From positions 62,001-126,000 of the forward strand of contig JAKLKC010000002.1 in assembly GCA_023150875.1 (NCBI GenBank): 64,000 bases of DNA, given 5' to 3'. The DNA is from Myxococcota bacterium. Its GTDB lineage: Bacteria; Myxococcota_A; UBA796; UBA9615; JAKLKC01. The notes under the pieces were generated by a model, which saw only the letters and a list, made by a program, of their open reading frames with translations, was not told the origin of the DNA and did not search any database. Each line of letters opens with the position of its first letter. Within the stretch, counting starts at the first letter, position 1. This document shows, piece after piece, positions 1 through 64,000 of this stretch. A program made the position numbers and the translations under genes.

Positions 1-337
1 CCACCGCCAGGTCCCGCACCGCCGGCACCGCCCACGGCGCCCACGGTGCGCCGGTGCGGCACAGGCCGCGGCGGTCGGGGTCGTTGAAGCTGAAACGCAG
101 CTCCGCGACCCGGTAGCCCGAGACCCAGGCGGCGACGGCGTGGCTGACTTCGTGCACGAGGTTGGCGGGGGCACGGAGCCACGCGAAGGCGGCGACTCCG
201 CCGCTCCGGGGGAACAGGGCCGCCGCCGCCCCCGCCAGCAACCGGACGAAGACGACCCTGGAGAGCACGAACAGGGCGGACGTCGCCAGGAGAAGGGGAA
301 GGAGAGCGGAGAGGGCATGGAAGAACCCGGTCGCCAT
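1..337 (-). CDS. M50-like membrane metalloprotease, 5' part only (cut by left edge)
   Basis: Reading leftward from ATG at 335-337, the frame is open to the window edge (112 residues). The N-terminus is a hydrophobic segment (about residues 5-36), followed near residue 61 by HEVSHAV, which fits the HExxH zinc-binding motif seen in site-2-protease-like (M50) membrane proteins. The active-site aspartate region and the remaining membrane spans would lie outside the window. A GGGAGG lies immediately before the ATG. Codons are GC3-rich like the neighbours. The family is inferred from one motif plus the membrane context; another integral-membrane HExxH protein is possible. Confidence 0.6.
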   Translation of the reverse strand, partial: MATGFFHALSALLPLLLATSALFVLSRVVFVRLLAGAAAALFPRSGGVAAFAWLRAPANLVHEVSHAVAAWVSGYRVAELRFSFNDPDRRGLCRTGAPWAPWAVPAVRDLAV

Positions 338-666
338 CCTCCCATGGTATTCCGCCGCCCCCCCGGTGTCCGGTGGGGGCCGCGCCGACCTGGACCTCGG
401 GCGGCTCGGCGCGGCGCGGTGCGGGTCCCGTGTCCGCGTTCGTGCTGTTGCTCGATCCCCGGCGGGCACGGGCTCGGGCACGGGCTCGGGCACGACGGGG
501 CGGCGACGGTGGCGGAGCCGATCCCCCCGACTTCTGGGCGCCGACGCGGCCAGGACGGACTCCAGCCGCCTGGCTTCGCGCCGAGGAGATGTGATACTTT
601 CCCTCGCCCTCGCGGCCGTCCCCGGGCGGGGCCGACGCCGTCGAGGCGAGAGGCGTAGGGAAGAAG
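338..666. other. Intergenic region with a short tandem repeat
   Basis: No convincing coding frame in this divergent spacer. It contains a 12-mer, GGGCACGGGCTC, repeated two and a half times (464-493). Further right, TGT-GATACT at 590-598 resembles an extended -10 box for the small gene at 667, but no good -35 is visible. The spacer presumably carries the promoters of both flanking genes. Confidence 0.4.
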
Positions 667-798
667 ATGGCCTTCAAGCGTCAGATCTCGAAGAGCGGCA
701 ACCGCGCCCGGGTGCGGCTGCGCAAGACCGCCCGCTACCGCGCGAAGCTCCGCGCCAAGGACCGCAAGCGCAAGCTGCGGGCGAAGCGGGCGATCTGA
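667..798 (+). CDS. Small, very basic protein of unknown function (43 aa)
   Basis: A 43-codon gene starting MAFKRQISKSGNR and ending in LRAKRAI. About half of the residues are Arg or Lys and there are no Cys residues. Support for coding: an AGGGAAG ribosome-binding sequence just before the ATG, nearly all codons ending in G or C, and 17 nt to the next gene's likely start. The composition suggests RNA or ribosome binding, as in the small ribosomal proteins, but I do not recognise a named family. Its small size means automated callers could miss it. Confidence 0.6.
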   Translation: MAFKRQISKSGNRARVRLRKTARYRAKLRAKDRKRKLRAKRAI

Positions 799-815
799 GC
801 CGCCCCAGGGACGGA

Positions 816-1940
816 ATGCCCCGAGCCGGTGGCGCGATGACCGAGGAGCCCGAGGGCACGGCGGAGTTCGTCGTGCTCGAGGAGTCCATCGTCGATCAGG
901 CGATCGCCGACGGGCGGCGCGGCGAGTTCCGCAAGCAGGTGATCCGGGCCGACTGCCCCTCGGGGCGGGCCCTGGCTCTCGTGCGCAAGCAGGCGGCCGT
1001 GGGCTCGGACCGCGGGCCGGTGCTGCTGATCCATGGATGGGGGCAGAATCGGTACTCCTGGCACCTGTCGGAGCGGAGCTTCGCCAACTACCTCGCGGAC
1101 CGCGGCTACGACGTCTTCAACCTGGAGCTCACCGGCCACGGGCGCTCCAAGGACTTCGGGACCGCGCCGGCCGAGCGCTTCGAGGACTACGTCCAGGACG
1201 CCTGCGCGGTGGTCCGGGCGGTGAGCCGCGCGTCGTCGGGGGGCGGCGTGTTCCTGCTGGGCCACAGCCTCGGCGGCACCGTCTGCTATGCCGCGGCCTC
1301 CCGGGTGGCGCCCCTGCTGGCGGGGATCGTGACCTTCGCCGGCCTGTTCACCTTCGGCCGGGGGAACCCCACGACGCTGCGCCTGGCGCGGCTGGCCCGG
1401 CGCCTCGCCGGAGATCGCCAGGTCCGGGCTTCCTTCAAGATGAGCATCATCGCCCGGGCGATGGACGGGGTCCTGGGCCTGGTGGATGACTTCTTCTGGT
1501 CCTTCCCCCTCGCCGGGTGGTACCCCGGCAGCGTCGAGCCCCACGTGCTCCGGGAGAGGCTGAACCGGGGACTCGACTGGACCGGCATCAACATCCTGAT
1601 GACGATGCTGAGGTGGGCCGCCGACGGGGAGCTGACGGGCGAGTGCGGCAGGGACTACGGGGCGGAGTTCGCCGCCCTGGACGTGCCGCTGCTCGTGCTT
1701 GCCGGCGACGAGGACAGGATGCTGCCCCCCGAGGACGCCCGGCCGGCCTTCGAGCGGTCGGACAGCCGGGACAAGACGTTCAAGCTCCTCAGCCCCGACC
1801 GCGAGGAGGGCCACTGGGGCCACCTCGACATCCTGCTGGGGAGGCTCGCCCCCCGGTACGTCTGGCCCCTCTGCGCGGACTGGATGGACGCGCGGTGTGC
1901 CCCCCGGGGACGCGCGCCCCGAGCGGCGCTCAGCGCTTGA
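816..1940 (+). CDS. Alpha/beta-hydrolase
   Basis: Alpha/beta-hydrolase fold protein of 374 residues. HGWGQNR in the first third matches the oxyanion-hole HG motif. GHSLGG places the nucleophile Ser at about residue 151, and GHWGH near the C-terminus supplies the catalytic His. Substrate unknown; lipase/esterase or lactonase roles are typical of the family. No signal peptide is visible, so it is probably cytoplasmic. Start chosen at 816 because AGGGA lies about 7 nt before it; ATG at 837 in the same frame is an alternative. The 3' end overlaps the convergent lipoprotein gene by 11 bp. Confidence 0.85.
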   Translation: MPRAGGAMTEEPEGTAEFVVLEESIVDQAIADGRRGEFRKQVIRADCPSGRALALVRKQAAVGSDRGPVLLIHGWGQNRYSWHLSERSFANYLADRGYDVFNLELTGHGRSKDFGTAPAERFEDYVQDACAVVRAVSRASSGGGVFLLGHSLGGTVCYAAASRVAPLLAGIVTFAGLFTFGRGNPTTLRLARLARRLAGDRQVRASFKMSIIARAMDGVLGLVDDFFWSFPLAGWYPGSVEPHVLRERLNRGLDWTGINILMTMLRWAADGELTGECGRDYGAEFAALDVPLLVLAGDEDRMLPPEDARPAFERSDSRDKTFKLLSPDREEGHWGHLDILLGRLAPRYVWPLCADWMDARCAPRGRAPRAALSA

Positions 1941-2394
1941 TCACCTCGGCGTCGTCCCCGCTGTAGCGCACCTCGATCCGCCAGGACTCCGGCGCCTTGC
2001 GGCCAGGGCAGTCGGTCTCGTCCATCACCAGGTCGACCCGGCCCAGGTCGCGGCCCTCGGCGGCGTCCGCGTCCACGGTCCAGGCGCCGGCCTCGGTGCA
2101 GGCATAGGGCTCGTCGCCCAGGTGCATCGAGGCGCTGGCGGACCACCGGTCATCGGCGGAGAAGACCATCTCCTCGTACGTCAGGCGGGCGTCCCCAGCG
2201 ACGTCGAGGAAGTAGTCCCGGATGGGGGCGGCCTGGAGGTGCTCGGCGAACTGCCCCGCCTTCCCGGAGTACCGGGAGGGGGGAGGAGGCTCCGGCACGG
2301 CCTCGCCGGAGCTCGCCGGCGGCGCCTCCTTCTTGCAGCCGTGGACCGGCAGCGCCAGGGCGAGGCCGAGGAGGGGGAGGGTGATGCGACGCAC
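1930..2394 (-). CDS. Small lipoprotein, unknown function
   Basis: Lipoprotein of about 154 residues. The N-terminus is VRRITLPLLGLALALPVHGC, a short basic start, a hydrophobic core and a lipobox-like VHG-C; the mature part begins with Lys residues and a Pro-rich linker. The rest has no domain I recognise. GTG at 2394 is chosen because GAGG lies a few bases upstream. GTG at 2400 is possible, while an ATG at 2460 lies inside the predicted -10 box and can be excluded. Likely anchored in the cell envelope. Confidence 0.7.
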   Translation of the reverse strand: MRRITLPLLGLALALPVHGCKKEAPPASSGEAVPEPPPPSRYSGKAGQFAEHLQAAPIRDYFLDVAGDARLTYEEMVFSADDRWSASASMHLGDEPYACTEAGAWTVDADAAEGRDLGRVDLVMDETDCPGRKAPESWRIEVRYSGDDAEVIKR

Positions 2395-2457
2395 GGGCAC
2401 CTCGTGAGCCGACCGCCACGTCCCGGAGATCCCCCGGAGCGGGCGGCGCAGGCCCGG

Positions 2458-2487
2458 CATCTACCAGCCGCGGGATGGGCTCGTCAA
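2458..2487 (-). promoter_or_regulatory. Promoter of the lipoprotein gene at 2394
   Basis: On the minus strand TTGACG (2487-2482) and TAGATG (2463-2458) are separated by 18 bp. Transcription would start near 2452, giving a leader of roughly 55 nt. Confidence 0.5.
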
Positions 2488-2522
2488 GGCCGTCGCGCGC
2501 CCCTCGCGCGCTTTCTGCCGCG

Positions 2523-2708
2523 TTGTGGACAACTGTGTGGAACGGGTCCGGCCGGTCCACGCGAACGCCTTGTACGCGGGGGCTTTCCGCACTCTGCTCC
2601 ATTATTGGGCACCTAGAAATTCCAGCGATTCCGGCCACTTACGCGCAAGTCCCTGAAGTCAGGCGGGATTTTGACGGTCCTGAAAACTGTCCACAGGTTG
2701 TGGATAAC
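2523..2708. other. DnaA-box-like cluster in an AT-richer spacer
   Basis: A perfect DnaA box, TGTGGATAA, lies at 2699-2707. It sits head to head with CTGTCCACA (2687-2695, 7 of 9 matches to TTATCCACA), and TGTGGACAA at 2524-2532 matches 8 of 9. TGTGGAACG (2536-2544) is a weak match. The sequence between them is visibly richer in A and T than its surroundings. This could be a replication origin, a titration site or a DnaA-regulated spacer; no dnaA or dnaN gene is in the window. Confidence 0.4.
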
Positions 2709-2802
2709 TCGTCCCGGCGGGGCGCGCGTCGGAATTCCCGCGAGGCCACCGGGAGTTCCGCGTCCCGGCCCCGTCGCGGTGCGCCGAGGCCGGCTCCCTC
2801 GG

Positions 2803-2831
2803 TTGACACCGGGACGGGATCTCCGTACCTT
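2803..2831 (+). promoter_or_regulatory. Promoter of the TetR gene at 2908
   Basis: TTGACA (2803-2808), a 17-bp spacer and TACCTT (2826-2831). The palindrome at 2845-2868 lies just downstream, where a bound repressor would block transcription. Confidence 0.6.
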
Positions 2832-2844
2832 CCGACAGGGCGGC

Positions 2845-2868
2845 GACCGATTGACGAGTCAGTCGGTC
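2845..2868. promoter_or_regulatory. Palindromic operator, probably autoregulation of the TetR gene
   Basis: Inverted repeat with 11-bp arms and a 2-bp centre: left arm GACCGATTGAC, right arm GTCAGTCGGTC, with 10 of 11 positions complementary. It starts 13 bp after the -10 box and precedes the regulator gene, the usual place for a TetR-family autoregulatory site. Confidence 0.6.
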
Positions 2869-2907
2869 CGCACCGCGGCAGTCGCCGCGGTCGCGCTCGC
2901 TCCGGTG

Positions 2908-3531
2908 ATGATCATGGCCGAGTCCCGCGAGCAGCCGCAGGAGAAGCGCGGGCGGATCCTCGCGGCGGCGATCCGGGTCTTCGCCCGCAAGGGCTACACC
3001 GGCTCCAGGGTCTCCGACATCGCCGAAGAGGCGAGCGTCGCGTACGGACTCGTCTACCACTACTTCGAGAACAAGGAGCAGATCCTCAACGAGATCTTCG
3101 AGTCGAACTGGGGGGTGCTCGTCCAGGTGATCCGCCAGATCCACTCCGACGGCGGCAGCCTGAGGCACAAGCTCGCCCGGATCTCCTCGTTCATCGTCGA
3201 GGTCTGGCGCACCCAGCCGGCCCTGGTCGAGGTGCTGATCCTCGAGATCGTCCGCTCTCCGAAGTTCCTCGACGCCCCCCGCCTGCGGGCCTTCACCGAG
3301 GTCTTCGACCTGCTGGAGACCATCCTTCGGGACCATCGGGACCGGGGAGAGGTCCGGGGCGACCTGGACCCCCGCCAGGCCGCGTTCGTGTTCATGGGGT
3401 CCCTCGAGATCCTCCTCACCGGGCAGGTGACCGGGGTCCTGGGCGGGAGCGGCCCGTCTTCCGCCGACCTGTCCGGGGAGACGGCCGTCGAGGTCTTCCT
3501 GTCCGGCGTCACCCCCCCGCTGGGGAGTTGA
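2908..3531 (+). CDS. TetR-family transcriptional regulator
   Basis: TetR/AcrR-type repressor of about 207 residues. The N-terminal helix-turn-helix is clear: an ILAAAIRVFARKGY helix, then RVSDIAEEASVAYGLVYHYF, then NKEQIL. The C-terminal half is a helical ligand-binding domain of unknown ligand. The start is taken at ATG 2908 (ATG 2914 also possible), because translation from the upstream TTG at 2851 would begin inside the palindromic operator. The gene has its own TTGACA promoter with an inverted repeat after it. Its 3' end overlaps the convergent rmlD-like gene by 23 bp. Confidence 0.85.
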   Translation: MIMAESREQPQEKRGRILAAAIRVFARKGYTGSRVSDIAEEASVAYGLVYHYFENKEQILNEIFESNWGVLVQVIRQIHSDGGSLRHKLARISSFIVEVWRTQPALVEVLILEIVRSPKFLDAPRLRAFTEVFDLLETILRDHRDRGEVRGDLDPRQAAFVFMGSLEILLTGQVTGVLGGSGPSSADLSGETAVEVFLSGVTPPLGS

Positions 3532-4435
3532 CCCGCGGGGCGTGGGCAGCGCCCACCCGGGCCACCGCCACCTCCCACGGGGAGAGGACCACGCCGTACT
3601 CCCGGCCGGCCCGGCCGGAGTCGAGCACGGAGTAGGTCGGGCGGGGCGCAGGCCGCCCCAGCTCCGCGGTGGAGACCACGCGCACCCGTGGCACCAGCCC
3701 CGCGGAGCGCACCGCCAGCTCTATCCACTCCCTCGGGGTGCAGGCGCCACGGCCGCTGACGTGGAGGGTCCCCCGGGCTCCCGCGGCGACCAGGGCCAGC
3801 AGGGCGTCCGCCAGCTCCGAGGCGCAGGTGGTCACTCCCGTCTGGTCGTCGGCCAGGCTCAGCTCCCGGCCTTCCCTCGCCTGCGCCACCAGCCGCCCCA
3901 CCAGGTCGTGCCTTCCGCCCATACCCACGACCCACTGGGTCCGGACGATCAGGTGGTGTCGGGGGGCGGCCTCCCGGACCCTCTCCTCCCCCTCGACCTT
4001 GCTTCGGCCGTATGCGCCGAGGGGAGCCACGGGGTCGTCCTCGGCGAATGGCCGGCGCCGCAGGCGGTCCCCGCCGAACACGTAGTCGGTGGAGAGGTGG
4101 ACGAGGGGGATCCCCGCGGCGGCGCAGGCCCGGCCGAGGTGCTCCGGGCCGATGGCGTTGGCGAGGCGCGCCCCCTCGGGGTCGCGCTCGGCGTCGTCGA
4201 CCCGGGCCTGGGCGGCGCAGTTCACGACGGCGGCGGGCTCCAGTCGCTCCATGGCCCGGCGGACGGCGTCCGCGTCGGCGATGTCGACGTCGGCCCGGCC
4301 CGTCCCCACCACCGGACGCCCCGCCACCCGCGCGCGGTGCAGCAGGGTCGAGCCCACGAGCCCCGCCGCGCCGGTCACCCATAGGGGCGCGGTCCTGGCA
4401 CCCCGTCCTCGGGCGTCTTCGGGCGGCGCGGACAT
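3509..4435 (-). CDS. rfbD: dTDP-4-dehydrorhamnose reductase-like protein (RmlD/RfbD family)
   Basis: Short-chain dehydrogenase of 308 residues. An N-terminal GAAGLVG dinucleotide-binding loop, HLSTDYVFGG and the YGRSK catalytic Tyr/Lys motif are characteristic of RmlD, which reduces dTDP-4-keto-rhamnose with NAD(P)H to make dTDP-rhamnose for surface polysaccharide. The other rml genes are not in the window, so a related sugar-nucleotide reductase remains possible. The start ATG is only 6 nt from a TAGGTT -10 box, which suggests a leaderless mRNA. Confidence 0.85.
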   Translation of the reverse strand: MSAPPEDARGRGARTAPLWVTGAAGLVGSTLLHRARVAGRPVVGTGRADVDIADADAVRRAMERLEPAAVVNCAAQARVDDAERDPEGARLANAIGPEHLGRACAAAGIPLVHLSTDYVFGGDRLRRRPFAEDDPVAPLGAYGRSKVEGEERVREAAPRHHLIVRTQWVVGMGGRHDLVGRLVAQAREGRELSLADDQTGVTTCASELADALLALVAAGARGTLHVSGRGACTPREWIELAVRSAGLVPRVRVVSTAELGRPAPRPTYSVLDSGRAGREYGVVLSPWEVAVARVGAAHAPRVNSPAGG

Positions 4436-4441
4436 CGCCCG

Positions 4442-4471
4442 AACCTAGCGCCACGCCTCGGATGTCGTCAA
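4442..4471 (-). promoter_or_regulatory. Promoter of the rfbD-like gene, leaderless
   Basis: Minus strand: TTGACG (4471-4466), 18-bp spacer, TAGGTT (4447-4442), then six bases and the ATG at 4435. Transcription would start on or next to the start codon. Confidence 0.5.
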
Positions 4472-4527
4472 CATGCGGAGGTCGGCGGGGCCGCGGAACG
4501 GCGGCCCGCCGCCCCGGAAGTCCGAAG

Positions 4528-5073
4528 ATGCCCACGCCCCCGCTCCGCCTCCTGGTCCTGGACCTGGACGACACCGTGCTGCCTGCCGGCCCGGCGGGCC
4601 GCCTTCCCCTGGCCGACGCGCCGACCGCGCCCCCGGCCACGCGGGAGGTCCTGGCGGCCCTGGCCCCGGGGAGGCACCTGGTGCTCCTGTGCCCGGGGGA
4701 GGCCGCGGAGCAGGCGGCGCGGCTGGCGGCGGCGGGACTCGACCGGAGCTTCGACGAGATCTGCTTCGATGCGCCCGGGGACCTCGCCGACCGGATCGTG
4801 TCCCTCGACCGGCTGATGGCGGAGAGGGGCGTGGAGCCCTGGCAGGCGGCGGTGATCGGGGATCGGCTGGACGAGGAGATCGCCGCGGGGAGGGCGGTGG
4901 GCGCCTGGACCGTGCGCGTCCTCGGGGGCCAGGCCCGCTTCGCGGCCAGTCGCGGCGATCTGGACCGGCCCCACTACACGGTAGGGACCCTGGAGGCCCT
5001 GCCCGCGGTGATCGAGGAGATCGAGAAGGAGCTGGCCGAGACGTCGGAAGACCAGGGCGCGGGCGCGGAGTGA
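4528..5073 (+). CDS. HAD-superfamily hydrolase
   Basis: Haloacid-dehalogenase-like protein of 181 residues. Motif I is LDLDDT with nucleophile Asp12 and acid Asp14. A later IGDRLDEEIAAG corresponds to the GD..D metal-binding motif IV. The sequence between them is short, so the cap domain is small or absent. Such proteins are phosphatases of small molecules; the substrate cannot be read from sequence. ATG 4528 is preceded by GGAAG. The long open frame upstream of this ATG is antisense to rfbD and is not coding. Confidence 0.8.
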   Translation: MPTPPLRLLVLDLDDTVLPAGPAGRLPLADAPTAPPATREVLAALAPGRHLVLLCPGEAAEQAARLAAAGLDRSFDEICFDAPGDLADRIVSLDRLMAERGVEPWQAAVIGDRLDEEIAAGRAVGAWTVRVLGGQARFAASRGDLDRPHYTVGTLEALPAVIEEIEKELAETSEDQGAGAE

Positions 5074-5163
5074 GGGGGTCGCTCTCCGGACCCGGTTGAC
5101 TCCGGACGCGGAACCGGGCGATTAGATGGCCCTCGTGTGGGGGTGGCGACCCGGAGGAGTCGA

Positions 5164-5433
5164 GTGGATCGGGACAAAGTGCGCGCCGAGGTATGCCACA
5201 TCGTCGCCGCCGTCGCGGAGGTACCGCCGGAGTCCGTGGGAGGGGGCACGGAGTTCGCCGAGCTTCGGATGGACTCGATGCAGCTCCTGGAGGTGGTGGC
5301 GATGGCCGAGAAGAGGTTCCGGGTCTCCCTGCCGGACGAGGTCCTGCCCCGGCTGACCTCGGTCGAGGCCGCGGTGGACGCCGTGCTCCGTCTGATGGCC
5401 CACCCGGCGGAATTTCCGCTCGCGGAGTCTTGA
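5164..5433 (+). CDS. Acyl carrier protein-like protein
   Basis: A small acidic helical protein of 89 residues with the acyl carrier fold. FAELRMDSMQLLEVV contains the Asp-Ser pair, and Ser38 would carry 4'-phosphopantetheine. GTG 5164 is chosen because GGAGG is 7 nt upstream. It is a single gene without a fatty-acid synthase cluster, so it may serve a specialised acyl pathway rather than bulk fatty acid synthesis. A TTGACT at 5096 could be a -35, but the spacing to a -10 is poor. The stop codon overlaps the -35 of the tRNA-Gly promoter. Confidence 0.8.
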   Translation: MDRDKVRAEVCHIVAAVAEVPPESVGGGTEFAELRMDSMQLLEVVAMAEKRFRVSLPDEVLPRLTSVEAAVDAVLRLMAHPAEFPLAES

Positions 5434-5458
5434 CGAGTCGGTCGGCCGCGCCAATAAT
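5430..5458 (+). promoter_or_regulatory. tRNA-Gly promoter
   Basis: TTGACG (5430-5435), 17-bp spacer, AATAAT (5453-5458). The -35 shares bases with the TGA stop codon of the acyl carrier protein gene. Confidence 0.7.
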
Positions 5459-5473
5459 TCGCGTCGCTTTCCG

Positions 5474-5548
5474 GCGGGAATAGCTCAGCGGTAGAGCACT
5501 GCCTTGCCAAGGCAGGGGTCGCGGGTTCAAATCCCGTTTCCCGCTCCA
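5474..5548 (+). tRNA. tRNA-Gly (anticodon GCC)
   Basis: The cloverleaf is complete. Acceptor arms GCGGGAA and TTCCCGC pair fully, GCTCAGCGGTAGAGC is the D arm, CTGCC-TTGCCAA-GGCAG is the anticodon arm with GCC in the loop, and GCGGG-TTCAAAT-CCCGT is the T arm. The 3' CCA (5546-5548) is encoded. The anticodon reads GGC and GGU glycine codons. Confidence 0.97.
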
Positions 5549-5571
5549 TACATCTCGATGATCGCGCGAAG

Positions 5572-5597
5572 GCCCCGGGACGGATCTCCGGGGCTTT
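5572..5597 (+). terminator. Rho-independent terminator after tRNA-Gly
   Basis: GCCCCGG and CCGGGGC form a 7-bp stem with a 9-nt loop, followed by TTTCGT. Confidence 0.65.
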
Positions 5598-5658
5598 CGT
5601 CGTTCTGGACGCGCCGTCGTGGCGCATCCCTCCCGCGCATCGGCCCCGTCCCATGGGA

Positions 5659-5664
5659 TAGAAT
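5659..5664 (+). promoter_or_regulatory. -10 box of the GT-C operon, leaderless
   Basis: TAGAAT lies six bases before the GTG start at 5671. No strong -35 is visible. The spacing equals that of two other genes in the window with likely leaderless transcripts. Confidence 0.45.
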
Positions 5665-5670
5665 GCCGCC

Positions 5671-6663
5671 GTGCGGGCGGAACGGAAGTCGTGGAGACCG
5701 CCTCTCGGGGCGGCGATGGTGGTGGTCGTGCTGGCCGCGGCGGCGGTGGGGGCCCGGCTGCACGCCGAGGCCGACGCATGGCGGGGACCGCCCGACGCCG
5801 ACGACGAGCTCCGCTGGATGCCGTCGGGGAGGGCGCTCCGGCTCGCGGTCCTGCGCTACGACAACGTCGCTGCCGACCTCCTGTGGCTCCGGGCGGTCGG
5901 CATGTTCGGCGAGAAGTACGGCGCCTCCGGCGGGGACGCCGCCTGGCTGAGGTGGCTCTACCACCTGGTGGACCTGGTCACCGACCTCGACCCGCGCTTC
6001 CGCTCGGCCTACGTCCACGGAGGGACCCTCCTGCGCCTGTTCCCCGGCTGGGTGACCCAGAGCACGCTGGTGTTCGCCAAGGGTGCGGCAGCTCTACCGG
6101 ATCGCTGGGAGTTCCCCTTCAACATCTCGATGAACTACTACCTCCACGAGGGGGACGCCGAGAGCGCCTCCCGCTACATGCGCCAGGCGTCGGTGATCCC
6201 CGGCAGCCCCTTCTACCTGCGCAGCCTCGCGGCCTCGATGCTCGACGAAGCCAACCAGCTCGACACCGCCCTCGCCTTCGTCCGCCAGGAGCTGACCCAG
6301 GTCGCCGATCCCCGGGTGAAGTCCGCCCTCGAGGTGAAGGAGCAGGAGATCCGCTATCGCATCGGGGTCCGGGACGTCGAGGCGGCCCGGGCGCGCTTCC
6401 ACGAGGAGACGGGCCGGGACGCCGCCCATCCCGCGGACCTGGTGCCCGGCGCGATCCCGCGCCTTCCCGAAGAGCCCCTCGGGGGCCGCTGGATCTTCGG
6501 TCCCGACGGCTCCGCCGCCAGCGATCGATACGATGCCTGGCTGGAGGACGTGGCGCGGAGGACCGGCCTGGGCCCCGCGGCGGCCCGGGAGGCGCGGCCG
6601 GCGGGGGGGACCGCGGAGGGGGAGCCCCCCGGCGCGCCCGCGCCCGCGCCCGCGACCCCGTGA
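5671..6663 (+). CDS. Membrane-anchored TPR-like protein, first gene of the GT-C operon
   Basis: A 330-residue protein with one N-terminal membrane helix (about residues 12-30). A helical-repeat body follows with ADLLWLRAVGMFGEKYG and several TPR-like helix pairs, then a Pro/Ala-rich tail. Proteins with this conserved ADxLWLR region are found beside DUF2723 genes in related bacteria (recalled, not checked). It may help the downstream membrane glycosyltransferases by binding acceptor or partner proteins; this is inference. GTG 5671 is the best start. The stop overlaps the next start in GTGA. Confidence 0.65.
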   Translation: MRAERKSWRPPLGAAMVVVVLAAAAVGARLHAEADAWRGPPDADDELRWMPSGRALRLAVLRYDNVAADLLWLRAVGMFGEKYGASGGDAAWLRWLYHLVDLVTDLDPRFRSAYVHGGTLLRLFPGWVTQSTLVFAKGAAALPDRWEFPFNISMNYYLHEGDAESASRYMRQASVIPGSPFYLRSLAASMLDEANQLDTALAFVRQELTQVADPRVKSALEVKEQEIRYRIGVRDVEAARARFHEETGRDAAHPADLVPGAIPRLPEEPLGGRWIFGPDGSAASDRYDAWLEDVARRTGLGPAAAREARPAGGTAEGEPPGAPAPAPATP

Positions 6664-8480
6664 GTCCGCCGCCCGAGGCGGTCGTCCCTCCCGCGCTCCC
6701 GGGGGTGGCCGATCTCGTCCTCGCCTGCCTGGCGTTCGCCGCCTTCGCCGCCACCGCCTGCCCCGAGGTCCACTGGCTGGACAGCGGCGAGCTCACCGCC
6801 AGCGCGTGGGCGCTGGGGGTGGCCCATCCGCCGGGGGAGGCGCCGTGGGCGCTGCTGGCGCGCCTCCCCATGAGCCTGCCCTTCGGCGACGTCGCGTTCC
6901 GCGCCAACGTCGCCTCCGCGGCCTTCGCCGCCCTGTGCGTGCCCGCCGTGACCGTCCTGGCCCACGCCGCCCTGGGCGGGCTCCGGGACCCGCGGTCCCG
7001 GGCCTGGCTGTCCCGGGGGGCCGCGGTCGCGGCCGCCCTCGGCGGCGCCTCCTGGCTCCAGGCGGTGCGGGCCGAGGTCTACTCCCTCCAGGCCGCCCTC
7101 ACCCTCTGGGGCGCGGCCCTCCTGGTCCTTCCGGACGGGGTCCTCCCCCGGGACACCCGCTGGAGCCTCGCCGCCCTCGCCTGCGGCCTGGCGGCGGCGA
7201 ACCACCCCCTCCTCCTCGTCGCCTCCCTGCCCGCCCTCGCCGTGCTGGCTCTCTCCGAGGCGGGGATCCGGCGGGGCGCCTGGGGACCGGCCGCCGCGGC
7301 GGGGACCCTGGGGTTCTCGTCGGTGCTCTACCTCCCGGTGCGGGCGGCCGCGTCGCCCGCGGACGCGTGGGGTTCCCCCGACCGGCTGCCCGACGCCGTC
7401 GCCGTGCTCACCGGGCGGGTGTTCGCCCAGAACTTCTCCCTCGGGGACGGGGTCGGCACCTGGGAGAACGCCGGGACCCTCGCCTCGCTGGTCCGCCTGC
7501 ACGGCGGTCCGGCCTTGCTCCCCCTCGCGGCGGCCGGGGGGGTCGTCCTGGCGGCCCGCGGCCCGCGCCCCCTCGGCCTCGGCCTCGCCCTCCTCGTCCT
7601 GGGGAACGCCGGGACCGTGCTGCCCCAGAACAAGGTGTTCCTGGACAACCCCGATCTCCACGGCTACGCGGCGGTCGGCTACGCCGGCCTCTGCGTGCTG
7701 GCCGCCAACGCCCTGGGGAGCCTCTCCTCCTGGATGGGCGCCCGCCGCGGAAGGAGCCTGGGCCGCGGGATCGCCCTCGCCGGGGCTCTGGCCCTCTCGG
7801 CGCAGGCGCTGGCGGGGGCGGCCTTCGGGTCCCGTGCCGGCGATCGCATGGCCCGCTCCTTCGCCGCCGGGCTCGTGTCCCGCCTGCCCCCCGGGGCGCC
7901 GCTGGTGACCGCGGGCAACGACGCGACCTTCCTGCTGTGGTACGGGGAGCGGGTGGAGGGCTGGCGACCGGACCTCCGGACCGTGCACCGCGTCCTGCTC
8001 GGGCATGGCTTCTACGACCGCGAGTTGCGGCGCCGCGCCGGCCCCCGTCCGGGGGGGCTGGACCCCGGGAGGGTGCGCGTGGACCTCCCCGGAGCCCTGT
8101 CCGCGATCTCCGGTCCCGCCTGGCTGGAGTTCCGGGAGCGGGACTTCGCCGCCGCCCCGTCCCTCGTGCCCCGGGGCCTGCTGATGGAGTGGAGGGGGCC
8201 CGGTCCCGCGGAGGTCCGGGAGGAGGACCTGGAGGTGCACCGGGCCCGGCTGGCCGAGGCCCTGCCGGACCCCGGCGACGCCGCCCTCTCCCGGGACGTC
8301 CACGCCCGCACGGTGGCCGTCTACGTTCGGGCGCTGCTGGGGGGCTACTTCGCCGCCCGGGGGCGCCCGGACCTCGCCGCGGCCGAGGCGGCGGCCATCC
8401 GGCAGGTGGAGCCGGCGTGGAGAGGCCCCTGGCCCTCTCCGGAGGACGGTCTCGCCGGCCCCTTCGGGGGGGCGCCGTGA
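6660..8480 (+). CDS. DUF2723 (protein O-mannosyltransferase-like) membrane protein 1
   Basis: A polytopic membrane protein of 606 residues. After the first hydrophobic stretch comes WLDSGELTASAWALGVAHPP, the hallmark of DUF2723 proteins, a GT-C-type group related to protein O-mannosyltransferases. The conserved Asp sits in the first extracytoplasmic loop, where GT-C enzymes keep catalytic acids. A second conserved spot, ANHPLLL, follows. The C-terminal 200 residues are soluble. The expected reaction is transfer of sugar from a polyprenyl-phosphate donor outside the membrane; the acceptor is unknown. Starts within GTGA of the preceding stop. Confidence 0.8.
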   Translation: MSPPPEAVVPPALPGVADLVLACLAFAAFAATACPEVHWLDSGELTASAWALGVAHPPGEAPWALLARLPMSLPFGDVAFRANVASAAFAALCVPAVTVLAHAALGGLRDPRSRAWLSRGAAVAAALGGASWLQAVRAEVYSLQAALTLWGAALLVLPDGVLPRDTRWSLAALACGLAAANHPLLLVASLPALAVLALSEAGIRRGAWGPAAAAGTLGFSSVLYLPVRAAASPADAWGSPDRLPDAVAVLTGRVFAQNFSLGDGVGTWENAGTLASLVRLHGGPALLPLAAAGGVVLAARGPRPLGLGLALLVLGNAGTVLPQNKVFLDNPDLHGYAAVGYAGLCVLAANALGSLSSWMGARRGRSLGRGIALAGALALSAQALAGAAFGSRAGDRMARSFAAGLVSRLPPGAPLVTAGNDATFLLWYGERVEGWRPDLRTVHRVLLGHGFYDRELRRRAGPRPGGLDPGRVRVDLPGALSAISGPAWLEFRERDFAAAPSLVPRGLLMEWRGPGPAEVREEDLEVHRARLAEALPDPGDAALSRDVHARTVAVYVRALLGGYFAARGRPDLAAAEAAAIRQVEPAWRGPWPSPEDGLAGPFGGAP

Positions 8481-10609
8481 TGGGGATCCCGGCCGACGGT
8501 CCCGCGCCGGGGGCCCCGGCGGCGGGTCCCGTGCGGGGGGAGGCGCTGGCGTTCGCCGCCGCCTTTGCCGCCTTCACCTGGACCGGCGCGCCGGGGTTGG
8601 GCTGGCAGGACTCGGGGGAGCTGGCGGTGGGGGCGTGGTCCCTCGGGATCGCCCACCCCCCCGGGGAGCCCACCTGGCTGCTGGCGGGTCGCCTCGCCCA
8701 GGCCGTGCCCGTGGGGGACGTCGCGTGGCGCCTGGTGCTGCTCTCCGCCGGCACCGCCGCCGCCGCCGTCGCCCTGGCGTACCGGCTGGGCGCCGCGGAG
8801 AGCCAGGGGGGGCGCGGGGTCCGGGCCGCTTCCGGCGCCCTCGCCGCGGCCCTCGCGGCCGCCGGGCTGTGGCTCCAGGCGGTGAGGGTGGAGCTGTACG
8901 GCCTGCAGGCGGCGCTGCTGCTCGGCACCCTGGCGTGCGCCCGGACCCACGCCCGGGGGAGGGGCGGCGGAGCGGCGGGGCTCGGGGGGTTGCTGTTCGG
9001 CCTCGGGCTCGGCAACCACCACGCCCTGGCCATCGCCGCCACGCCCGGCCTGGCCCTGGCCGCCGCCCGAAGGGGGGGCCTTCGGGGCCTCGGTCCCGCC
9101 CTGGCCGGTGTGGTCCTGGGTGTGTCGGTCTACGCCTTCCTGCCGATCCGTGCGGGCCGGTCGCCGGTGCTGATGTGGGACGATCCCTCCCACCTGGTGG
9201 GATTCCTCCGGGTCGCGTCCGCCGCGGAGTACCGCCGCTCCTTCGCCCCCACGGACCCGTCGGTGCTCGTCTCCAACGCCGTCCTCCACGCCGAGGCGCT
9301 GGTGGCGACCGCGGGGTGGGCCGGCCTGGCCCTGGCCGCCGTCGGCGCGCTGAGCTGGGCCCGCCGAGACCCCCGGTGGGCCTGGGGCTGGGCGGGGATC
9401 GTCGGCGGCGCCCTGTCCACCACCCTCGTCCAGGGGGTGTACGACGTCGCCAACCCCGACGCGGCCGGCTACCACGCGCCGGCCTTCGTCCTGATCGGGG
9501 TGGCGGCGGCGTCGGGGCTCGGCGCGGCGCTGGCGGCCCTGCCGGGGGCCGCTCCCCGGGGCCTGGCGGCGGCGGTGGCGCTGGCCGCCCTCGCGGTGCT
9601 GCCGGGGGCGGCGTCCCGGGCCGACCAGCGGGGCGCCTACGGGGCGAGGCACATGGGACGCGTCGTCCTGGACAGCATCCCCCCCGCCGGCAGCCTCGTG
9701 GGAGCCGGGGACTCCTGGACCCTCCCGGCCCTCTACCTCGCCGCGGTGGAGGGTTGGCGCGGAGACGTCCACCTGCAGCGCCTCTCACGGCCGGGCGTGC
9801 CTCCCGTGGGGGGTGTCCGACTGGTCCCCGGACCCTGGCCCTTCACGTTGCGGGAGGCGGGCGTGCTCTCGGAGCGCGCCGGCGGCGAGGCGGGCACCCG
9901 GGCGGCCGGGAGCCCCGACGCGGACCTCCTGCTGGCGCGCTGGGTCCCGACCTTGCTCGCGGATCCCTGGTCCTCCGAAGAGCGCGCCGCCCGGGTGTTC
10001 CTGGCGGCCGTCGCCCGGGGGAGGGCCGCGGCCCTCCTGTCCCGAGGGCAGGCCCGCCGCGCCAGCGCGGTGCTCGCCGAGGCGGCGGCCACCGATCCCG
10101 AGCCCTGGCGGATGCTCCACCTGGAGGCGTTCGTCGTGAGGGGGCGCAGGGACGAGCTGGAGGCCCAGGCGGCGGTGGCCGAGCCCGGGACCGCCGCCCT
10201 GGCTCGGCTGCGCCTGGGGGACGACACCGCCTGGGGGACGCTCCTGGAGATCGGGGACGCGGAGGCGAGGACCGAGGCCGCCGTCTCGGCGGGCTGGCTC
10301 CCCGCGGCGATGGAGGCGGCGGCCGCGCTTCCCCCCCGCTCCCCGGCCCGTCTGTTCGCCGAGGGCAGGGTATTGCTCGACCGGGGGAGGCCCCGGGAGG
10401 CGGTGCCCCCTCTGGCGGCGCTGGTCCAGGCCCGCCCCGGGGACCCCGAGGCCCTGGACTGGCTGGCCCGTGCCCTCCTGGCCGCGGGGGATCCCGCCGC
10501 CGCCGCCGAGGCGTGGGGGCGTCTCCTGGGCGCCCGTCCCGGCTGGCCCCAGGCCCTCCTGGGCCTCGACCGCCTGAAGTCCCACGGCATCGGGAGCCCC
10601 TCCCGGTGA
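8480..10609 (+). CDS. DUF2723 membrane protein 2 with C-terminal TPR-like region
   Basis: A 709-residue paralogue of the preceding gene. GWQDSGELAVGAWSLGIAHP repeats the DUF2723 signature near residue 38, and GNHHALAIA matches the second motif. The last 250 residues are soluble helix pairs rich in Ala, Leu and Arg that look like degenerate TPRs. A membrane GT-C domain joined to TPRs resembles the plan of eukaryotic TMTC O-mannosyltransferases, although here the link is only architectural. The start ATG overlaps the preceding stop as TGATG, and the stop overlaps the next start as GTGA. Confidence 0.8.
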   Translation: MGIPADGPAPGAPAAGPVRGEALAFAAAFAAFTWTGAPGLGWQDSGELAVGAWSLGIAHPPGEPTWLLAGRLAQAVPVGDVAWRLVLLSAGTAAAAVALAYRLGAAESQGGRGVRAASGALAAALAAAGLWLQAVRVELYGLQAALLLGTLACARTHARGRGGGAAGLGGLLFGLGLGNHHALAIAATPGLALAAARRGGLRGLGPALAGVVLGVSVYAFLPIRAGRSPVLMWDDPSHLVGFLRVASAAEYRRSFAPTDPSVLVSNAVLHAEALVATAGWAGLALAAVGALSWARRDPRWAWGWAGIVGGALSTTLVQGVYDVANPDAAGYHAPAFVLIGVAAASGLGAALAALPGAAPRGLAAAVALAALAVLPGAASRADQRGAYGARHMGRVVLDSIPPAGSLVGAGDSWTLPALYLAAVEGWRGDVHLQRLSRPGVPPVGGVRLVPGPWPFTLREAGVLSERAGGEAGTRAAGSPDADLLLARWVPTLLADPWSSEERAARVFLAAVARGRAAALLSRGQARRASAVLAEAAATDPEPWRMLHLEAFVVRGRRDELEAQAAVAEPGTAALARLRLGDDTAWGTLLEIGDAEARTEAAVSAGWLPAAMEAAAALPPRSPARLFAEGRVLLDRGRPREAVPPLAALVQARPGDPEALDWLARALLAAGDPAAAAEAWGRLLGARPGWPQALLGLDRLKSHGIGSPSR

Positions 10610-12888
10610 CTCCGCCGCCCCCCGCCTCTCGGAGGCCCCCCGGGCCGAAGGGCATCCGGCTGGCGGCCGCCGCGGTGGCCACCACCCTCGCCATCGTGGG
10701 GATCTACGCCTTCGGGCTTTACGCGCGGCAGGTCCGCTACGAGATCGCCGGCGGGGACGGCCTGGTGGGCAGCTTCTGGATGGAGTCCGCCCAGCGCTTC
10801 CGCTACGTCCGGATCCTCGCCGAGGGCGGGTCCCTGCCCATCCCCGACCGCCGCATGGAGGCCCCGGACGGATACGATCCCCGCGCCGACACCGTCCTGC
10901 AGGAGCGCCTCTACGGCTGGTCCTACCGCGCCCTGGGGATCGACCCCGCGGACGTCCCCGTCGAGAAGTACGTCCGGCGCCTGACCCCGGCGGTGTGCCT
11001 GATGGCGATCTTCCCGCTGCTGGGGGTGATCGGGGTCCTGTGCGACCGCCGCGGGGCGGCCCTGTTCGGCTGCCTCGCCTACGCGGCGAGCCTCCCCGCC
11101 ACCGAGAGGGCCGTGGGCCAGGTGATCTATCGGGAGCACGTCGCCATCCCCCTCCTGGGCTTCCACCTGTTCTTCCTGTTCTCCGCGCTCCGTTGGGGGC
11201 GCCGTCGGGACGCGGCCCTCGCGGGGGGCTTCCTGCTCCTGGCGCTGCTCTCGTGGAAGGTCATCAGCTTCTACTTCTTGATCCTGCTCGGATTCTTCGC
11301 CCTCGCCCTCGTGCGGGGGGGCGGGACGGCGGCGCGCCCGGGACTCCTGGCGGCCCTGTGGATCCCGCCCCTCGTGGCCTCCTTCGCCTGGACCAGCCCC
11401 CTCTCGGTCGACCTCTTCCCGACGTCCGCACCGTCGGTCCTGGCCGCCGCGCTGCTGGCGGTCTCCCTGGCGGACCGCCGGGCGGGGCTGCCACGGTGGG
11501 GGAGGCTGGTGGCGGTGGTGGCGCTGTCCGCGGCGCTCCACGCGATCCTGCCCCAGGCTCGATCCTATGACCACGCCTGGGCCACGCTGCTGGCCAAGGC
11601 GCGCTTCCTGGGCGTCAAGCCCGGGGACCCCGCGCTGCTGGACTTCCACTCCCGCCACTTCTGGAGCGGGAACTACGAGTCGCCGTCCCTCTGGCTCTTC
11701 GTCCGCGACTTCGCCTTGCCCCTGTTGCTGGCGCTGCCGGGGATCGTCTGGCTCGCCCGGCGGGTGCGGGGGGATGGCATGGCCTCCCCGGCGGCCCTCG
11801 CCCTGTGGCTGCTCTCCGCGTTCTCGGCGGCGTGGCTGGCGGCCTACAAGCTCCAGGCCCTCCCGGCCCTGATGCTGGCGGTCTTCGCGGGGCTGTCGTG
11901 GGCGGCGCCGCGGGGGCGCGCGGGGGCGTGGGGGCAGTGGGCCAGGCGGGGGCTCCTGGGGGCCCTCGTCGGGGTGATGGCGGCGGGGACGGTGGCGGAA
12001 CTGCCGGAGCCGGACGCGATCCTGGGTCGCCGCCCCCGGCCGCCGGAGACCCGGGTGCCCTTGACCCAGGTGCACACCGGCGACGCCCTGGGAGAGCTGG
12101 CGGCGTGGCTCCGCGCCCGCACGGCGCCGGACGACGTGGTCCTCGCCGACTTCGTCCTCTCGCCGTGGCTCCTCGCCTACGTCGATCGCCCTACGGTCAT
12201 GCACTGTTTCTTCGAGTCGCCCATGGTGGAGCGACACCGGGAATACACCCTGGCGCTGTTCGACTCCGAGGAGCGGTTCGCGGCCTTCGCCCGGTCCCAC
12301 CGCGCCCGGTGGGTGGTGCAGCAGGCCCACCAGGCGCTGCGCGTGGACCCCGAGATGAGCTACCGGTACGTCGCCGACGCCGTCCGCTGGGATCCGTCCA
12401 CCGCCGCCGCCCGGCTCCACTTCGATCCCGAAGGCGCGCGGTGGTTCCGCCTCGCCTGGCAGAACGACTTCTTCCGGATCTACGAGGTGCTGGACGAGGC
12501 CCGGCCAGCGCCGGAACCCGCGCCGTCGCCGGATCCCCTGCACGTCCTGTGGAGTCGGGACTGGATGTCCCGCCGATGCGGCGGGCTGGACCCCCTCGCC
12601 GCCGGAGGGCGCTGCCCGGACCTCGCCGGGGCCCTCTACGACGTCGTGTGGGCGAGGGGGCAGGTGACCGTCGCCCGCGCCCTGCTCTCGGACGGTCGCC
12701 CCGAGGCGCTGCGCCTGTCCGGGGCGCGTCTCGGAGAGGCGGCCCGCGCCGTGCCCGACGACCCCGGGATCGCCATCGCCACGGCGGACTGGCTGGAGCG
12801 GATGGGGAGCCACCCGGAGGCGGAGCGGCACCGCGAGCGGGCGCGAGTCCTCATGGGGGCGCGAGTTCCCGAGGGGGCCATCCCGTGA
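10606..12888 (+). CDS. STT3-like membrane glycosyltransferase (GT-C fold)
   Basis: A 760-residue polytopic membrane protein. An N-terminal membrane helix is followed by a long loop with RFRYVRILAEGGSLPIPDRR, reminiscent of the first external loop of STT3/AglB oligosaccharyltransferases. VIYREHVAIPLLGFHLFFLF resembles the STT3 region that follows the second acidic motif. About ten more membrane helices and a soluble C-terminus follow. I do not see the WWDYG motif, so true oligosaccharyltransferase activity is doubtful and a generic GT-C assignment is safer. The last gene of the coupled four-gene operon. Confidence 0.65.
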   Translation: MTPPPPASRRPPGPKGIRLAAAAVATTLAIVGIYAFGLYARQVRYEIAGGDGLVGSFWMESAQRFRYVRILAEGGSLPIPDRRMEAPDGYDPRADTVLQERLYGWSYRALGIDPADVPVEKYVRRLTPAVCLMAIFPLLGVIGVLCDRRGAALFGCLAYAASLPATERAVGQVIYREHVAIPLLGFHLFFLFSALRWGRRRDAALAGGFLLLALLSWKVISFYFLILLGFFALALVRGGGTAARPGLLAALWIPPLVASFAWTSPLSVDLFPTSAPSVLAAALLAVSLADRRAGLPRWGRLVAVVALSAALHAILPQARSYDHAWATLLAKARFLGVKPGDPALLDFHSRHFWSGNYESPSLWLFVRDFALPLLLALPGIVWLARRVRGDGMASPAALALWLLSAFSAAWLAAYKLQALPALMLAVFAGLSWAAPRGRAGAWGQWARRGLLGALVGVMAAGTVAELPEPDAILGRRPRPPETRVPLTQVHTGDALGELAAWLRARTAPDDVVLADFVLSPWLLAYVDRPTVMHCFFESPMVERHREYTLALFDSEERFAAFARSHRARWVVQQAHQALRVDPEMSYRYVADAVRWDPSTAAARLHFDPEGARWFRLAWQNDFFRIYEVLDEARPAPEPAPSPDPLHVLWSRDWMSRRCGGLDPLAAGGRCPDLAGALYDVVWARGQVTVARALLSDGRPEALRLSGARLGEAARAVPDDPGIAIATADWLERMGSHPEAERHRERARVLMGARVPEGAIP

Positions 12889-13057
12889 TAGCGTTCGCCC
12901 CCCGAGGGGCGCGCGCGGGAGAGCCGGGATGGTCGGGATCGGCCGCGCCGCCTCGCCGGGGGCGGCGTTGGAGCTTCCTTTCGCTCCGGGGGATGATCCG
13001 GCCGGTCCCAGGGGTATCGTTCGCGGGCCGCCCATGGGGGGCGGCGAGGGCATCGGC

Positions 13058-13927
13058 GTGAAGCGCATCGGCATCGTCACCCGTCCCCACACCCCGGCCG
13101 CCGCCGACGTCGCCCGGGTCGCCACGGAGCGCCTGCGGGCGCGGGGAATCGAAGTGGGCGCGGACGTCGGCACCGCGGACTCCGTCCCCGGGCTCGCAGT
13201 GATGGACCGGGCGGCCCTCGTGGGGTGGGCGGACCTCCTGCTGGTGCTGGGCGGGGACGGCACCCTGCTCCACGCCGCTCGGTCGGTGGGGGCGACCGGC
13301 CTCCCGATCCTCGCCGTCAACCTGGGGGGCCTCGGGTTCCTGAGCGAGACCGATCCCTCGGGCCTGGGCGAGGCCCTGGACCGGGTGCTGGCGGGGCGGT
13401 TCCGCATCGACGAGAGGATGATGCTGGCGGTGGAGTGGTCGAGGTCCGGGCGCGCCGTGGGCGCGTTCGACGTCGTCAACGACGCGGTGGTCAGCAAGGG
13501 GGCGCCCGCGCGCATGGTCCGCTACAGCGTCCGGGTGGACGAGATGCCCGTGGGGACCTTCCGCGCGGACGGGCTCATCGTCGCCACCCCCACCGGCTCC
13601 ACCGCCTACAGCCTCTCCGCGGGCGGTCCCATCGTCCCCCCCGACCAACCCGCGATCCTCGTCACCCCGATCTGCCCCCACACCCTGAGCAACCGGCCCC
13701 TGGTGGTCGGCAGTGCCAGCCGGGTGACGTGCGAGCTGGTGGAGACCGGCGGCGAGGCCTACCTGAACCTCGACGGCCAGGAGGTGCACGGCCTCCGGGA
13801 GGGGGACGTCGTCGTCGCCTCCCGCTCCCACGCCACCCTCCGGTTGGTGCGGACCGACGGCCGTGACTTCTTCCGGATCCTGCGGACGAAGCTCGGCTGG
13901 GGTCCGGACGAGCGCACGCCGTGCTGA
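13058..13927 (+). CDS. nadK: NAD kinase
   Basis: NAD kinase of 289 residues, phosphorylating NAD to NADP in the cytoplasm. The GGDGTLL motif (residues 65-71) binds the phosphate donor; NLGGLGFL and TPTGSTAYSLSAGGPI are the other family signatures. Length is typical. GTG 13058 is preceded by GAGGG; an in-frame ATG at 13034 would add eight residues. The stop overlaps the start of recN, so the two are translationally coupled, an arrangement common in many bacteria. Confidence 0.95.
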   Translation: MKRIGIVTRPHTPAAADVARVATERLRARGIEVGADVGTADSVPGLAVMDRAALVGWADLLLVLGGDGTLLHAARSVGATGLPILAVNLGGLGFLSETDPSGLGEALDRVLAGRFRIDERMMLAVEWSRSGRAVGAFDVVNDAVVSKGAPARMVRYSVRVDEMPVGTFRADGLIVATPTGSTAYSLSAGGPIVPPDQPAILVTPICPHTLSNRPLVVGSASRVTCELVETGGEAYLNLDGQEVHGLREGDVVVASRSHATLRLVRTDGRDFFRILRTKLGWGPDERTPC

Positions 13928-15597
13928 TCGAGCTCACCATCCGCAACCTCGCCATCGTGGCCGAGGTGTCGGTGCGTTTCGCCGAGGGGCTCAACGTCCT
14001 CTCGGGGGAGACGGGGGCGGGCAAGTCCATCATCCTCCACGGCCTGGGGCTGCTGCTGGGGGCCCGAGCCTCGGCGGAGCTGGTCCGCACGGGCGAGGAG
14101 GAGGCGGAGGTCGAGGGCCTCTTCGACCCCGAGCCCGACCTCGTGGAGCGGCTGGTCTCGCTGGAGATCCCCGCGGAGGCGGGCGACGCGGTCTCCATCC
14201 GCCGGGTGGTGTCCTCGGCGGGGCGGAGCCGGGCCTACGTGGCGGGGCGCGCCGTCCCCGCGTCCGTCCTTCGGGACCTCGCCCCCTACCTGGTGGACTA
14301 CGCGGGCCAGCACGAGCACCACGTGCTCCTGGACGAGGCGCGGCACCTCGACCTGCTGGACCGTTACGGCGGGCTGGCGGCGGACCGCGCCGCGGTCGCC
14401 TCCGCCGTGGCCGCCCTCCGGGCCGCCGAGGGGGCCCTGGCGGAGCAGCTCCGCCGCGAGGGCGAGCGCGCCCAGCGCGAGGACTTCCTGCGGTTCCAGT
14501 GGAAGGAGCTCAAGGACGCGGCCCCCCGGCGGGAGGAGAGGACGGAGCTCGATGCCGAGCGGCTGCGCCTCGCCAACGCGGAGCGGCTGGCCCGGGACGC
14601 CCGCGCGGCCGAGGAGGCGCTGTACTCCGGCGGGGGCTCCGTCGTGGAGCGCCTGGGGGAGGCGGTGGCCCGCGTGTCGAGCCTCCGGAGCATCGACCCC
14701 GATCTCGCGGCGCTCCACGACGACCTCGCGTCCGCCCTGCTGGCCGCCGAGGAGGGGGCCCGGGCCCTGCGGGACTACGCCCGGCGCGTCCAGCACGACC
14801 CCGAGAGGCTGGACCGGATCCAGGAGCGCCTGGCGGAGCTCTCGGGTCTCGCCCGCAAGCACCGCGTCGAGGTGGACGGCCTCGCCGATCGCCTCGCCGA
14901 GCTGGACGCCGAGCTGACGGCGCTGGACTACGCCGAGGAGCGCCGCGCCTCCCTGGAGGGGGAGGCGAAGCGCCTGACCGGCGTGGCGATGGGGCTGGCC
15001 GCCGCCCTCTCGGCCCGACGCGGCGACGCCGCCCGCCGGCTAACCGCGGCGGTGGAGGCCGAGCTCCGGGACCTCGCCATGCCCCGGGCCCGCCTCGCCG
15101 TCGTCCTGGAGCGCCGCGGCGAGGGCCGGGAGGCCCTCGACCCGACGGGGATCGACCGTGCCTCGTTCCACCTGTCCGCGAACCCCGGTGAGGAGCCCCG
15201 CCCCCTGGCGCGGGTCGCGTCGGGGGGCGAGCTGAGCCGGGTCCTCCTGGCCGTCAAGAGGGCGCTGGCGGGGGCGAGCCGCGTGCAGACCTTCGTCTTC
15301 GACGAGATCGACGCCGGGATCGGTGGGGCGACGGCGGAAGTGGTGGGGGCGAAGATCCGGGACATCTCCCGGGAGGACCAGGTCCTCTGCATCACCCACC
15401 TGCCCCAGATCGCCGCCTGCGCGGACGCCCACTACTTCGTCGTCAAGGAGGAGGTGGGGGGCCGGACCCGGACCCGGGTGGAGCGCCTGCAGGGGGAGGA
15501 CCGCGTCCTCGAACTGGCCCGCATGGTGGGCGGCGCGACGGTGACCGGCACCTCACGGGAGCTCGCCCGGGAGCTCATCACCCGGATGCAGCGGTGA
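13921..15597 (+). CDS. recN: DNA repair protein RecN
   Basis: SMC-like ATPase of 558 residues that acts in double-strand-break repair. Walker A GETGAGKS is at residues 29-36. YAGQHEHHVLLD, long Arg/Glu-rich coiled coils (about residues 155-380), the signature VASGGELSRVLLAVK and Walker B FDEIDAGIGGATA follow in the expected order. Length and order match the family. Starts with GTG inside the end of nadK. Confidence 0.95.
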   Translation: MLIELTIRNLAIVAEVSVRFAEGLNVLSGETGAGKSIILHGLGLLLGARASAELVRTGEEEAEVEGLFDPEPDLVERLVSLEIPAEAGDAVSIRRVVSSAGRSRAYVAGRAVPASVLRDLAPYLVDYAGQHEHHVLLDEARHLDLLDRYGGLAADRAAVASAVAALRAAEGALAEQLRREGERAQREDFLRFQWKELKDAAPRREERTELDAERLRLANAERLARDARAAEEALYSGGGSVVERLGEAVARVSSLRSIDPDLAALHDDLASALLAAEEGARALRDYARRVQHDPERLDRIQERLAELSGLARKHRVEVDGLADRLAELDAELTALDYAEERRASLEGEAKRLTGVAMGLAAALSARRGDAARRLTAAVEAELRDLAMPRARLAVVLERRGEGREALDPTGIDRASFHLSANPGEEPRPLARVASGGELSRVLLAVKRALAGASRVQTFVFDEIDAGIGGATAEVVGAKIRDISREDQVLCITHLPQIAACADAHYFVVKEEVGGRTRTRVERLQGEDRVLELARMVGGATVTGTSRELARELITRMQR

Positions 15598-15633
15598 AGG
15601 GACCACGCACCGGGTCCGGCGGAGCCCCCGCCG

Positions 15634-15642
15634 TGTTATCCT
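15634..15642 (+). promoter_or_regulatory. Extended -10 promoter before the PP2C gene
   Basis: TGT-TATCCT forms an extended -10 element in the recN/PP2C spacer; the -35 is weak. Transcription would start about 90 nt before the gene. Confidence 0.4.
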
Positions 15643-15738
15643 GTTCGGCCGGGCGCCGAGAAGGCCCCATATCCAGGCGATGCGGCGCGAGGGCCCCTCT
15701 CCTCGGCTCCCCAAGCTCGCGTTCGCGGAGGTGATCCG

Positions 15739-16491
15739 ATGCGCGTGACGTCCTGCGGTATCACCGACGTCGGCATGAAGCGCCAGAACAACGAGGACAA
15801 CTACCTCATCAACGACGACCTCCGCCTCTTCGTCGTCGCCGACGGGATGGGAGGGCACGCCGGCGGCGAGTACGCCAGCCAGATCGCCGTCACCACCGTC
15901 GAGGAGGTCCTGCTCAACATCCAGGACGAGAGGGCGCCCGAGGGGCCCGACGACGGGGAGGTGATCACCCAGGAGAAGCTGCGGTACGCCATCCGGCTTG
16001 CGGGGAAGCGGATCTACGAGCGGGCCCAGGAGAACTCCGACTTCCACGGGATGGGCACCACCGCGCTGGTCCTGCTGATCCGGGACGGCCGGAGCTTCGT
16101 CGCCCACGTCGGGGACAGCCGCTGCTACCACTTCCAGGACGGCCGCGTGGCGCAGCTCACCGAGGACCACTCCTGGGTCAACGAGCAGATCAAGGCGGGC
16201 TTGATCTCCAAGGAGAACGCCCGCACCCACAAGCTCCGCAACATCATCACCCGCTCCCTCGGCTACTTCGACGAGGTCGACATCGACACCCAGGTGCGAC
16301 CGATCCGGGAAGGAGACGCCTTCCTCCTGTGTTCGGATGGCTTGTCGAACCTGGTCGAGGAGCAGGAGCTGGGCGCCATCGTCCACGGCCACGCCGTGCA
16401 GGAGGCCGCCCGGCGCCTGGTGGAGCTGGCCAACAGCCGGGGCGGGGACGACAACATCACGGTGGTGATCGCCCGCGTCGACAGCACCTGA
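15739..16491 (+). CDS. PP2C-family Ser/Thr protein phosphatase
   Basis: Metal-dependent phosphatase of 250 residues, the bacterial Stp/PrpC type. Motifs in order: RQNNEDNY, VVADGMGGHAGGE (metal-binding Asp), MGTTALVLL, HVGDSRCY, LCSDGLSN and GGDDNITVVI. It removes phosphate from Ser/Thr residues and usually opposes Hanks-type kinases; such a kinase is encoded at 26637-28652. GGAGG precedes the ATG. No membrane segment, so cytoplasmic. Confidence 0.93.
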   Translation: MRVTSCGITDVGMKRQNNEDNYLINDDLRLFVVADGMGGHAGGEYASQIAVTTVEEVLLNIQDERAPEGPDDGEVITQEKLRYAIRLAGKRIYERAQENSDFHGMGTTALVLLIRDGRSFVAHVGDSRCYHFQDGRVAQLTEDHSWVNEQIKAGLISKENARTHKLRNIITRSLGYFDEVDIDTQVRPIREGDAFLLCSDGLSNLVEEQELGAIVHGHAVQEAARRLVELANSRGGDDNITVVIARVDST

Positions 16492-16502
16492 GAGCCCTGG
16501 AC

Positions 16503-17462
16503 TTGAGCAGACGTTACACACTCCTGCTGGTCCCGGAGGACTCCCGCGGCACCCCCCGCCGCGTGGAGGTCACCGACCGCCTGCTCCGGCGCCTCGCCGT
16601 GGGCGCCGGCGTCGCCGTGGCCGTCTTCTCGGCGATGGGCGCCGGGTTGGTCTTCCTGGCCCTGGGCGGAGGGGACGCCGCGGCCGCGCGGCTGCGCGCC
16701 GGGAACGTGGCCCTCGCCCTGCGCCTCCAGGGACTGGAGCGCCAGGTCGACCAGGCCGCCCTCGCCCTCGACCGGATCCGGCTGCAGGACGCGGACATCC
16801 GCCGCCTCACCCGGGCGGACGACGGGGTGCGCCCTCATGGGATCGGGCCCTTGAGCGAGGTGGAGATGGAGGCGGTGGACGCGGCGGGGGACGGGGTGCG
16901 TCCCCCGGCTCCCCCGCCCCTCCCCGGGGCGACCCTCGAGAGCCGGATCCAGGCCCTCGTCGAGCGCGCCGCCCACCAGGAGCGGAGCCTGGAGGAGATC
17001 CGCGGATACCTGGGCGACCGCCACGTCCTGCTGCGGGGCCACCCCACCCTCTGGCCCGCGGACGGCTCGGTGGTCTCCGATTTCGGTCCCCGAAGGGCTC
17101 CCCTCCCCGGGGCGAGCACCTGGCACCAGGGGGTCGACATCTCCGCGGAGCACGGGGACCCGGTCCTGGCCACCGCCGACGGCGAGGTCTCCTTCGCGGG
17201 CTGGAGCGATGGCTACGGCTACCTCGTGATCGTCGATCACGGCTTCGGCTTCGCCACCCGGTACGCCCACAACTCCGAGGTGCTCGTCTCCGAGGGCGAT
17301 CCCGTCCGGCGCGGAGAGGCGATCGCCCGGGTCGGCTCCACCGGCCGCTCCACCGGCCCCCACGTCCACTACGAGGTCCATCGCCATGGCGTCCCCGTCG
17401 ATCCGTCCCGCTTCCTGGCCCGGCACGAGAGCGGAGACGACGGCGGGGGAGGTCCGGACTGA
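16503..17462 (+). CDS. M23 (LytM) peptidase, membrane-anchored, with coiled coil
   Basis: A 319-residue protein: a short basic N-terminus, one membrane helix (about 30-55), a coiled-coil segment, then a C-terminal M23 domain. HQGVDI and GPHVHYEV supply the His and Asp zinc ligands of an active peptidase, so both metal-binding motifs are present. Similar proteins cut peptidoglycan crosslinks or, when inactive, activate amidases at division. TTG at 16503 is the only start that keeps the basic N-terminus and anchor, and lies 11 nt after the PP2C stop, so the pair probably forms one transcript. Confidence 0.85.
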
Positions 17463-17526
17463 GGCGGCGCCGGTCCGCCCACCCCATCGCCCCCCCGTTG
17501 GCGGCCCCCGGGTTCGCGCCGAACGG

Positions 17527-17554
17527 TTGAAACCCGCGGCGCGGCCATTATATT
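17527..17554 (+). promoter_or_regulatory. secA promoter
   Basis: TTGAAA (17527-17532), 16-bp spacer, TATATT (17549-17554). Among the best matches in the window. Confidence 0.7.
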
Positions 17555-17793
17555 GGTGCGGGCCGCCGGCCCGGCCCCTCCGTAATTCCCCTTGCAACGT
17601 GAAGGATCCCGAGGCCGCGGGGCGGTGCAGGGGGGGGGTGTGGCGGGGCCGTCGGAGACGGTGGCAGGGCTCGGGGCGGGACCACCCCGAGCACGGATCC
17701 TCGGGCGCTCCCCAAGGCGCCGACGAACCCCCGCACCACTGCCTGCCCGCCGCACTCCGGAACGATCGATACCCCCTGAGACGGAGCCGCACC
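17555..17793 (+). other. Long 5' leader of secA
   Basis: About 230 nt between the predicted transcription start and the secA ATG. GC-rich, with several short complementary segments. The secA frame is open throughout and has a GTG at 17600, but that codon lacks a ribosome-binding site and the extension is unlike SecA. In enterobacteria secA is controlled by a translated upstream peptide (SecM); I see no comparable signal-peptide-bearing ORF here. Confidence 0.35.
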
Positions 17794-20619
17794 ATGCTCG
17801 CCATTTCGAGCGTCGCCAGAATGCTGTTCGGGACCAAGCACGACCGCGAGATGAAGCGGATCCGTCCCCAGGTCGACCAGATCAACGGGCTGGAGGACCG
17901 GCTCTCGGCCCTCTCGCTGGAGGAGCTCCGGGGCCGGACGGCGGAGTTCCGCCAGCGCATCGAGAACGGGTCGACCCTGGACGACCTGCTCCCCGAAGCG
18001 TTCGCGACGGTGCGGGAGGCGTCGAAGCGCATCCTCGGGATGCGCCACTACGACGTCCAGCTCATCGGCGGCGTGGTGCTGCACGAGGGGAAGATCGCCG
18101 AGATGAAGACCGGCGAGGGGAAGACCCTGGTGGCCACTCTGGCGGTCTACCTCAACGCCCTCGGGGGCAAGGGCGTCCACGTCGTCACCGTCAACGAGTA
18201 CCTGGCCCGCCGCGACGCCGAGTGGATGGGCCGGATCTACCGCGCCCTGGGCCTCGACGTGGGTGTGGTGGTCCACGGGGTGCCCCAGGGGGAGCGCCGC
18301 CGCGCCTACGCCGCCGACATCACCTACGGCACCAACAACGAGTACGGCTTCGACTACCTGCGGGACAACATGAAGCTCGACCTGGCCCACATGGTCCAGC
18401 GCGGGCACAACTACGCCATCGTGGACGAGGTGGACTCCATCCTCATCGACGAGGCCCGGACCCCCCTCATCATCAGCGGCCCCACCGAAGACTCGGTGGA
18501 GAAGTACTACGAGATCGACAAGGTGATCCCCGGTCTCCAGACCGACATCGACTACACCATCGACGAGAAGGCGCGCTCCGCGGCCCTGACCGACGAGGGG
18601 ATCACCAAGGTCGAGAAGCGCCTCGGCATCCGCAACCTCTACGAGCCCGAGAACATCGAGCTGCTCCACCACGTGAACCAGGCGCTCCGGGCCCACACCC
18701 TGTTCCGCCGCGACCGGGACTACGTGGTGAAGGAGGGCCAGGTCATCATCGTGGACGAGTTCACCGGTCGGCTCCTGCCGGGCCGCCGGTGGTCCGACGG
18801 CCTCCACCAGGCGATCGAGGCCAAGGAGCGCGTCGAGATCGAGGCCGAGAACCAGACCCTCGCCACCATCACGTTCCAGAAGTACTTCCAGAAGTACAAG
18901 AAGCTCGCCGGCATGACCGGCACCGCCGACACCGAGGCGGTGGAGTTCCACAAGACCTACAAGCTCGACGTGGTGGCCATCCCCACCAACCGCCGCTGCG
19001 TCCGCACCGACCTCGACGACGTCGTCTTCAAGTCCGAGGACTCGAAGTTCCGGGCCGCCGCCGAGGAGATCGAGGAGATGCACAAGGCTGGCCGGCCCGT
19101 CCTCGTCGGTACCGTCAGCGTCGAGAAGTCCGAGCGCCTGTCGAACCTGCTCAAGAAGAAGGGACTCCCCCACCACGTCCTCAACGCGAAGAACCACGCC
19201 CGCGAGGCGGAGATCGTCGCCCAGGCCGGGCGAAAGGGGGGGATCACCCTCTCCACCAACATGGCCGGCCGAGGCACGGACATCCTGCTGGGCGGCAACC
19301 CCGAGTTCATGGCCCGGGACGCGGTGGGCCCCCACGACCCCGCCGTGGAGCCGGAGGAGGAGTGGCGGCGGCGCTACGACGAGGCCCTGGAGCGGTGCCG
19401 CGCCGAGTGCGAGGCCGAGAAGGCCGAGGTCGTCGCCCGGGGCGGGCTGCACATCGTCGGCACCGAGAGGCACGAGAGCCGCCGGATCGACAACCAGCTC
19501 CGGGGCCGCGCCGGGCGACAGGGGGATCCCGGTTCGTCCCGCTTCTACCTGTCCCTGCAGGACGACCTCATGCGGATCTTCGGCTCCGATCGCCTCACGG
19601 GGATGATGGAGCGCCTCGGGATGGAGGACGACGTCCCCCTGGAGCATCGCTGGCTCAACCGCGCCATCGAGAACGCCCAGGGCAAGGTCGAGGGACACCA
19701 CTTCAACAGCCGCAAGAACCTGCTGGAGTACGACGACGTCCTGTCCCAGCAGCGGGACGCCGTCTACGGGATCCGCAACCGCATCCTGGGGGGTGCCGAC
19801 ACCCAGGCGATGGTGCTCGACATGATCGACGAGCTCATCGACGACGTTTTCGACCGCCTGATCCCGCCCCGGACCTCCCCCGAGGAGATGGACGTCGACT
19901 CCCTGAACCAGGCCCTCAAGGACCAGTTCTTCATCGAGATGGAGGTCACCCGGGACGAGCTGGCCGCGAGCGAGAACGCCACGGTGGACCGGGTCAAGCG
20001 GCGGGCCCGGGAGGAGTACGAGCGGAGGGAGGGGGACATCGTCGAGAACCACGTCCGGGTCCACGAGGGAGAGGGCGCCGGCGCCGAGGAGCTGGAGCGG
20101 CAGGGGCACCAGATCCTCCGCAACTTCGAGCGGGAGATCCTGCTCCGGGTGATCGATCACCTGTGGAAGGACCACCTGCTGGCCATGGACCACCTCCGGG
20201 GTGGCATCGGGCTGCGGGGCTACGGGCAGCGGAACCCCCTCCTGGAGTACAAGAAGGAGGGGTTCGAGATGTTCAACCAGATGCTCGCCATGCGGGACGA
20301 GGCGGTCATCCGGCGGATCTTCGAGCAGCTCGCCCACTCCAAGCTCACCCGGGAGGAGGTCGAGACCCTGGTCCAGGCTCGGAAGCGCGCGGCGGCGGAG
20401 GCCGCCCGCCGGCAGGCCCAGGCGGCGGCCCAGGCGACCCAGGGCAACGGCGCGGGCCGGGCCGGCATGGCCGTCTCCGCGGCCGCGGGCACGGTGCCCA
20501 AGGCCGCGCCCACCCCGAGGAAGGTGGGCCGGAACGACCCGTGCTGGTGCGGGAGCGGCAAGAAGTTCAAGAAGTGCCACGGAGGCGAGGCCGAGGCCCA
20601 GGACCAGGCGGTGGGCTGA
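17794..20619 (+). CDS. secA: Preprotein translocase ATPase SecA
   Basis: The motor of Sec-dependent export, 941 residues. [14 protein letters not shown] is the Walker A region; [20 protein letters not shown] is the DEAD-like Walker B; the preprotein-crosslinking, helical-wing and scaffold domains follow. [20 protein letters not shown] is the conserved C-terminal helicase motif. The tail ends in a zinc-binding [17 protein letters not shown], which contacts SecB and ribosomes. ATG 17794 with GGAG upstream matches the usual SecA N-terminus. Confidence 0.98.
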
Positions 20620-20692
20620 GGCGAGGCGAGGCGGAGCACCGGCCGCGCGGGATCTTCCTCCACCCGGCATCCCACGACGTCCTCGCGCCGCC

Positions 20693-20721
20693 TTGCGCGG
20701 AGTGACCTCGTGTGCTATTGA
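20693..20721 (+). promoter_or_regulatory. Probable rpsB operon promoter
   Basis: TTGCGC (20693-20698), 17-bp spacer, and TATTGA (20716-20721) preceded by TGC, an extended -10. A perfect TTGACA overlaps the same site (20718-20723) but has no -10 at the right distance. Confidence 0.4.
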
Positions 20722-20734
20722 CACCCGTCCTTCC

Positions 20735-20753
20735 GCACCCCTCCCCGGGGTGC
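20735..20753 (+). promoter_or_regulatory. Hairpin in the rpsB leader
   Basis: GCACCCC and GGGGTGC form a perfect 7-bp stem around a 5-nt loop, early in the rpsB mRNA leader (about 130 nt). S2 leaders in other bacteria carry autoregulatory structures; whether this is one is unknown. Confidence 0.4.
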
Positions 20754-20858
20754 CACAACCCACGCCCGATGCCCCCAGCGGGTCCGCGACGCGCGGCGGG
20801 GGGCGGCGTCCTCAGGCCCGGACGCCCCAGGCGGTGGATCAACCCGCAAGGAGAGACC

Positions 20859-21692
<834 letters not shown>

Positions 21693-21711
21693 TCGACCCC
21701 CGGCTCGCATC

Positions 21712-21739
21712 GGGGCCGCTCCCTCAGGGGGGCGGCCCC
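21712..21739 (+). terminator. Intercistronic hairpin between rpsB and tsf
   Basis: GGGGCCGCTCCC pairs with GGGGGCGGCCCC, 12 bp including one G-U, around a TCAG loop. No U-tract follows, so it is more likely an RNA-stability or attenuating element than a full terminator. Confidence 0.45.
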
Positions 21740-21809
21740 CGCGCGCACTCGACTTCCCGACCTACCCTCCCGGCGCGATGGCCGGCATACGAATCGAAAG
21801 GAATCCGAG

Positions 21810-22469
21810 ATGGAGATCTCCGCCCAGATGGTCAAGGACCTGCGCGAGCGGACCGGCGCGGGCATCCTGGACTGCCGAAAGGCCCTGACCGAGTCCGGCG
21901 GCAACTTCGAGAACGCCATCGACTGGCTCCGCACCAAGGGCCTCGCCGCCGCGGCCAAGAAGGCGGGGCGGGCGGCCACCGAGGGGCTGATCGGCTCCTA
22001 CATCCACGGCGAGGGTCGCATCGGCGTGCTGGTGGAGGTCAACTGCGAGACCGACTTCGTGGCCCGCACTCCCCAGTTCCGCGAGTTCTGCCGGGACGTC
22101 GCCATGCAGATCGCCGCCTCCGCGCCGACCCACGTCCGGCGGGAGGAGGTCCCCGCGGACGTGATCGAGAAGGAGCGCGGGATCTACCGCGCCCAGGCCA
22201 TCGAGGAAGGCAAGCCCGAGAAGATCGTGGACCGCATCGTCGACGGCCGGGTCGAGAAGATGTACGCGGAGACCTGCCTGCTGGAGCAGAAGTACATCAA
22301 GGACCCCGACATCACCGTCGGCGACCTCGTCACCCGCACCGTGGCGGCCCTCGGCGAGAACATCTCCGTCCGCCGGTTCTCCCGCTTCGTGCTGGGCGAG
22401 GGACTGGAGAAGAAGTCGAGCGACTTCGCCGCAGAGGTCGCCGCGGCGGCCCGGCAGGCCGGGGCCTGA
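21810..22469 (+). CDS. tsf: Elongation factor Ts
   Basis: EF-Ts, 219 residues, the shorter form of the family, which reloads EF-Tu with [19 protein letters not shown] and [12 protein letters not shown] are the two classic signatures. AAAGGA precedes the ATG by about 8 nt. Flanked on both sides by very stable hairpins. Confidence 0.98.
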
Positions 22470-23312
<843 letters not shown>

Positions 23313-23379
23313 GACTGGCGCAAGTGGCCCCCGGAGCGCCGCTCCCGGCGTCCCGGAGGCGAGATCCGGGAGGGTGACC

Positions 23380-23937
23380 ATGACGCAGGAGTACATCGAC
23401 GAGTGCAAGGCGGAGATGGGCCGCCACATCGAGGGCTTCCGCCGCGACCTCGCGAAGGTGCGGACGGGGAGGGCGTCGGTGACGCTGTTCGACTCGATCC
23501 GGGTCGACTACTACGGCACTCCCACCCCCTTGCAGCAGATGGCCACCCTCTCGGTCCCCGAGCCTCGCCTGATCGTCATCACGCCCTGGGACAAGAGCCG
23601 GATCAAGGCGATCGAGAGGGCGATCATGGAGAGCGACCTCGGCGTCAACCCCAACAACGACGGGAAGGTCATCCGGATCGCCCTTCCCGAGCTCACGGGG
23701 GAGCGGCGCAAGGACCTGGTGCGGCAGGTCCACAAGCTGGGCGAGGAGTGCAAGGTGCACATCCGCAAGGTCCGGCGGGACTTCAACGATCTGTTCAAGT
23801 CCATGGAGAAGGACGGCGAGATCTCCCAGGACGACGCCGACCGGGCGCTCCTGAAGGTCCAGGAAGAGACGGACAAGCACTGCGCCCGGGTGGACGAGGT
23901 CGTGGCCCACAAGGAGAAGGAGATCATCGAGGTCTGA
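23380..23937 (+). CDS. frr: Ribosome recycling factor
   Basis: RRF, 185 residues, splits post-termination ribosomes with EF-G. LAKVRTGRAS, VDYYGTPTPL, PWDKSRIKAIERAI, LGVNPNNDGKVIRI and LTGERRKDLV are the usual conserved blocks. ATG 23380 is preceded by GGGAGGG at a good distance. Confidence 0.98.
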   Translation: MTQEYIDECKAEMGRHIEGFRRDLAKVRTGRASVTLFDSIRVDYYGTPTPLQQMATLSVPEPRLIVITPWDKSRIKAIERAIMESDLGVNPNNDGKVIRIALPELTGERRKDLVRQVHKLGEECKVHIRKVRRDFNDLFKSMEKDGEISQDDADRALLKVQEETDKHCARVDEVVAHKEKEIIEV

Positions 23938-24136
23938 CCGACGGGGCGGAGGGGGTCCGCAGGTGGCGGGCCCTGGCCCCATCGCGGCGGGCTGGGGCGG
24001 GCGGCGGGTGGACCACCCCGCCGCGGGTTACGAGCGCTCGGCGCCGGTCGCCGGGCGCCCTCTTCCGGTCGGCCCTCCTCGGGGTGCGACCCACGAGTCC
24101 GTTCCCCGAGCCGGGGGCGGCAGGGCGGTAGGCGGC

Positions 24137-24901
24137 ATGACGGGGCGGACGGCGGCGGCGGCGCGGAACGGGGCCCTCCCGGCGCACCTCGGCATCATCA
24201 TGGACGGCAACGGTCGGTGGGCGATGGCCCGGGGCCTGCCCCGGATCTCCGGCCACGAGGAGGGAGCCCGCTCCGTGAAGGAGGTCGTGCGGTCCTGCCG
24301 GGAGATCGGGGTGGGGGCGCTGACCCTCTACAGCTTCTCCAGCGAGAACTGGCGTCGCCCGGTGGAGGAGGTCGCCGCGCTGATGATGCTCCTGGCGCGC
24401 TACCTCGGGGAGGAGAGGGCCGAGATCCTCGAGAACGACATCCGGCTGGTGGCGAGCGGCGAGGTGGAACGCCTTCCCGACTTCGTCCGCGGGCCCCTGG
24501 ACGAGCTGATCGCAGTCTCCGCCGGGAACGGGGGGATGGTCCTGAACCTGGCCCTGTCCTACGGCTCCCGCCGGGAACTGGTGCGGGCCGCCCGGCGCGT
24601 GTCCGAGAGGGTCCTCCGGGGGGAGCTGAGCCCGGAGGAGGTGGACGAGGAGGCGTTCGCGGCGGAACTCTACACTGCCGGCCTGCCGGACCCGGACCTG
24701 GTGCTGCGGACGGGGGGCGAGATGAGGCTGAGCAACTTCCTGCTTTGGCAGGCGGCCTACGCCGAGATCTTCGTCACCGAGGTCATGTGGCCGGAGTTCC
24801 GGCGCCCCCATCTCATGGAGGCCCTCCGGGAGTTCGAGAGGCGGCAGCGCCGGTTCGGGCGCACGCCCGAGCAGGTGGTCGCCGCTGGCGGGTCCGAGTG
24901 A
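24137..24901 (+). CDS. uppS: Isoprenyl transferase (undecaprenyl diphosphate synthase)
   Basis: cis-Prenyltransferase of 254 residues making the polyprenyl diphosphate used for cell-wall and O-antigen carriers. GIIMDGNGRWA has the catalytic Asp; GALTLYSFSSENWRRP, NLALSYGSRRE and DLVLRTGGEMRLSNFLLWQ are family motifs. Such a carrier would also supply donors for the GT-C enzymes earlier in the window. The stop overlaps the cdsA start in GTGA. Confidence 0.96.
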   Translation: MTGRTAAAARNGALPAHLGIIMDGNGRWAMARGLPRISGHEEGARSVKEVVRSCREIGVGALTLYSFSSENWRRPVEEVAALMMLLARYLGEERAEILENDIRLVASGEVERLPDFVRGPLDELIAVSAGNGGMVLNLALSYGSRRELVRAARRVSERVLRGELSPEEVDEEAFAAELYTAGLPDPDLVLRTGGEMRLSNFLLWQAAYAEIFVTEVMWPEFRRPHLMEALREFERRQRRFGRTPEQVVAAGGSE

Positions 24902-25794
24902 ACGCCGGAGCGCCCGGGAGGGAGGGGGCGGGGACCGGGGGAGGCTCCGGGCATGCCGCGCCGGCTTCCGGCACGTTCTCCCGGGTCTGGTCGGCCGCCC
25001 TGGCCCTGGTGGTGGTGATCCCCGCCATCAGCCTCAGCCTCTGGACGGCCACCGCGGTGTGCCTGGTGGCTGCGATCCTGGGGCTGCGGGAGTTCTACGG
25101 GATGGCCCTGCCCCGGGAGCGGAGGAGCCTCACGGTGGTGGGGGGCGCCGTCGCCACCCTGATGATGGGCGTCGCCCCGCTGGCCGGCTCCCGCCCGGAA
25201 CTGGTGGTGGTCCCCTTCGGACTCGGGGTGCTGGTGGGGACGACCTGGTTCCTGGCCACCGCCCGCGAGACCGCGGACCTGGCGCCCCGGACCTCGTTCT
25301 TCCTCGCCGGACTGATGTACGTGCCCGGCACCATCCTCTTCCTCCCCCTGCTGTACGGCCTGGGGGAGTCCCACCAGGAGTGGCTCGGCGTGAAGTGGGT
25401 CTGGCTGGCGCTGGTCACGCCCTGGTGCTCCGACACCGGCGCCTACTTCGCCGGCCGGGCCTTCGGCCGGCACAAGATGTCCCCCCTGATCTCGCCCAAG
25501 AAGAGCTGGGAGGGGCTCGTGGGCGGAGTGCTCGCGGCCATCGCCGCCGCTGCGGTCTTCCGGTGGGTGACGGGCTTCGTCGAGCTGTCGTGGGCCGATT
25601 GCGTGCTCCTCGGCGCCGGCCTGGCGGTGGCGGGGGTGGTGGGGGACCTCGTGGAGTCGATGCTCAAGCGCTCCTTCGGGGTGAAGGACTCCGGGTTCTT
25701 CCTCCCCGGGCACGGGGGACTGCTGGACCGGGTCGATTCGGTGATGTTCGTGATGCCGCTGGCCTACCTGTATGCCGCCCTCCGACTGGGCTGA
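24898..25794 (+). CDS. cdsA: Phosphatidate cytidylyltransferase
   Basis: Integral membrane enzyme of 298 residues making CDP-diacylglycerol, the precursor of membrane phospholipids. About eight hydrophobic helices are visible. The C-terminal signature is complete: SMLKRSFGVKDSG then FLPGHGGLLDRVDS. The N-terminus carries a Gly/Ala-rich extension of about 25 residues. GTG start overlaps the uppS stop; uppS-cdsA pairing is common. Confidence 0.95.
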   Translation: MNAGAPGREGAGTGGGSGHAAPASGTFSRVWSAALALVVVIPAISLSLWTATAVCLVAAILGLREFYGMALPRERRSLTVVGGAVATLMMGVAPLAGSRPELVVVPFGLGVLVGTTWFLATARETADLAPRTSFFLAGLMYVPGTILFLPLLYGLGESHQEWLGVKWVWLALVTPWCSDTGAYFAGRAFGRHKMSPLISPKKSWEGLVGGVLAAIAAAAVFRWVTGFVELSWADCVLLGAGLAVAGVVGDLVESMLKRSFGVKDSGFFLPGHGGLLDRVDSVMFVMPLAYLYAALRLG

Positions 25795-25879
25795 GGGGAG
25801 CGCCCCCGCGCCCGGCCGCCGCGGAGGCCGGAGTCTCCGGGAGCGCGTGGATCGGGCCCTGGCGAGGCGCCGGGCCGAC

Positions 25880-26593
25880 ATGGCCGGCCCCGGGCCCCTC
25901 GTGGTCGCCCTGGACACCGCCACTCGACTGGAGGCCCTGGCGGTGGTGAGGGGGGACCGGGTGCTCTCGGTGACCGCGCGGCGGGGCGAGCGGGGGGCGT
26001 CGGCGGTCCTGCTGCCCGAGTTGGAGCGGGCGATGTCCGCGCTGGGGCTCGAGATCGGCGACATCGACGCCGTGGCCGTGTGCCGCGGCCCCGGCTCGTT
26101 CACCGGGCTGAGGGTGGGGCTGGCCACCGCCCTAGGGCTCGCCGACGCCGTTCCGTGCCCCCTGTTCGGCTTCACGTCGCTGGAGGCACGGGCGGCCTCC
26201 CTCCCGTACGCGCGCTGGCCCGTGTGCGTCGTCCTGGACGCGCGCAAGGGCGAGGTCTACGGCGGGCTCTTCGACGTGTCCCATGGCCTTCCCCGACCCC
26301 TGCTGGACGAGGCCGTGGAGGCGCCCGACGCGTGGTTCGGGCGCGTCGCGCGCGCAGTCGCCGATCCGGTCCTGGTGGTCGGGGACGGCGTCGTCCCCTT
26401 CGCCTCTGTCATGGCGGAGCACCTCGGCGATCGAGGCCGGGCCAGCGTCCTCGTCGGGGAGCGTCCGGCGGTGGAGGTCATGGCCTCCGTGGCTGCGCGG
26501 CGCCTGTCGGCCGGAGAGGAGCCGTCCGCCGGCGAGGGCCGGCCCCTGTACCTGCGCCCGCCGGACGCGGAGCGCGCGTCCCCCCACGCCTGA
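25880..26593 (+). CDS. tsaB: tRNA threonylcarbamoyladenosine biosynthesis protein TsaB
   Basis: Member of the TsaD-like ASKHA fold, 237 residues from ATG 25880. VVALDTATRLEALAVV opens the fold and VCRGPGSFTGLRVGLATALG is the diagnostic motif. TsaB scaffolds TsaD in making t6A37 in tRNAs; tsaD is encoded at 57008. An in-frame ATG at 25772 overlaps cdsA and would add 36 Arg/Gly-rich residues unlike other TsaB proteins, so 25880 is preferred, although its ribosome-binding site is weak. Confidence 0.88.
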   Translation: MAGPGPLVVALDTATRLEALAVVRGDRVLSVTARRGERGASAVLLPELERAMSALGLEIGDIDAVAVCRGPGSFTGLRVGLATALGLADAVPCPLFGFTSLEARAASLPYARWPVCVVLDARKGEVYGGLFDVSHGLPRPLLDEAVEAPDAWFGRVARAVADPVLVVGDGVVPFASVMAEHLGDRGRASVLVGERPAVEVMASVAARRLSAGEEPSAGEGRPLYLRPPDAERASPHA

Positions 26594-26636
26594 CGGTGGG
26601 GGAGGGGTGCCGGGCAGAGGTCCCCCGCCCGGGTCC

Positions 26637-28652
26637 CTACTTCACGATCTCGCAGGTCAGCCGCAGGAACGGGCGTCCCCCTTTGCCCTTGCGGGGGAGG
26701 TCGGCGGGATCCCCCGCCCACCGCGCGCACGCCCACCGGTCCCCATCCCCCCGGTCGTAGGTGGCGCTGACCACGTCCCCTGGACGGATCTCCACCTCGC
26801 CGAGCCAGAGGTCCTGCCCGGCGATGCCGATGGGCTTGCCGTTCACGCGGATCGCGGCGCCGCTGGGGAACGAGGTGACGGTGACCTCCGACGGCTCCGC
26901 CGCTGGGGCCGGCACCGCCTCCTCCGGTGAGGGGGTCGGACCCGGGTCGACCGGTGCAGGTCGGCTCGGGCGAGGGCGGGCCGGCGCGGCCTTGGATCCG
27001 GTGGAGGCGGGCCGGACGCGGACGGGGGCGGGCACCTCCTCGGCGCCCCCCGGCGCCGGCGGCGAAGCCATCCCCCCAACGGCCCCGGGAGCGCCGGGAC
27101 GGTCCGGGTGGGGCGCCGCTTCCCCGGACACGGGGGGCGGATCCAGGGCGGCGGCGCCCTCCTGCGCCGCGTCCGAATCCGCGGGTCCCGCGGCGGCGGT
27201 CGGCGCCTCCGCTCCCGCTCCCCACCAGGGGCGCGCGGCGAGCACCGTCAGCGCCACCCCCATGACGACCCCGATCCCCCGCAGGGCCCAGGGAGGGGCA
27301 CGCCGGGGAGCGTCCCGGCGCTCGCCCGCCGGGGTGGCGGGCACCGTGTCCGAGGGACCGTACCGGGCCGGGCGCGGGATCAGGAGGGCGTCCGTGGTGC
27401 CGGAGGCGGCGGAGGGTGCCGTCCACACCGGCGTCACCGGGGAGGCGGAGCCGGACGCCTGGACCGAGTGGCGAGGCAGGGGCTCGACGGGGGGCGGCAG
27501 CAGGTCCCGCAGGCGCGCCGTCGTCTCGGCCGTGTGCCCGGGGCCCCGCTGGACGGCCCTCACCGCCTCGGCGAAGGCCGTCGCCGAGGGGAGGCGCTCG
27601 TCCCGGTCGGGCGCGGTGGCGCGCCGTACGAGAGCGGCCAGACCCGCGGGCAGGGCGTCCAGGCGGGGGGCCGACTCCAGGTGCCGCCCGTCCCGGGCGC
27701 AGTCGATGAGCTGGCCGAGCTCCTTCTGGCCGCAGAGGGGCCCTCCCGTGAGGAGCTGGAATAGCATCGCCCCGGCGGCGAAGACGTCGACCCTCTGGTC
27801 GATCTCCTCCCCCCGGGCCTGTTCGGGGGCCATGTACCGCCAACTTCCCTTGATGGCGTCTCCCCGGGTGGCGTCGGTGCTGAGGTCGGCCCGCGCGATC
27901 CCGAGGTCCATGATCTTCAGGTGTCCGGTGCGGGCGAGCATCAGGTTGCCGGGCTTGAGGTCCCGGTGCACCAGCCCCAGCGGATGGCCGTCCACGTCCC
28001 GCAGGGAGTGGAGGTGGTGCAGGCCCGCCAGCAGTTCGCGGAGCAGATCCAGCGCGATGTCCGGTGGCGTCCCGTGGGGGTGGCGCGTCAGCAGCGACGA
28101 GAGGGTCTCGCCGTCGACGAACTCCATCACCAGGTAGAGATCGTCTTCGAGCCGGAACTGGTCGTAGACCTGGACGACGTTGGGGTGGCTGATCAGCGCT
28201 CCGACCCGCGCCTCCCGGCGGAGGTCCCGCTCGAAGCCGGGATCGGCCGACGCCTCCGGGAGGAGGCGCTTGAGGGCCACCGGGCGCCGGAACCCGTCGC
28301 CGCGCTCCAGCAGCGCCAGGAACACCTGCCCGCAGCCCCCCTGCCCCAGGAAGCGCAGGACGCGGTAGGGTCCGATGTGATCGGGGATGGGCCTGACCGA
28401 CAACTTCCTGTCCCCGGCGCCGGCGCGTGTGGCGATCGGCCGAGATCCCGCCCGGGCGCTCCGCGCGCCCGTCGCACTCTCGTCGGACGGGACGAGGGGA
28501 ACTCCAGGATGGCCCGGATCGCCCGTCGTAATCAAGTCGGTGCGCCGCCGGGGGGTGCTCCCCGGCGATCCCGGTCTCGGGAGCGGGCTCGGAGCGAGAG
28601 GGCGTGGCGGCGGCGGCCGCTCGCGGACGACTTTCCCGCGACTTTCATTCAT
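26637..28652 (-). CDS. Hanks-type Ser/Thr protein kinase with membrane anchor and PEGA-like domain
   Basis: A 671-residue kinase. A disordered Pro/Arg-rich N-terminus of about 85 residues precedes the kinase domain (about 90-350): GQGGCGQVF glycine loop, VALKRLL lysine, HRDLKPGN catalytic loop, DLGIA in place of DFG, and MAPEQ. After a Pro-rich linker comes one membrane helix (GIGVVMGVALTVLAA), then an outside Pro/Ala linker and a C-terminal PEGA-like domain (VTVTSFPSGAAIRVNGKPIG). PEGA domains are thought to bind surface structures. ATG 28652 is chosen for its GGAGG; the GTG two codons earlier is less likely. Confidence 0.88.
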   Translation of the reverse strand: MNESRGKVVRERPPPPRPLAPSPLPRPGSPGSTPRRRTDLITTGDPGHPGVPLVPSDESATGARSARAGSRPIATRAGAGDRKLSVRPIPDHIGPYRVLRFLGQGGCGQVFLALLERGDGFRRPVALKRLLPEASADPGFERDLRREARVGALISHPNVVQVYDQFRLEDDLYLVMEFVDGETLSSLLTRHPHGTPPDIALDLLRELLAGLHHLHSLRDVDGHPLGLVHRDLKPGNLMLARTGHLKIMDLGIARADLSTDATRGDAIKGSWRYMAPEQARGEEIDQRVDVFAAGAMLFQLLTGGPLCGQKELGQLIDCARDGRHLESAPRLDALPAGLAALVRRATAPDRDERLPSATAFAEAVRAVQRGPGHTAETTARLRDLLPPPVEPLPRHSVQASGSASPVTPVWTAPSAASGTTDALLIPRPARYGPSDTVPATPAGERRDAPRRAPPWALRGIGVVMGVALTVLAARPWWGAGAEAPTAAAGPADSDAAQEGAAALDPPPVSGEAAPHPDRPGAPGAVGGMASPPAPGGAEEVPAPVRVRPASTGSKAAPARPRPSRPAPVDPGPTPSPEEAVPAPAAEPSEVTVTSFPSGAAIRVNGKPIGIAGQDLWLGEVEIRPGDVVSATYDRGDGDRWACARWAGDPADLPRKGKGGRPFLRLTCEIVK

Positions 28653-28680
28653 TGACACTCCTCCGCCACATCCCTATATG
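28652..28680 (+). promoter_or_regulatory. Promoter of the DUF465 gene
   Basis: TTGACA (28652-28657), 17-bp spacer, TATATG (28675-28680). The -35 touches the start codon of the divergent kinase gene. Confidence 0.7.
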
Positions 28681-28789
28681 ATGAACACGCGCGTTTCGAC
28701 CGGACGGGGCAGGTCCTGGCAACCCCGGTCAGAGGGTGGACGGGACGACCCGGGCCCAGGCCCCGGCCACCACAAAGGAGTGGGCTCGA

Positions 28790-29008
28790 ATGGAAAAGAT
28801 CGACCTGGAGCTGATCGAGCGCATCGCGGACGACAACGACGAGCTCCGTGGCCTCTGGGAGGAGCACATGGAGTTCGAACGTCGCCTGGACGCCATCCAT
28901 CGCAAGGGCCACCTCACCCTGGGCGAGGAGCTCGAAGAGAAGGACATCAAGAAGCGCAAGCTCCAGGGGCGGGACCGGATCGAGCAGATCCTCTCCGCCT
29001 ATCGGTGA
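28790..29008 (+). CDS. DUF465 (YdcH-like) small coiled-coil protein
   Basis: A 72-residue charged helical protein. LWEEHMEFERRLDAI followed by EEKDIKKRKLQGRDRI matches the DUF465/YdcH pattern of small helical-hairpin proteins. Function unknown across the family. AAAGGAG lies 9 nt before the ATG. Expressed from a near-consensus promoter with a roughly 100-nt leader, which suggests abundant production. Confidence 0.75.
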   Translation: MEKIDLELIERIADDNDELRGLWEEHMEFERRLDAIHRKGHLTLGEELEEKDIKKRKLQGRDRIEQILSAYR

Positions 29009-29209
29009 CCTGAGGGCCACCCGAGGTCCGCCCCGTTCCGGGCCCGCCGCGCCCGTCCCCGCTCCCTCCTCTCCATCGCCCTCCCGCTCGTCCCTGCCCG
29101 AGGCGGGTCCGCCCCGGCGGGGATCCGCCGGCCCGGCGCACCGCGCCCATGCGAGCGCCGGAGGCCCGGGCGGGGTATCATGCGCCGCCGCGCCGCGGCC
29201 GAGGTCCGA

Positions 29210-30250
29210 ATGATCGAGCTGGAACCCAAGGACGCTTATCGCGTCGCCGTCGTCGGGGCGACGGGAGCGGTGGGACGGGAGATGATCTCGATCCTCCAGT
29301 CCCGGGGCTTCCCCGTGGAGTCCCTCCATCCCTTCGCCTCCGCCCGCTCCGTCGGCGAGGACGTGGAGTGGGATGGGCGGACGGTGAAGGTCCTGGAGCT
29401 GACGCCCGAGAGCCTCGCCGCCGCCCGCTGCGACATCGCCCTCTTCTCCGCGGGGGGGCAGGTCAGCCGGGAGTTCGCGCCCGTCGCCGTCGAGTCCGGC
29501 GCCGTCGTCGTCGACAACTCCAGCGCGTTCCGCATGGACCCGGCCGTCCCGCTGGTCGTTCCGGAGGTGAACCCGGAGCAGCTCGCGGACCACCGCATCC
29601 GTGGCATCGTCGCCAACCCCAACTGCTCCACCATCCAGCTCGTGATGGTGCTCAAGCCCATCCTCGACGCCGCGGGCCTTCGCCGGGTCGTGGTGAGCAC
29701 GTACCAATCGGTCTCGGGGGCGGGGCAGGGGGGCATGGAGGAGCTCTCGGCCCAGGTCGTGGCCCTCTTCAACCAGCGGGAGCTGAAGCGCTCGCGCTTC
29801 CCCCACCAGATCGCGTTCAACTGCATCCCCCAGATCGGCGCCTTCCGGGACGACGGGTACTCCGAAGAGGAGTGGAAGCTCGTGGCGGAGACCCGGCGGA
29901 TCCTCGACCTCCCCGACCTCCCCGTCAGCCCGACGGCGGTCCGGGTACCGGTGTTCGCCTGCCACGCGGAGGCCGTGAACGTCGAGACCCTGGAGCCCCT
30001 GGGGCTCGACGAGGTGCGGCGCATCCTGTCCGAGGCGCCGGGGGTGAAGGTGCTCGACGACGCCCCCCGCTCCATCTACCCCATGAACTTCCCGCTGGCG
30101 GGTACCGACGAGGTCCACGTGGGCCGGCTGCGGGCCGACGTCGGCGTGGAGGATGCGTTCAACTGCTGGATCGTGGCCGACAACCTCAGGAAGGGCGCCG
30201 CCCTCAACGCGGTCCAGATCGCCGAGGTCCTGGTCCGGGAGTATGCGTGA
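29210..30250 (+). CDS. asd: Aspartate-semialdehyde dehydrogenase
   Basis: Reduces aspartyl phosphate to the semialdehyde, feeding lysine, threonine, methionine and diaminopimelate synthesis. 346 residues. VAVVGATGAVGREM binds NADP; NPNCSTIQ places the catalytic Cys at about residue 139; YQSVSGAGQGG and the later HVGRLR follow. ATG 29210 has GAGG upstream; ATG 29180 would add ten Arg/Ala-rich residues. The stop overlaps the next gene's GTG. Confidence 0.96.
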   Translation: MIELEPKDAYRVAVVGATGAVGREMISILQSRGFPVESLHPFASARSVGEDVEWDGRTVKVLELTPESLAAARCDIALFSAGGQVSREFAPVAVESGAVVVDNSSAFRMDPAVPLVVPEVNPEQLADHRIRGIVANPNCSTIQLVMVLKPILDAAGLRRVVVSTYQSVSGAGQGGMEELSAQVVALFNQRELKRSRFPHQIAFNCIPQIGAFRDDGYSEEEWKLVAETRRILDLPDLPVSPTAVRVPVFACHAEAVNVETLEPLGLDEVRRILSEAPGVKVLDDAPRSIYPMNFPLAGTDEVHVGRLRADVGVEDAFNCWIVADNLRKGAALNAVQIAEVLVREYA

Positions 30251-32061
30251 GGCGGGCGGCCGTCGCGTGGCGAAGCGGCCCCCGGTCGGGGCTCGGGGCG
30301 GCGCTGCTCCTCCTCGCCCCCACGTCGGCCCTGGCCGCGGACCCGCCCGACGCCGAGCGGGCGGTGCTCCCCATCGGATCCGTCGTGGACGTGGCGGCCT
30401 CCCTGGACGGGCGCCTCGTCGCCGCGGTGACCCCGGGTACCCTCACGGTGCTCGACCTGCACGACCCCGCGGGGGGCGAGGTCACGGCGTCCATCTGCGA
30501 CTCCCCCAACGCCGTGGCCCTCTCGGTCACCGGCGGGACGGAGCTCCGGGCCTGGATCGCCTGTGGCGGCGCGACCCTCCAGTACGTCCCCATCGACGCC
30601 ACGGGGGACCTCGCCGCGGTCTCTACCGCCATCGACATCGCTGTGGGGGGCGAGGACCTGGTCGCCCTCGCCGCCTCGTCCGACGGCGGCCAGGTCTACG
30701 TGGCCGAGGCGAGGGACGGCCTGTACGACCAGGTCCACGTCGTCGTGGCCGAGACCGAGGAGGTCGATCCCGACTCCACCACCCCCCTCGCCCTCACCCA
30801 CGAGATCGGGGCCCTGGTCATCGATCCCTACGACGGCTGGTTGATGGCGGCGGGCTCCGACGGCCGCCAGACCACGCTCACGCTGGCGGGGGAGGTCGTG
30901 TACGCCGGCACCCCGACGATCCTCTACTCCGGCAACGCGCTGGTGGACGGCGTCGCGCTGGACTCCGTCACCGCCTACCTCCTGGACGGGACCGACGGCG
31001 CGATCTACGCGGTCTCCTCCGGAGGGTACGGCACCTACACCACCCTGGCCATCGACCTCGGCGCGTCGAGTGCCATGGTCGCGGTCACCGGCGAGGACGG
31101 CGTGGACCGCTTCTTCGTCGCCGAGGACGAGGGGACTGTGCGCCCCGTGGACCGGACCACCGGGGAGCTGGGCGCCACGGTCGACCTCTCCAGCGCCGCC
31201 GATGCCCTGGCCGCCACCCCGGCGGAACACGGCCTCCTCTTCGCTGGGACCTCCCAGGGGCTGGCGGTGCTCGGGGCTGGCCCCTGGGTGGAGGTCCTGT
31301 CCGTCGACCCCGAGGTGGTCGGGGGAGACCAGGACGTCACGCTGACCTTCACCAGCGACGAGGACGGCGCGTACCAGGTGTGCTTCGGCGCCGCTCTCAC
31401 GGCCTCCGAGGCGGACTGCTCGGGCCCGGAGGGCTCGGTCTCGGCCGGCGAGACCGCCTCCGTGACCGTGCCCCTGACCGCCCTCGACGAGGGCACCCAG
31501 GTCCTGACGGTCTTCGTGGCCGACGACCTGGGGAACGAGGGGCACGACGCCATCTCCATCGAGGTGGACACCCCTCCCGACCCGGTCACGGACCTGGACG
31601 CCGGCTTCGGCGACTCCAAGCTGGTGGTCACCTTCGCCCGGGGCGAGGAGTCCGACATCGTGGGCTACCGCCTGTACTTCCGGGACGGCGAGGTGTCCGA
31701 GGCCGACGGGGCCCCCGACTTCCAGTACCGGGAGGGCGGCGCGGGGGTCTCGTCCCCCCTCTGGGTGCCGCAGCCGGCGACAGGTACGACGGTGCAGGCC
31801 ACCATCGCCCCCCTGCAGGACCACGTGCTCCACTGCGTCGCCGCCTCGGCCGTCGACGCCTCGGGTCAGGAGGGCCCGTGGTCCGCGGGGGACTGCGACA
31901 CCCCCGCTCCCACCGGGGGCTGGAGCGCCCACTCGGGCGAGGCGTCGGGGGGCTGCTCCGCCGCGGGGCCCGGCGGGGCCGGTCGCGGACCCGCGTGGCT
32001 CGTGCTGTGCGCCGCCGTGACGGCCCTCCGGCGGGCCGCGAGGGTCCGGCCGGGCCGGTGA
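30247..32061 (+). CDS. Secreted beta-propeller/Fn3 surface protein with MYXO-CTERM-like tail
   Basis: A 604-residue exported protein. A signal peptide (GLGAALLLLAPTSALA) is followed by repeated blades of short beta segments (about residues 35-330). An Ig/Fn3-like part follows; DTPPDPVTDLDAGFGDSKLV is a typical Fn3 opening. The C-terminus has Gly-Gly-Cys-Ser, a Gly-rich spacer, the hydrophobic segment AWLVLCAAVTAL and an Arg cluster, which is the layout of the MYXO-CTERM surface-sorting signal. No enzyme motif. Coupled to asd by GTGA and to truA by another GTGA overlap. Confidence 0.7.
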   Translation: MRRAAVAWRSGPRSGLGAALLLLAPTSALAADPPDAERAVLPIGSVVDVAASLDGRLVAAVTPGTLTVLDLHDPAGGEVTASICDSPNAVALSVTGGTELRAWIACGGATLQYVPIDATGDLAAVSTAIDIAVGGEDLVALAASSDGGQVYVAEARDGLYDQVHVVVAETEEVDPDSTTPLALTHEIGALVIDPYDGWLMAAGSDGRQTTLTLAGEVVYAGTPTILYSGNALVDGVALDSVTAYLLDGTDGAIYAVSSGGYGTYTTLAIDLGASSAMVAVTGEDGVDRFFVAEDEGTVRPVDRTTGELGATVDLSSAADALAATPAEHGLLFAGTSQGLAVLGAGPWVEVLSVDPEVVGGDQDVTLTFTSDEDGAYQVCFGAALTASEADCSGPEGSVSAGETASVTVPLTALDEGTQVLTVFVADDLGNEGHDAISIEVDTPPDPVTDLDAGFGDSKLVVTFARGEESDIVGYRLYFRDGEVSEADGAPDFQYREGGAGVSSPLWVPQPATGTTVQATIAPLQDHVLHCVAASAVDASGQEGPWSAGDCDTPAPTGGWSAHSGEASGGCSAAGPGGAGRGPAWLVLCAAVTALRRAARVRPGR

Positions 32062-33296
32062 GCGAGGTCCGGCCCCACCCCGCGGCGGAGGGCGTCGAGG
32101 TCCGTCGCCTGCGCCTCCTCCTGGAGTACCGCGGCACGGCCTTCCACGGCTGGCAGCTCCAGCCGGGCCTCCCCACGGTTCAGGGGGTCCTGGAGGAGAA
32201 GCTCGCCGTCCTCTGCAGGCACCCCGTCCGGGTCCACGGAGCCGGACGCACCGACGCCGGAGTGCATGCACTCGGGCAGGTCGCCCACTTCGACACCTCC
32301 GCCCCCATCCCCACGGAGCGCCTCGCCGCCTCCCTCGCCGGGATGCTCCCCGACGGCCTCACCTGCCTCCAGGTCGACGAGACCGGCCCCGACTTCGACG
32401 CCCGAGGATCGGCGTGGGGCAAGGTCTACCGCTACCGGATCCTCAACCGCCGAGCCCGGCCCGTCCTGGACGCCGGACTCGCCTGGCACGTGTCTCGCCC
32501 CCTCGACGTCGATGCCATGCGCCGGGCCCTGAGACCGCTGCTGGGGCGCCACGACTTCAGCGCCTACCGCGCCGCCGACTGCCAGAACCGGGATCCCGTG
32601 AAGGAGCTGCGCCTCGTCGAGGTGGTGGGGGAGGACGGAGGGCCGATCCACCTGGAGTTCGAGGGGAGCGGATTCCTCAAGCAGATGGTCCGGAACCTCG
32701 TGGGGACCGCGGTGGAGGTGGGCGGCGGCCGGCGCCCCCCGGAGGAGATGGCGGAGGTCCTGAGGGGCCGGGACCGGACCCGGGCGGGTGCCACCGCGCC
32801 CGCCCACGGCCTCTACCTGGCGCGGGTCATCTACCCCGCGCCCTGGGCCGGTCCGCCCCCACCTCGCCCCCGGCTGGTGGGGGCCCACCACGTCGCCCTG
32901 AAGGTCCGGGACGTGGAGGGTGTGGCCTCGTTCTGGGCCCGGACCCTGGGCCTGCCCGTGGTGGCGCGCCACTTCCTCCCGGACGGAACGCCCCGCTCGA
33001 TCTGGCTGGACGCGGGGATCACCCTCATGGTGGAGCGATCGGGGGCGCCGGAGGACTCCCCCGGGGGAAGCGGCCCCTTCGCCGCTGACCCCCCGGGATA
33101 CCACCTGCTCGCCCTGAGGGCCCCGGCCGCGGACCGGGCCCCTTGGGAGGCCCACCTCGCCCGCTCCGGCGTGCCGGTGGAGGGCAGAACGGGCTCCACC
33201 CTCTACCTGCGGGATCCCGAGGGGAACCGGATCGGGCTGTCGTGCTGGCCCGCGACCTGGGAGACCGCCCCCGCTCCCGGTGGCGGTGGGCGGTAG
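32058..33296 (+). CDS. truA: tRNA pseudouridine synthase A fused to a VOC (glyoxalase-like) domain
   Basis: A 412-residue protein in one open frame. Residues 1-265 are TruA, which makes pseudouridine at positions 38-40 of tRNAs: EYRGTAFHGWQLQPGLPTVQ, GAGRTDAGVHALGQVAHF with catalytic Asp66, and KMVRNLVG-like FLKQMVRNLVGTAVEVG. From about residue 272 a second domain begins with GAHHVALKVRDVEGVASFW and ends with YLRDPEGNRIGLSCW, a VOC/glyoxalase-type module. Ordinary TruA ends near residue 250-270. The VOC role is unknown. Starts inside the stop of the preceding gene. Confidence 0.92.
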   Translation: MSEVRPHPAAEGVEVRRLRLLLEYRGTAFHGWQLQPGLPTVQGVLEEKLAVLCRHPVRVHGAGRTDAGVHALGQVAHFDTSAPIPTERLAASLAGMLPDGLTCLQVDETGPDFDARGSAWGKVYRYRILNRRARPVLDAGLAWHVSRPLDVDAMRRALRPLLGRHDFSAYRAADCQNRDPVKELRLVEVVGEDGGPIHLEFEGSGFLKQMVRNLVGTAVEVGGGRRPPEEMAEVLRGRDRTRAGATAPAHGLYLARVIYPAPWAGPPPPRPRLVGAHHVALKVRDVEGVASFWARTLGLPVVARHFLPDGTPRSIWLDAGITLMVERSGAPEDSPGGSGPFAADPPGYHLLALRAPAADRAPWEAHLARSGVPVEGRTGSTLYLRDPEGNRIGLSCWPATWETAPAPGGGGR

Positions 33297-33328
33297 GGGA
33301 CGGGCTGGACCCGAGGGCCGAGGGGCGG

Positions 33329-33354
33329 GGGAGGGGTGGGGCGCCACCCCTCCC
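33329..33354. terminator. Hairpin between convergent truA and FYDLN genes
   Basis: GGGAGGGGTGG-type arm pairs with CCACCCCTCCC across a GGCG loop, 11 bp. It lies between two converging genes, so it can act on both strands, though U-tracts are lacking. Confidence 0.55.
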
Positions 33355-33374
33355 GCGCCGCGGTCGGGGGGAGG

Positions 33375-33737
33375 TCAGTCCTCGTCCCTCTCCGGCTCCT
33401 CCTCGTCGTCGTCGTCGTCGTCGGGCTCGAAGTCGTCGTCTCCGACATCGGCGTCGATGATGTCGTCGCCGCCGAAGTCCTCGTCCACGAACTCCTCGCC
33501 CTCCCCCTCGAGCTCCCCGTCGTGCCGGGGGCGGCTCACGGCGACGGCCGCCGCCTTGGGGGCGCTGGAGGGGCGACGGAACTTGTCGAGGAACGCCTCG
33601 CGGGGATCCGGGTTCGGATCCTCCCGCTGGTCCGCCCCGCACCGGGGGCAGAGGGGCTCCTCGCGCTTGAGGTCGTAGAACTTGCAGCTACACTTGAAGC
33701 AGGTGTACTTCTTGCCGAGCGGGGCCTTGTCGAGCAC
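33375..33737 (-). CDS. FYDLN-type zinc-ribbon protein (TIGR02300-like)
   Basis: A 120-residue protein. [17 protein letters not shown] and later [11 protein letters not shown] supply two CxxC pairs, a zinc ribbon with the FYDL sequence that names the family. The C-terminal third is highly acidic, ending in a run of Asp and Glu. Function unknown. GTG 33737 is favoured because GAGGAGG lies 5 nt upstream. Driven by a clear promoter at 33813-33841. Confidence 0.8.
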
Positions 33738-33812
33738 ACGCACCTCCTCGAGGGGCGGAATCGGTCGGATGGGCGGGAGGTCCCGGAGAGCCCGGAGTCC
33801 CGAAGGCGCGTC

Positions 33813-33841
33813 AAGATAGCGTCGGGTATTCCGCCGATCAA
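33813..33841 (-). promoter_or_regulatory. Promoter of the FYDLN gene
   Basis: Minus strand: TTGATC (33841-33836), 17-bp spacer, TATCTT (33818-33813). Confidence 0.6.
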
Positions 33842-33906
33842 CCCCGCCGGGCGCAGCAAGGCCGCGGATCCCATCCGCGGGGGCGGCGGCGGCACCGAGG
33901 CCGACC

Positions 33907-35382
33907 TTGACTCCCCATTCCCCACTCCCGCGGTACGCGCGCGTCGCCCTCCATCTCCTCGCGGCCTGGGCCGTCGGATGTGCCGAGGGGCCCGCGGAGC
34001 CGGTGGCCTTCGAGGACGCACGCATCGACGGCGGGGAAGCCTGGAGCGTCGATCCCCGCTCCCTCGACCCGAGGCTGTGCGTCTCCGGCGACTACGCCTA
34101 CGCCGGGTGGTGGGATGACCGGGAGGGCCCGGACGACGTGTGGCTGGCGGTCTCCCGGGACCGGGGGGACAACTGGTCGTCCCTGCCCATCCGGGTCAAC
34201 CAGAACCCCGACAACCGCTGGAACGCCCGTCACCCCGAGATCGCCTGCCACGAGCAGGAGATCTACGTCGTCTGGGAGGACGATCGGGCGTCGGACATCG
34301 AGAACCCGGCCATCTACTACAACTTCTCCCAGGACGCCGGCGAGACCTGGCGGGACGACGACGTCGCCGTCACGGCGAACGACGGCGACTGGGCCTCCCT
34401 CTCGCCCCGCCTCGCCCTCTCCTGCACGGGGGACGACCCCGCGGTGTGCTCCCGCCTGTCGGTGGCCTGGTACGACGGGCGGGACGGCGCCTACGACATC
34501 TACTTCAACCGCTCGGCGAACTACGGGTTCAACTGGATGCAGGAGGGGGAGGTCCGGGTCGACACCGACGGCCAGGACGCCCACTCCGGCAAGCCGCGCC
34601 TCGCCGTGGACGGGCAGGGGGGCGTGTTCCTGGCCTGGGAGGACCGCCGGGGCGGCACCACCGACGTCTACTTCAATCGGTCGACAGACTGGGGGACGAC
34701 CTGGGGCGAGGAGGACGTGCGCCTGGACCTCGACGACGGCTCGGCGCCCGCCGACTCCTTCGTCAACGACGTCGCGGTCGAGACCGGGAGGGTGTTCGTC
34801 GTGTGGTCGGACCGGAGGGGGGGCGAGGGGCAGGACGTGTACGTCGCCCGCTCCCCCGACTCCGGGGCGACCTTCGACCCCCCGGTCCGTCTCGACGTCG
34901 GGGATGGGCCGGGGATCTCCGACTCCCTCTACCCCGTCGTCCGCGCCGCGGGGGACGAAGTTCTGGTCGCCTGGCGGGACGACCGCGCTGGAGCGTTCGA
35001 CATCCTCCTCCAGCGGTCCGAGGACGGAGGGGCCTCCTGGCTCGACGAGCCCCTGACGGTCGAGGCGCACCCCCGGGGCACCGCCCACAGCCTCGATCCC
35101 GCGCTGATGCTCGACGGCGAGGGTCGCGTCGCCGTCGCGTGGTCCGACCTCCGGAACGGGTACGAGGACGTCTACTTCAACGTCTCCGCCGACGGTGGCC
35201 GGACCTTCGGGGCCGAGGACCTCCGGGTCGACGCGGACGAGCCCGGGACCGCCATCTCCGCCAGCCTGCAGGCGGCGATGGAGGGGGGGGCTCTCTACTT
35301 CCTCTGGCTCGACTGGCGCTACGGGGAGGCCGACGTGCTCTTCCGGCGGATGGAGCCCGAGTTCTCGCCTCCCCCGCCTTGA
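33907..35382 (+). CDS. BNR/sialidase-like beta-propeller lipoprotein
   Basis: A 491-residue exported lipoprotein: [10 protein letters not shown] is the lipobox. Repeats of the Asp-box type run through the mature part, for example [40 protein letters not shown] and [10 protein letters not shown], separated by VAWxDxR-like strands. This is the sialidase-type propeller, but no catalytic Arg triad or Tyr/Glu pair is evident, so a binding role is likelier than hydrolysis. TTG 33907 with GAGG upstream is the only start giving the signal peptide. Confidence 0.8.
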
Positions 35383-35407
35383 CAGGGGCGCGACCGGGGA
35401 CGAGAAT
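35379..35407 (+). promoter_or_regulatory. rplM-rpsI promoter
   Basis: TTGACA (35379-35384), 17-bp spacer, GAGAAT (35402-35407). The -35 includes the TGA stop codon of the preceding gene. Confidence 0.6.
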
Positions 35408-35487
35408 ACGCGCCTCTTTTCGGGCGGGCTCTCCGTGTGTTCGCCGATCGGGTCTCCCGGTCCCCCCTCCGATCCGTCGAGGAAGCA

Positions 35488-35943
35488 ATGTCGACCTATT
35501 TCGCGAAGCGGGAAGAGCTCGACTTCGCCGGTGGTCCCATCCACCGCGAGTGGCTCGTCGTCGATGCCAAGGGTCAGACCCTGGGCCGGCTCGCCACGCG
35601 CATCGCAGACGTGCTGCGCGGCAAGCACAAGCCGATCTACACCCCCCACGTGGACGTCGGCGACTTCGTGGTGGTGACCCATGCCGACCAGGTGGTGCTG
35701 ACCGGCAACAAGCTGGCGGACAAGCGCTACTACTGGCACAGCGGCACGCCCGGCGGCCTGCGCAGCCAGACCGCCGGCGAGATGCTCTCGGGTCGCCCCG
35801 AGGACGTCATCCGCATCGCGGTGCGGGGGATGCTGCCCAAGAACAAGCTGGCTCGCCAGCAGATCAAGAAGCTGAAGGTGTACCGCGGCGACCTCCCCGA
35901 GCACGGCTTCGCCGCCCAGGGCCTGAAGGAGCTGCCGCGCTAG
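35488..35943 (+). CDS. rplM: 50S ribosomal protein L13
   Basis: uL13, 151 residues. [19 protein letters not shown], the [15 protein letters not shown] block, and [20 protein letters not shown] are diagnostic. ATG 35488 is preceded by GAGGAAG. Pairs with rpsI, as in most bacteria. Confidence 0.98.
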
Positions 35944-35963
35944 CGGCGTAGGGACGATCCCCC

Positions 35964-38262
<2,299 letters not shown>

Positions 38263-38268
38263 TCCGCC

Positions 38269-39231
38269 TTGGCGCCGCGGCCACGTGGGAGAGGGGGGGC
38301 AGGCCGGTCCCGCGGGCGACGCCTGCGGAACCTGCTGGGTGACGCGGCCCTGGCCGCCGCGATCCGGGTCGTCCTCCGGGGCGCGCGCCACGCGCCCGCC
38401 GGTCTGTGGCTCGCCCTGGGGAGGGTGGCGGGGGCCGTGACCGGGCGGGTGCTCCGGGGCCACCGGGCCACGGCCCTGGAAGGCTCCCTCCGGGTGGGGC
38501 CGCCCTCGGGGGGAGGGCTGGTGGACGCCTCCTTCCGACACCTGGGCCTGTCGGTGGCCGAGCTCTCCCTCCTCCTGGCCGGGCGCCTGGACCCGGGCAG
38601 CCTCGTGGAGGCTGGGGAGGCGGGTTGTCCGGAGGCGTTCCGGCGGGGCGTCCCCACCCTCTGGGTCTCGGGGCACCTGGGCAACTGGGAGGTCTCGGCC
38701 GCCTGGCTCGCCTCTCGGGTGGGTCCCCTGCACGCGGTGGTCGCGCCGCTCCGCCTCCCCGGGGTCGACGCCGTCGTCGGCGCACTGAGGAAGCGGCTCG
38801 GAATCCTGCCGCACCCGACCACCCGCGCGGGAGTGGCGGCCGCCGTGAGGGCGCTGCGGGCGGGCGGTCACCTCGGGATCCTGATCGACCACCGCTGCCG
38901 CGGCCGGTGCGCTCCCGTCCCCTTCCTCGGGAGGGCCGCACCGACCCCGACCGCGGCGGCCCGGCTGGCCATCCGCCACGCCCCCCGGGTGTTCGTGGCG
39001 GCCGCCTTCCGAGAGGAGGACGGGCGGCACCGGGTCCGGATCGCCCGCGCGGATCCCGCCCCCGGGGAGTCCGCCGCCGAGCTGACGGCGCGTTGGACGG
39101 CGATCCTCGACCGCTGGCTCCGGGAGCGGCCCGAACAGTGGGTGTGGGTGCAGCCCCGGTGGGAGGGCCGCCGGGCCCGACGACCCGCCGCCCCCTTCGC
39201 CGCCGGTGCGGCGGCCCGGGGCGGGCGATGA
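38269..39231 (+). CDS. Lipid A acyltransferase (LpxL/HtrB-like)
   Basis: Membrane-bound acyltransferase of 320 residues that would add secondary acyl chains to lipid A. SGHLGNWEVSAAW contains the HxxxxE catalytic motif; DHRCRGRCAPVPFLGRAAPTPTAAARLA matches the second conserved block. A basic N-terminus precedes a hydrophobic stretch. TTG 38269 starts six bases after the pyrG stop. The next genes are LptA-like and lptB, so this looks like an LPS assembly unit. Confidence 0.85.
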   Translation: MAPRPRGRGGAGRSRGRRLRNLLGDAALAAAIRVVLRGARHAPAGLWLALGRVAGAVTGRVLRGHRATALEGSLRVGPPSGGGLVDASFRHLGLSVAELSLLLAGRLDPGSLVEAGEAGCPEAFRRGVPTLWVSGHLGNWEVSAAWLASRVGPLHAVVAPLRLPGVDAVVGALRKRLGILPHPTTRAGVAAAVRALRAGGHLGILIDHRCRGRCAPVPFLGRAAPTPTAAARLAIRHAPRVFVAAAFREEDGRHRVRIARADPAPGESAAELTARWTAILDRWLRERPEQWVWVQPRWEGRRARRPAAPFAAGAAARGGR

Positions 39232-39968
39232 GCCGGGGCGGGTGGGGCGTGGCGGCCGCGTGGGTGGTGGCCCCGTGGCTCGCCGTCTCCGCGTGCGGCC
39301 CCCCGGGCGGGTCCGGTCCCGCGGCCGGGACCACGAGTACCCTGCCGGCGGGGGCCCTGGCCCTCGCCGAGGACGTCGCCCTCTCCTTGCGGGACGGCGC
39401 GGGCGGCGCTGTGGACCTCCTCGCCGCCCGCGCGGTCCTGGAACCTCCGCGGGGCCGGGGCCAAGGGGGCTCCCCCCTGCTCCTCCTCGCCGCATCGGGG
39501 TCCGGGCGTGGGGAGGAGGGGGGAGGGGAGACCGGCGGGAGCGCCCCGGCTGCGCCCCATGGACCGCCCCCCGAGGCGGTGGACATCCGCGCGGACCGGG
39601 CCCAGGCGGACGCACGCAGCCACCACGCCACCTTCGAGGGGTCGGTGGTGGTGACCAGGGGTGAGCTGGCCCTCCGCTGCGAGCGGCTCAGGGTGACCTA
39701 CGACCCCGAGGCGGGGCAGGTGGTACGTGCCGAGGCGTCGGGGGGCGTGCGGATCGTCATGGGCGATCGGCAAGCCACCGGGGCCGAGGCGGCCTGGGAC
39801 CTCGTGGCGGGCGTGGTGGAGCTCCAGGGATCTCCCACCCTCGCCGAGGGGAGGAGCGTTCTCAGTGGGGAGCGGATCCGGGTCTTCGTGGACGCCCGCC
39901 GGGTGGAGTGCGAGCGCTGCCGCGCCGTGGTCGACTCCGGGGCGGCCCCGCCGCCGGCGGCGAGGTGA
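39228..39968 (+). CDS. LptA/OstA-like periplasmic protein with lipobox
   Basis: A 246-residue exported protein. WLAVSAC is a lipobox. After a variable region, residues 120-235 form the beta-jellyroll OstA/LptA repeat: ADRAQADARSHHATFEGSVV, LRCERLRVTYD, GDRQATGAEAAWD and SGERIRVFVD. LptA bridges LPS from the inner to the outer membrane, and LptC anchors it; the lipobox plus N-terminal part may replace LptC, which is otherwise absent. ATGA overlap with the acyltransferase and GTGA overlap with lptB. Confidence 0.7.
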   Translation: MSRGGWGVAAAWVVAPWLAVSACGPPGGSGPAAGTTSTLPAGALALAEDVALSLRDGAGGAVDLLAARAVLEPPRGRGQGGSPLLLLAASGSGRGEEGGGETGGSAPAAPHGPPPEAVDIRADRAQADARSHHATFEGSVVVTRGELALRCERLRVTYDPEAGQVVRAEASGGVRIVMGDRQATGAEAAWDLVAGVVELQGSPTLAEGRSVLSGERIRVFVDARRVECERCRAVVDSGAAPPPAAR

Positions 39969-40687
39969 CCGGTCTGGAGGTCTCGGGACTCCGCTTCGGG
40001 GTCGGAGGGCGGTCCCTCGTGGAGGACGTCTCGTTCCGGGTCGACCCCGGCGAGGTCGTCGGCCTGCTGGGTCCGAACGGCGCCGGGAAGTCCACCTGCT
40101 TCGACCTCGTGATGGGGCTCGCGCGCCCGGCGAGGGGCCGAGTCCTCCTCGGGGGCCGGGACGTCACCCGCTGGCCCCCACACCGTCGCGCCCGTCTGGG
40201 ACTCGGCTACCTCGCCCAGGAGCCGTCGGTGTTCCACGGCCTCACCGTGCGCGAGAACGTGCTCGCCGTCTTGGAACTCGGGGGCCTCCCCCGGGCCGAG
40301 CGCCTGTGCCGGGCCGACGCCCTGCTCTCGGAGCTGGACCTCGCCGCCTTCGCCGACCGGCGGGCGGAGCGCCTCTCGGGCGGGGAGAGGCGCCGCACCG
40401 AGATCGCCCGGGTCCTGGCGGGCGATCCCCGCGTCCTGCTCCTGGACGAGCCCTTCTCCGGCGTGGACCCCCGCTCGGTGGCGGACCTCCGGACCCGGCT
40501 GGAGGGCCTGAGGGCGCGCGGGATCGGTCTGCTCGTCGCGGACCACGCCGCCCGAGACCTCCTGCCCATGTGCGACCGCGCCGTGCTCCTCCTCTCGGGC
40601 CGGATCGCCTTCGAGGGATCCGTCGAGGCCCTGCTCGCCTCGGAGCTGGCCCGGCTGGCCTGGCTGGGCCCCGACTTCCAGCTCTGA
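39965..40687 (+). CDS. lptB: LPS export ABC transporter ATPase LptB
   Basis: ABC ATPase of 240 residues. Walker A GPNGAGKST, Q-loop YLAQEPSVFHGLTVREN, signature RLSGGERRRTEIARVLA and Walker B LLLDEPFSGVD are intact. LptB powers LPS extraction with membrane partners LptF and LptG, which are not in the window. Its place before rpoN is typical of Gram-negative genomes and decides LptB over other ABC ATPases. Confidence 0.93.
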   Translation: MTGLEVSGLRFGVGGRSLVEDVSFRVDPGEVVGLLGPNGAGKSTCFDLVMGLARPARGRVLLGGRDVTRWPPHRRARLGLGYLAQEPSVFHGLTVRENVLAVLELGGLPRAERLCRADALLSELDLAAFADRRAERLSGGERRRTEIARVLAGDPRVLLLDEPFSGVDPRSVADLRTRLEGLRARGIGLLVADHAARDLLPMCDRAVLLLSGRIAFEGSVEALLASELARLAWLGPDFQL

Positions 40688-40800
40688 CTCCGCCCCGCCG
40701 GCCGATCCACCCCCTTGGATCACTTTCCTGGCGGAGGTGCAAGCGCTCGTCACATCACGCTTTGCCCGTCCCGGCGGTCCTCCGCGGGGGGGGCGTTTCC

Positions 40801-40828
40801 TTTACTCGGGCATGGTGGTTGCTATAAT
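40801..40828 (+). promoter_or_regulatory. rpoN promoter with perfect TATAAT
   Basis: TTTACT (40801-40806), 16-bp spacer, TATAAT (40823-40828), preceded by TGC (extended -10). It gives rpoN its own transcript separate from lptB. Confidence 0.7.
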
Positions 40829-40940
40829 CCCCCCAGGTGCGAAGAAGCGGTGGCCGGACCGAGGTGCTCGTCGTCAAGTGCCCGGATCAACTCAGGTTTC
40901 GAGAGGCGCAGCCGTTGCCCCTCTCTGAGAGTGATTGCTC

Positions 40941-42377
40941 ATGGCCCTGGAGATGAAGCAGACGCTCAAGATGAGCCAGCAGCTCGTGATGACCCCGCAG
41001 CTGCAGCAGGCCATCAAGCTCCTTCAGCTCAACCACCTCGAACTCGCCGAGCACATCTCGCAAGAGATGGTCAACAACCCGACCCTGGAGGAGCAGCAGG
41101 ACAACAGCCCCCGGGACGACGACCTCGCGCAGGTGGACATGCGGGTCACGCCGGAGCGGGAGGCCGATCCCGAGGCGTCCGACCCCCGGGGGGCCGATCC
41201 CATCGACTGGGCGAGGTACCTCGAGGACGACTACCGCCCGGGACAGAGGCAGGGGGTGGGGCCCACCATCGCCGACGACCTGCCACCGCCCGAGACCAAC
41301 CTGACCCGCCACACGTCCCTCGCGGACCACCTCATCTGGCAGCTCCACCTCACCACCACCGATCAGGACCTCGCCATGGCCGCGGCGATGATCATCGGTG
41401 AGGTCGACGACGACGGGTACCTCCAGGCGGAACTGGCCGAGATCGCGGCGTCGAACGGCGTGACCCTGGAGCTGATGGAGGCGGCCCTGTCCCTGGTCCA
41501 GTCGTTCGACCCCCTGGGCGTCGGCGCCCGGGACCTGCGGGAGTGCCTCCTGATCCAGGCGCGAACCCTCTTCGCCGACGACAAGGTGATGGAGGCGGTC
41601 ATCGATCGCCACCTGCCCGAGCTGGAACGGAAGAACTACGCGGCCATCGCCAAGGACCTCTCCGTCAGCATCCCCCGGGTCATCGAAGCGGTGAAGGTGA
41701 TCACCGAGATGGAGCCCAAGCCGGGGCGCCCCTTCGCCGGCGAGGCCCCGCAGTACATCACCCCCGACGTGTACATCCAGAAGGTCGGGGAGGAGTACGT
41801 GATCCTCCTGAACGAGGACGGCCTGCCGAAGCTCCGGGTTAGCCCCTACTACCGGTCCATCCTCTCGGGGGTCGTCAAGGGCGACAAGGAGTACATCCAG
41901 GAGAAGCTCCGCTCCGCGACCTGGCTCATCAAGTCGATCCACCAGCGCCAGCGCACGGTGTACAAGGTCGTCGAGAGCATCATCCGCCACCAGAGGGAAT
42001 TCTTCGACAAGGGCATCGCCTACCTCAAGCCGATGATCCTGAGGGACATCGCCGATGACATCGGCATGCACGAGTCGACCATCTCCCGAGTGACGACCAA
42101 CAAGTACGTCCACACCCCCCAGGGCATCTACGAGCTGAAGTACTTCTTCAACAGCGGGATCTCCCGCGTGCACGGCGAGGACGTCGCCAGCGAGACGGTC
42201 AAGCAGAAGATCAAGAAGCTGATCGCGGGGGAGAACCCCCGGAGGCCCCACTCGGACCAGGAGATCGTCGAGCTGCTGGGGGAGCGGGAGAACATCGACA
42301 TCGCCCGTCGCACCGTGGCCAAGTACCGAGAGATGATGGGGATCCTGCCGAGCAGCAAGCGCAAGCGGGTCTTCTGA
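40941..42377 (+). CDS. rpoN: RNA polymerase sigma-54 factor
   Basis: Sigma-54 of 478 residues. The N-terminal region I, LKMSQQLVMTPQLQQAIKLL, is the activator-interaction helix. An acidic linker, the core-binding region, an HTH that reads the -12 element, and the RpoN box ARRTVAKYRE near the end recognising -24 are all present. Complete length. Its targets would be activated by bacterial enhancer-binding proteins, none of which is encoded here. Confidence 0.98.
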   Translation: MALEMKQTLKMSQQLVMTPQLQQAIKLLQLNHLELAEHISQEMVNNPTLEEQQDNSPRDDDLAQVDMRVTPEREADPEASDPRGADPIDWARYLEDDYRPGQRQGVGPTIADDLPPPETNLTRHTSLADHLIWQLHLTTTDQDLAMAAAMIIGEVDDDGYLQAELAEIAASNGVTLELMEAALSLVQSFDPLGVGARDLRECLLIQARTLFADDKVMEAVIDRHLPELERKNYAAIAKDLSVSIPRVIEAVKVITEMEPKPGRPFAGEAPQYITPDVYIQKVGEEYVILLNEDGLPKLRVSPYYRSILSGVVKGDKEYIQEKLRSATWLIKSIHQRQRTVYKVVESIIRHQREFFDKGIAYLKPMILRDIADDIGMHESTISRVTTNKYVHTPQGIYELKYFFNSGISRVHGEDVASETVKQKIKKLIAGENPRRPHSDQEIVELLGERENIDIARRTVAKYREMMGILPSSKRKRVF

Positions 42378-42424
42378 CTCGGGTTTCGGTGCGCCAGGCA
42401 AGCCTGGGTACCGAAACACGAGTC
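42376..42424 (+). terminator. Long 49-nt inverted repeat at the rpoN stop
   Basis: Three consecutive paired blocks: GACTCG/CGAGTC, GTTTCGGT/ACCGAAAC and CCAGG/CCTGG, closing on a 4-nt loop. It begins within the rpoN stop codon. No T-run follows, so its role as terminator, processing site or protein-binding site is open. Confidence 0.55.
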
Positions 42425-42770
42425 GGACCGGACGCCGCCGCGGCGTGGCCGGGCCGCCGCCCGGGGCCGCGCCGTCCCGTACGTTTCCCCCATCCAGCCG
42501 CGCCGATTCCCGCCGATGGGAGGGGCCACGCCGCGGAAAGATCCGGCGCCCCGACGCCTCCGGACGTGGTAGAACCGGTCTTGGAGGCTCGTCCCCCGAG
42601 GGACTTCCCGTGCCGCCCGTCCGCGTCCGGCGACCCGCCCCAGTCGTCCCGCAGCGGACCGACCGAGGGCGGAGAGGGCGCGCCACCGTCCCGGCCCCCG
42701 CGGGTGGACGAGCCGACCGCGCCCTGGGGCCCCGATGAACGGAGACCCGAACCCCGCTACGGAGACCGCC
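42425..42770. other. rpoN-hpf spacer
   Basis: About 345 bases without a convincing gene. GC-rich; a weak GTAGAA near 42570 could be a -10 box, and an in-frame ATG at 42735 lies before the preferred hpf start. No sigma-54 (GG-N10-GC) site of good quality was found. Confidence 0.3.
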
Positions 42771-43130
42771 ATGCACGTGACCGTGACCTTCCGGAACGCC
42801 GAGCCGACGGAGGCGCTCAAGCAGTACGCCAGCCAGAAGCTGCTCAAGCTCAAGAAGGTGCTCATCAAGCCGGAGGAGGCCCACGTCATCTACTCCGTCG
42901 AGAAGTTCCGGCATCACGTCGAGCTCATCGTGTCGGCCAACGGCGAGCGCTTCGTGTGCAACGAGGAGTCGAAGGACATGTACGAGGCCGTGGACCTCGC
43001 CCTGGGCCGGATCGAGGTGCAGCTCCGCCGGTACAAGGAGCGCGTCCGCCAGCGCAAGGGTGAGCCCGGCGTCGCCGGCCAGGCCCAGGAGGTCGTCTAC
43101 GAGGAGGAGATGGAGCCGACCCCGGTCTGA
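42771..43130 (+). CDS. hpf: Ribosome hibernation promoting factor
   Basis: Short HPF/YfiA-type protein, 119 residues. MHVTVTFRNAEPTEALKQYA opens the fold, followed by a basic helix (KLLKLKKVL) and IEVQLRRYKERVRQRK. It binds the 30S subunit to silence ribosomes in stationary phase. ATG 42771 has GGAGA 6 nt upstream; ATG 42735 would add 12 residues not seen in the family. An acidic tail follows the core. Location next to rpoN is conserved. Confidence 0.93.
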   Translation: MHVTVTFRNAEPTEALKQYASQKLLKLKKVLIKPEEAHVIYSVEKFRHHVELIVSANGERFVCNEESKDMYEAVDLALGRIEVQLRRYKERVRQRKGEPGVAGQAQEVVYEEEMEPTPV

Positions 43131-43230
43131 TCCGTGCTCCCCGGGGTCGGGCGGGCCTCTCCCCCGCCCGACCCCGTCGGACGGAGTGGAAGACACGGCC
43201 GCTCCGAACCACCGCCCCCAGGAGGCGCCC

Positions 43231-44211
43231 TTGGGCTCGATCGAGGTCCGCAGGCTCGCCCAGGACCACCAGTACCTCCGCCTCACCCTCCTCGCGGGCG
43301 CCGCGGGCCTGGACGGGCTCGTCACCTCCCCGCGGATCCAGAAGACGGGCCTGGTGTTGACCGGGAGCGCCAGCGCCGATCCGGGGCGCATCCAGATCCT
43401 CGGCCAGTCCGAGGTCCGCTACCTGGAGGGCCTCTCGGAGCGTGCCCGGAGGAAGGCGGTGCACCACATCCTCGCCGAGGCCGAGGTCCCCTGCCTCATC
43501 GTCACCCGTGGCCTCGACCCTCCTGCCGGGCTGGTGGAGGAGGCGGAGGAGGCGGGCAAGCCCCTCTTCCGCACCACGCTGAGCTCCGGCTACTTCATCG
43601 GGAAGCTCCACGGCTACCTGGAGGACAAGCTCTCCACCACCACCACCCTGCACGGCGTGTGCGTCGACGTGTTCGGGGTGGGGATCCTGCTTCGGGGCGA
43701 CAGCGGGATCGGCAAGAGCGAGTGCGCCCTGGACCTCATCGTGCGCGGTCACCGGCTGGTGGCCGACGACGTCGTCGAGGTGGTGAGGAAGCCGCCGGCC
43801 ACCTTGTTCGGCTACGGTTCAGACCTGATAAAGCACCACATGGAGATCCGCGGCCTGGGGATCATCAACATCCAGGACCTCTTCGGGGTTGCGGCCATCC
43901 GCGACCGCAAGGTCATCGACCTCGTCATCGAGCTCGTGGCGTGGAAGGTGTCCGACGACTCCTACGACCGCACCGGCCTGGAAGACCTGCGCTGCGACGT
44001 GCTGGGGGTGGCGGTGCCGTTGCTGAGGCTCCCCGTCAGCCCGGGGCGAAACGTCGCGACGGTCGTCGAGGTGGCGGCCCGGAACTACCTCCTCCAGCGC
44101 CGGGGCCATCACTCCGCGCGGGAGTTCCAGGACCAGCTCCAGGCGCGCCTCGCGGATCGGCGCCCGTCCCGAGTCCACACCCTTCCCCCCGAGGACGAGG
44201 TCGCCGAGTAG
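43231..44211 (+). CDS. hprK: HPr kinase/phosphorylase
   Basis: 326 residues. Walker A GDSGIGKSECAL (residues 156-167), then HRLVADDVVEV and MEIRGLGIINIQDLFG of the HPrK signature. It phosphorylates and dephosphorylates HPr on a regulatory Ser. TTG 43231 is chosen because GGAGG lies 5 nt upstream; GTG 43186 in the same frame is less well placed. In deltaproteobacteria rapZ often follows hprK; here it does not. Confidence 0.93.
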   Translation: MGSIEVRRLAQDHQYLRLTLLAGAAGLDGLVTSPRIQKTGLVLTGSASADPGRIQILGQSEVRYLEGLSERARRKAVHHILAEAEVPCLIVTRGLDPPAGLVEEAEEAGKPLFRTTLSSGYFIGKLHGYLEDKLSTTTTLHGVCVDVFGVGILLRGDSGIGKSECALDLIVRGHRLVADDVVEVVRKPPATLFGYGSDLIKHHMEIRGLGIINIQDLFGVAAIRDRKVIDLVIELVAWKVSDDSYDRTGLEDLRCDVLGVAVPLLRLPVSPGRNVATVVEVAARNYLLQRRGHHSAREFQDQLQARLADRRPSRVHTLPPEDEVAE

Positions 44212-44213
44212 CC

Positions 44214-44615
44214 ATGACCGGTGTGATCGTCGCCACCCACGGCAAGCTGGCCTCCGCACTCCTGGACGAGGCCATCCGGATCACGGGACCCGTGGAGCGG
44301 GCCGTGCCCCTCGAGGTCTCCACCCGGATCCCGCTGCCGGAGCTCCGGGACCTCTTCCAGAGGGCGGTGGCGGAGGTGGGCGACGGAGGGGGGACGCTGA
44401 TCCTCGTGGACCTGCTCGGCGGAACCCCCTGCAACCTCGGGCTGCCCCTGTGCGGGCGCCGGGACGTGGCGGTGGTCACGGGGACCAACCTGCCGATGGT
44501 GATGAGGGCCCTGCTGAAGCGCGACGAACTCCCCCTCGCCGAGTTGGCGGCGGAGGTCGCGGCGTACGGTGTGCGGGCCATCGGGATCCCCTCCGATCGG
44601 CCGGCGGGAGCGTAG
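44214..44615 (+). CDS. PTS EIIA component, mannose family
   Basis: EIIA-Man-type phosphocarrier, 133 residues. IVATHGKLASALL carries the phosphorylatable His9; LVDLLGGTPCNL is the second conserved motif. No IIB, IIC or IID genes are nearby, so it probably acts as a phosphorylation-state signal rather than in sugar import. It sits 2 nt after hprK. Confidence 0.9.
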   Translation: MTGVIVATHGKLASALLDEAIRITGPVERAVPLEVSTRIPLPELRDLFQRAVAEVGDGGGTLILVDLLGGTPCNLGLPLCGRRDVAVVTGTNLPMVMRALLKRDELPLAELAAEVAAYGVRAIGIPSDRPAGA

Positions 44616-44622
44616 GAGCGAG

Positions 44623-44916
44623 ATGAACCGGGACGTGGAAGGACCCCGCTCGGCCAGTGGCCGTTTCGTCGTCCGCAACTCGCTGGGGATGCACGTCCGC
44701 TCCGCGGCGGCATTCGTGCGCCTCGCCCAACGCTTCCGCTCCGACATCACCGTCGCCAAGGACGGGATCCAGGTCAACGGGAAGTCGATCCTGGGCCTGA
44801 CGAGCCTGATGGCGACCCAGGGCTCCACCCTCCACATCTCCGCCCGGGGGCCGGACGCCGAGGAGGGGGTGCGGGAGCTCGGGGGCCTGGTGGACTCCGG
44901 GTTCGGGGAGGAGTAG
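44623..44916 (+). CDS. ptsH: Phosphocarrier protein HPr (unusual Arg-Ser site)
   Basis: HPr of 97 residues. NSLGMHVRSAAAFV carries His24, the phosphate acceptor from enzyme I, and GKSILGLTSL carries Ser55, the HPr-kinase target. The usual family motif is GLHARPAA; here the Pro after Arg is Ser. A 12-residue N-terminal extension is also unusual. TAGGAG precedes the ATG. Confidence 0.92.
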   Translation: MNRDVEGPRSASGRFVVRNSLGMHVRSAAAFVRLAQRFRSDITVAKDGIQVNGKSILGLTSLMATQGSTLHISARGPDAEEGVRELGGLVDSGFGEE

Positions 44917-44918
44917 GC

Positions 44919-46679
44919 GTGACCTCGCGGGTGAGCGGCCCCCGGATCTTCTTCGGCATCCCGGCCTCTCCCGGCCTGGTGATGGGGCGGGTCTACGTGC
45001 TGGACCGGGGGGAGGTCACCACTCCGCGCTACCACATCGAGGCCGAGGAGGTCCCCCTCCAGGTCCACCGCTTCGCCCGCGCCCGGGCCCGCGCCCAGCA
45101 GCAGCTCGAGGCGCTGCGGGCGCGGACCGCCGAGGCCGAGGGGGGCAGCGAGGCGGCGGTCATCCTGGACGCCCACGTGCTGATCTCCCAGGATCCCGAC
45201 CTGATCCGGAGGACCGAGGAGGCGATCGAGACCCGCCTGATCAACGCCGAGTGGGCGCTCCGGGACGAGCTGGAGGAGCTGAAGGCGGCCTTCTCCGCCC
45301 TGGACGACGCCTACTTCCGGGAGAGGGGCAACGACCTGGACCAGGTGGGGCAGCGCATCCTCAGGGTGCTGGCGGGGCACTCCGAGGAGCCGATGCCCCA
45401 CTTCCCCGAGGGGGCGGTGGTGGTGGCCCGGGACCTGACGCCCGCGGACACGGCGAGGCTGGCCAACATGCGGGTGGCCGCCTTCGTCACCGAGGTGGGG
45501 GGGAGGACCTCCCACACCGCGATCCTGGCCCGCTCCCTGGACATCCCCGCCGTCGTCGGGATCTCCTCCATCGCGTCGGCCCTGGAGACGGGGGACATGG
45601 TGATCGTGGACGGCGACCGGGGGGTGGTGATCCTGGAACCCGAGGCCGCCGCCGTCGCCGACTTCGAGCGCCGCAGCCAGGCCCGCCGGGTCCGGGAGGA
45701 GTCGCTCCGGGTCCTCCACGCCCTGCCCGGGCGCACCGCCGACGGCACCCGGGTCCGCCTCCACGCCAACCTGGAGCTCCCCCAGGAGGCCCACCTGCCC
45801 GCCCGCTTCGGGGCCGAGGGGGTGGGGCTGTTCCGCACGGAGTTCCTGTTCCTGAATCGGGACGTCCTCCCCGACGAGGAGGAGCAGTACGCCAACTACG
45901 TGAAGGTCATCGAGCAGAGTCCGGGGCCGGTGGTGATCCGCACCCTGGACCTCGGAGGGGACAAGCTCCCCGTGCACCATCCCTACCGGGAGCCCAACCC
46001 CGCCCTCGGGCTCCGGGCGATCCGTTACTGCCTGGTCCACCCCGAGGTCTTCCGGCCCCAGATCCGGGCGATCCTCCGGGCCGCCCGCCACGGCGACGTC
46101 CGGATGCTGCTGCCCCTCATCAGCTCCATCGAGGAGGTCCGGCGGGCCAAGGCGGTCATCGAGGAGTGCCGTGGCCAGCTCCGCATGGAGGGACAGCAGG
46201 TCCCGGACCGCGTCCCCCTCGGGGTCATGATCGAGACGCCGGCGGCCTGCCTCGTCGCCGACCGCCTGGCCGCCGAGGCGGACTTCTTCTCGGTGGGGAC
46301 CAACGACCTCGTCCAGTACACGCTGGCCATCGACCGGGCCAACGAGCACCTGGCCCACCTCGCCCAGCCCCTGCACCCCGCCGTGTTGGAGCTGCTGCGC
46401 CTCACCACGGCGGCGGCGGAGCGGGCGGGGATCGAGTGCACCCTCTGCGGCGAGGCCGCCGCCGAGGTCTACTACGTGCCGGCCCTCCTCTCCGTGGGGT
46501 TCCGCGCCTTCAGCATGAACCCCGTGTCGATCCCCCAGGTCAAGGAGATCCTGTCCCGGCTCACCATCGAGGTCGCCGAGGCCCTCACCCTTCGCGCCCT
46601 CCAGGAGCCGACGCCCTCCCAGGCCCGTGCCCACCTCATCGAGGGGGTCCGGGAGCTGCTCCCGGAGATGCTGGACTGA
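44919..46679 (+). CDS. ptsI: PTS enzyme I (phosphoenolpyruvate-protein phosphotransferase)
   Basis: 586 residues. Starts the phosphorelay by taking phosphate from PEP. GIPASPGLVMGRVYV opens the protein; GGRTSHTAILARS holds the phospho-His, about residue 199; GVGLFRTEFLFLNR, MIETPAACLVADRLA, FFSVGTNDLVQYTLAIDR and TLCGEAAA form the PEP-binding barrel. It begins 2 nt after the HPr stop. hprK-EIIA-HPr-EI together form a regulatory PTS. Confidence 0.96.
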   Translation: MTSRVSGPRIFFGIPASPGLVMGRVYVLDRGEVTTPRYHIEAEEVPLQVHRFARARARAQQQLEALRARTAEAEGGSEAAVILDAHVLISQDPDLIRRTEEAIETRLINAEWALRDELEELKAAFSALDDAYFRERGNDLDQVGQRILRVLAGHSEEPMPHFPEGAVVVARDLTPADTARLANMRVAAFVTEVGGRTSHTAILARSLDIPAVVGISSIASALETGDMVIVDGDRGVVILEPEAAAVADFERRSQARRVREESLRVLHALPGRTADGTRVRLHANLELPQEAHLPARFGAEGVGLFRTEFLFLNRDVLPDEEEQYANYVKVIEQSPGPVVIRTLDLGGDKLPVHHPYREPNPALGLRAIRYCLVHPEVFRPQIRAILRAARHGDVRMLLPLISSIEEVRRAKAVIEECRGQLRMEGQQVPDRVPLGVMIETPAACLVADRLAAEADFFSVGTNDLVQYTLAIDRANEHLAHLAQPLHPAVLELLRLTTAAAERAGIECTLCGEAAAEVYYVPALLSVGFRAFSMNPVSIPQVKEILSRLTIEVAEALTLRALQEPTPSQARAHLIEGVRELLPEMLD

Positions 46680-46754
46680 ACCGAGGCGCGCGCCCCGCGG
46701 GGCGCCGGCCGCGTCCGACGGACCCCGGATCGCCCCCGGCGGGGAGGACCTTCC

Positions 46755-47135
46755 ATGAGACCGACCGGCCGCCGCCACGGAGCTCCCCTCGTCGCCCTGT
46801 GGACCGCGGTGGCGGCGCTCCCCCTCCCGGCGGGATGCGGCGATGGGCCGGACTCCGACTGCGCCACCGTGACGACGGTCTGGGAGGGGGACGCCGAGGC
46901 GTTCTTCGCCACCTACTGCGCGACCTGCCACTCCCAGTCCCTCGCCGGGGACGACCGCCAGGACGCGCCGGTCTCGGTGAACTTCGACTCCTACTCGGAC
47001 ATCGTGGGCGTCGGCCCCGCCTACGTCCGCGCCCAGATCGAGGGGCCCATGCCGCCCGCCGGCGACCCCCAGCCCGGGGACGGGGAGAGGGCTCGGATCA
47101 TCGACTGGCTCGACTGCGGGGCGCCGGAACGCTGA
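46755..47135 (+). CDS. Monoheme c-type cytochrome lipoprotein
   Basis: A 126-residue exported protein. The N-terminus has Arg residues, a hydrophobic core and a LPAGC lipobox. AFFATYCATCHSQSL is a single CxxCH haem c site, and a late Met (PMPPAG) may be the distal ligand. The Cys near the end (DWLDCGAPER) is extra. Similar monohaem domains of the PSCyt type carry electrons or bind carbohydrates. The stop is 13 bp from a convergent gene. Confidence 0.75.
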   Translation: MRPTGRRHGAPLVALWTAVAALPLPAGCGDGPDSDCATVTTVWEGDAEAFFATYCATCHSQSLAGDDRQDAPVSVNFDSYSDIVGVGPAYVRAQIEGPMPPAGDPQPGDGERARIIDWLDCGAPER

Positions 47136-47148
47136 CGGGTGCGGCGGG

Positions 47149-48957
47149 TCAGCGGCGGCGCCACCTGCCGAGGACGAGGACGAGGGGGAGCCATCCCGAA
47201 GGGGAGCCGCCGTGGCCGCAGGTCATCGTGGAGGGGGTGTCGAGCCCGACCTGCTGGCTGCCGCTCGGATCGTCGTCGCCCAGGGCGGCGTCGTCATCGC
47301 CGGCATCGTCGTCGGCGACGTCATCGTCGCTGGCGTCGTCGTCGCTGGCGTCGTCGTCGCCGGGATCGACCTCGGCCTCCTCCTCGACCAACGTCAGCAC
47401 CTGGTCGGCCGGCACGTCGAAGAGGTGCTCCGCCCTCCCCGAGGGCCACACCACCCTCACCTCGTCCGCAACGGTCGCCGTCCCCAGGCCGAAGGTCCGA
47501 TCGAACAGTCGAGCGCTGCCGTAGCTGGTGCCGCCGCTGACCTCGTGCATCTGCTCCGCACCGCCGGACCGCACCCGGATCCGGGCGCCGATGGCATCGG
47601 GGTGCCCCTGGGTGGCCCTCAGCCTCACGGTCAGCCAGTGGTGGCCGGTGGCCTGGACGTTCTCGTACAGGTACATCGAAGGGGAGAGATCGTCGGGCTC
47701 ACGGGACATCCCCGAGGTGAGCACGTCCAGGTCTCCGTCCTCGTCGTAGTCGAGGAAGACGGTGCCGAACTGGGGCGACCGCTCCAGGGGCTTGGGCCCG
47801 AGGTCCTCCTGGGAGAAGGTGCCGTCCCCGCGGTTCCAGAAGACGAAGTCGAGTCGGAGCGCGTTGGTCACGAACAGGTCCTGCCAGCCGTCCAGGTCGA
47901 AGTCCTCGAAGGCGGTCCCCCAGGAGACCTTCACGATGTCCGGGTCGTTGGCGTAGCCCGTGACCCCCGCGGTCTCCTGGGACTCGACGAAGAAGCGGGG
48001 AGCGACCTGGAGCCACAGCTTGTTGGCCTGGGTGTTCGAGAAGTAGTAGTCGAGGTCCCCGTCCCGATCAGGGTCGCCCACGGCGATGCCCATGTTCCAG
48101 AGCACGAGGCGGTTGGGGTCCAGGTCGAAGGCCTTCAGGACGCCACCCTCGGTCCCCTTGTTCCAGTACAGGCCGTCCGGTTCCACCTGGGGCCCGTGGT
48201 CGTTGGCGCTGTAGAGGTCGACCCATCCGTCGCCGTCGAAGTCGCTGGCGGCCACCGCCAGGGTGCAGCCGTCGTTGTCGACGCCGAGCTCGGCGCTGCG
48301 GTCGACGAACTGGAGGGGGCCCTCCTGGATGAACAGGGAGTTCCCGTTGCAGACGTATTGGACCGACGGGCACTCCTCGCTGGACCAGGTGTCGAAGGTC
48401 GGCGGTTCGGTGAGGAACGGCTCGATGCAGCGGGCGTGGTTGGCGACGTAGACGTCGAGGTCGCCGTCCCGATCCAGGTCGGCGAGGGCCGAGCCGACGG
48501 TGGACTTGCCGGCGAACTCCAGCCCCGTGCCCGGCACCTCGATGAATCGGCCGGTGCCCGCATCGTTGAGGAGGAGGCGGTTCCCCGCCGACCCGGAGAG
48601 GAGGAGGTCGGGCCAGCCGTCGACGTCGATGTCGGCGGCGGAGACCCCCGCCCAGGAGGCGTCCAGGGCCGCCGCGTCCCCGATCTCCTCCACCGGCTCG
48701 AAGGTGCCCCCCGCGTTGCGGAAGAGCAGGTTCGGGGGCTGCTTCCGGGTGATGAAGAGGTCCGGCCTCTCGTCCAGGTCGAAGTCGATGAGCGCGGCGC
48801 CGCCCCCCTGTTGGCCGGTGCCCTCCGCGATGGGGTTGATCACGTCCGCGAGGCCGACTTCGGCGGTGACGTCGACGAAGGACTGCCCGCGGGCGGGCGC
48901 ACCCCCCGCGGCGGCCGCGAACGCGATGAGGCACGCTACCGAGCGATGCACGCGCAT
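47149..48957 (-). CDS. FG-GAP/UnbV-type beta-propeller protein with Asp-rich linker and C-terminal sorting tail
   Basis: A 602-residue secreted protein. Signal peptide to about residue 24. At least eight FG-GAP/VCBS-type calcium-loop repeats, such as DFDLDERPDLF, DIDVDGWPDLL, DLDRDGDLDVY, DFDGDGWVDLY and DYDEDGDLDVL, form a propeller, then an ASPIC/UnbV-like domain (GHHWLTVRLRA, IGARIRVRSGG). A linker of GDDDAS-type repeats leads to TCGHGGSPSGWLPLVLVLG and Arg-Arg-Arg, a Cys-hydrophobic-basic tail like MYXO-CTERM. The ATG lies 6 nt after a TAGGTT box. Confidence 0.85.
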   Translation of the reverse strand: MRVHRSVACLIAFAAAAGGAPARGQSFVDVTAEVGLADVINPIAEGTGQQGGGAALIDFDLDERPDLFITRKQPPNLLFRNAGGTFEPVEEIGDAAALDASWAGVSAADIDVDGWPDLLLSGSAGNRLLLNDAGTGRFIEVPGTGLEFAGKSTVGSALADLDRDGDLDVYVANHARCIEPFLTEPPTFDTWSSEECPSVQYVCNGNSLFIQEGPLQFVDRSAELGVDNDGCTLAVAASDFDGDGWVDLYSANDHGPQVEPDGLYWNKGTEGGVLKAFDLDPNRLVLWNMGIAVGDPDRDGDLDYYFSNTQANKLWLQVAPRFFVESQETAGVTGYANDPDIVKVSWGTAFEDFDLDGWQDLFVTNALRLDFVFWNRGDGTFSQEDLGPKPLERSPQFGTVFLDYDEDGDLDVLTSGMSREPDDLSPSMYLYENVQATGHHWLTVRLRATQGHPDAIGARIRVRSGGAEQMHEVSGGTSYGSARLFDRTFGLGTATVADEVRVVWPSGRAEHLFDVPADQVLTLVEEEAEVDPGDDDASDDDASDDDVADDDAGDDDAALGDDDPSGSQQVGLDTPSTMTCGHGGSPSGWLPLVLVLGRWRRR

Positions 48958-48963
48958 GGCGAC

Positions 48964-48992
48964 AACCTAGCAGCGGTGGTCCGCCGGAGCAA
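48964..48992 (-). promoter_or_regulatory. Promoter of the FG-GAP gene, leaderless
   Basis: Minus strand: TTGCTC (48992-48987), 17-bp spacer, TAGGTT (48969-48964), six bases, then ATG at 48957. Same -10 and spacing as the rfbD-like gene. Confidence 0.45.
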
Positions 48993-49142
48993 CCGCGGCG
49001 CCGATCCCGCCGCGTCGGGGACGACGGGCGGAGCGCCCCCGCCCGCTGCCCCCCGTGTTTCAGTCCGGGACTGGCGCCGCGCCGGCTTTCGGCCACGAGG
49101 TCGCGGGGCCCGGGAGCCCGTCCCGGGCCGGCCGGGTCCGGG

Positions 49143-49171
49143 TTGACGCCCCCGGAGATCGACGCTAAGTT
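49143..49171 (+). promoter_or_regulatory. Promoter of the NHL lipoprotein operon
   Basis: TTGACG (49143-49148), 17-bp spacer, TAAGTT (49166-49171). The leader before the GTG at 49231 would be about 55 nt. Confidence 0.45.
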
Positions 49172-49230
49172 CCGGCCGGGTCCGTCGATCCCTGCTCGAT
49201 CCCCCCTGTCCGACATCCCGTGGAGTCGCC

Positions 49231-50253
49231 GTGGCCGTCGTCCCTCGCATGCTCCGCCATGCCCTTCCGGTGGCGCTCCTGGCCGCCGCTGCCTTCCCCG
49301 GGTGCGGTCCTGCGTGCGACGACCCCCTGACCACGCCGTTCGCGACGGTGTCCGACGGTCTTCCGTCCGCGCTGATCTCCATCCAGGGCCTATCGGCGGA
49401 CGACGTGTGGACCGTAGGCTCCGACGCCGGATCCCCCGCCGTGTACCACTACGACGGGAGCGCCTGGGAGAAGGTCGAGACCGGCACCGTCGGCGACCTC
49501 TGGTGGGTGCACCCCACGAGCTCCCGGGTGACGATGGTGGGCGCGGGGGGCACCATCCTGGAGATGGACCGCGACAGCGGAGAGACCGTCCCGGTGGACG
49601 GCGTCGATCCGGGGATCACCTTCTTCGGCGTGTGGGGGGCGAACGAGGACGACGTGTGGGCCGTCGGCGGCGGCCTGTCGGGCGGGACCGGGCCGGCGCT
49701 CTGGCACCGTGACGCCGGGGGCTGGTCCGCGGTCGACCTGTCCTCCTTCGGCTTCGCGGGCCACGACCTGCTCTACAAGGTCCACGGGACCTCGTCCAGC
49801 GACGCGTGGATCGTCGGTACGGGCGGCACCATCCTCCACTACGACGGCGCCGCGTGGACCCGGGTCGACTCCCCGACGAGCGCCGTCCTCTTCACGGTCC
49901 ACGCCGGGGGGCCCTTCCCGGTGGCGGTGGGCGGGGCCAATCAGGCGGTGATCCTTCACTACGAGGGGGGAAGCTGGTTGGACCACTCGCCCGAGTTCCA
50001 ACCGACGGTGAACGGCGTGTCGGGGCGGGGGGACATGCTGATCGCCACCGGTGCCCAGGGCAGCATCCACCGGTGGGACGGGGAGGCGTGGGTGACCGAC
50101 GCCTCGGAGAGCATCAGCACGCTCACGCTCCACGGAGCGTGGGTCGACGACGAAGAGGGGCTCTGGGTGGTGGGGGGACAGCTCTCCGCGCCCCCCCTGG
50201 ACCAGGGGATCGTGTACTACGCGGGGTGCCGGGACGTGCCGGGGCTCCAGTAA
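49231..50253 (+). CDS. Beta-propeller lipoprotein
   Basis: A 340-residue lipoprotein with a short signal peptide ending at FPGC. The mature part holds six to seven weak repeats built on the pattern DDVWTVG...LYHYDG..W, for example DVWAVGGG, DAWIVGTGGTILHYDG and IHRWDGEAW. These give a propeller without catalytic motif. GTG 49231 has GGAG upstream; ATG 49249 would also keep a signal peptide. First gene of a five-gene lipoprotein block on this strand. Confidence 0.75.
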   Translation: MAVVPRMLRHALPVALLAAAAFPGCGPACDDPLTTPFATVSDGLPSALISIQGLSADDVWTVGSDAGSPAVYHYDGSAWEKVETGTVGDLWWVHPTSSRVTMVGAGGTILEMDRDSGETVPVDGVDPGITFFGVWGANEDDVWAVGGGLSGGTGPALWHRDAGGWSAVDLSSFGFAGHDLLYKVHGTSSSDAWIVGTGGTILHYDGAAWTRVDSPTSAVLFTVHAGGPFPVAVGGANQAVILHYEGGSWLDHSPEFQPTVNGVSGRGDMLIATGAQGSIHRWDGEAWVTDASESISTLTLHGAWVDDEEGLWVVGGQLSAPPLDQGIVYYAGCRDVPGLQ

Positions 50254-50318
50254 CCGGGCCGGACCGCCGTGCGCCACCGAGGGCGCGGGGCGGGGACGTC
50301 CATCATGGGGAGACTCTA

Positions 50319-51539
50319 GTGAACCGTGCCAACGTGGCCGTTGCCGGGGCGTCGCTCCTGGCGCTGTGGGCCAGCTCGTGCGAGCCCGCTCGAGAGGATC
50401 CGTGCGCCGGCAAGCCTGGCACCCTCTGCACCGACGCCGGAACCGGCGTCACGGGGTTCTCGGGGGACGGGGGGGACGCCTTCGACGCGGCCTTCTATTA
50501 CCCGACCGACGTGGTGGTGAGGCCGGGCACCAACGAGTACGCCGTCATCGACTTCAACAACCACAAGATCCGCATGGTCGACGCGGACCACGGGATCCGG
50601 ACCGTGATCGGCACCCCCCTCCCCGGGGACGGCGCCGCGGACCACTCCGACCGGGACGAGCCGGGGGCCCCCGCCCTCGAGGTCGGGCTCAACCACCCCG
50701 TGCAGGCGGAGTGGGGGCCGGACGGCAAGCTCTACATGCCCAACTGGCACAACCACAAGGTCAGGGTCTGGGATCCCCAGAGCGACTACGTCCTGGTGAT
50801 CGTCGCCGACACGGATCCCGGGGCGGGCGGGACCGGCGGCGACGACGGTAACGGCTCGAACGCCGGGTACGCCGGAGACGGCGGCCCCGCCGAGGACGCG
50901 CTGCTCTTCTTCCCCAACTCCCTGGCCTACGGGCCCGGCGGCGAGTTCTACGTCGCCGACCAGAAGAACGGGAGGATCCGGGTCGTGGACGGCGGAGTGA
51001 TCGGCACCGTCGCCGGTGCCGGCACGCTGGGGTTCAGCGGCGACGGCGGAGACGCGATGGAGGCGGAGTTCAGGTTCGTGGACGACGCGGCGAACCTCCA
51101 ACCCGAGCCCGCGGGTGCCGTCGAGGTCTCGTCCGACGGGAGCCTCTACGTGGCCGACTCTTACAACCACTGCGTCCGGAAGGTCGACCTGGGGACCGGC
51201 CTCATCGAGGCGGTGGCCGGGACGGGCACCGCCGGGTACGCGGGGGACGGTGGCCCCGCGGTCGACGCCCTGCTGAACAACGTGAAGGACATCGAGCTGA
51301 GCCCCGACGAGTCGATGCTCTACGTCGCCGACACCGACAACCACGTCGTCCGGGCCGTCGACCTGGCCACCGGGATCATCGAGACCGTGGCGGGTACGGG
51401 GGAGCCGGGGATCGGCGAGGACGGCCTCGCCGCGACGTCGTCCATGCTCAACCGCCCCTACGGCATCGACTTCGACGCCGACGGGGCGCTCCTCATCGCG
51501 GACCACATGAACGGCCGCATCGCCCGGGTGACGCCATGA
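50319..51539 (+). CDS. NHL-repeat lipoprotein 1
   Basis: A 406-residue lipoprotein (lipobox WASSC). Blades follow the NHL pattern: GFSGDGGDAFDAAFYYPTDV, GYAGDGGPAEDALLFFPNSL, LYVADSYNHCVRKVDLGTG, and YVADTDNHVVRAVDLATGII. Probably a six-bladed propeller on the outer face of a membrane; ligand unknown. Start GTG 50319 with GGGGAG upstream. Its stop overlaps the next start (ATGA). Confidence 0.85.
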   Translation: MNRANVAVAGASLLALWASSCEPAREDPCAGKPGTLCTDAGTGVTGFSGDGGDAFDAAFYYPTDVVVRPGTNEYAVIDFNNHKIRMVDADHGIRTVIGTPLPGDGAADHSDRDEPGAPALEVGLNHPVQAEWGPDGKLYMPNWHNHKVRVWDPQSDYVLVIVADTDPGAGGTGGDDGNGSNAGYAGDGGPAEDALLFFPNSLAYGPGGEFYVADQKNGRIRVVDGGVIGTVAGAGTLGFSGDGGDAMEAEFRFVDDAANLQPEPAGAVEVSSDGSLYVADSYNHCVRKVDLGTGLIEAVAGTGTAGYAGDGGPAVDALLNNVKDIELSPDESMLYVADTDNHVVRAVDLATGIIETVAGTGEPGIGEDGLAATSSMLNRPYGIDFDADGALLIADHMNGRIARVTP

Positions 51540-52732
51540 GCCAGATCCTCCGAAGCGCCATCGCCCTCGCGGGCGTCCTCTCACCGTGCGTGCTGGCGGC
51601 GGGCTGCGCCCAGAGGGCCTGCGACGAGCCGGGGACCATCTGCACCTACCTCGGCGTGATCGACGACGAGGGCAACGGCGTGCCCGGCGCCGCCGCCGAG
51701 GGGACCTGCCGCGAGGCCGCCCACACCTACCAGGTCGTGGACATGGAGTTCGGCCCCGACGGCAGGCTCTACTTCCCCGACTGGAACAACCACCGGATCG
51801 CCCGGATCGAGCCCGGCCAGGGGCCCGACGGCTGCGACACCTTCAACGTCATCACCGGGAACACGCAGCTCGGCGACGGTCCCATCTCCACCGAGCCCGG
51901 GGTCGCCTCCGACATGGCGTGGAACCACCCGACGAACCTCGCCTTCAAGTCGGACGGCACCCTCGTCGTGGCCGCCTGGCACAACAGCCGGGTGCTGGGG
52001 ATCGACCCCGAGGACGACGCATGCTGGCTCATCGCCGGCACCGGCGGCCGGGGCTACAACTCCGAGGGGCTGACGGGCCCCGAGACGGTCTTCGACCTGG
52101 TGGCCGCGGTGGCGGTGGACGCCGACGACAACGTCTACGTGATGGACCAGGCCAACCAGATGATCCGGATGATCGACACCGCCGGGATCGTCCACGAGGT
52201 CGCCGGCGAGCAGAGGTCCCCGGGGTACAGTGGGGACGGCGGGGATGCCACGGCCGCCCAGATCTACCAGGAGGTGGGCCAGGAGGCCTACCCGGGCGGC
52301 AAGATCTCCATCGACAAGGAGGGCGGGATCCTCTACTTCGCGGACACCGTCAACCACCGGATCCGCACCGTCGACCTCGCCACGGGGGTGATCGACACCC
52401 TGGTGGGGACCGGGTCGGCGGGCTTCTCGGGCGACGGCGGCCCCGCGGGGGAGGCCCAGATCAACGCCCCCCGGGACGTGGAGTACGACGAGGCGGGGGG
52501 CCGCCTCTTCCTCGCCGACACCGGCAATCACTGCGTCCGCGTGGTGGACCTCGCCTCGGGGACGATCTCGACCTACGCGGGCGTCTGCGGGACGCCGGGC
52601 CTGGGGGGGGACCACGGCCCCGCCACCGAGGCGCTGCTCTACAACCCCTTCGGGATCGAGCTGGCCGCCGACGGCACCCTGTTCATCGCCGACACCTTCA
52701 ACAGCCTGATCCGCACGGTCGCTCCAGGCTGA
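51536..52732 (+). CDS. NHL-repeat lipoprotein 2
   Basis: A 398-residue paralogue of the preceding gene. Signal peptide with lipobox LAAGC; NHL blades include FGPDGRLYFPDWNNHRIARI, YSGDGGDATAAQIY, YFADTVNHRIRTVDLATGV and FLADTGNHCVRVVDL. Extra Cys residues near residues 28-35 and 60-100 may form disulphides. Tandem duplication is likely since the three NHL genes share order, size and repeat style. Confidence 0.85.
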   Translation: MSQILRSAIALAGVLSPCVLAAGCAQRACDEPGTICTYLGVIDDEGNGVPGAAAEGTCREAAHTYQVVDMEFGPDGRLYFPDWNNHRIARIEPGQGPDGCDTFNVITGNTQLGDGPISTEPGVASDMAWNHPTNLAFKSDGTLVVAAWHNSRVLGIDPEDDACWLIAGTGGRGYNSEGLTGPETVFDLVAAVAVDADDNVYVMDQANQMIRMIDTAGIVHEVAGEQRSPGYSGDGGDATAAQIYQEVGQEAYPGGKISIDKEGGILYFADTVNHRIRTVDLATGVIDTLVGTGSAGFSGDGGPAGEAQINAPRDVEYDEAGGRLFLADTGNHCVRVVDLASGTISTYAGVCGTPGLGGDHGPATEALLYNPFGIELAADGTLFIADTFNSLIRTVAPG

Positions 52733-52736
52733 CGGC

Positions 52737-53837
52737 ATGGGCCTTCGGGGAGGCATCGCCGCGGCGGCCGTCCTGGTCGCCGCCGGTTGCTACCCTCCCG
52801 ACCGGCCCTGCGCCGTGGGGAGCGTGTGCGCGGTGGTCGGAAACGGGTTCTCGGGCTACAACGGGGATGGCGAGGACGCCCTGGAGACGGCCCTGTACTT
52901 CCCCACCGCGATCCTGAGACATCCCGACGGGCGCCTGCTCTTCCTGGACGAGAACAACTACCGCCTCCGGGCCCTGGAGTCCGACGGGACGGTCTCGACG
53001 GTCGCGGGCAACGGGGTCCACGCCTACTCCCGCGAGGGGGCTCCCGCCCTGGAGACCCCCTTCGAGAACCCCTACGACGCGGCCTACGGGCCTGACGGGG
53101 CGCTCTACGTCGCCGGGTGGCACGAGGGGAGGATCCTGCGGATCGGCGAGGCGGGGGTGGTGGAGGTCTTCGCGGGCACCGGCGAGATCGCCTATGAAGG
53201 CGACGGGCGACCCGCGACCCTGGCCAGCTTCCTGGAGCCCAAGTCCCTGGCCTTCGGTCCCGACGGGTCCCTCTTCGTCACGGACACGGGCGCGAACCGG
53301 GTGCGGCGGATCGCCCCCGACGGGATCGTGGACCGCGTGGTGGGCACGGGGGACGCCGGGCCTCCCACCGAGGGTGCCGGCACCGCCGTGGCCCTGGACC
53401 AGCCCGAGGGGCTGGCCTGGGACCCCGTCCGCGACCGCCTGCTCATCGGCGACACCTACTCCCACCGGATCTGCGCCTGGGATCCCTCCACCTTCGAGGT
53501 GACCAACGTCGCCGGGACCGGCGCCGAGGGCTACTCCGGCGACGGGGGCCCCGCCGTCCAGGCGCGGCTCCGCTTCCCGCGGGACCTCACGGTGGCGGAC
53601 GACGGGACGATCTTCCTGACCGACACCGGCAACAAGGTGGTGCGCGAGATCGCGCCGGACGGTACCATTCGGACCGCCATCGGCTCCCGATCCGGCGAGC
53701 CCTGGCCCGCGGGGTCCCTCGCCCCCGAAGACGCGCCGCTGGACTACCCGGTCGGGATCTTCTGGGACCGGGGCTCCCTCTATTTCTCCGACTGGACCCA
53801 CCAGCGGGTGCTGGTCCACGTCGGAGCGACGGACTGA
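52737..53837 (+). CDS. NHL-repeat lipoprotein 3
   Basis: A 366-residue third paralogue. Lipobox VAAGC. Repeats such as GYNGDGEDALETALYFP, YGPDGALYVAGWHEGRILRI, FVTDTGANRVRRIAPDG and YSGDGGPAVQARLRFPRD make up the whole mature protein. Starts 5 nt after the previous stop and ends 2 nt before the next start, so co-translation is likely. Confidence 0.85.
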   Translation: MGLRGGIAAAAVLVAAGCYPPDRPCAVGSVCAVVGNGFSGYNGDGEDALETALYFPTAILRHPDGRLLFLDENNYRLRALESDGTVSTVAGNGVHAYSREGAPALETPFENPYDAAYGPDGALYVAGWHEGRILRIGEAGVVEVFAGTGEIAYEGDGRPATLASFLEPKSLAFGPDGSLFVTDTGANRVRRIAPDGIVDRVVGTGDAGPPTEGAGTAVALDQPEGLAWDPVRDRLLIGDTYSHRICAWDPSTFEVTNVAGTGAEGYSGDGGPAVQARLRFPRDLTVADDGTIFLTDTGNKVVREIAPDGTIRTAIGSRSGEPWPAGSLAPEDAPLDYPVGIFWDRGSLYFSDWTHQRVLVHVGATD

Positions 53838-53839
53838 AC

Positions 53840-54442
53840 ATGCCCTCGAACCCCCGTGCCGTCGCGTCCACCCTCGCTCTGGCGGGGATCTCCACCCTCG
53901 GGGCCTGCACGACGGCCTTCGTCGAGCCGGCGACCCTCCATGCGGCCGGGGGATCGGCGTCCTACGTCATGAGCTGCGAGAATCCCGATCCGCAGATCGC
54001 CGGCGGGACCGGGGAGCAGGCGTTCGTCCCCGTGGCGGACGGCGACGCCATCGAGATCATCCGCGGGCCCCAGGGGGGCTGGCACATCGTGGGCAGCGTT
54101 CGGGTGGCGAACCTCTCCGAGTTCGTCACCATCGACTTCACCCTCACGGACGTCGAGAGCGGCACCGAGGTGTCGGTGCAGCGCTCCCAGACCAGCCTCT
54201 TCGCGCCCTACGACGACTGCATCGGGGAGAAGCTCGGCCTGCTGGGGGTCTTCGATCCCGCCCTCATCGCTCCGCTACAGGGGGGAGACAACACCCTCAC
54301 CCCCTGCGACCTCTTCGGTGGCCACACGGTGCGGATGCACTTCTCGGTCACCGAGGCGCTGGTGGACAGCCCCCGGACGCTGGAGCAGGACCTGGACATC
54401 GTCGCCTACGCCGCGCCGGAGTGCTGGCCCGACGAGGCGTGA
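53840..54442 (+). CDS. Lipoprotein of unknown function
   Basis: A 200-residue lipoprotein. Signal peptide ends at LGAC-TT. The mature protein begins with a beta-rich segment and has four Cys residues that could form disulphides. No family is recognised. Last of the 49231-54442 lipoprotein block; its position suggests a role shared with the NHL proteins, such as a common surface complex, which is inference. Confidence 0.6.
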   Translation: MPSNPRAVASTLALAGISTLGACTTAFVEPATLHAAGGSASYVMSCENPDPQIAGGTGEQAFVPVADGDAIEIIRGPQGGWHIVGSVRVANLSEFVTIDFTLTDVESGTEVSVQRSQTSLFAPYDDCIGEKLGLLGVFDPALIAPLQGGDNTLTPCDLFGGHTVRMHFSVTEALVDSPRTLEQDLDIVAYAAPECWPDEA

Positions 54443-54471
54443 TCCCCGCGAGGATCGATCTCCGGATCCCG

Positions 54472-55068
54472 TCAGGGCCAGGGAGGGGAGTTCCAGGCGG
54501 TCTCCGCCTCTTCGTACACCTCGAGGTGCCGCTCGGCCAGGGTCTCGGGGCTGGTGGCGGGGGTGGCGGGCAGGACGCGGACCTGCCGGGCTCGTCCGGG
54601 GAGCAGGTGCCGGAGCATGTCCCGGGCGGCCTCGTCGTGCACGACGATCCGTTGGGCCCGGGCGAGGGCCGCGACGAGGCGCCACCGCCCCAGCGGCCGC
54701 CCCAGGAGCCGCAGGGGGTCCTGGATGGTCAGGACCAGCGGGCCGCGGTGCCACAGGGGCGCCGCGGTATGGGGGATGTGGAGGAGGCCGTAGGGAGCGG
54801 CGGCGCCGAGGCGCACCGCCGACGTGGGGGTGTCCACCGGCCCCGAAAGGCGGACGGGTCGAGGGCCCGGCGGCGGCAGCCACCCCGCGTGGGGGTCCAC
54901 GAGGAGGATGAGGTCCCCCCCTACGATGCGTGCCAGCCCCTCGGCCAGGCGACGGCAGTAGTCCCCCGACGCCGGGTGGGCCGCGAGGCGCGCGTCGAAG
55001 GTCCGGCGCGGGACGGGTTCCGGCCGGATCGGCGAGTCGGAGATCAGAGCACCCGCGAGCCCGCCCAT
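54472..55068 (-). CDS. GT4-like glycosyltransferase, N-terminal domain only
   Basis: A 198-residue protein resembling the N-terminal Rossmann half of family 4 glycosyltransferases: LLHIPHTAAPLWHRGPLVLT, IQDPLRLLG, ARAQRIVVHDEAARDMLRHL. The C-terminal nucleotide-sugar binding half (with its E-x7-E motif) is missing. It may be a truncated gene or a two-polypeptide system whose partner is elsewhere. ATG 55068 has a G-run upstream; a GTG at 55077 is possible. GC3 stays high, so it does not look decayed. Confidence 0.55.
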   Translation of the reverse strand: MGGLAGALISDSPIRPEPVPRRTFDARLAAHPASGDYCRRLAEGLARIVGGDLILLVDPHAGWLPPPGPRPVRLSGPVDTPTSAVRLGAAAPYGLLHIPHTAAPLWHRGPLVLTIQDPLRLLGRPLGRWRLVAALARAQRIVVHDEAARDMLRHLLPGRARQVRVLPATPATSPETLAERHLEVYEEAETAWNSPPWP

Positions 55069-55241
55069 GGCCGTCACCCCCCCAACGGTCCCGCCCCGCC
55101 CGTGGCCGGGCGAGGGGACGGGGGGATCTGTGCCGGCACCCCGGGGCTGGCAAGACCCTGTAAGGGGATTCCGGACCGCGGATCCGGGAGGGGCTGCGGG
55201 TCGCGTCCCAGGGGGGCGTTCCCCTCGCCGACGGCTCGCTC

Positions 55242-55247
55242 CATAAT
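55242..55247 (+). promoter_or_regulatory. -10 box upstream of the selenoprotein operon
   Basis: CATAAT at 55242-55247 is a good -10 match; 17 bp upstream only TT of a -35 remains (TTCCCC). Leader about 70 nt. Confidence 0.4.
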
Positions 55248-55322
55248 GCGGGCTCCCGTCGCCGCCAGGGCCGGGCCCGCTGGGGCCGGGGCGCCTCGCC
55301 GGCCGCCGGGTCGGAGTCCCTG

Positions 55323-57011
55323 ATGAACGTCCTCTCCTGGCGCGGCCTCGCCGCGCTGGCCCTCGCCACCGTCTCCGTCGCGTGCGGGAGGGGCGAAGAG
55401 CCCACCACGCCCGCGGCGGCGGTCCCGAAGGAGGCCACGGCGGTGGACGACGTCCTCCCCCAGGGGGCGGTCCAGGTCGCCCTGCTCTACTCGGGCAACG
55501 TCGACGGCGACACCGAGCCCTGTGGGTGACCGAAGAATCCGCTTGGCGGTCTTGCCAGGCGATCGACGGTCATCGACAGGGAGCGTGGCGCGGCGCCGGA
55601 CCTGATCCTGGTGGACAGCGGCGACCTGTTCTGGAAGCAGGCGACGATCCCCGAGGCGGAGCGGGGGCAGCGGCTGGCGAAGGCGGAGCTGATCGCCCGG
55701 GCCGTCGGCCGGGAACGTCCCACGGCGATGGTGGCGGGGGAGGGAGACCTGGCGTTCGGGCTGGACTGGGTCCAGCGGACCGCCAAGGCCCACGGGCTGC
55801 CCTACGTGTCCGCGAACCTCCACCGGGCGGACGGGGGGCTCGTCTTCCCGGCCCACGTCGTCGCGACCTCGGGGGGAAAGCGGATCGGCCTGTTCGGTCT
55901 GACCTCCGAGGCGCTGAGCCTCCCCGGGGTCCGGGCCAGCGATCCCGTCGCCGCCGCCCGCGGCCAGGTGGAGGCTCTGAGGGGGCAGGGGGTGGACCTG
56001 GTGGTCGCCGTCTCCCATCTCGGGTCCCGGCGGGACGAGGAGGTGGTGGGGGCGGTCCCGGGGATCGACCTGGTGGTGGGAGGGCACGACCGCCAGCAGC
56101 GGACGCAGCCCCGCTTCGCCGGCGACACGCCCATGGTGCAGGCGGGCAGCCGTGGGAAGCACCTCGGGAAGCTGGTGCTCTCCGTGGTCCCCGGAGCCCG
56201 CGGCTTCGTGGACGGCGGGGCGGGCGCGAGGGCGCAGCAGCAGCGGGAACGGGCCGAGGCGAGGATCCGGGGCATCGAGGAGCGCCTCGCCGCCGCCACC
56301 GACGAGGACGACCGGCTGCGCCTGGAGCGGGGCCTGGAGTCGGCCCGGCGGCGGCTCGAGGAGGTCCCGGATCCGCCCCCACCGCGGCCGGGCGTCCTCC
56401 GCCACCGGGTCGCGGGCAGCGAGATCGCCCTGTCCCGGGAGGTCCCGGACCATGCCCAGGTCGCGGGGTGGGTCGAGGCCCTCAAGGCGCGGATGCCCGA
56501 GGCGTTCGTGGACGACCACGGGCACGGCCACGGGGGCGAGGACGGGGAGCCGCCCCGGGCGGGTCCCGCCCACGGCGACTTCCGGGGCGCGGGGACCTGC
56601 CGGTCCTGCCATCCCACCGAGTTCGCCCAGTGGAGCACGACCCGGCATGCCCGAGCTTACGCGAGCCTGGTGAAGGACAAGAGGCACACGGACTTCGACT
56701 GCGTGCGGTGCCACGTCACCGGGTGGGGCGAGGAGGGAGGCCCCGACCACCCCCAACGGGTCGGGGCGATGCGGAACGTGCAGTGCGAGGCCTGCCACGG
56801 CGCCGCCGCCGGGCACGTCGCCGAGCCCACCAAGGTCAAACCTGCCCGCGTGAAGATCCCGGAGCCCGTCTGCAAGGGGTGCCACGATCCCTCCCAGGAC
56901 ATGGGCCGATTCGACTACCGGACCTACCTTCCCAAGGTCGACCACTCCACCCGCGCCGCCCCGGCCAGGTCCGCCGGGGCACCCGCCGGAGGCGTTACGC
57001 CCAACCGATGA
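55323..57011 (+). CDS. Selenoprotein: UshA-like lipoprotein with Cys-Gly-Sec and four haem c sites
   Basis: One frame of 563 codons with a single in-frame TGA at 55527-55529 (Sec69), predicted to be selenocysteine. Lipobox SVAC. Residues 45-360 follow the metallophosphatase/5'-nucleotidase fold: VALLYSGNVDGDTEPCG then Sec, PKNPLGGLARR, LVDSGDLFW, VVAVSHLGSRRDEE and VVGGHDRQ. Several metal-ligand positions are changed (GNVDG in place of NDxHG, GEGDLAFG in place of GNHEFDYG, GHDR in place of GHxH). After a coiled coil the C-terminus has CxxCH at about 426, 460, 488 and 517, a tetrahaem c554-like domain. ATGA overlap with tsaD. Confidence 0.85.
55527..55572 (+). promoter_or_regulatory. Bacterial SECIS element
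   Basis: The TGA opens a hairpin. UGACCG (55527-55532) pairs with CGGUCA (55567-55572). Inside, CGCUUGGC (55540-55547) pairs with GCCAGGCG (55554-55561) around the loop GGUCUU (55548-55553). The loop starts 18 nt after the UGA, as in E. coli fdhF, whose loop also contains GGUCU. Codons in this segment (AAT, CTT, GGT, CTT) depart from the gene's G/C-ending usage, consistent with RNA-structure constraint. Confidence 0.85.
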
Positions 57012-58033
57012 TCGTCCTGGGGATCGAGTCGAGCTGCGACGAGACCGCCGCCGCCGTCGTGGACGGTGGGGGGGTGAGGTCCGACGTCGTCTCCTCCCAG
57101 GTGGACCTGCACGCCCGCTGGGGCGGGGTCGTCCCCGAGATCGCCTCCCGGGCCCACCTGGACCGGATCGGTCCCGTGGTCCGCCAGGCCCTCCGGGAGG
57201 CCGGGATCGGGCTGGGATCCGTCGAGGGGGTGGCGGTGACCTGCGCCCCGGGGCTGGTGGGCTCGCTGCTGGTGGGGGTGAGCTACGCCAAGTCCCTCGC
57301 CTTCGTCCGGGGACTCCCGCTGGTCGGGGTCCACCACCTGGAGGGGCACCTCCTCGCCCCCTTCCTGAGTGGAGGGGCCCCGGAATTCCCGTTCGTGGCC
57401 CTGGTGGTGTCCGGCGGCCACACCGCCCTCTACCGGGCCGACGGCTTCGGGGAGTACCGCACCCTCGGGGAGACCCGGGACGACGCGGCGGGGGAGGCGT
57501 TCGACAAGGCGGCGAAGCTCCTCGGGTTGCCCTACCCCGGGGGCGTGGTGATCGACCGTCTCGCCCGGGGCGGGGATCCGGCGGCGGTCCGCTTCCCCCG
57601 GGGCATGGTGGGCAAGGGGGGGCTGGACTTCTCCTTCAGCGGCCTCAAGACGGCGCTGCTCCAGCACGTCCGGACGCACGGGATCCCCGAGGGCCAGGGG
57701 CTCGCGGACCTTTGCGCCTCCTACCAGGAGGCCATCGTCGACGTGCTGGCGCGCAAGACGCTGAAGGCCGCCGAGAGGGCGGGGGTCGGGAGGATCGTCC
57801 TGTCGGGGGGCGTGGCCGCCAACTCCCGGTTGAGGGAGAGGATGGGCCGGGACGGGGAGCGCCACGGCCTCTCGGTGCGGCTCCCCGAGGGCCGCCACTG
57901 CACCGACAACGCGGCGATGATCGCCTACGCCGGTCGCCAGCGGCTGGTGGGGGGCGAGCGGCACGGGCTGGACCTCGGGGTGGCGTCGACCTCGTCCCTG
58001 GAGCGGTCGATCGCTCCTCCGCCGGTCGCCTGA
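57008..58033 (+). CDS. tsaD: tRNA threonylcarbamoyladenosine transferase TsaD
   Basis: ASKHA-fold enzyme of 341 residues catalysing the t6A37 modification with TsaB, TsaC and TsaE. GIESSCDETAAAVV opens it; HHLEGHLLAP gives the metal-binding His pair (HxEGH); VSGGHTALY and GGVAANSRLRE are further motifs. Starts with ATG inside the preceding stop. tsaB is 31 kb away in this window. Confidence 0.96.
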   Translation: MIVLGIESSCDETAAAVVDGGGVRSDVVSSQVDLHARWGGVVPEIASRAHLDRIGPVVRQALREAGIGLGSVEGVAVTCAPGLVGSLLVGVSYAKSLAFVRGLPLVGVHHLEGHLLAPFLSGGAPEFPFVALVVSGGHTALYRADGFGEYRTLGETRDDAAGEAFDKAAKLLGLPYPGGVVIDRLARGGDPAAVRFPRGMVGKGGLDFSFSGLKTALLQHVRTHGIPEGQGLADLCASYQEAIVDVLARKTLKAAERAGVGRIVLSGGVAANSRLRERMGRDGERHGLSVRLPEGRHCTDNAAMIAYAGRQRLVGGERHGLDLGVASTSSLERSIAPPPVA

Positions 58034-58034
58034 C

Positions 58035-58880
58035 ATGGCGCGTGCGAAGAGGTCCCTCGGCCAGAACTTCCTCGTGGACCCCGGGGTCGCCCGCCGCATC
58101 GTCGACGCCGCCTCCATCGCACCCTCGGACTCCGTGCTGGAGATCGGCCCCGGCCGGGGAGCGCTGACCGAGATCCTGTGCCATCGCGCCGGCCGCCTGC
58201 TGGCCATCGAGAAGGACGACGAGCTCTTCCCCGCCCTCGCCGCCCGCTTCGCCGGCGACCCGAAGGTGACGGTGGTCCACGGGGACGCCCTGGACTACGA
58301 CCTGGACGGCCTGCTGCCCGGGGCCCCCTGGAAGGTCATCGCCAACCTCCCCTACAACGTTGCCACCCCCATCGCCCTGCGCCTCATGGCCCGGGGGGAC
58401 CTCTTCTCGGACCTCGTGCTGATGTTCCAGAGGGAGGTCGCGGCGCGCCTGGCGGCGGCGCCGGGGGGAGGGGAGTACGGGATCCCCTCGGTGATCGCGA
58501 GGGTCTACAGCGAGCCCTACCTTTTGTTCTCGGTCCAGCCGGGGTCCTTCCGCCCGGTGCCGAAGGTCGTCTCGACCGTCGTGCGGTTCCGGGTGCGCCG
58601 GGAGCCTCTGGTCCCGGCGGAGGAGATCCCCGCCTTCGAGCGGGTGGTCCGCTGCTCCTTCCACGGGCGGCGCAAGACCCTGCTCAACTCCCTGGCGACG
58701 TCCGAGCTCGCCCTGGACCCGGGACGGGTGCGCTCCGCCTGTGCTCGGGCGGGGATCGACCCCGGTCGCAGGGCCGAGACCCTGGCCGTCCTGGAGTTCC
58801 TCGCCCTCGAGCGGGCGATCGGGGAGGTCGCCGGGGCGGAGGGGGATGCCCCCGTACGGCGTGCGCGCCCGGGCGGTTGA
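58035..58880 (+). CDS. rsmA: 16S rRNA dimethyladenosine transferase RsmA/KsgA
   Basis: 281 residues. Dimethylates two adjacent adenines near the 3' end of 16S r[20 protein letters not shown] at the start, [13 protein letters not shown] (SAM-binding), [10 protein letters not shown] (catalytic motif IV) and [13 protein letters not shown] are conserved. One base separates it from tsaD. The stop overlaps the next gene's -35. Confidence 0.96.
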
Positions 58881-58905
58881 AAGGGAGCGTCGCCATCGCT
58901 ATCCT
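58877..58905 (+). promoter_or_regulatory. Promoter of the transaldolase gene
   Basis: TTGAAA (58877-58882), 17-bp spacer, TATCCT (58900-58905). The -35 contains the rsmA stop codon. Confidence 0.65.
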
Positions 58906-58962
58906 TCGCGCGGCCGGGCGAGGATCCTCCCTCCCCCATCGACTCCCCCCAGCGAGATCCCC

Positions 58963-59706
58963 ATGCGCCTCTTCATCGATACCGCCAACCTCGACGAGAT
59001 CCGCGAGGTCGCCTCGTGGGGCATCCTCGACGGCGTCACCACCAACCCCTCGCTGATCGCCCGGGAGGGCCGGAACTTCGCGGAGGCCATCGACGAGATC
59101 TGCCGGTTGGTGGACGGACCGGTGAGCGCCGAGGTCGTGGCCCAGGACGCCGCGTCCATGCTCCGGGAGGCGAGGGTCCTGGCGCGGATCCACGAGAACG
59201 TGGTCGTGAAGGTCCCCATGGGCATCGAGGGGGTGAAGGCCGTCGCGGCCCTCTCCCAGGAGGGGATCCCCACCAACGTCACCCTGGTGTTCACGCCGGC
59301 CCAGGCCCTGCTCGCGGCCAAGGCGGGGGCCACCTTCGTCAGCCCCTTCGTGGGCCGCATCGACGACATCGGCGCGGACGGGATGCAGGTGGTGGCCGAC
59401 ATCGTCGAGCTGTTCGACACCTACGCCTACGATACCGACGTCCTCGCGGCCTCCATCCGCCACCCGGGGCACGTCCTGGGCGCCGCCAAGGCCGGCTCCC
59501 ACGTCGCCACCTGCCCGTTCAAGGTCCTCCAGCAGCTCTATCGGAATCCCCTCACCGACCTCGGGAACTCCGCGTTCCTCAAGGACTGGGCGGCGGTCCC
59601 GGGGGGGGACGACCTGGTGGGGCTCGTGACGGCGTTCCTGGACCGGCGCGACGCGCCGAGCAAGCCCCAGAAGGGGGCGAAGGCCGGCCGCAAGAAGAAG
59701 GAGTGA
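58963..59706 (+). CDS. Transaldolase (TalC/Fsa-type, small form)
   Basis: Small-form transaldolase/fructose-6-phosphate aldolase, 247 residues including a Lys-rich tail. [31 protein letters not shown] is replaced here by its motifs: [21 protein letters not shown] (Schiff-base Lys), [19 protein letters not shown] and FVGRIDDIG. The TIM barrel is complete; the tail [10 protein letters not shown] is an addition. Transaldolase activity in the pentose phosphate pathway is the usual role; aldolase activity cannot be excluded. Confidence 0.92.
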
Positions 59707-59763
59707 CGGCGGCGGGCCGGTCCACCTCGCCCCCGATCCCCCGGGTCCGCCGCGGGTCCGCCG

Positions 59764-59792
59764 TTGACGGCGGGGGGCCTCCTTGCTATACC
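59764..59792 (+). promoter_or_regulatory. fadR-etfBA promoter
   Basis: TTGACG (59764-59769), 17-bp spacer, TATACC (59787-59792) with TGC directly upstream (extended -10). Confidence 0.7.
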
Positions 59793-59805
59793 CTCCCGGC
59801 GCTCC

Positions 59806-59823
59806 TGAATGACGGTTCATTCA
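59806..59823. promoter_or_regulatory. FadR-type operator
   Basis: Perfect 18-bp palindrome TGAATGACGGTTCATTCA, 13 bp after the -10 box. Outer 7-bp arms equal the Bacillus subtilis FadR consensus TGAATGA-N4-TCATTCA. Confidence 0.8.
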
Positions 59824-59875
59824 TGCGGCCGCCGGATCCACGCCACGGGCGGCCGGCGGCCCGCCGCGGAACAGG

Positions 59876-60532
59876 ATGCCCGAGCGAAAGAAGGACAAGC
59901 GCCGCCTCATCCTCGACGCCGCCGTCGAGGTCTTCGCCGCCCAGGGCTTCCACCGCTCCCGGGTGTCGGACATCGCCCGCCGGGCCGAGATCGCCGACGG
60001 GACGATCTACCTGTACTTCAAGAGCAAGGACGACGTCCTGATCTCGGTGTTCGAGGAGCGCATGGGCGAGCTCATCGAGGACGCCCGGGCTTTCGTCTCC
60101 GAGGCCCAGGATCCCCGGGAGCGCCTCCGCCGCTTCGCGCGGTTCCACGTCGCCATGGCCGAGCAGAACCGCTCCCTGGCGGCGGTGTTCCTGGTGGAGA
60201 TCCGCCTCTCCAACCGCTTCATGAAGGACTACCAGCCCCAGCGGCTGAAGGAGTACCTGGACCTGATCGGCGAGATCGTCGAGGACGGGCAGCGCGCGGG
60301 AGTCTTCCGCCCCGACGTGAACCCCATCGTCGTCCGCCGCGCCTTCTTCGGCGCGCTGGACGAGACGGCGATGCAGTGGATCCTCACGCCGGGGAGCCGC
60401 CGCCGCTACCGGCTCGAGCCGACGGCCGAGGAGATCACCGAGATCTTCATCCGTGGCCTCGCCCACGGGGCCGAGTCCCCCACCCAGCCACCGCCCCCCC
60501 AAACCGCGTTCAGCGAGGAGGTCGCTCCGTGA
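59876..60532 (+). CDS. fadR: FadR-like TetR-family repressor of fatty acid degradation
   Basis: 218 residues. HTH: LDAAVEVFAAQGFHRSRVS, DIARRAEIADGTIYLYFKSK, then DDVLISVFEERMGELIE. From memory this matches B. subtilis FadR closely, including the C-terminal FGALDETAMQWIL region (FGTIDETVTTWVM there). Acyl-CoA would release it from DNA. It precedes etfB with a GTGA overlap, as FadR precedes etfBA in the Bacillus lcfA operon. Its own promoter has the FadR palindrome. Confidence 0.88.
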   Translation: MPERKKDKRRLILDAAVEVFAAQGFHRSRVSDIARRAEIADGTIYLYFKSKDDVLISVFEERMGELIEDARAFVSEAQDPRERLRRFARFHVAMAEQNRSLAAVFLVEIRLSNRFMKDYQPQRLKEYLDLIGEIVEDGQRAGVFRPDVNPIVVRRAFFGALDETAMQWILTPGSRRRYRLEPTAEEITEIFIRGLAHGAESPTQPPPPQTAFSEEVAP

Positions 60533-61323
60533 AGATCGGCGTGTTGCTCAAGCAGGTGCCGGACACCGAGACCAAGATCCGCATCAAGCCCGACGGATCC
60601 GGGATCGAGACCGGCGACATCAAGTGGATCGTCAACCCCTACGACGAGCTCGCCGTCGAGGCGGGACTGCGCCTGAAGGAGAAGGTCGGAGGAGAGGTCG
60701 TCGTGGTCTCCCTCGGGCCCACCCGGGCCCAGGACGCGCTGCGGACCGCCCTCGCCATGGGGGCGGACCGTGCCATCCTCCTGGACAACGAGGCGTTCCA
60801 GGACGGCGACTCCCTGTCCACCTCCCGCGCCCTGGCGAAGGTGGTGCAGCAGGAGGGCTTCGAGATCGTCTTCGCCGGCAAGCAGGCCCTGGACGACGAC
60901 GCGGTGCAGGTGCCGCAGATCGTCGCCGAGCTCCTCGACTGGCCCCACGTGACCAACATCGAGTCCTTCGAGCTCCAGGGCGGAGGGGACGTCGCGCGGG
61001 TCAAGAGGGGCGTCGGCGGCGGGGTCACCGAGGTCATCGACGCCCGGCTCCCCGTGGTCCTCTCCTGCGACAAGGGCCTGAACGAGCCCCGCTACGCCAG
61101 CCTCCCCGGCATCATGAAGGCCAAGACCAAGCCCCTCGCCAAGAAGTCCCCGGCGGACCTCGGCCTCGACGCGGGCGAGGTCGGCAGGGCGGGCGCGGTG
61201 GTGGTCGCCTCGGAGTTCCACCTGCCGCCGGACCGTCCGGCGGGGCGGATCATCGAGGGCGACCTGCCCGCCGCCTGTGCCGAGCTGGTGCGGCTCCTCC
61301 GCGAAGAGGCCAAGGTCGTCTGA
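60529..61323 (+). CDS. etfB: Electron transfer flavoprotein, beta subunit
   Basis: 264 residues. Partner of EtfA in carrying electrons from acyl-CoA dehydrogenases to the quinone pool. MKIGVLLKQVPDTETKIRI opens the protein; VNPYDELAVEAGLRLKE, ALAMGADRAILLD and FAGKQALDDDAVQVPQIVAEL follow. The GTG start lies inside the fadR stop. Confidence 0.95.
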   Translation: MKIGVLLKQVPDTETKIRIKPDGSGIETGDIKWIVNPYDELAVEAGLRLKEKVGGEVVVVSLGPTRAQDALRTALAMGADRAILLDNEAFQDGDSLSTSRALAKVVQQEGFEIVFAGKQALDDDAVQVPQIVAELLDWPHVTNIESFELQGGGDVARVKRGVGGGVTEVIDARLPVVLSCDKGLNEPRYASLPGIMKAKTKPLAKKSPADLGLDAGEVGRAGAVVVASEFHLPPDRPAGRIIEGDLPAACAELVRLLREEAKVV

Positions 61324-61372
61324 GCCCCAAACGGGATGCCCGCGGGGCCTTCCCCGCGTGAGGAAAGCGAGA

Positions 61373-62350
61373 ATGCCGAACTTCCTGGTCTACTGTGAGC
61401 ACACGGGCGGGGCCCCCCGGCGCACCGCCCAGGAGCTGGTCTCCAAGGCGAAGGAGCTGGCCGGCGGAGGCGACGTCTCCGCCGTCCTCGTGGGCAGCGG
61501 ACTCTCGGACGAGGCCGCCTCCCTTGGCGGCTTCGGAGCGAGCAAGGTCTTCCTGGTGGAGGCCGACGCCCTCGCCGAGTACAGCGCCGAGGGCTACACC
61601 CGGGCGCTGTGCGACCTGATCGAGGACCTGAACCCCGACGTGGTCCTCGCCGCCGCCAGCCCCGTCGGCAAGGACCTGCTCCCCCGGGTCGCCGCCCGCA
61701 GCGGGGCGGGGCTCGCCACCGACTGCATCGACCTGGCCGCCGGGAGCCAGGGGGCCGTGAAGGCCCTCCGCCCCCTCTACGCCGGCAAGGCGCGGGCCTG
61801 GGTGGAGATCGTCACCCCCCGCCAGTTCTTCACCGTGCGCCCCAACTCGTTCCCCGTCCCCGCCGCCGGGGCCGGCGCCGCCGAGGTCGATCGGATCGCC
61901 GCCCAGGTCGAGGAGGCGGACCTCCGCGCCCGGGTGGTGGAGAAGGTCTCCGGTGGTGGCGCCAAGGTCGACCTGACCGAGGCCGACCGCATCGTGGCCG
62001 GGGGGCGCTCCCTCAAGTCGGCGGAGGGCTTCCAGATCCTGGAGGAGATGGCGGACGTCATCGGCGCCACCGTCGGTGCCTCCCGCGCCGCCGTGGACGC
62101 CGGCTTCGTGCCCCACTCGATGCAGGTCGGGCAGACCGGGAAGACCGTCAACCCCACCCTGTACATCGCCGTGGGGATCTCCGGCGCCATTCAGCACCTG
62201 GCGGGGATGCGGACCTCGAAGGTCATCGTCGCCATCAACAAGGACCCCGAGGCGCCGATCTTCCAGAAGAGCACGTACGGCATCGTCGCCGACCTCTTCG
62301 AGGCCGTGCCCGCCCTCACCGCCGAGTTCCGCAAGGCGCTGAGGGACTGA
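61373..62350 (+). CDS. etfA: Electron transfer flavoprotein, alpha subunit
   Basis: 325 residues. [20 protein letters not shown] at the start; the C-terminal FAD-binding domain has [44 protein letters not shown] and [22 protein letters not shown] lies before the ATG. Completes an operon for beta-oxidation electron flow, under FadR; the dehydrogenase genes are elsewhere. Confidence 0.96.
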
Positions 62351-62517
62351 TCCCGCGGCCCCCTCCTCCCGAATCCCCGTCCCGCCCCTCCCTCGTCCCG
62401 CCCGTCCCCATCGCGCATCCCCGTTGCACCACCCCCGTCCGGGTGGGGGCGCGCCCTCGCCGCCGCCTCGGGCCCTCCTAGTGTTGTCCCGAGGGGGCCG
62501 GGCCCGAGGTGGCCGCG

Positions 62518-64000
62518 ATGTCCGGCATCCCCGACCACATCCGCGCGCTGCTCGACGGCGGACAACACCAGGAAGCCCTGCGCCTGTGCGGGCAGCCGAC
62601 CGATCCGGTGACGGCACCGGACCTGGCGCTGGTCCGGGGACGGGTCCTCCTGGAGCTGGGACGCTTCGAGGAGGCGGACCTGGCCGCCGCCGAGGCCGCC
62701 GCCGCCGGCGCCCCCTCCTTGGAGGTCCGTTCCCTCCTCGCCGCCGTGCGTCGTGCCCGCTCCGACCGGACCGCCGCGCAGGAGGCGCGGTTCTTTGCCC
62801 GGGGCGTCGAGCCCCTGGGCGATCCGGGCCCGCTCCCGCTGGACGACCCGCTGGTCCGCCGGGAGCGGGACAGGAAGCTCCGCCAGCGCCTGCTCCTGCT
62901 GGGGATCCTGCTGGCGGGCATCGCAGCGCTGCTCGCCGCGCGGATCCAGGCCCGGGCGAGGGAGGGCGCGGCCCTCCAGGCCAGCAGGCACGCGGTCGCG
63001 GCGGGGGATCCCGAGTCGCTGAGGGAGGCGGAGGAGCTGCTGGAGCACCTTCTCCGGGGGGACGAGACCCCCCCGGGGAGCCTGCTCGTGGCCGCGGCGT
63101 CGGTGAAGGTGCTCCGCCACGACATCTACGACGGCGGGGCGTATCGGCTGGTGCAGGCCCGGAGGATGCTGGCGGTCGCCGCCGCGCGCGCAGGCGGAGG
63201 GGGAGGGGAGGGGGCCTCCGCGGAGGCGGCCCTCCGGGCCGTGGACGGCGACGTGGTCGGCGCCCTGGAGGTCGAGCCACCCGCCGGGGCCAGCGCCCTC
63301 GCCTGGACCGCCCGCGGCCGGGCCGCCGCGGTCCTCGGGGATTGGGAACGGGCGGCGACGGCGCTGCGCCGCTCGGTCTCCCTCGGAGGGGGCCCGGTGG
63401 CGCGGTTGCACCTCGCCCGAGCCTTGCTGGCGCGGGGGGATCGGGACGCCGCTCGGGCGGAGCTCGAGGCCATCCGTGCCGAGGGGCCCCGGTTCGCCGC
63501 CGCGGAGCTGGAGGCGGACCTGATGGGCGTCTCGGACCTGCCCCCCGGGGAGCGCCTCCGGGCGCTGGACGGCGTGGCGGAACGCGGCCGGCGCTGGTCC
63601 TCGCCCCGGCAGGCGGGCAGGCTGGAGGTGGCCAGGGCCAGGGTCCTCGCGGGCCTGGGGCGGGGGGGAGAGGCGGCGGCGGCCCTGGAGGCGGCCCTCC
63701 GCGCCGACCCGGACGGGCCGGACACCCTCCTCCAGGTGGCGCGGGAGGAGCGCCGGTGGGGAAGGATCCGGGACGCGCGGCTGCGCCTGACCGGGATGCA
63801 CCTGCGCCACCCCCTGGTGGGGGAGCCCCTGGGGGAGTGGGCCGCGTGCCTGTTCTACGCCGATCGGGCGTCGGGGATAGGACCCGCGCTGGACCGGCTG
63901 CCCGCCGCCGCCCGGAGCGGCTCCGGATACGCCCGGGCCCTGGCCTTCGCCGCCCGTGCCGAGGGCGAGCCCCGCAGGGCGGCGGAGTTGCTCGCCGACG
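62518..64000 (+). CDS. TPR-repeat protein with one membrane helix, cut by right edge
   Basis: Reading from ATG 62518 (GAGG upstream) the frame is open to the window end, 494 codons. TPR-type helix pairs (LALVRGRVLLELGRFEEADLA and others) fill the N-terminal 100 residues; one membrane helix (LLLLGILLAGIAALLAA, about residues 124-140) follows, then more TPRs, for example ARGRAAAVLGDWERAATALR and LHLARALLARGDRDAARAEL. The membrane helix divides two TPR blocks across the membrane. No enzymatic motif. Confidence 0.8.
   Translation, partial: MSGIPDHIRALLDGGQHQEALRLCGQPTDPVTAPDLALVRGRVLLELGRFEEADLAAAEAAAAGAPSLEVRSLLAAVRRARSDRTAAQEARFFARGVEPLGDPGPLPLDDPLVRRERDRKLRQRLLLLGILLAGIAALLAARIQARAREGAALQASRHAVAAGDPESLREAEELLEHLLRGDETPPGSLLVAAASVKVLRHDIYDGGAYRLVQARRMLAVAAARAGGGGGEGASAEAALRAVDGDVVGALEVEPPAGASALAWTARGRAAAVLGDWERAATALRRSVSLGGGPVARLHLARALLARGDRDAARAELEAIRAEGPRFAAAELEADLMGVSDLPPGERLRALDGVAERGRRWSSPRQAGRLEVARARVLAGLGRGGEAAAALEAALRADPDGPDTLLQVAREERRWGRIRDARLRLTGMHLRHPLVGEPLGEWAACLFYADRASGIGPALDRLPAAARSGSGYARALAFAARAEGEPRRAAELLAD

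Follow-up and report, generated by a model that had tools for sequence, protein, structure and literature searches.

The window analyzed here, a 64,000-nucleotide stretch of a Myxococcota genome, contains in its sequence a fusion of the tRNA pseudouridine(38-40) synthase TruA with a VOC domain. A single open frame on the plus strand, running from a GTG at 32058 to a TAG at 33296 with no internal stop, encodes 412 residues comprising, in this order, a complete TruA, a proline-rich linker and one VOC domain. With a probability of about 0.72, we consider that a VOC gene formerly standing alone came to lie behind truA, that the truA stop was lost, and that the product is a fused 412-residue protein carrying the VOC domain as a passenger. 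We based this reading on the domain matches, the single TruA of the genome, synteny, the standalone VOC homologs and their tree, and two confidently modelled folds joined by a low-confidence linker. The fusion is probably real and looks like a curiosity of one lineage.

The TruA domain (residues 1–259, 32058–32834, plus strand) was delimited by domain matches and alignment, and its GTG start codon overlaps the stop codon of the preceding gene within the sequence GTGA. It matched TIGR00071 (E = 9.8e-54, 182.4 bits for a cut-off of 142.85, profile positions 2–228 of 228) and PF01416 (E = 5.5e-38), and E. coli TruA structures matched at E of about 5e-53. The similarity spans about residues 15–260. 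The catalytic aspartate is residue 66, within the GRTDxGVH motif, and was invariant in the 34 sequences aligned. These results agree with the preliminary description, which had reported a complete TruA with catalytic Asp66 continuing without a stop into VOC, and had called for a domain search of both halves; the TruA and VOC models each scored above their curated cut-offs. The protein shares with TruA (TIGR00071; PDB 2nqp, 1dj0) the full-length match, the catalytic aspartate and the invariant residues, and its gene shares its chromosomal neighbourhood with same-order truA genes. Tyr259 is the last conserved TruA residue, at which most same-order TruA proteins end; unlike an ordinary TruA, the window protein runs about 150 residues beyond this usual end, into another domain. 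Since a search of the host's own genome returned one TruA match only, and the catalytic and other invariant residues are kept, the TruA part has most likely retained its activity on tRNA, the formation of pseudouridine 38-40, as judged from its sequence. A second, weaker TruA match (E of about 1e-22 to 1e-29), possibly a paralog, was observed in six other genomes of the class (G051, G055, G057, G023, G010, and G050).

Past the TruA alignment lies the linker PAPWAGPPPPRPRLVGA (residues 260–276, 32835–32885, plus strand), followed on the same strand by the VOC domain with its two beta-alpha-beta modules (residues 277–399, 32886–33254) and by a low-complexity C-terminal tail with the stop codon (33255–33296). 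The coding pattern is kept through VOC, with G+C fractions by codon position of 0.75/0.59/0.93 compared with 0.80/0.50/0.93 in TruA; the pattern is less clear in the linker (0.93/0.86/0.79), which offers only 14 codons and is proline-rich. The VOC part matched PF18029 (E = 5.5e-7, 30.6 bits) and PF00903 (E = 4.9e-5, 24.1 bits), the similarity spanning about residues 276–396. None of the NCBIfam Fos and glyoxalase models came near its cut-off. The HHVALK and DPEGN motifs noted earlier were found to start at residues 277 and 386. Modelled alone with AlphaFold and 37 homologs, the domain reached a mean pLDDT of 85, and Foldseek gave FosA, FosB, and lactoylglutathione lyase as the nearest solved folds (probability 1.00, TM of about 0.6). 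With these members of the VOC superfamily it shares the two beta-alpha-beta modules, the first-module His and Glu, and a length of about 120 residues; it differs in being only about 20–25% identical to them and in being fused to TruA.

The metal site sets the domain further apart. Whereas the first-module residues His278 and Glu326 are invariant in the VOC subfamily, the second-module ligands of FosA and glyoxalase I, which we take from established knowledge to be a His and a Glu, are absent. At the place of the Glu, after DPEGN, the window protein has Gly393 and the subfamily Gly or Ala; the His place, which is not kept in the subfamily, falls on Leu350 in the FosA alignment, with His349 adjacent. 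Because of these two places, the domain is predicted to lack the metal site of FosA or glyoxalase I type metalloenzymes. In the DNA, the two VOC modules begin with stretches (32885–32917 and 33101–33133) that are 76% identical over 33 bases, which could be either an echo of internal duplication or an effect of shared composition.

The position of the extra DNA is well defined by the neighbouring genes. At this locus the order is asd, truA (with a loosely conserved gene directly upstream), a reverse FYDLN_acid gene (PF09538, 33375–34025, minus strand), a BNR-repeat gene, rplM, rpsI, and pyrG (CTP synthase); the names asd, rplM, and rpsI are assigned on what we take their sequences to encode. 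The same order was found in five same-order genomes, one of which has a contig ending before asd and one of which gave no match for the loosely conserved gene, and largely so in one genome of another family. In these relatives, truA is directly followed by the FYDLN_acid gene. The truA stop lies 18–44 bp before this convergent gene in four of the five same-order genomes, overlaps it by 4 bp in the fifth, and lies 22 bp before it in the genome of the other family. In the window, about 460 bp extra, made up of linker and VOC, separate the last conserved TruA codon from the stop, with 78 bp from there to the FYDLN_acid gene. As truA of the relatives ends beside the FYDLN_acid gene, VOC appears as an addition at the truA 3' end; an ancestral fusion lost in all relatives is possible but less simple. 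Insertion as an integron cassette or with repeats was considered and rejected, as no flanking repeats were found beyond one short pair of 12 nt and the resemblance of the two VOC modules to each other. A 16-nt inverted repeat in 33324–33359, between the two convergent genes, is possibly a terminator.

A possible source for the added domain exists in the phylum. The subfamily of the window VOC was found in 81 other phylum genomes, and its standalone members (L077, L079, L085, and others) are 45–50% identical to the window VOC, with the pattern HHxAL / RS-W / ER / RDPEGNR--S in common. They differ from it in that none of the fetched genes stands beside truA: no full-length TruA was seen within the 1.5-kb flanks of 29 newly fetched VOC loci, and nine loci revealed no recurrent gene neighbour. 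In the tree, the window VOC falls among the phylum homologs, branching alone next to 21 of them, a placement that points to no particular donor. In the host genome, a single VOC of this subfamily passed the threshold, and three other Glyoxalase_6 matches lie elsewhere.

The fusion itself was sought in related genomes. A TruA match was present in all 57 other genomes of the relatives set, and among the matches listed none ran on into a VOC domain. Across the phylum, 355 of 379 genomes had a TruA match at the threshold, and the matches listed for these 379, which are the stronger ones, contained no second fusion. Neither the five same-order loci nor 21 distant loci showed one, and our literature search found no paper on such a fusion. 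The TruA match of G026 partly extends to query residue 389, but this TruA stops 31 residues past the alignment and its locus is also without a VOC match, so G026 was rejected as a second case. The fusion is thus rare, as the preliminary description had proposed. The condition that it had named as speaking against the fusion, that no other genome show it, did come out in that direction, in a comparison of low power because the set contains no further genome of the host's family. Against the fusion reading stands the fact that it was seen in one genome, the sole member of its family examined; most likely, the fusion is lineage-specific. In two Gemmatimonadota genomes, TruA reads stop-free into a PDZ-containing serine protease of the Do family (HtrA/DegP) (L044:5001–7202 and L046:2911–5187, 734 and 759 residues), either another TruA C-terminal fusion or a stop-less gene pair.

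We then weighed the junction itself. An indel introduced into the linker by sequencing or assembly could have joined two overlapping genes, a truA ending near 32901 and a voc gene starting at GTG 32877. A one-base shift (frame +1) after the linker meets a TGA 11 codons on, at about 32899, which would leave truA overlapping a VOC gene started at that GTG, a quite ordinary two-gene arrangement. The C-rich linker holds two runs of five C within 32850–32872, and the in-frame GTG is placed where standalone VOC proteins start. A protein begun there would open with MGAHH, much as some of the standalone relatives do. We nevertheless regard this as unlikely, since the long conserved genes of the window (SecA, CTP synthase, RpoN, and PtsI) read intact, which argues for a low indel rate. 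Only Tyr259 (32832) and Trp263 (32844) among the junction codons are one substitution from a stop.

Rather improbable, too, is that the DNA is correct and that internal initiation at this GTG (32877–32879, plus strand) yields VOC as a separate product, in addition to the fused chain or predominantly. The codon lies three codons before HHVALK, and several conserved genes of the host genome also have no Shine-Dalgarno match at their assumed start. However, no Shine-Dalgarno-like sequence lies upstream of GTG 32877, nor is there a truA stop to release ribosomes and permit coupling. That VOC directly regulates or extends TruA, for instance by metabolite binding that tunes tRNA modification, is very unlikely: it is physically fused to the genome's only TruA, but by a flexible linker, in a fusion that does not recur in the other genomes searched, and its standalone relatives keep no recurrent neighbour.

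According to the favored insertion and fusion reading, a standalone VOC gene of the subfamily common in the phylum would have entered the space between truA and the convergent FYDLN_acid gene in the host lineage. Loss of the truA stop would then have joined the two in frame, giving a 412-residue chain whose TruA part would still be active in tRNA modification. In the full-length AlphaFold model, TruA is confident and the linker is not (residues 269–278 below 50), suggesting a VOC tethered to TruA by a flexible linker; the VOC part of this model was built without homologs, and therefore the packing of the domains is not readable from it. E. coli TruA is homodimeric, so each enzyme dimer would carry two VOC copies. 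Most likely, VOC is a passenger that has a small-molecule role of its own and takes no part in tRNA modification.

So far, the fusion holds little mechanistic surprise. That a metabolite-sensing VOC within TruA makes tRNA pseudouridylation respond to a small molecule in this lineage is highly improbable. Seen in a single genome, the fusion is chiefly a curiosity and a warning to annotators. Should it be genuine and maintained in the lineage, a nearly universal tRNA-modifying enzyme would there carry an unusual accessory domain, and this would offer a direct way to ask what the common, unassigned VOC subfamily of this phylum does.
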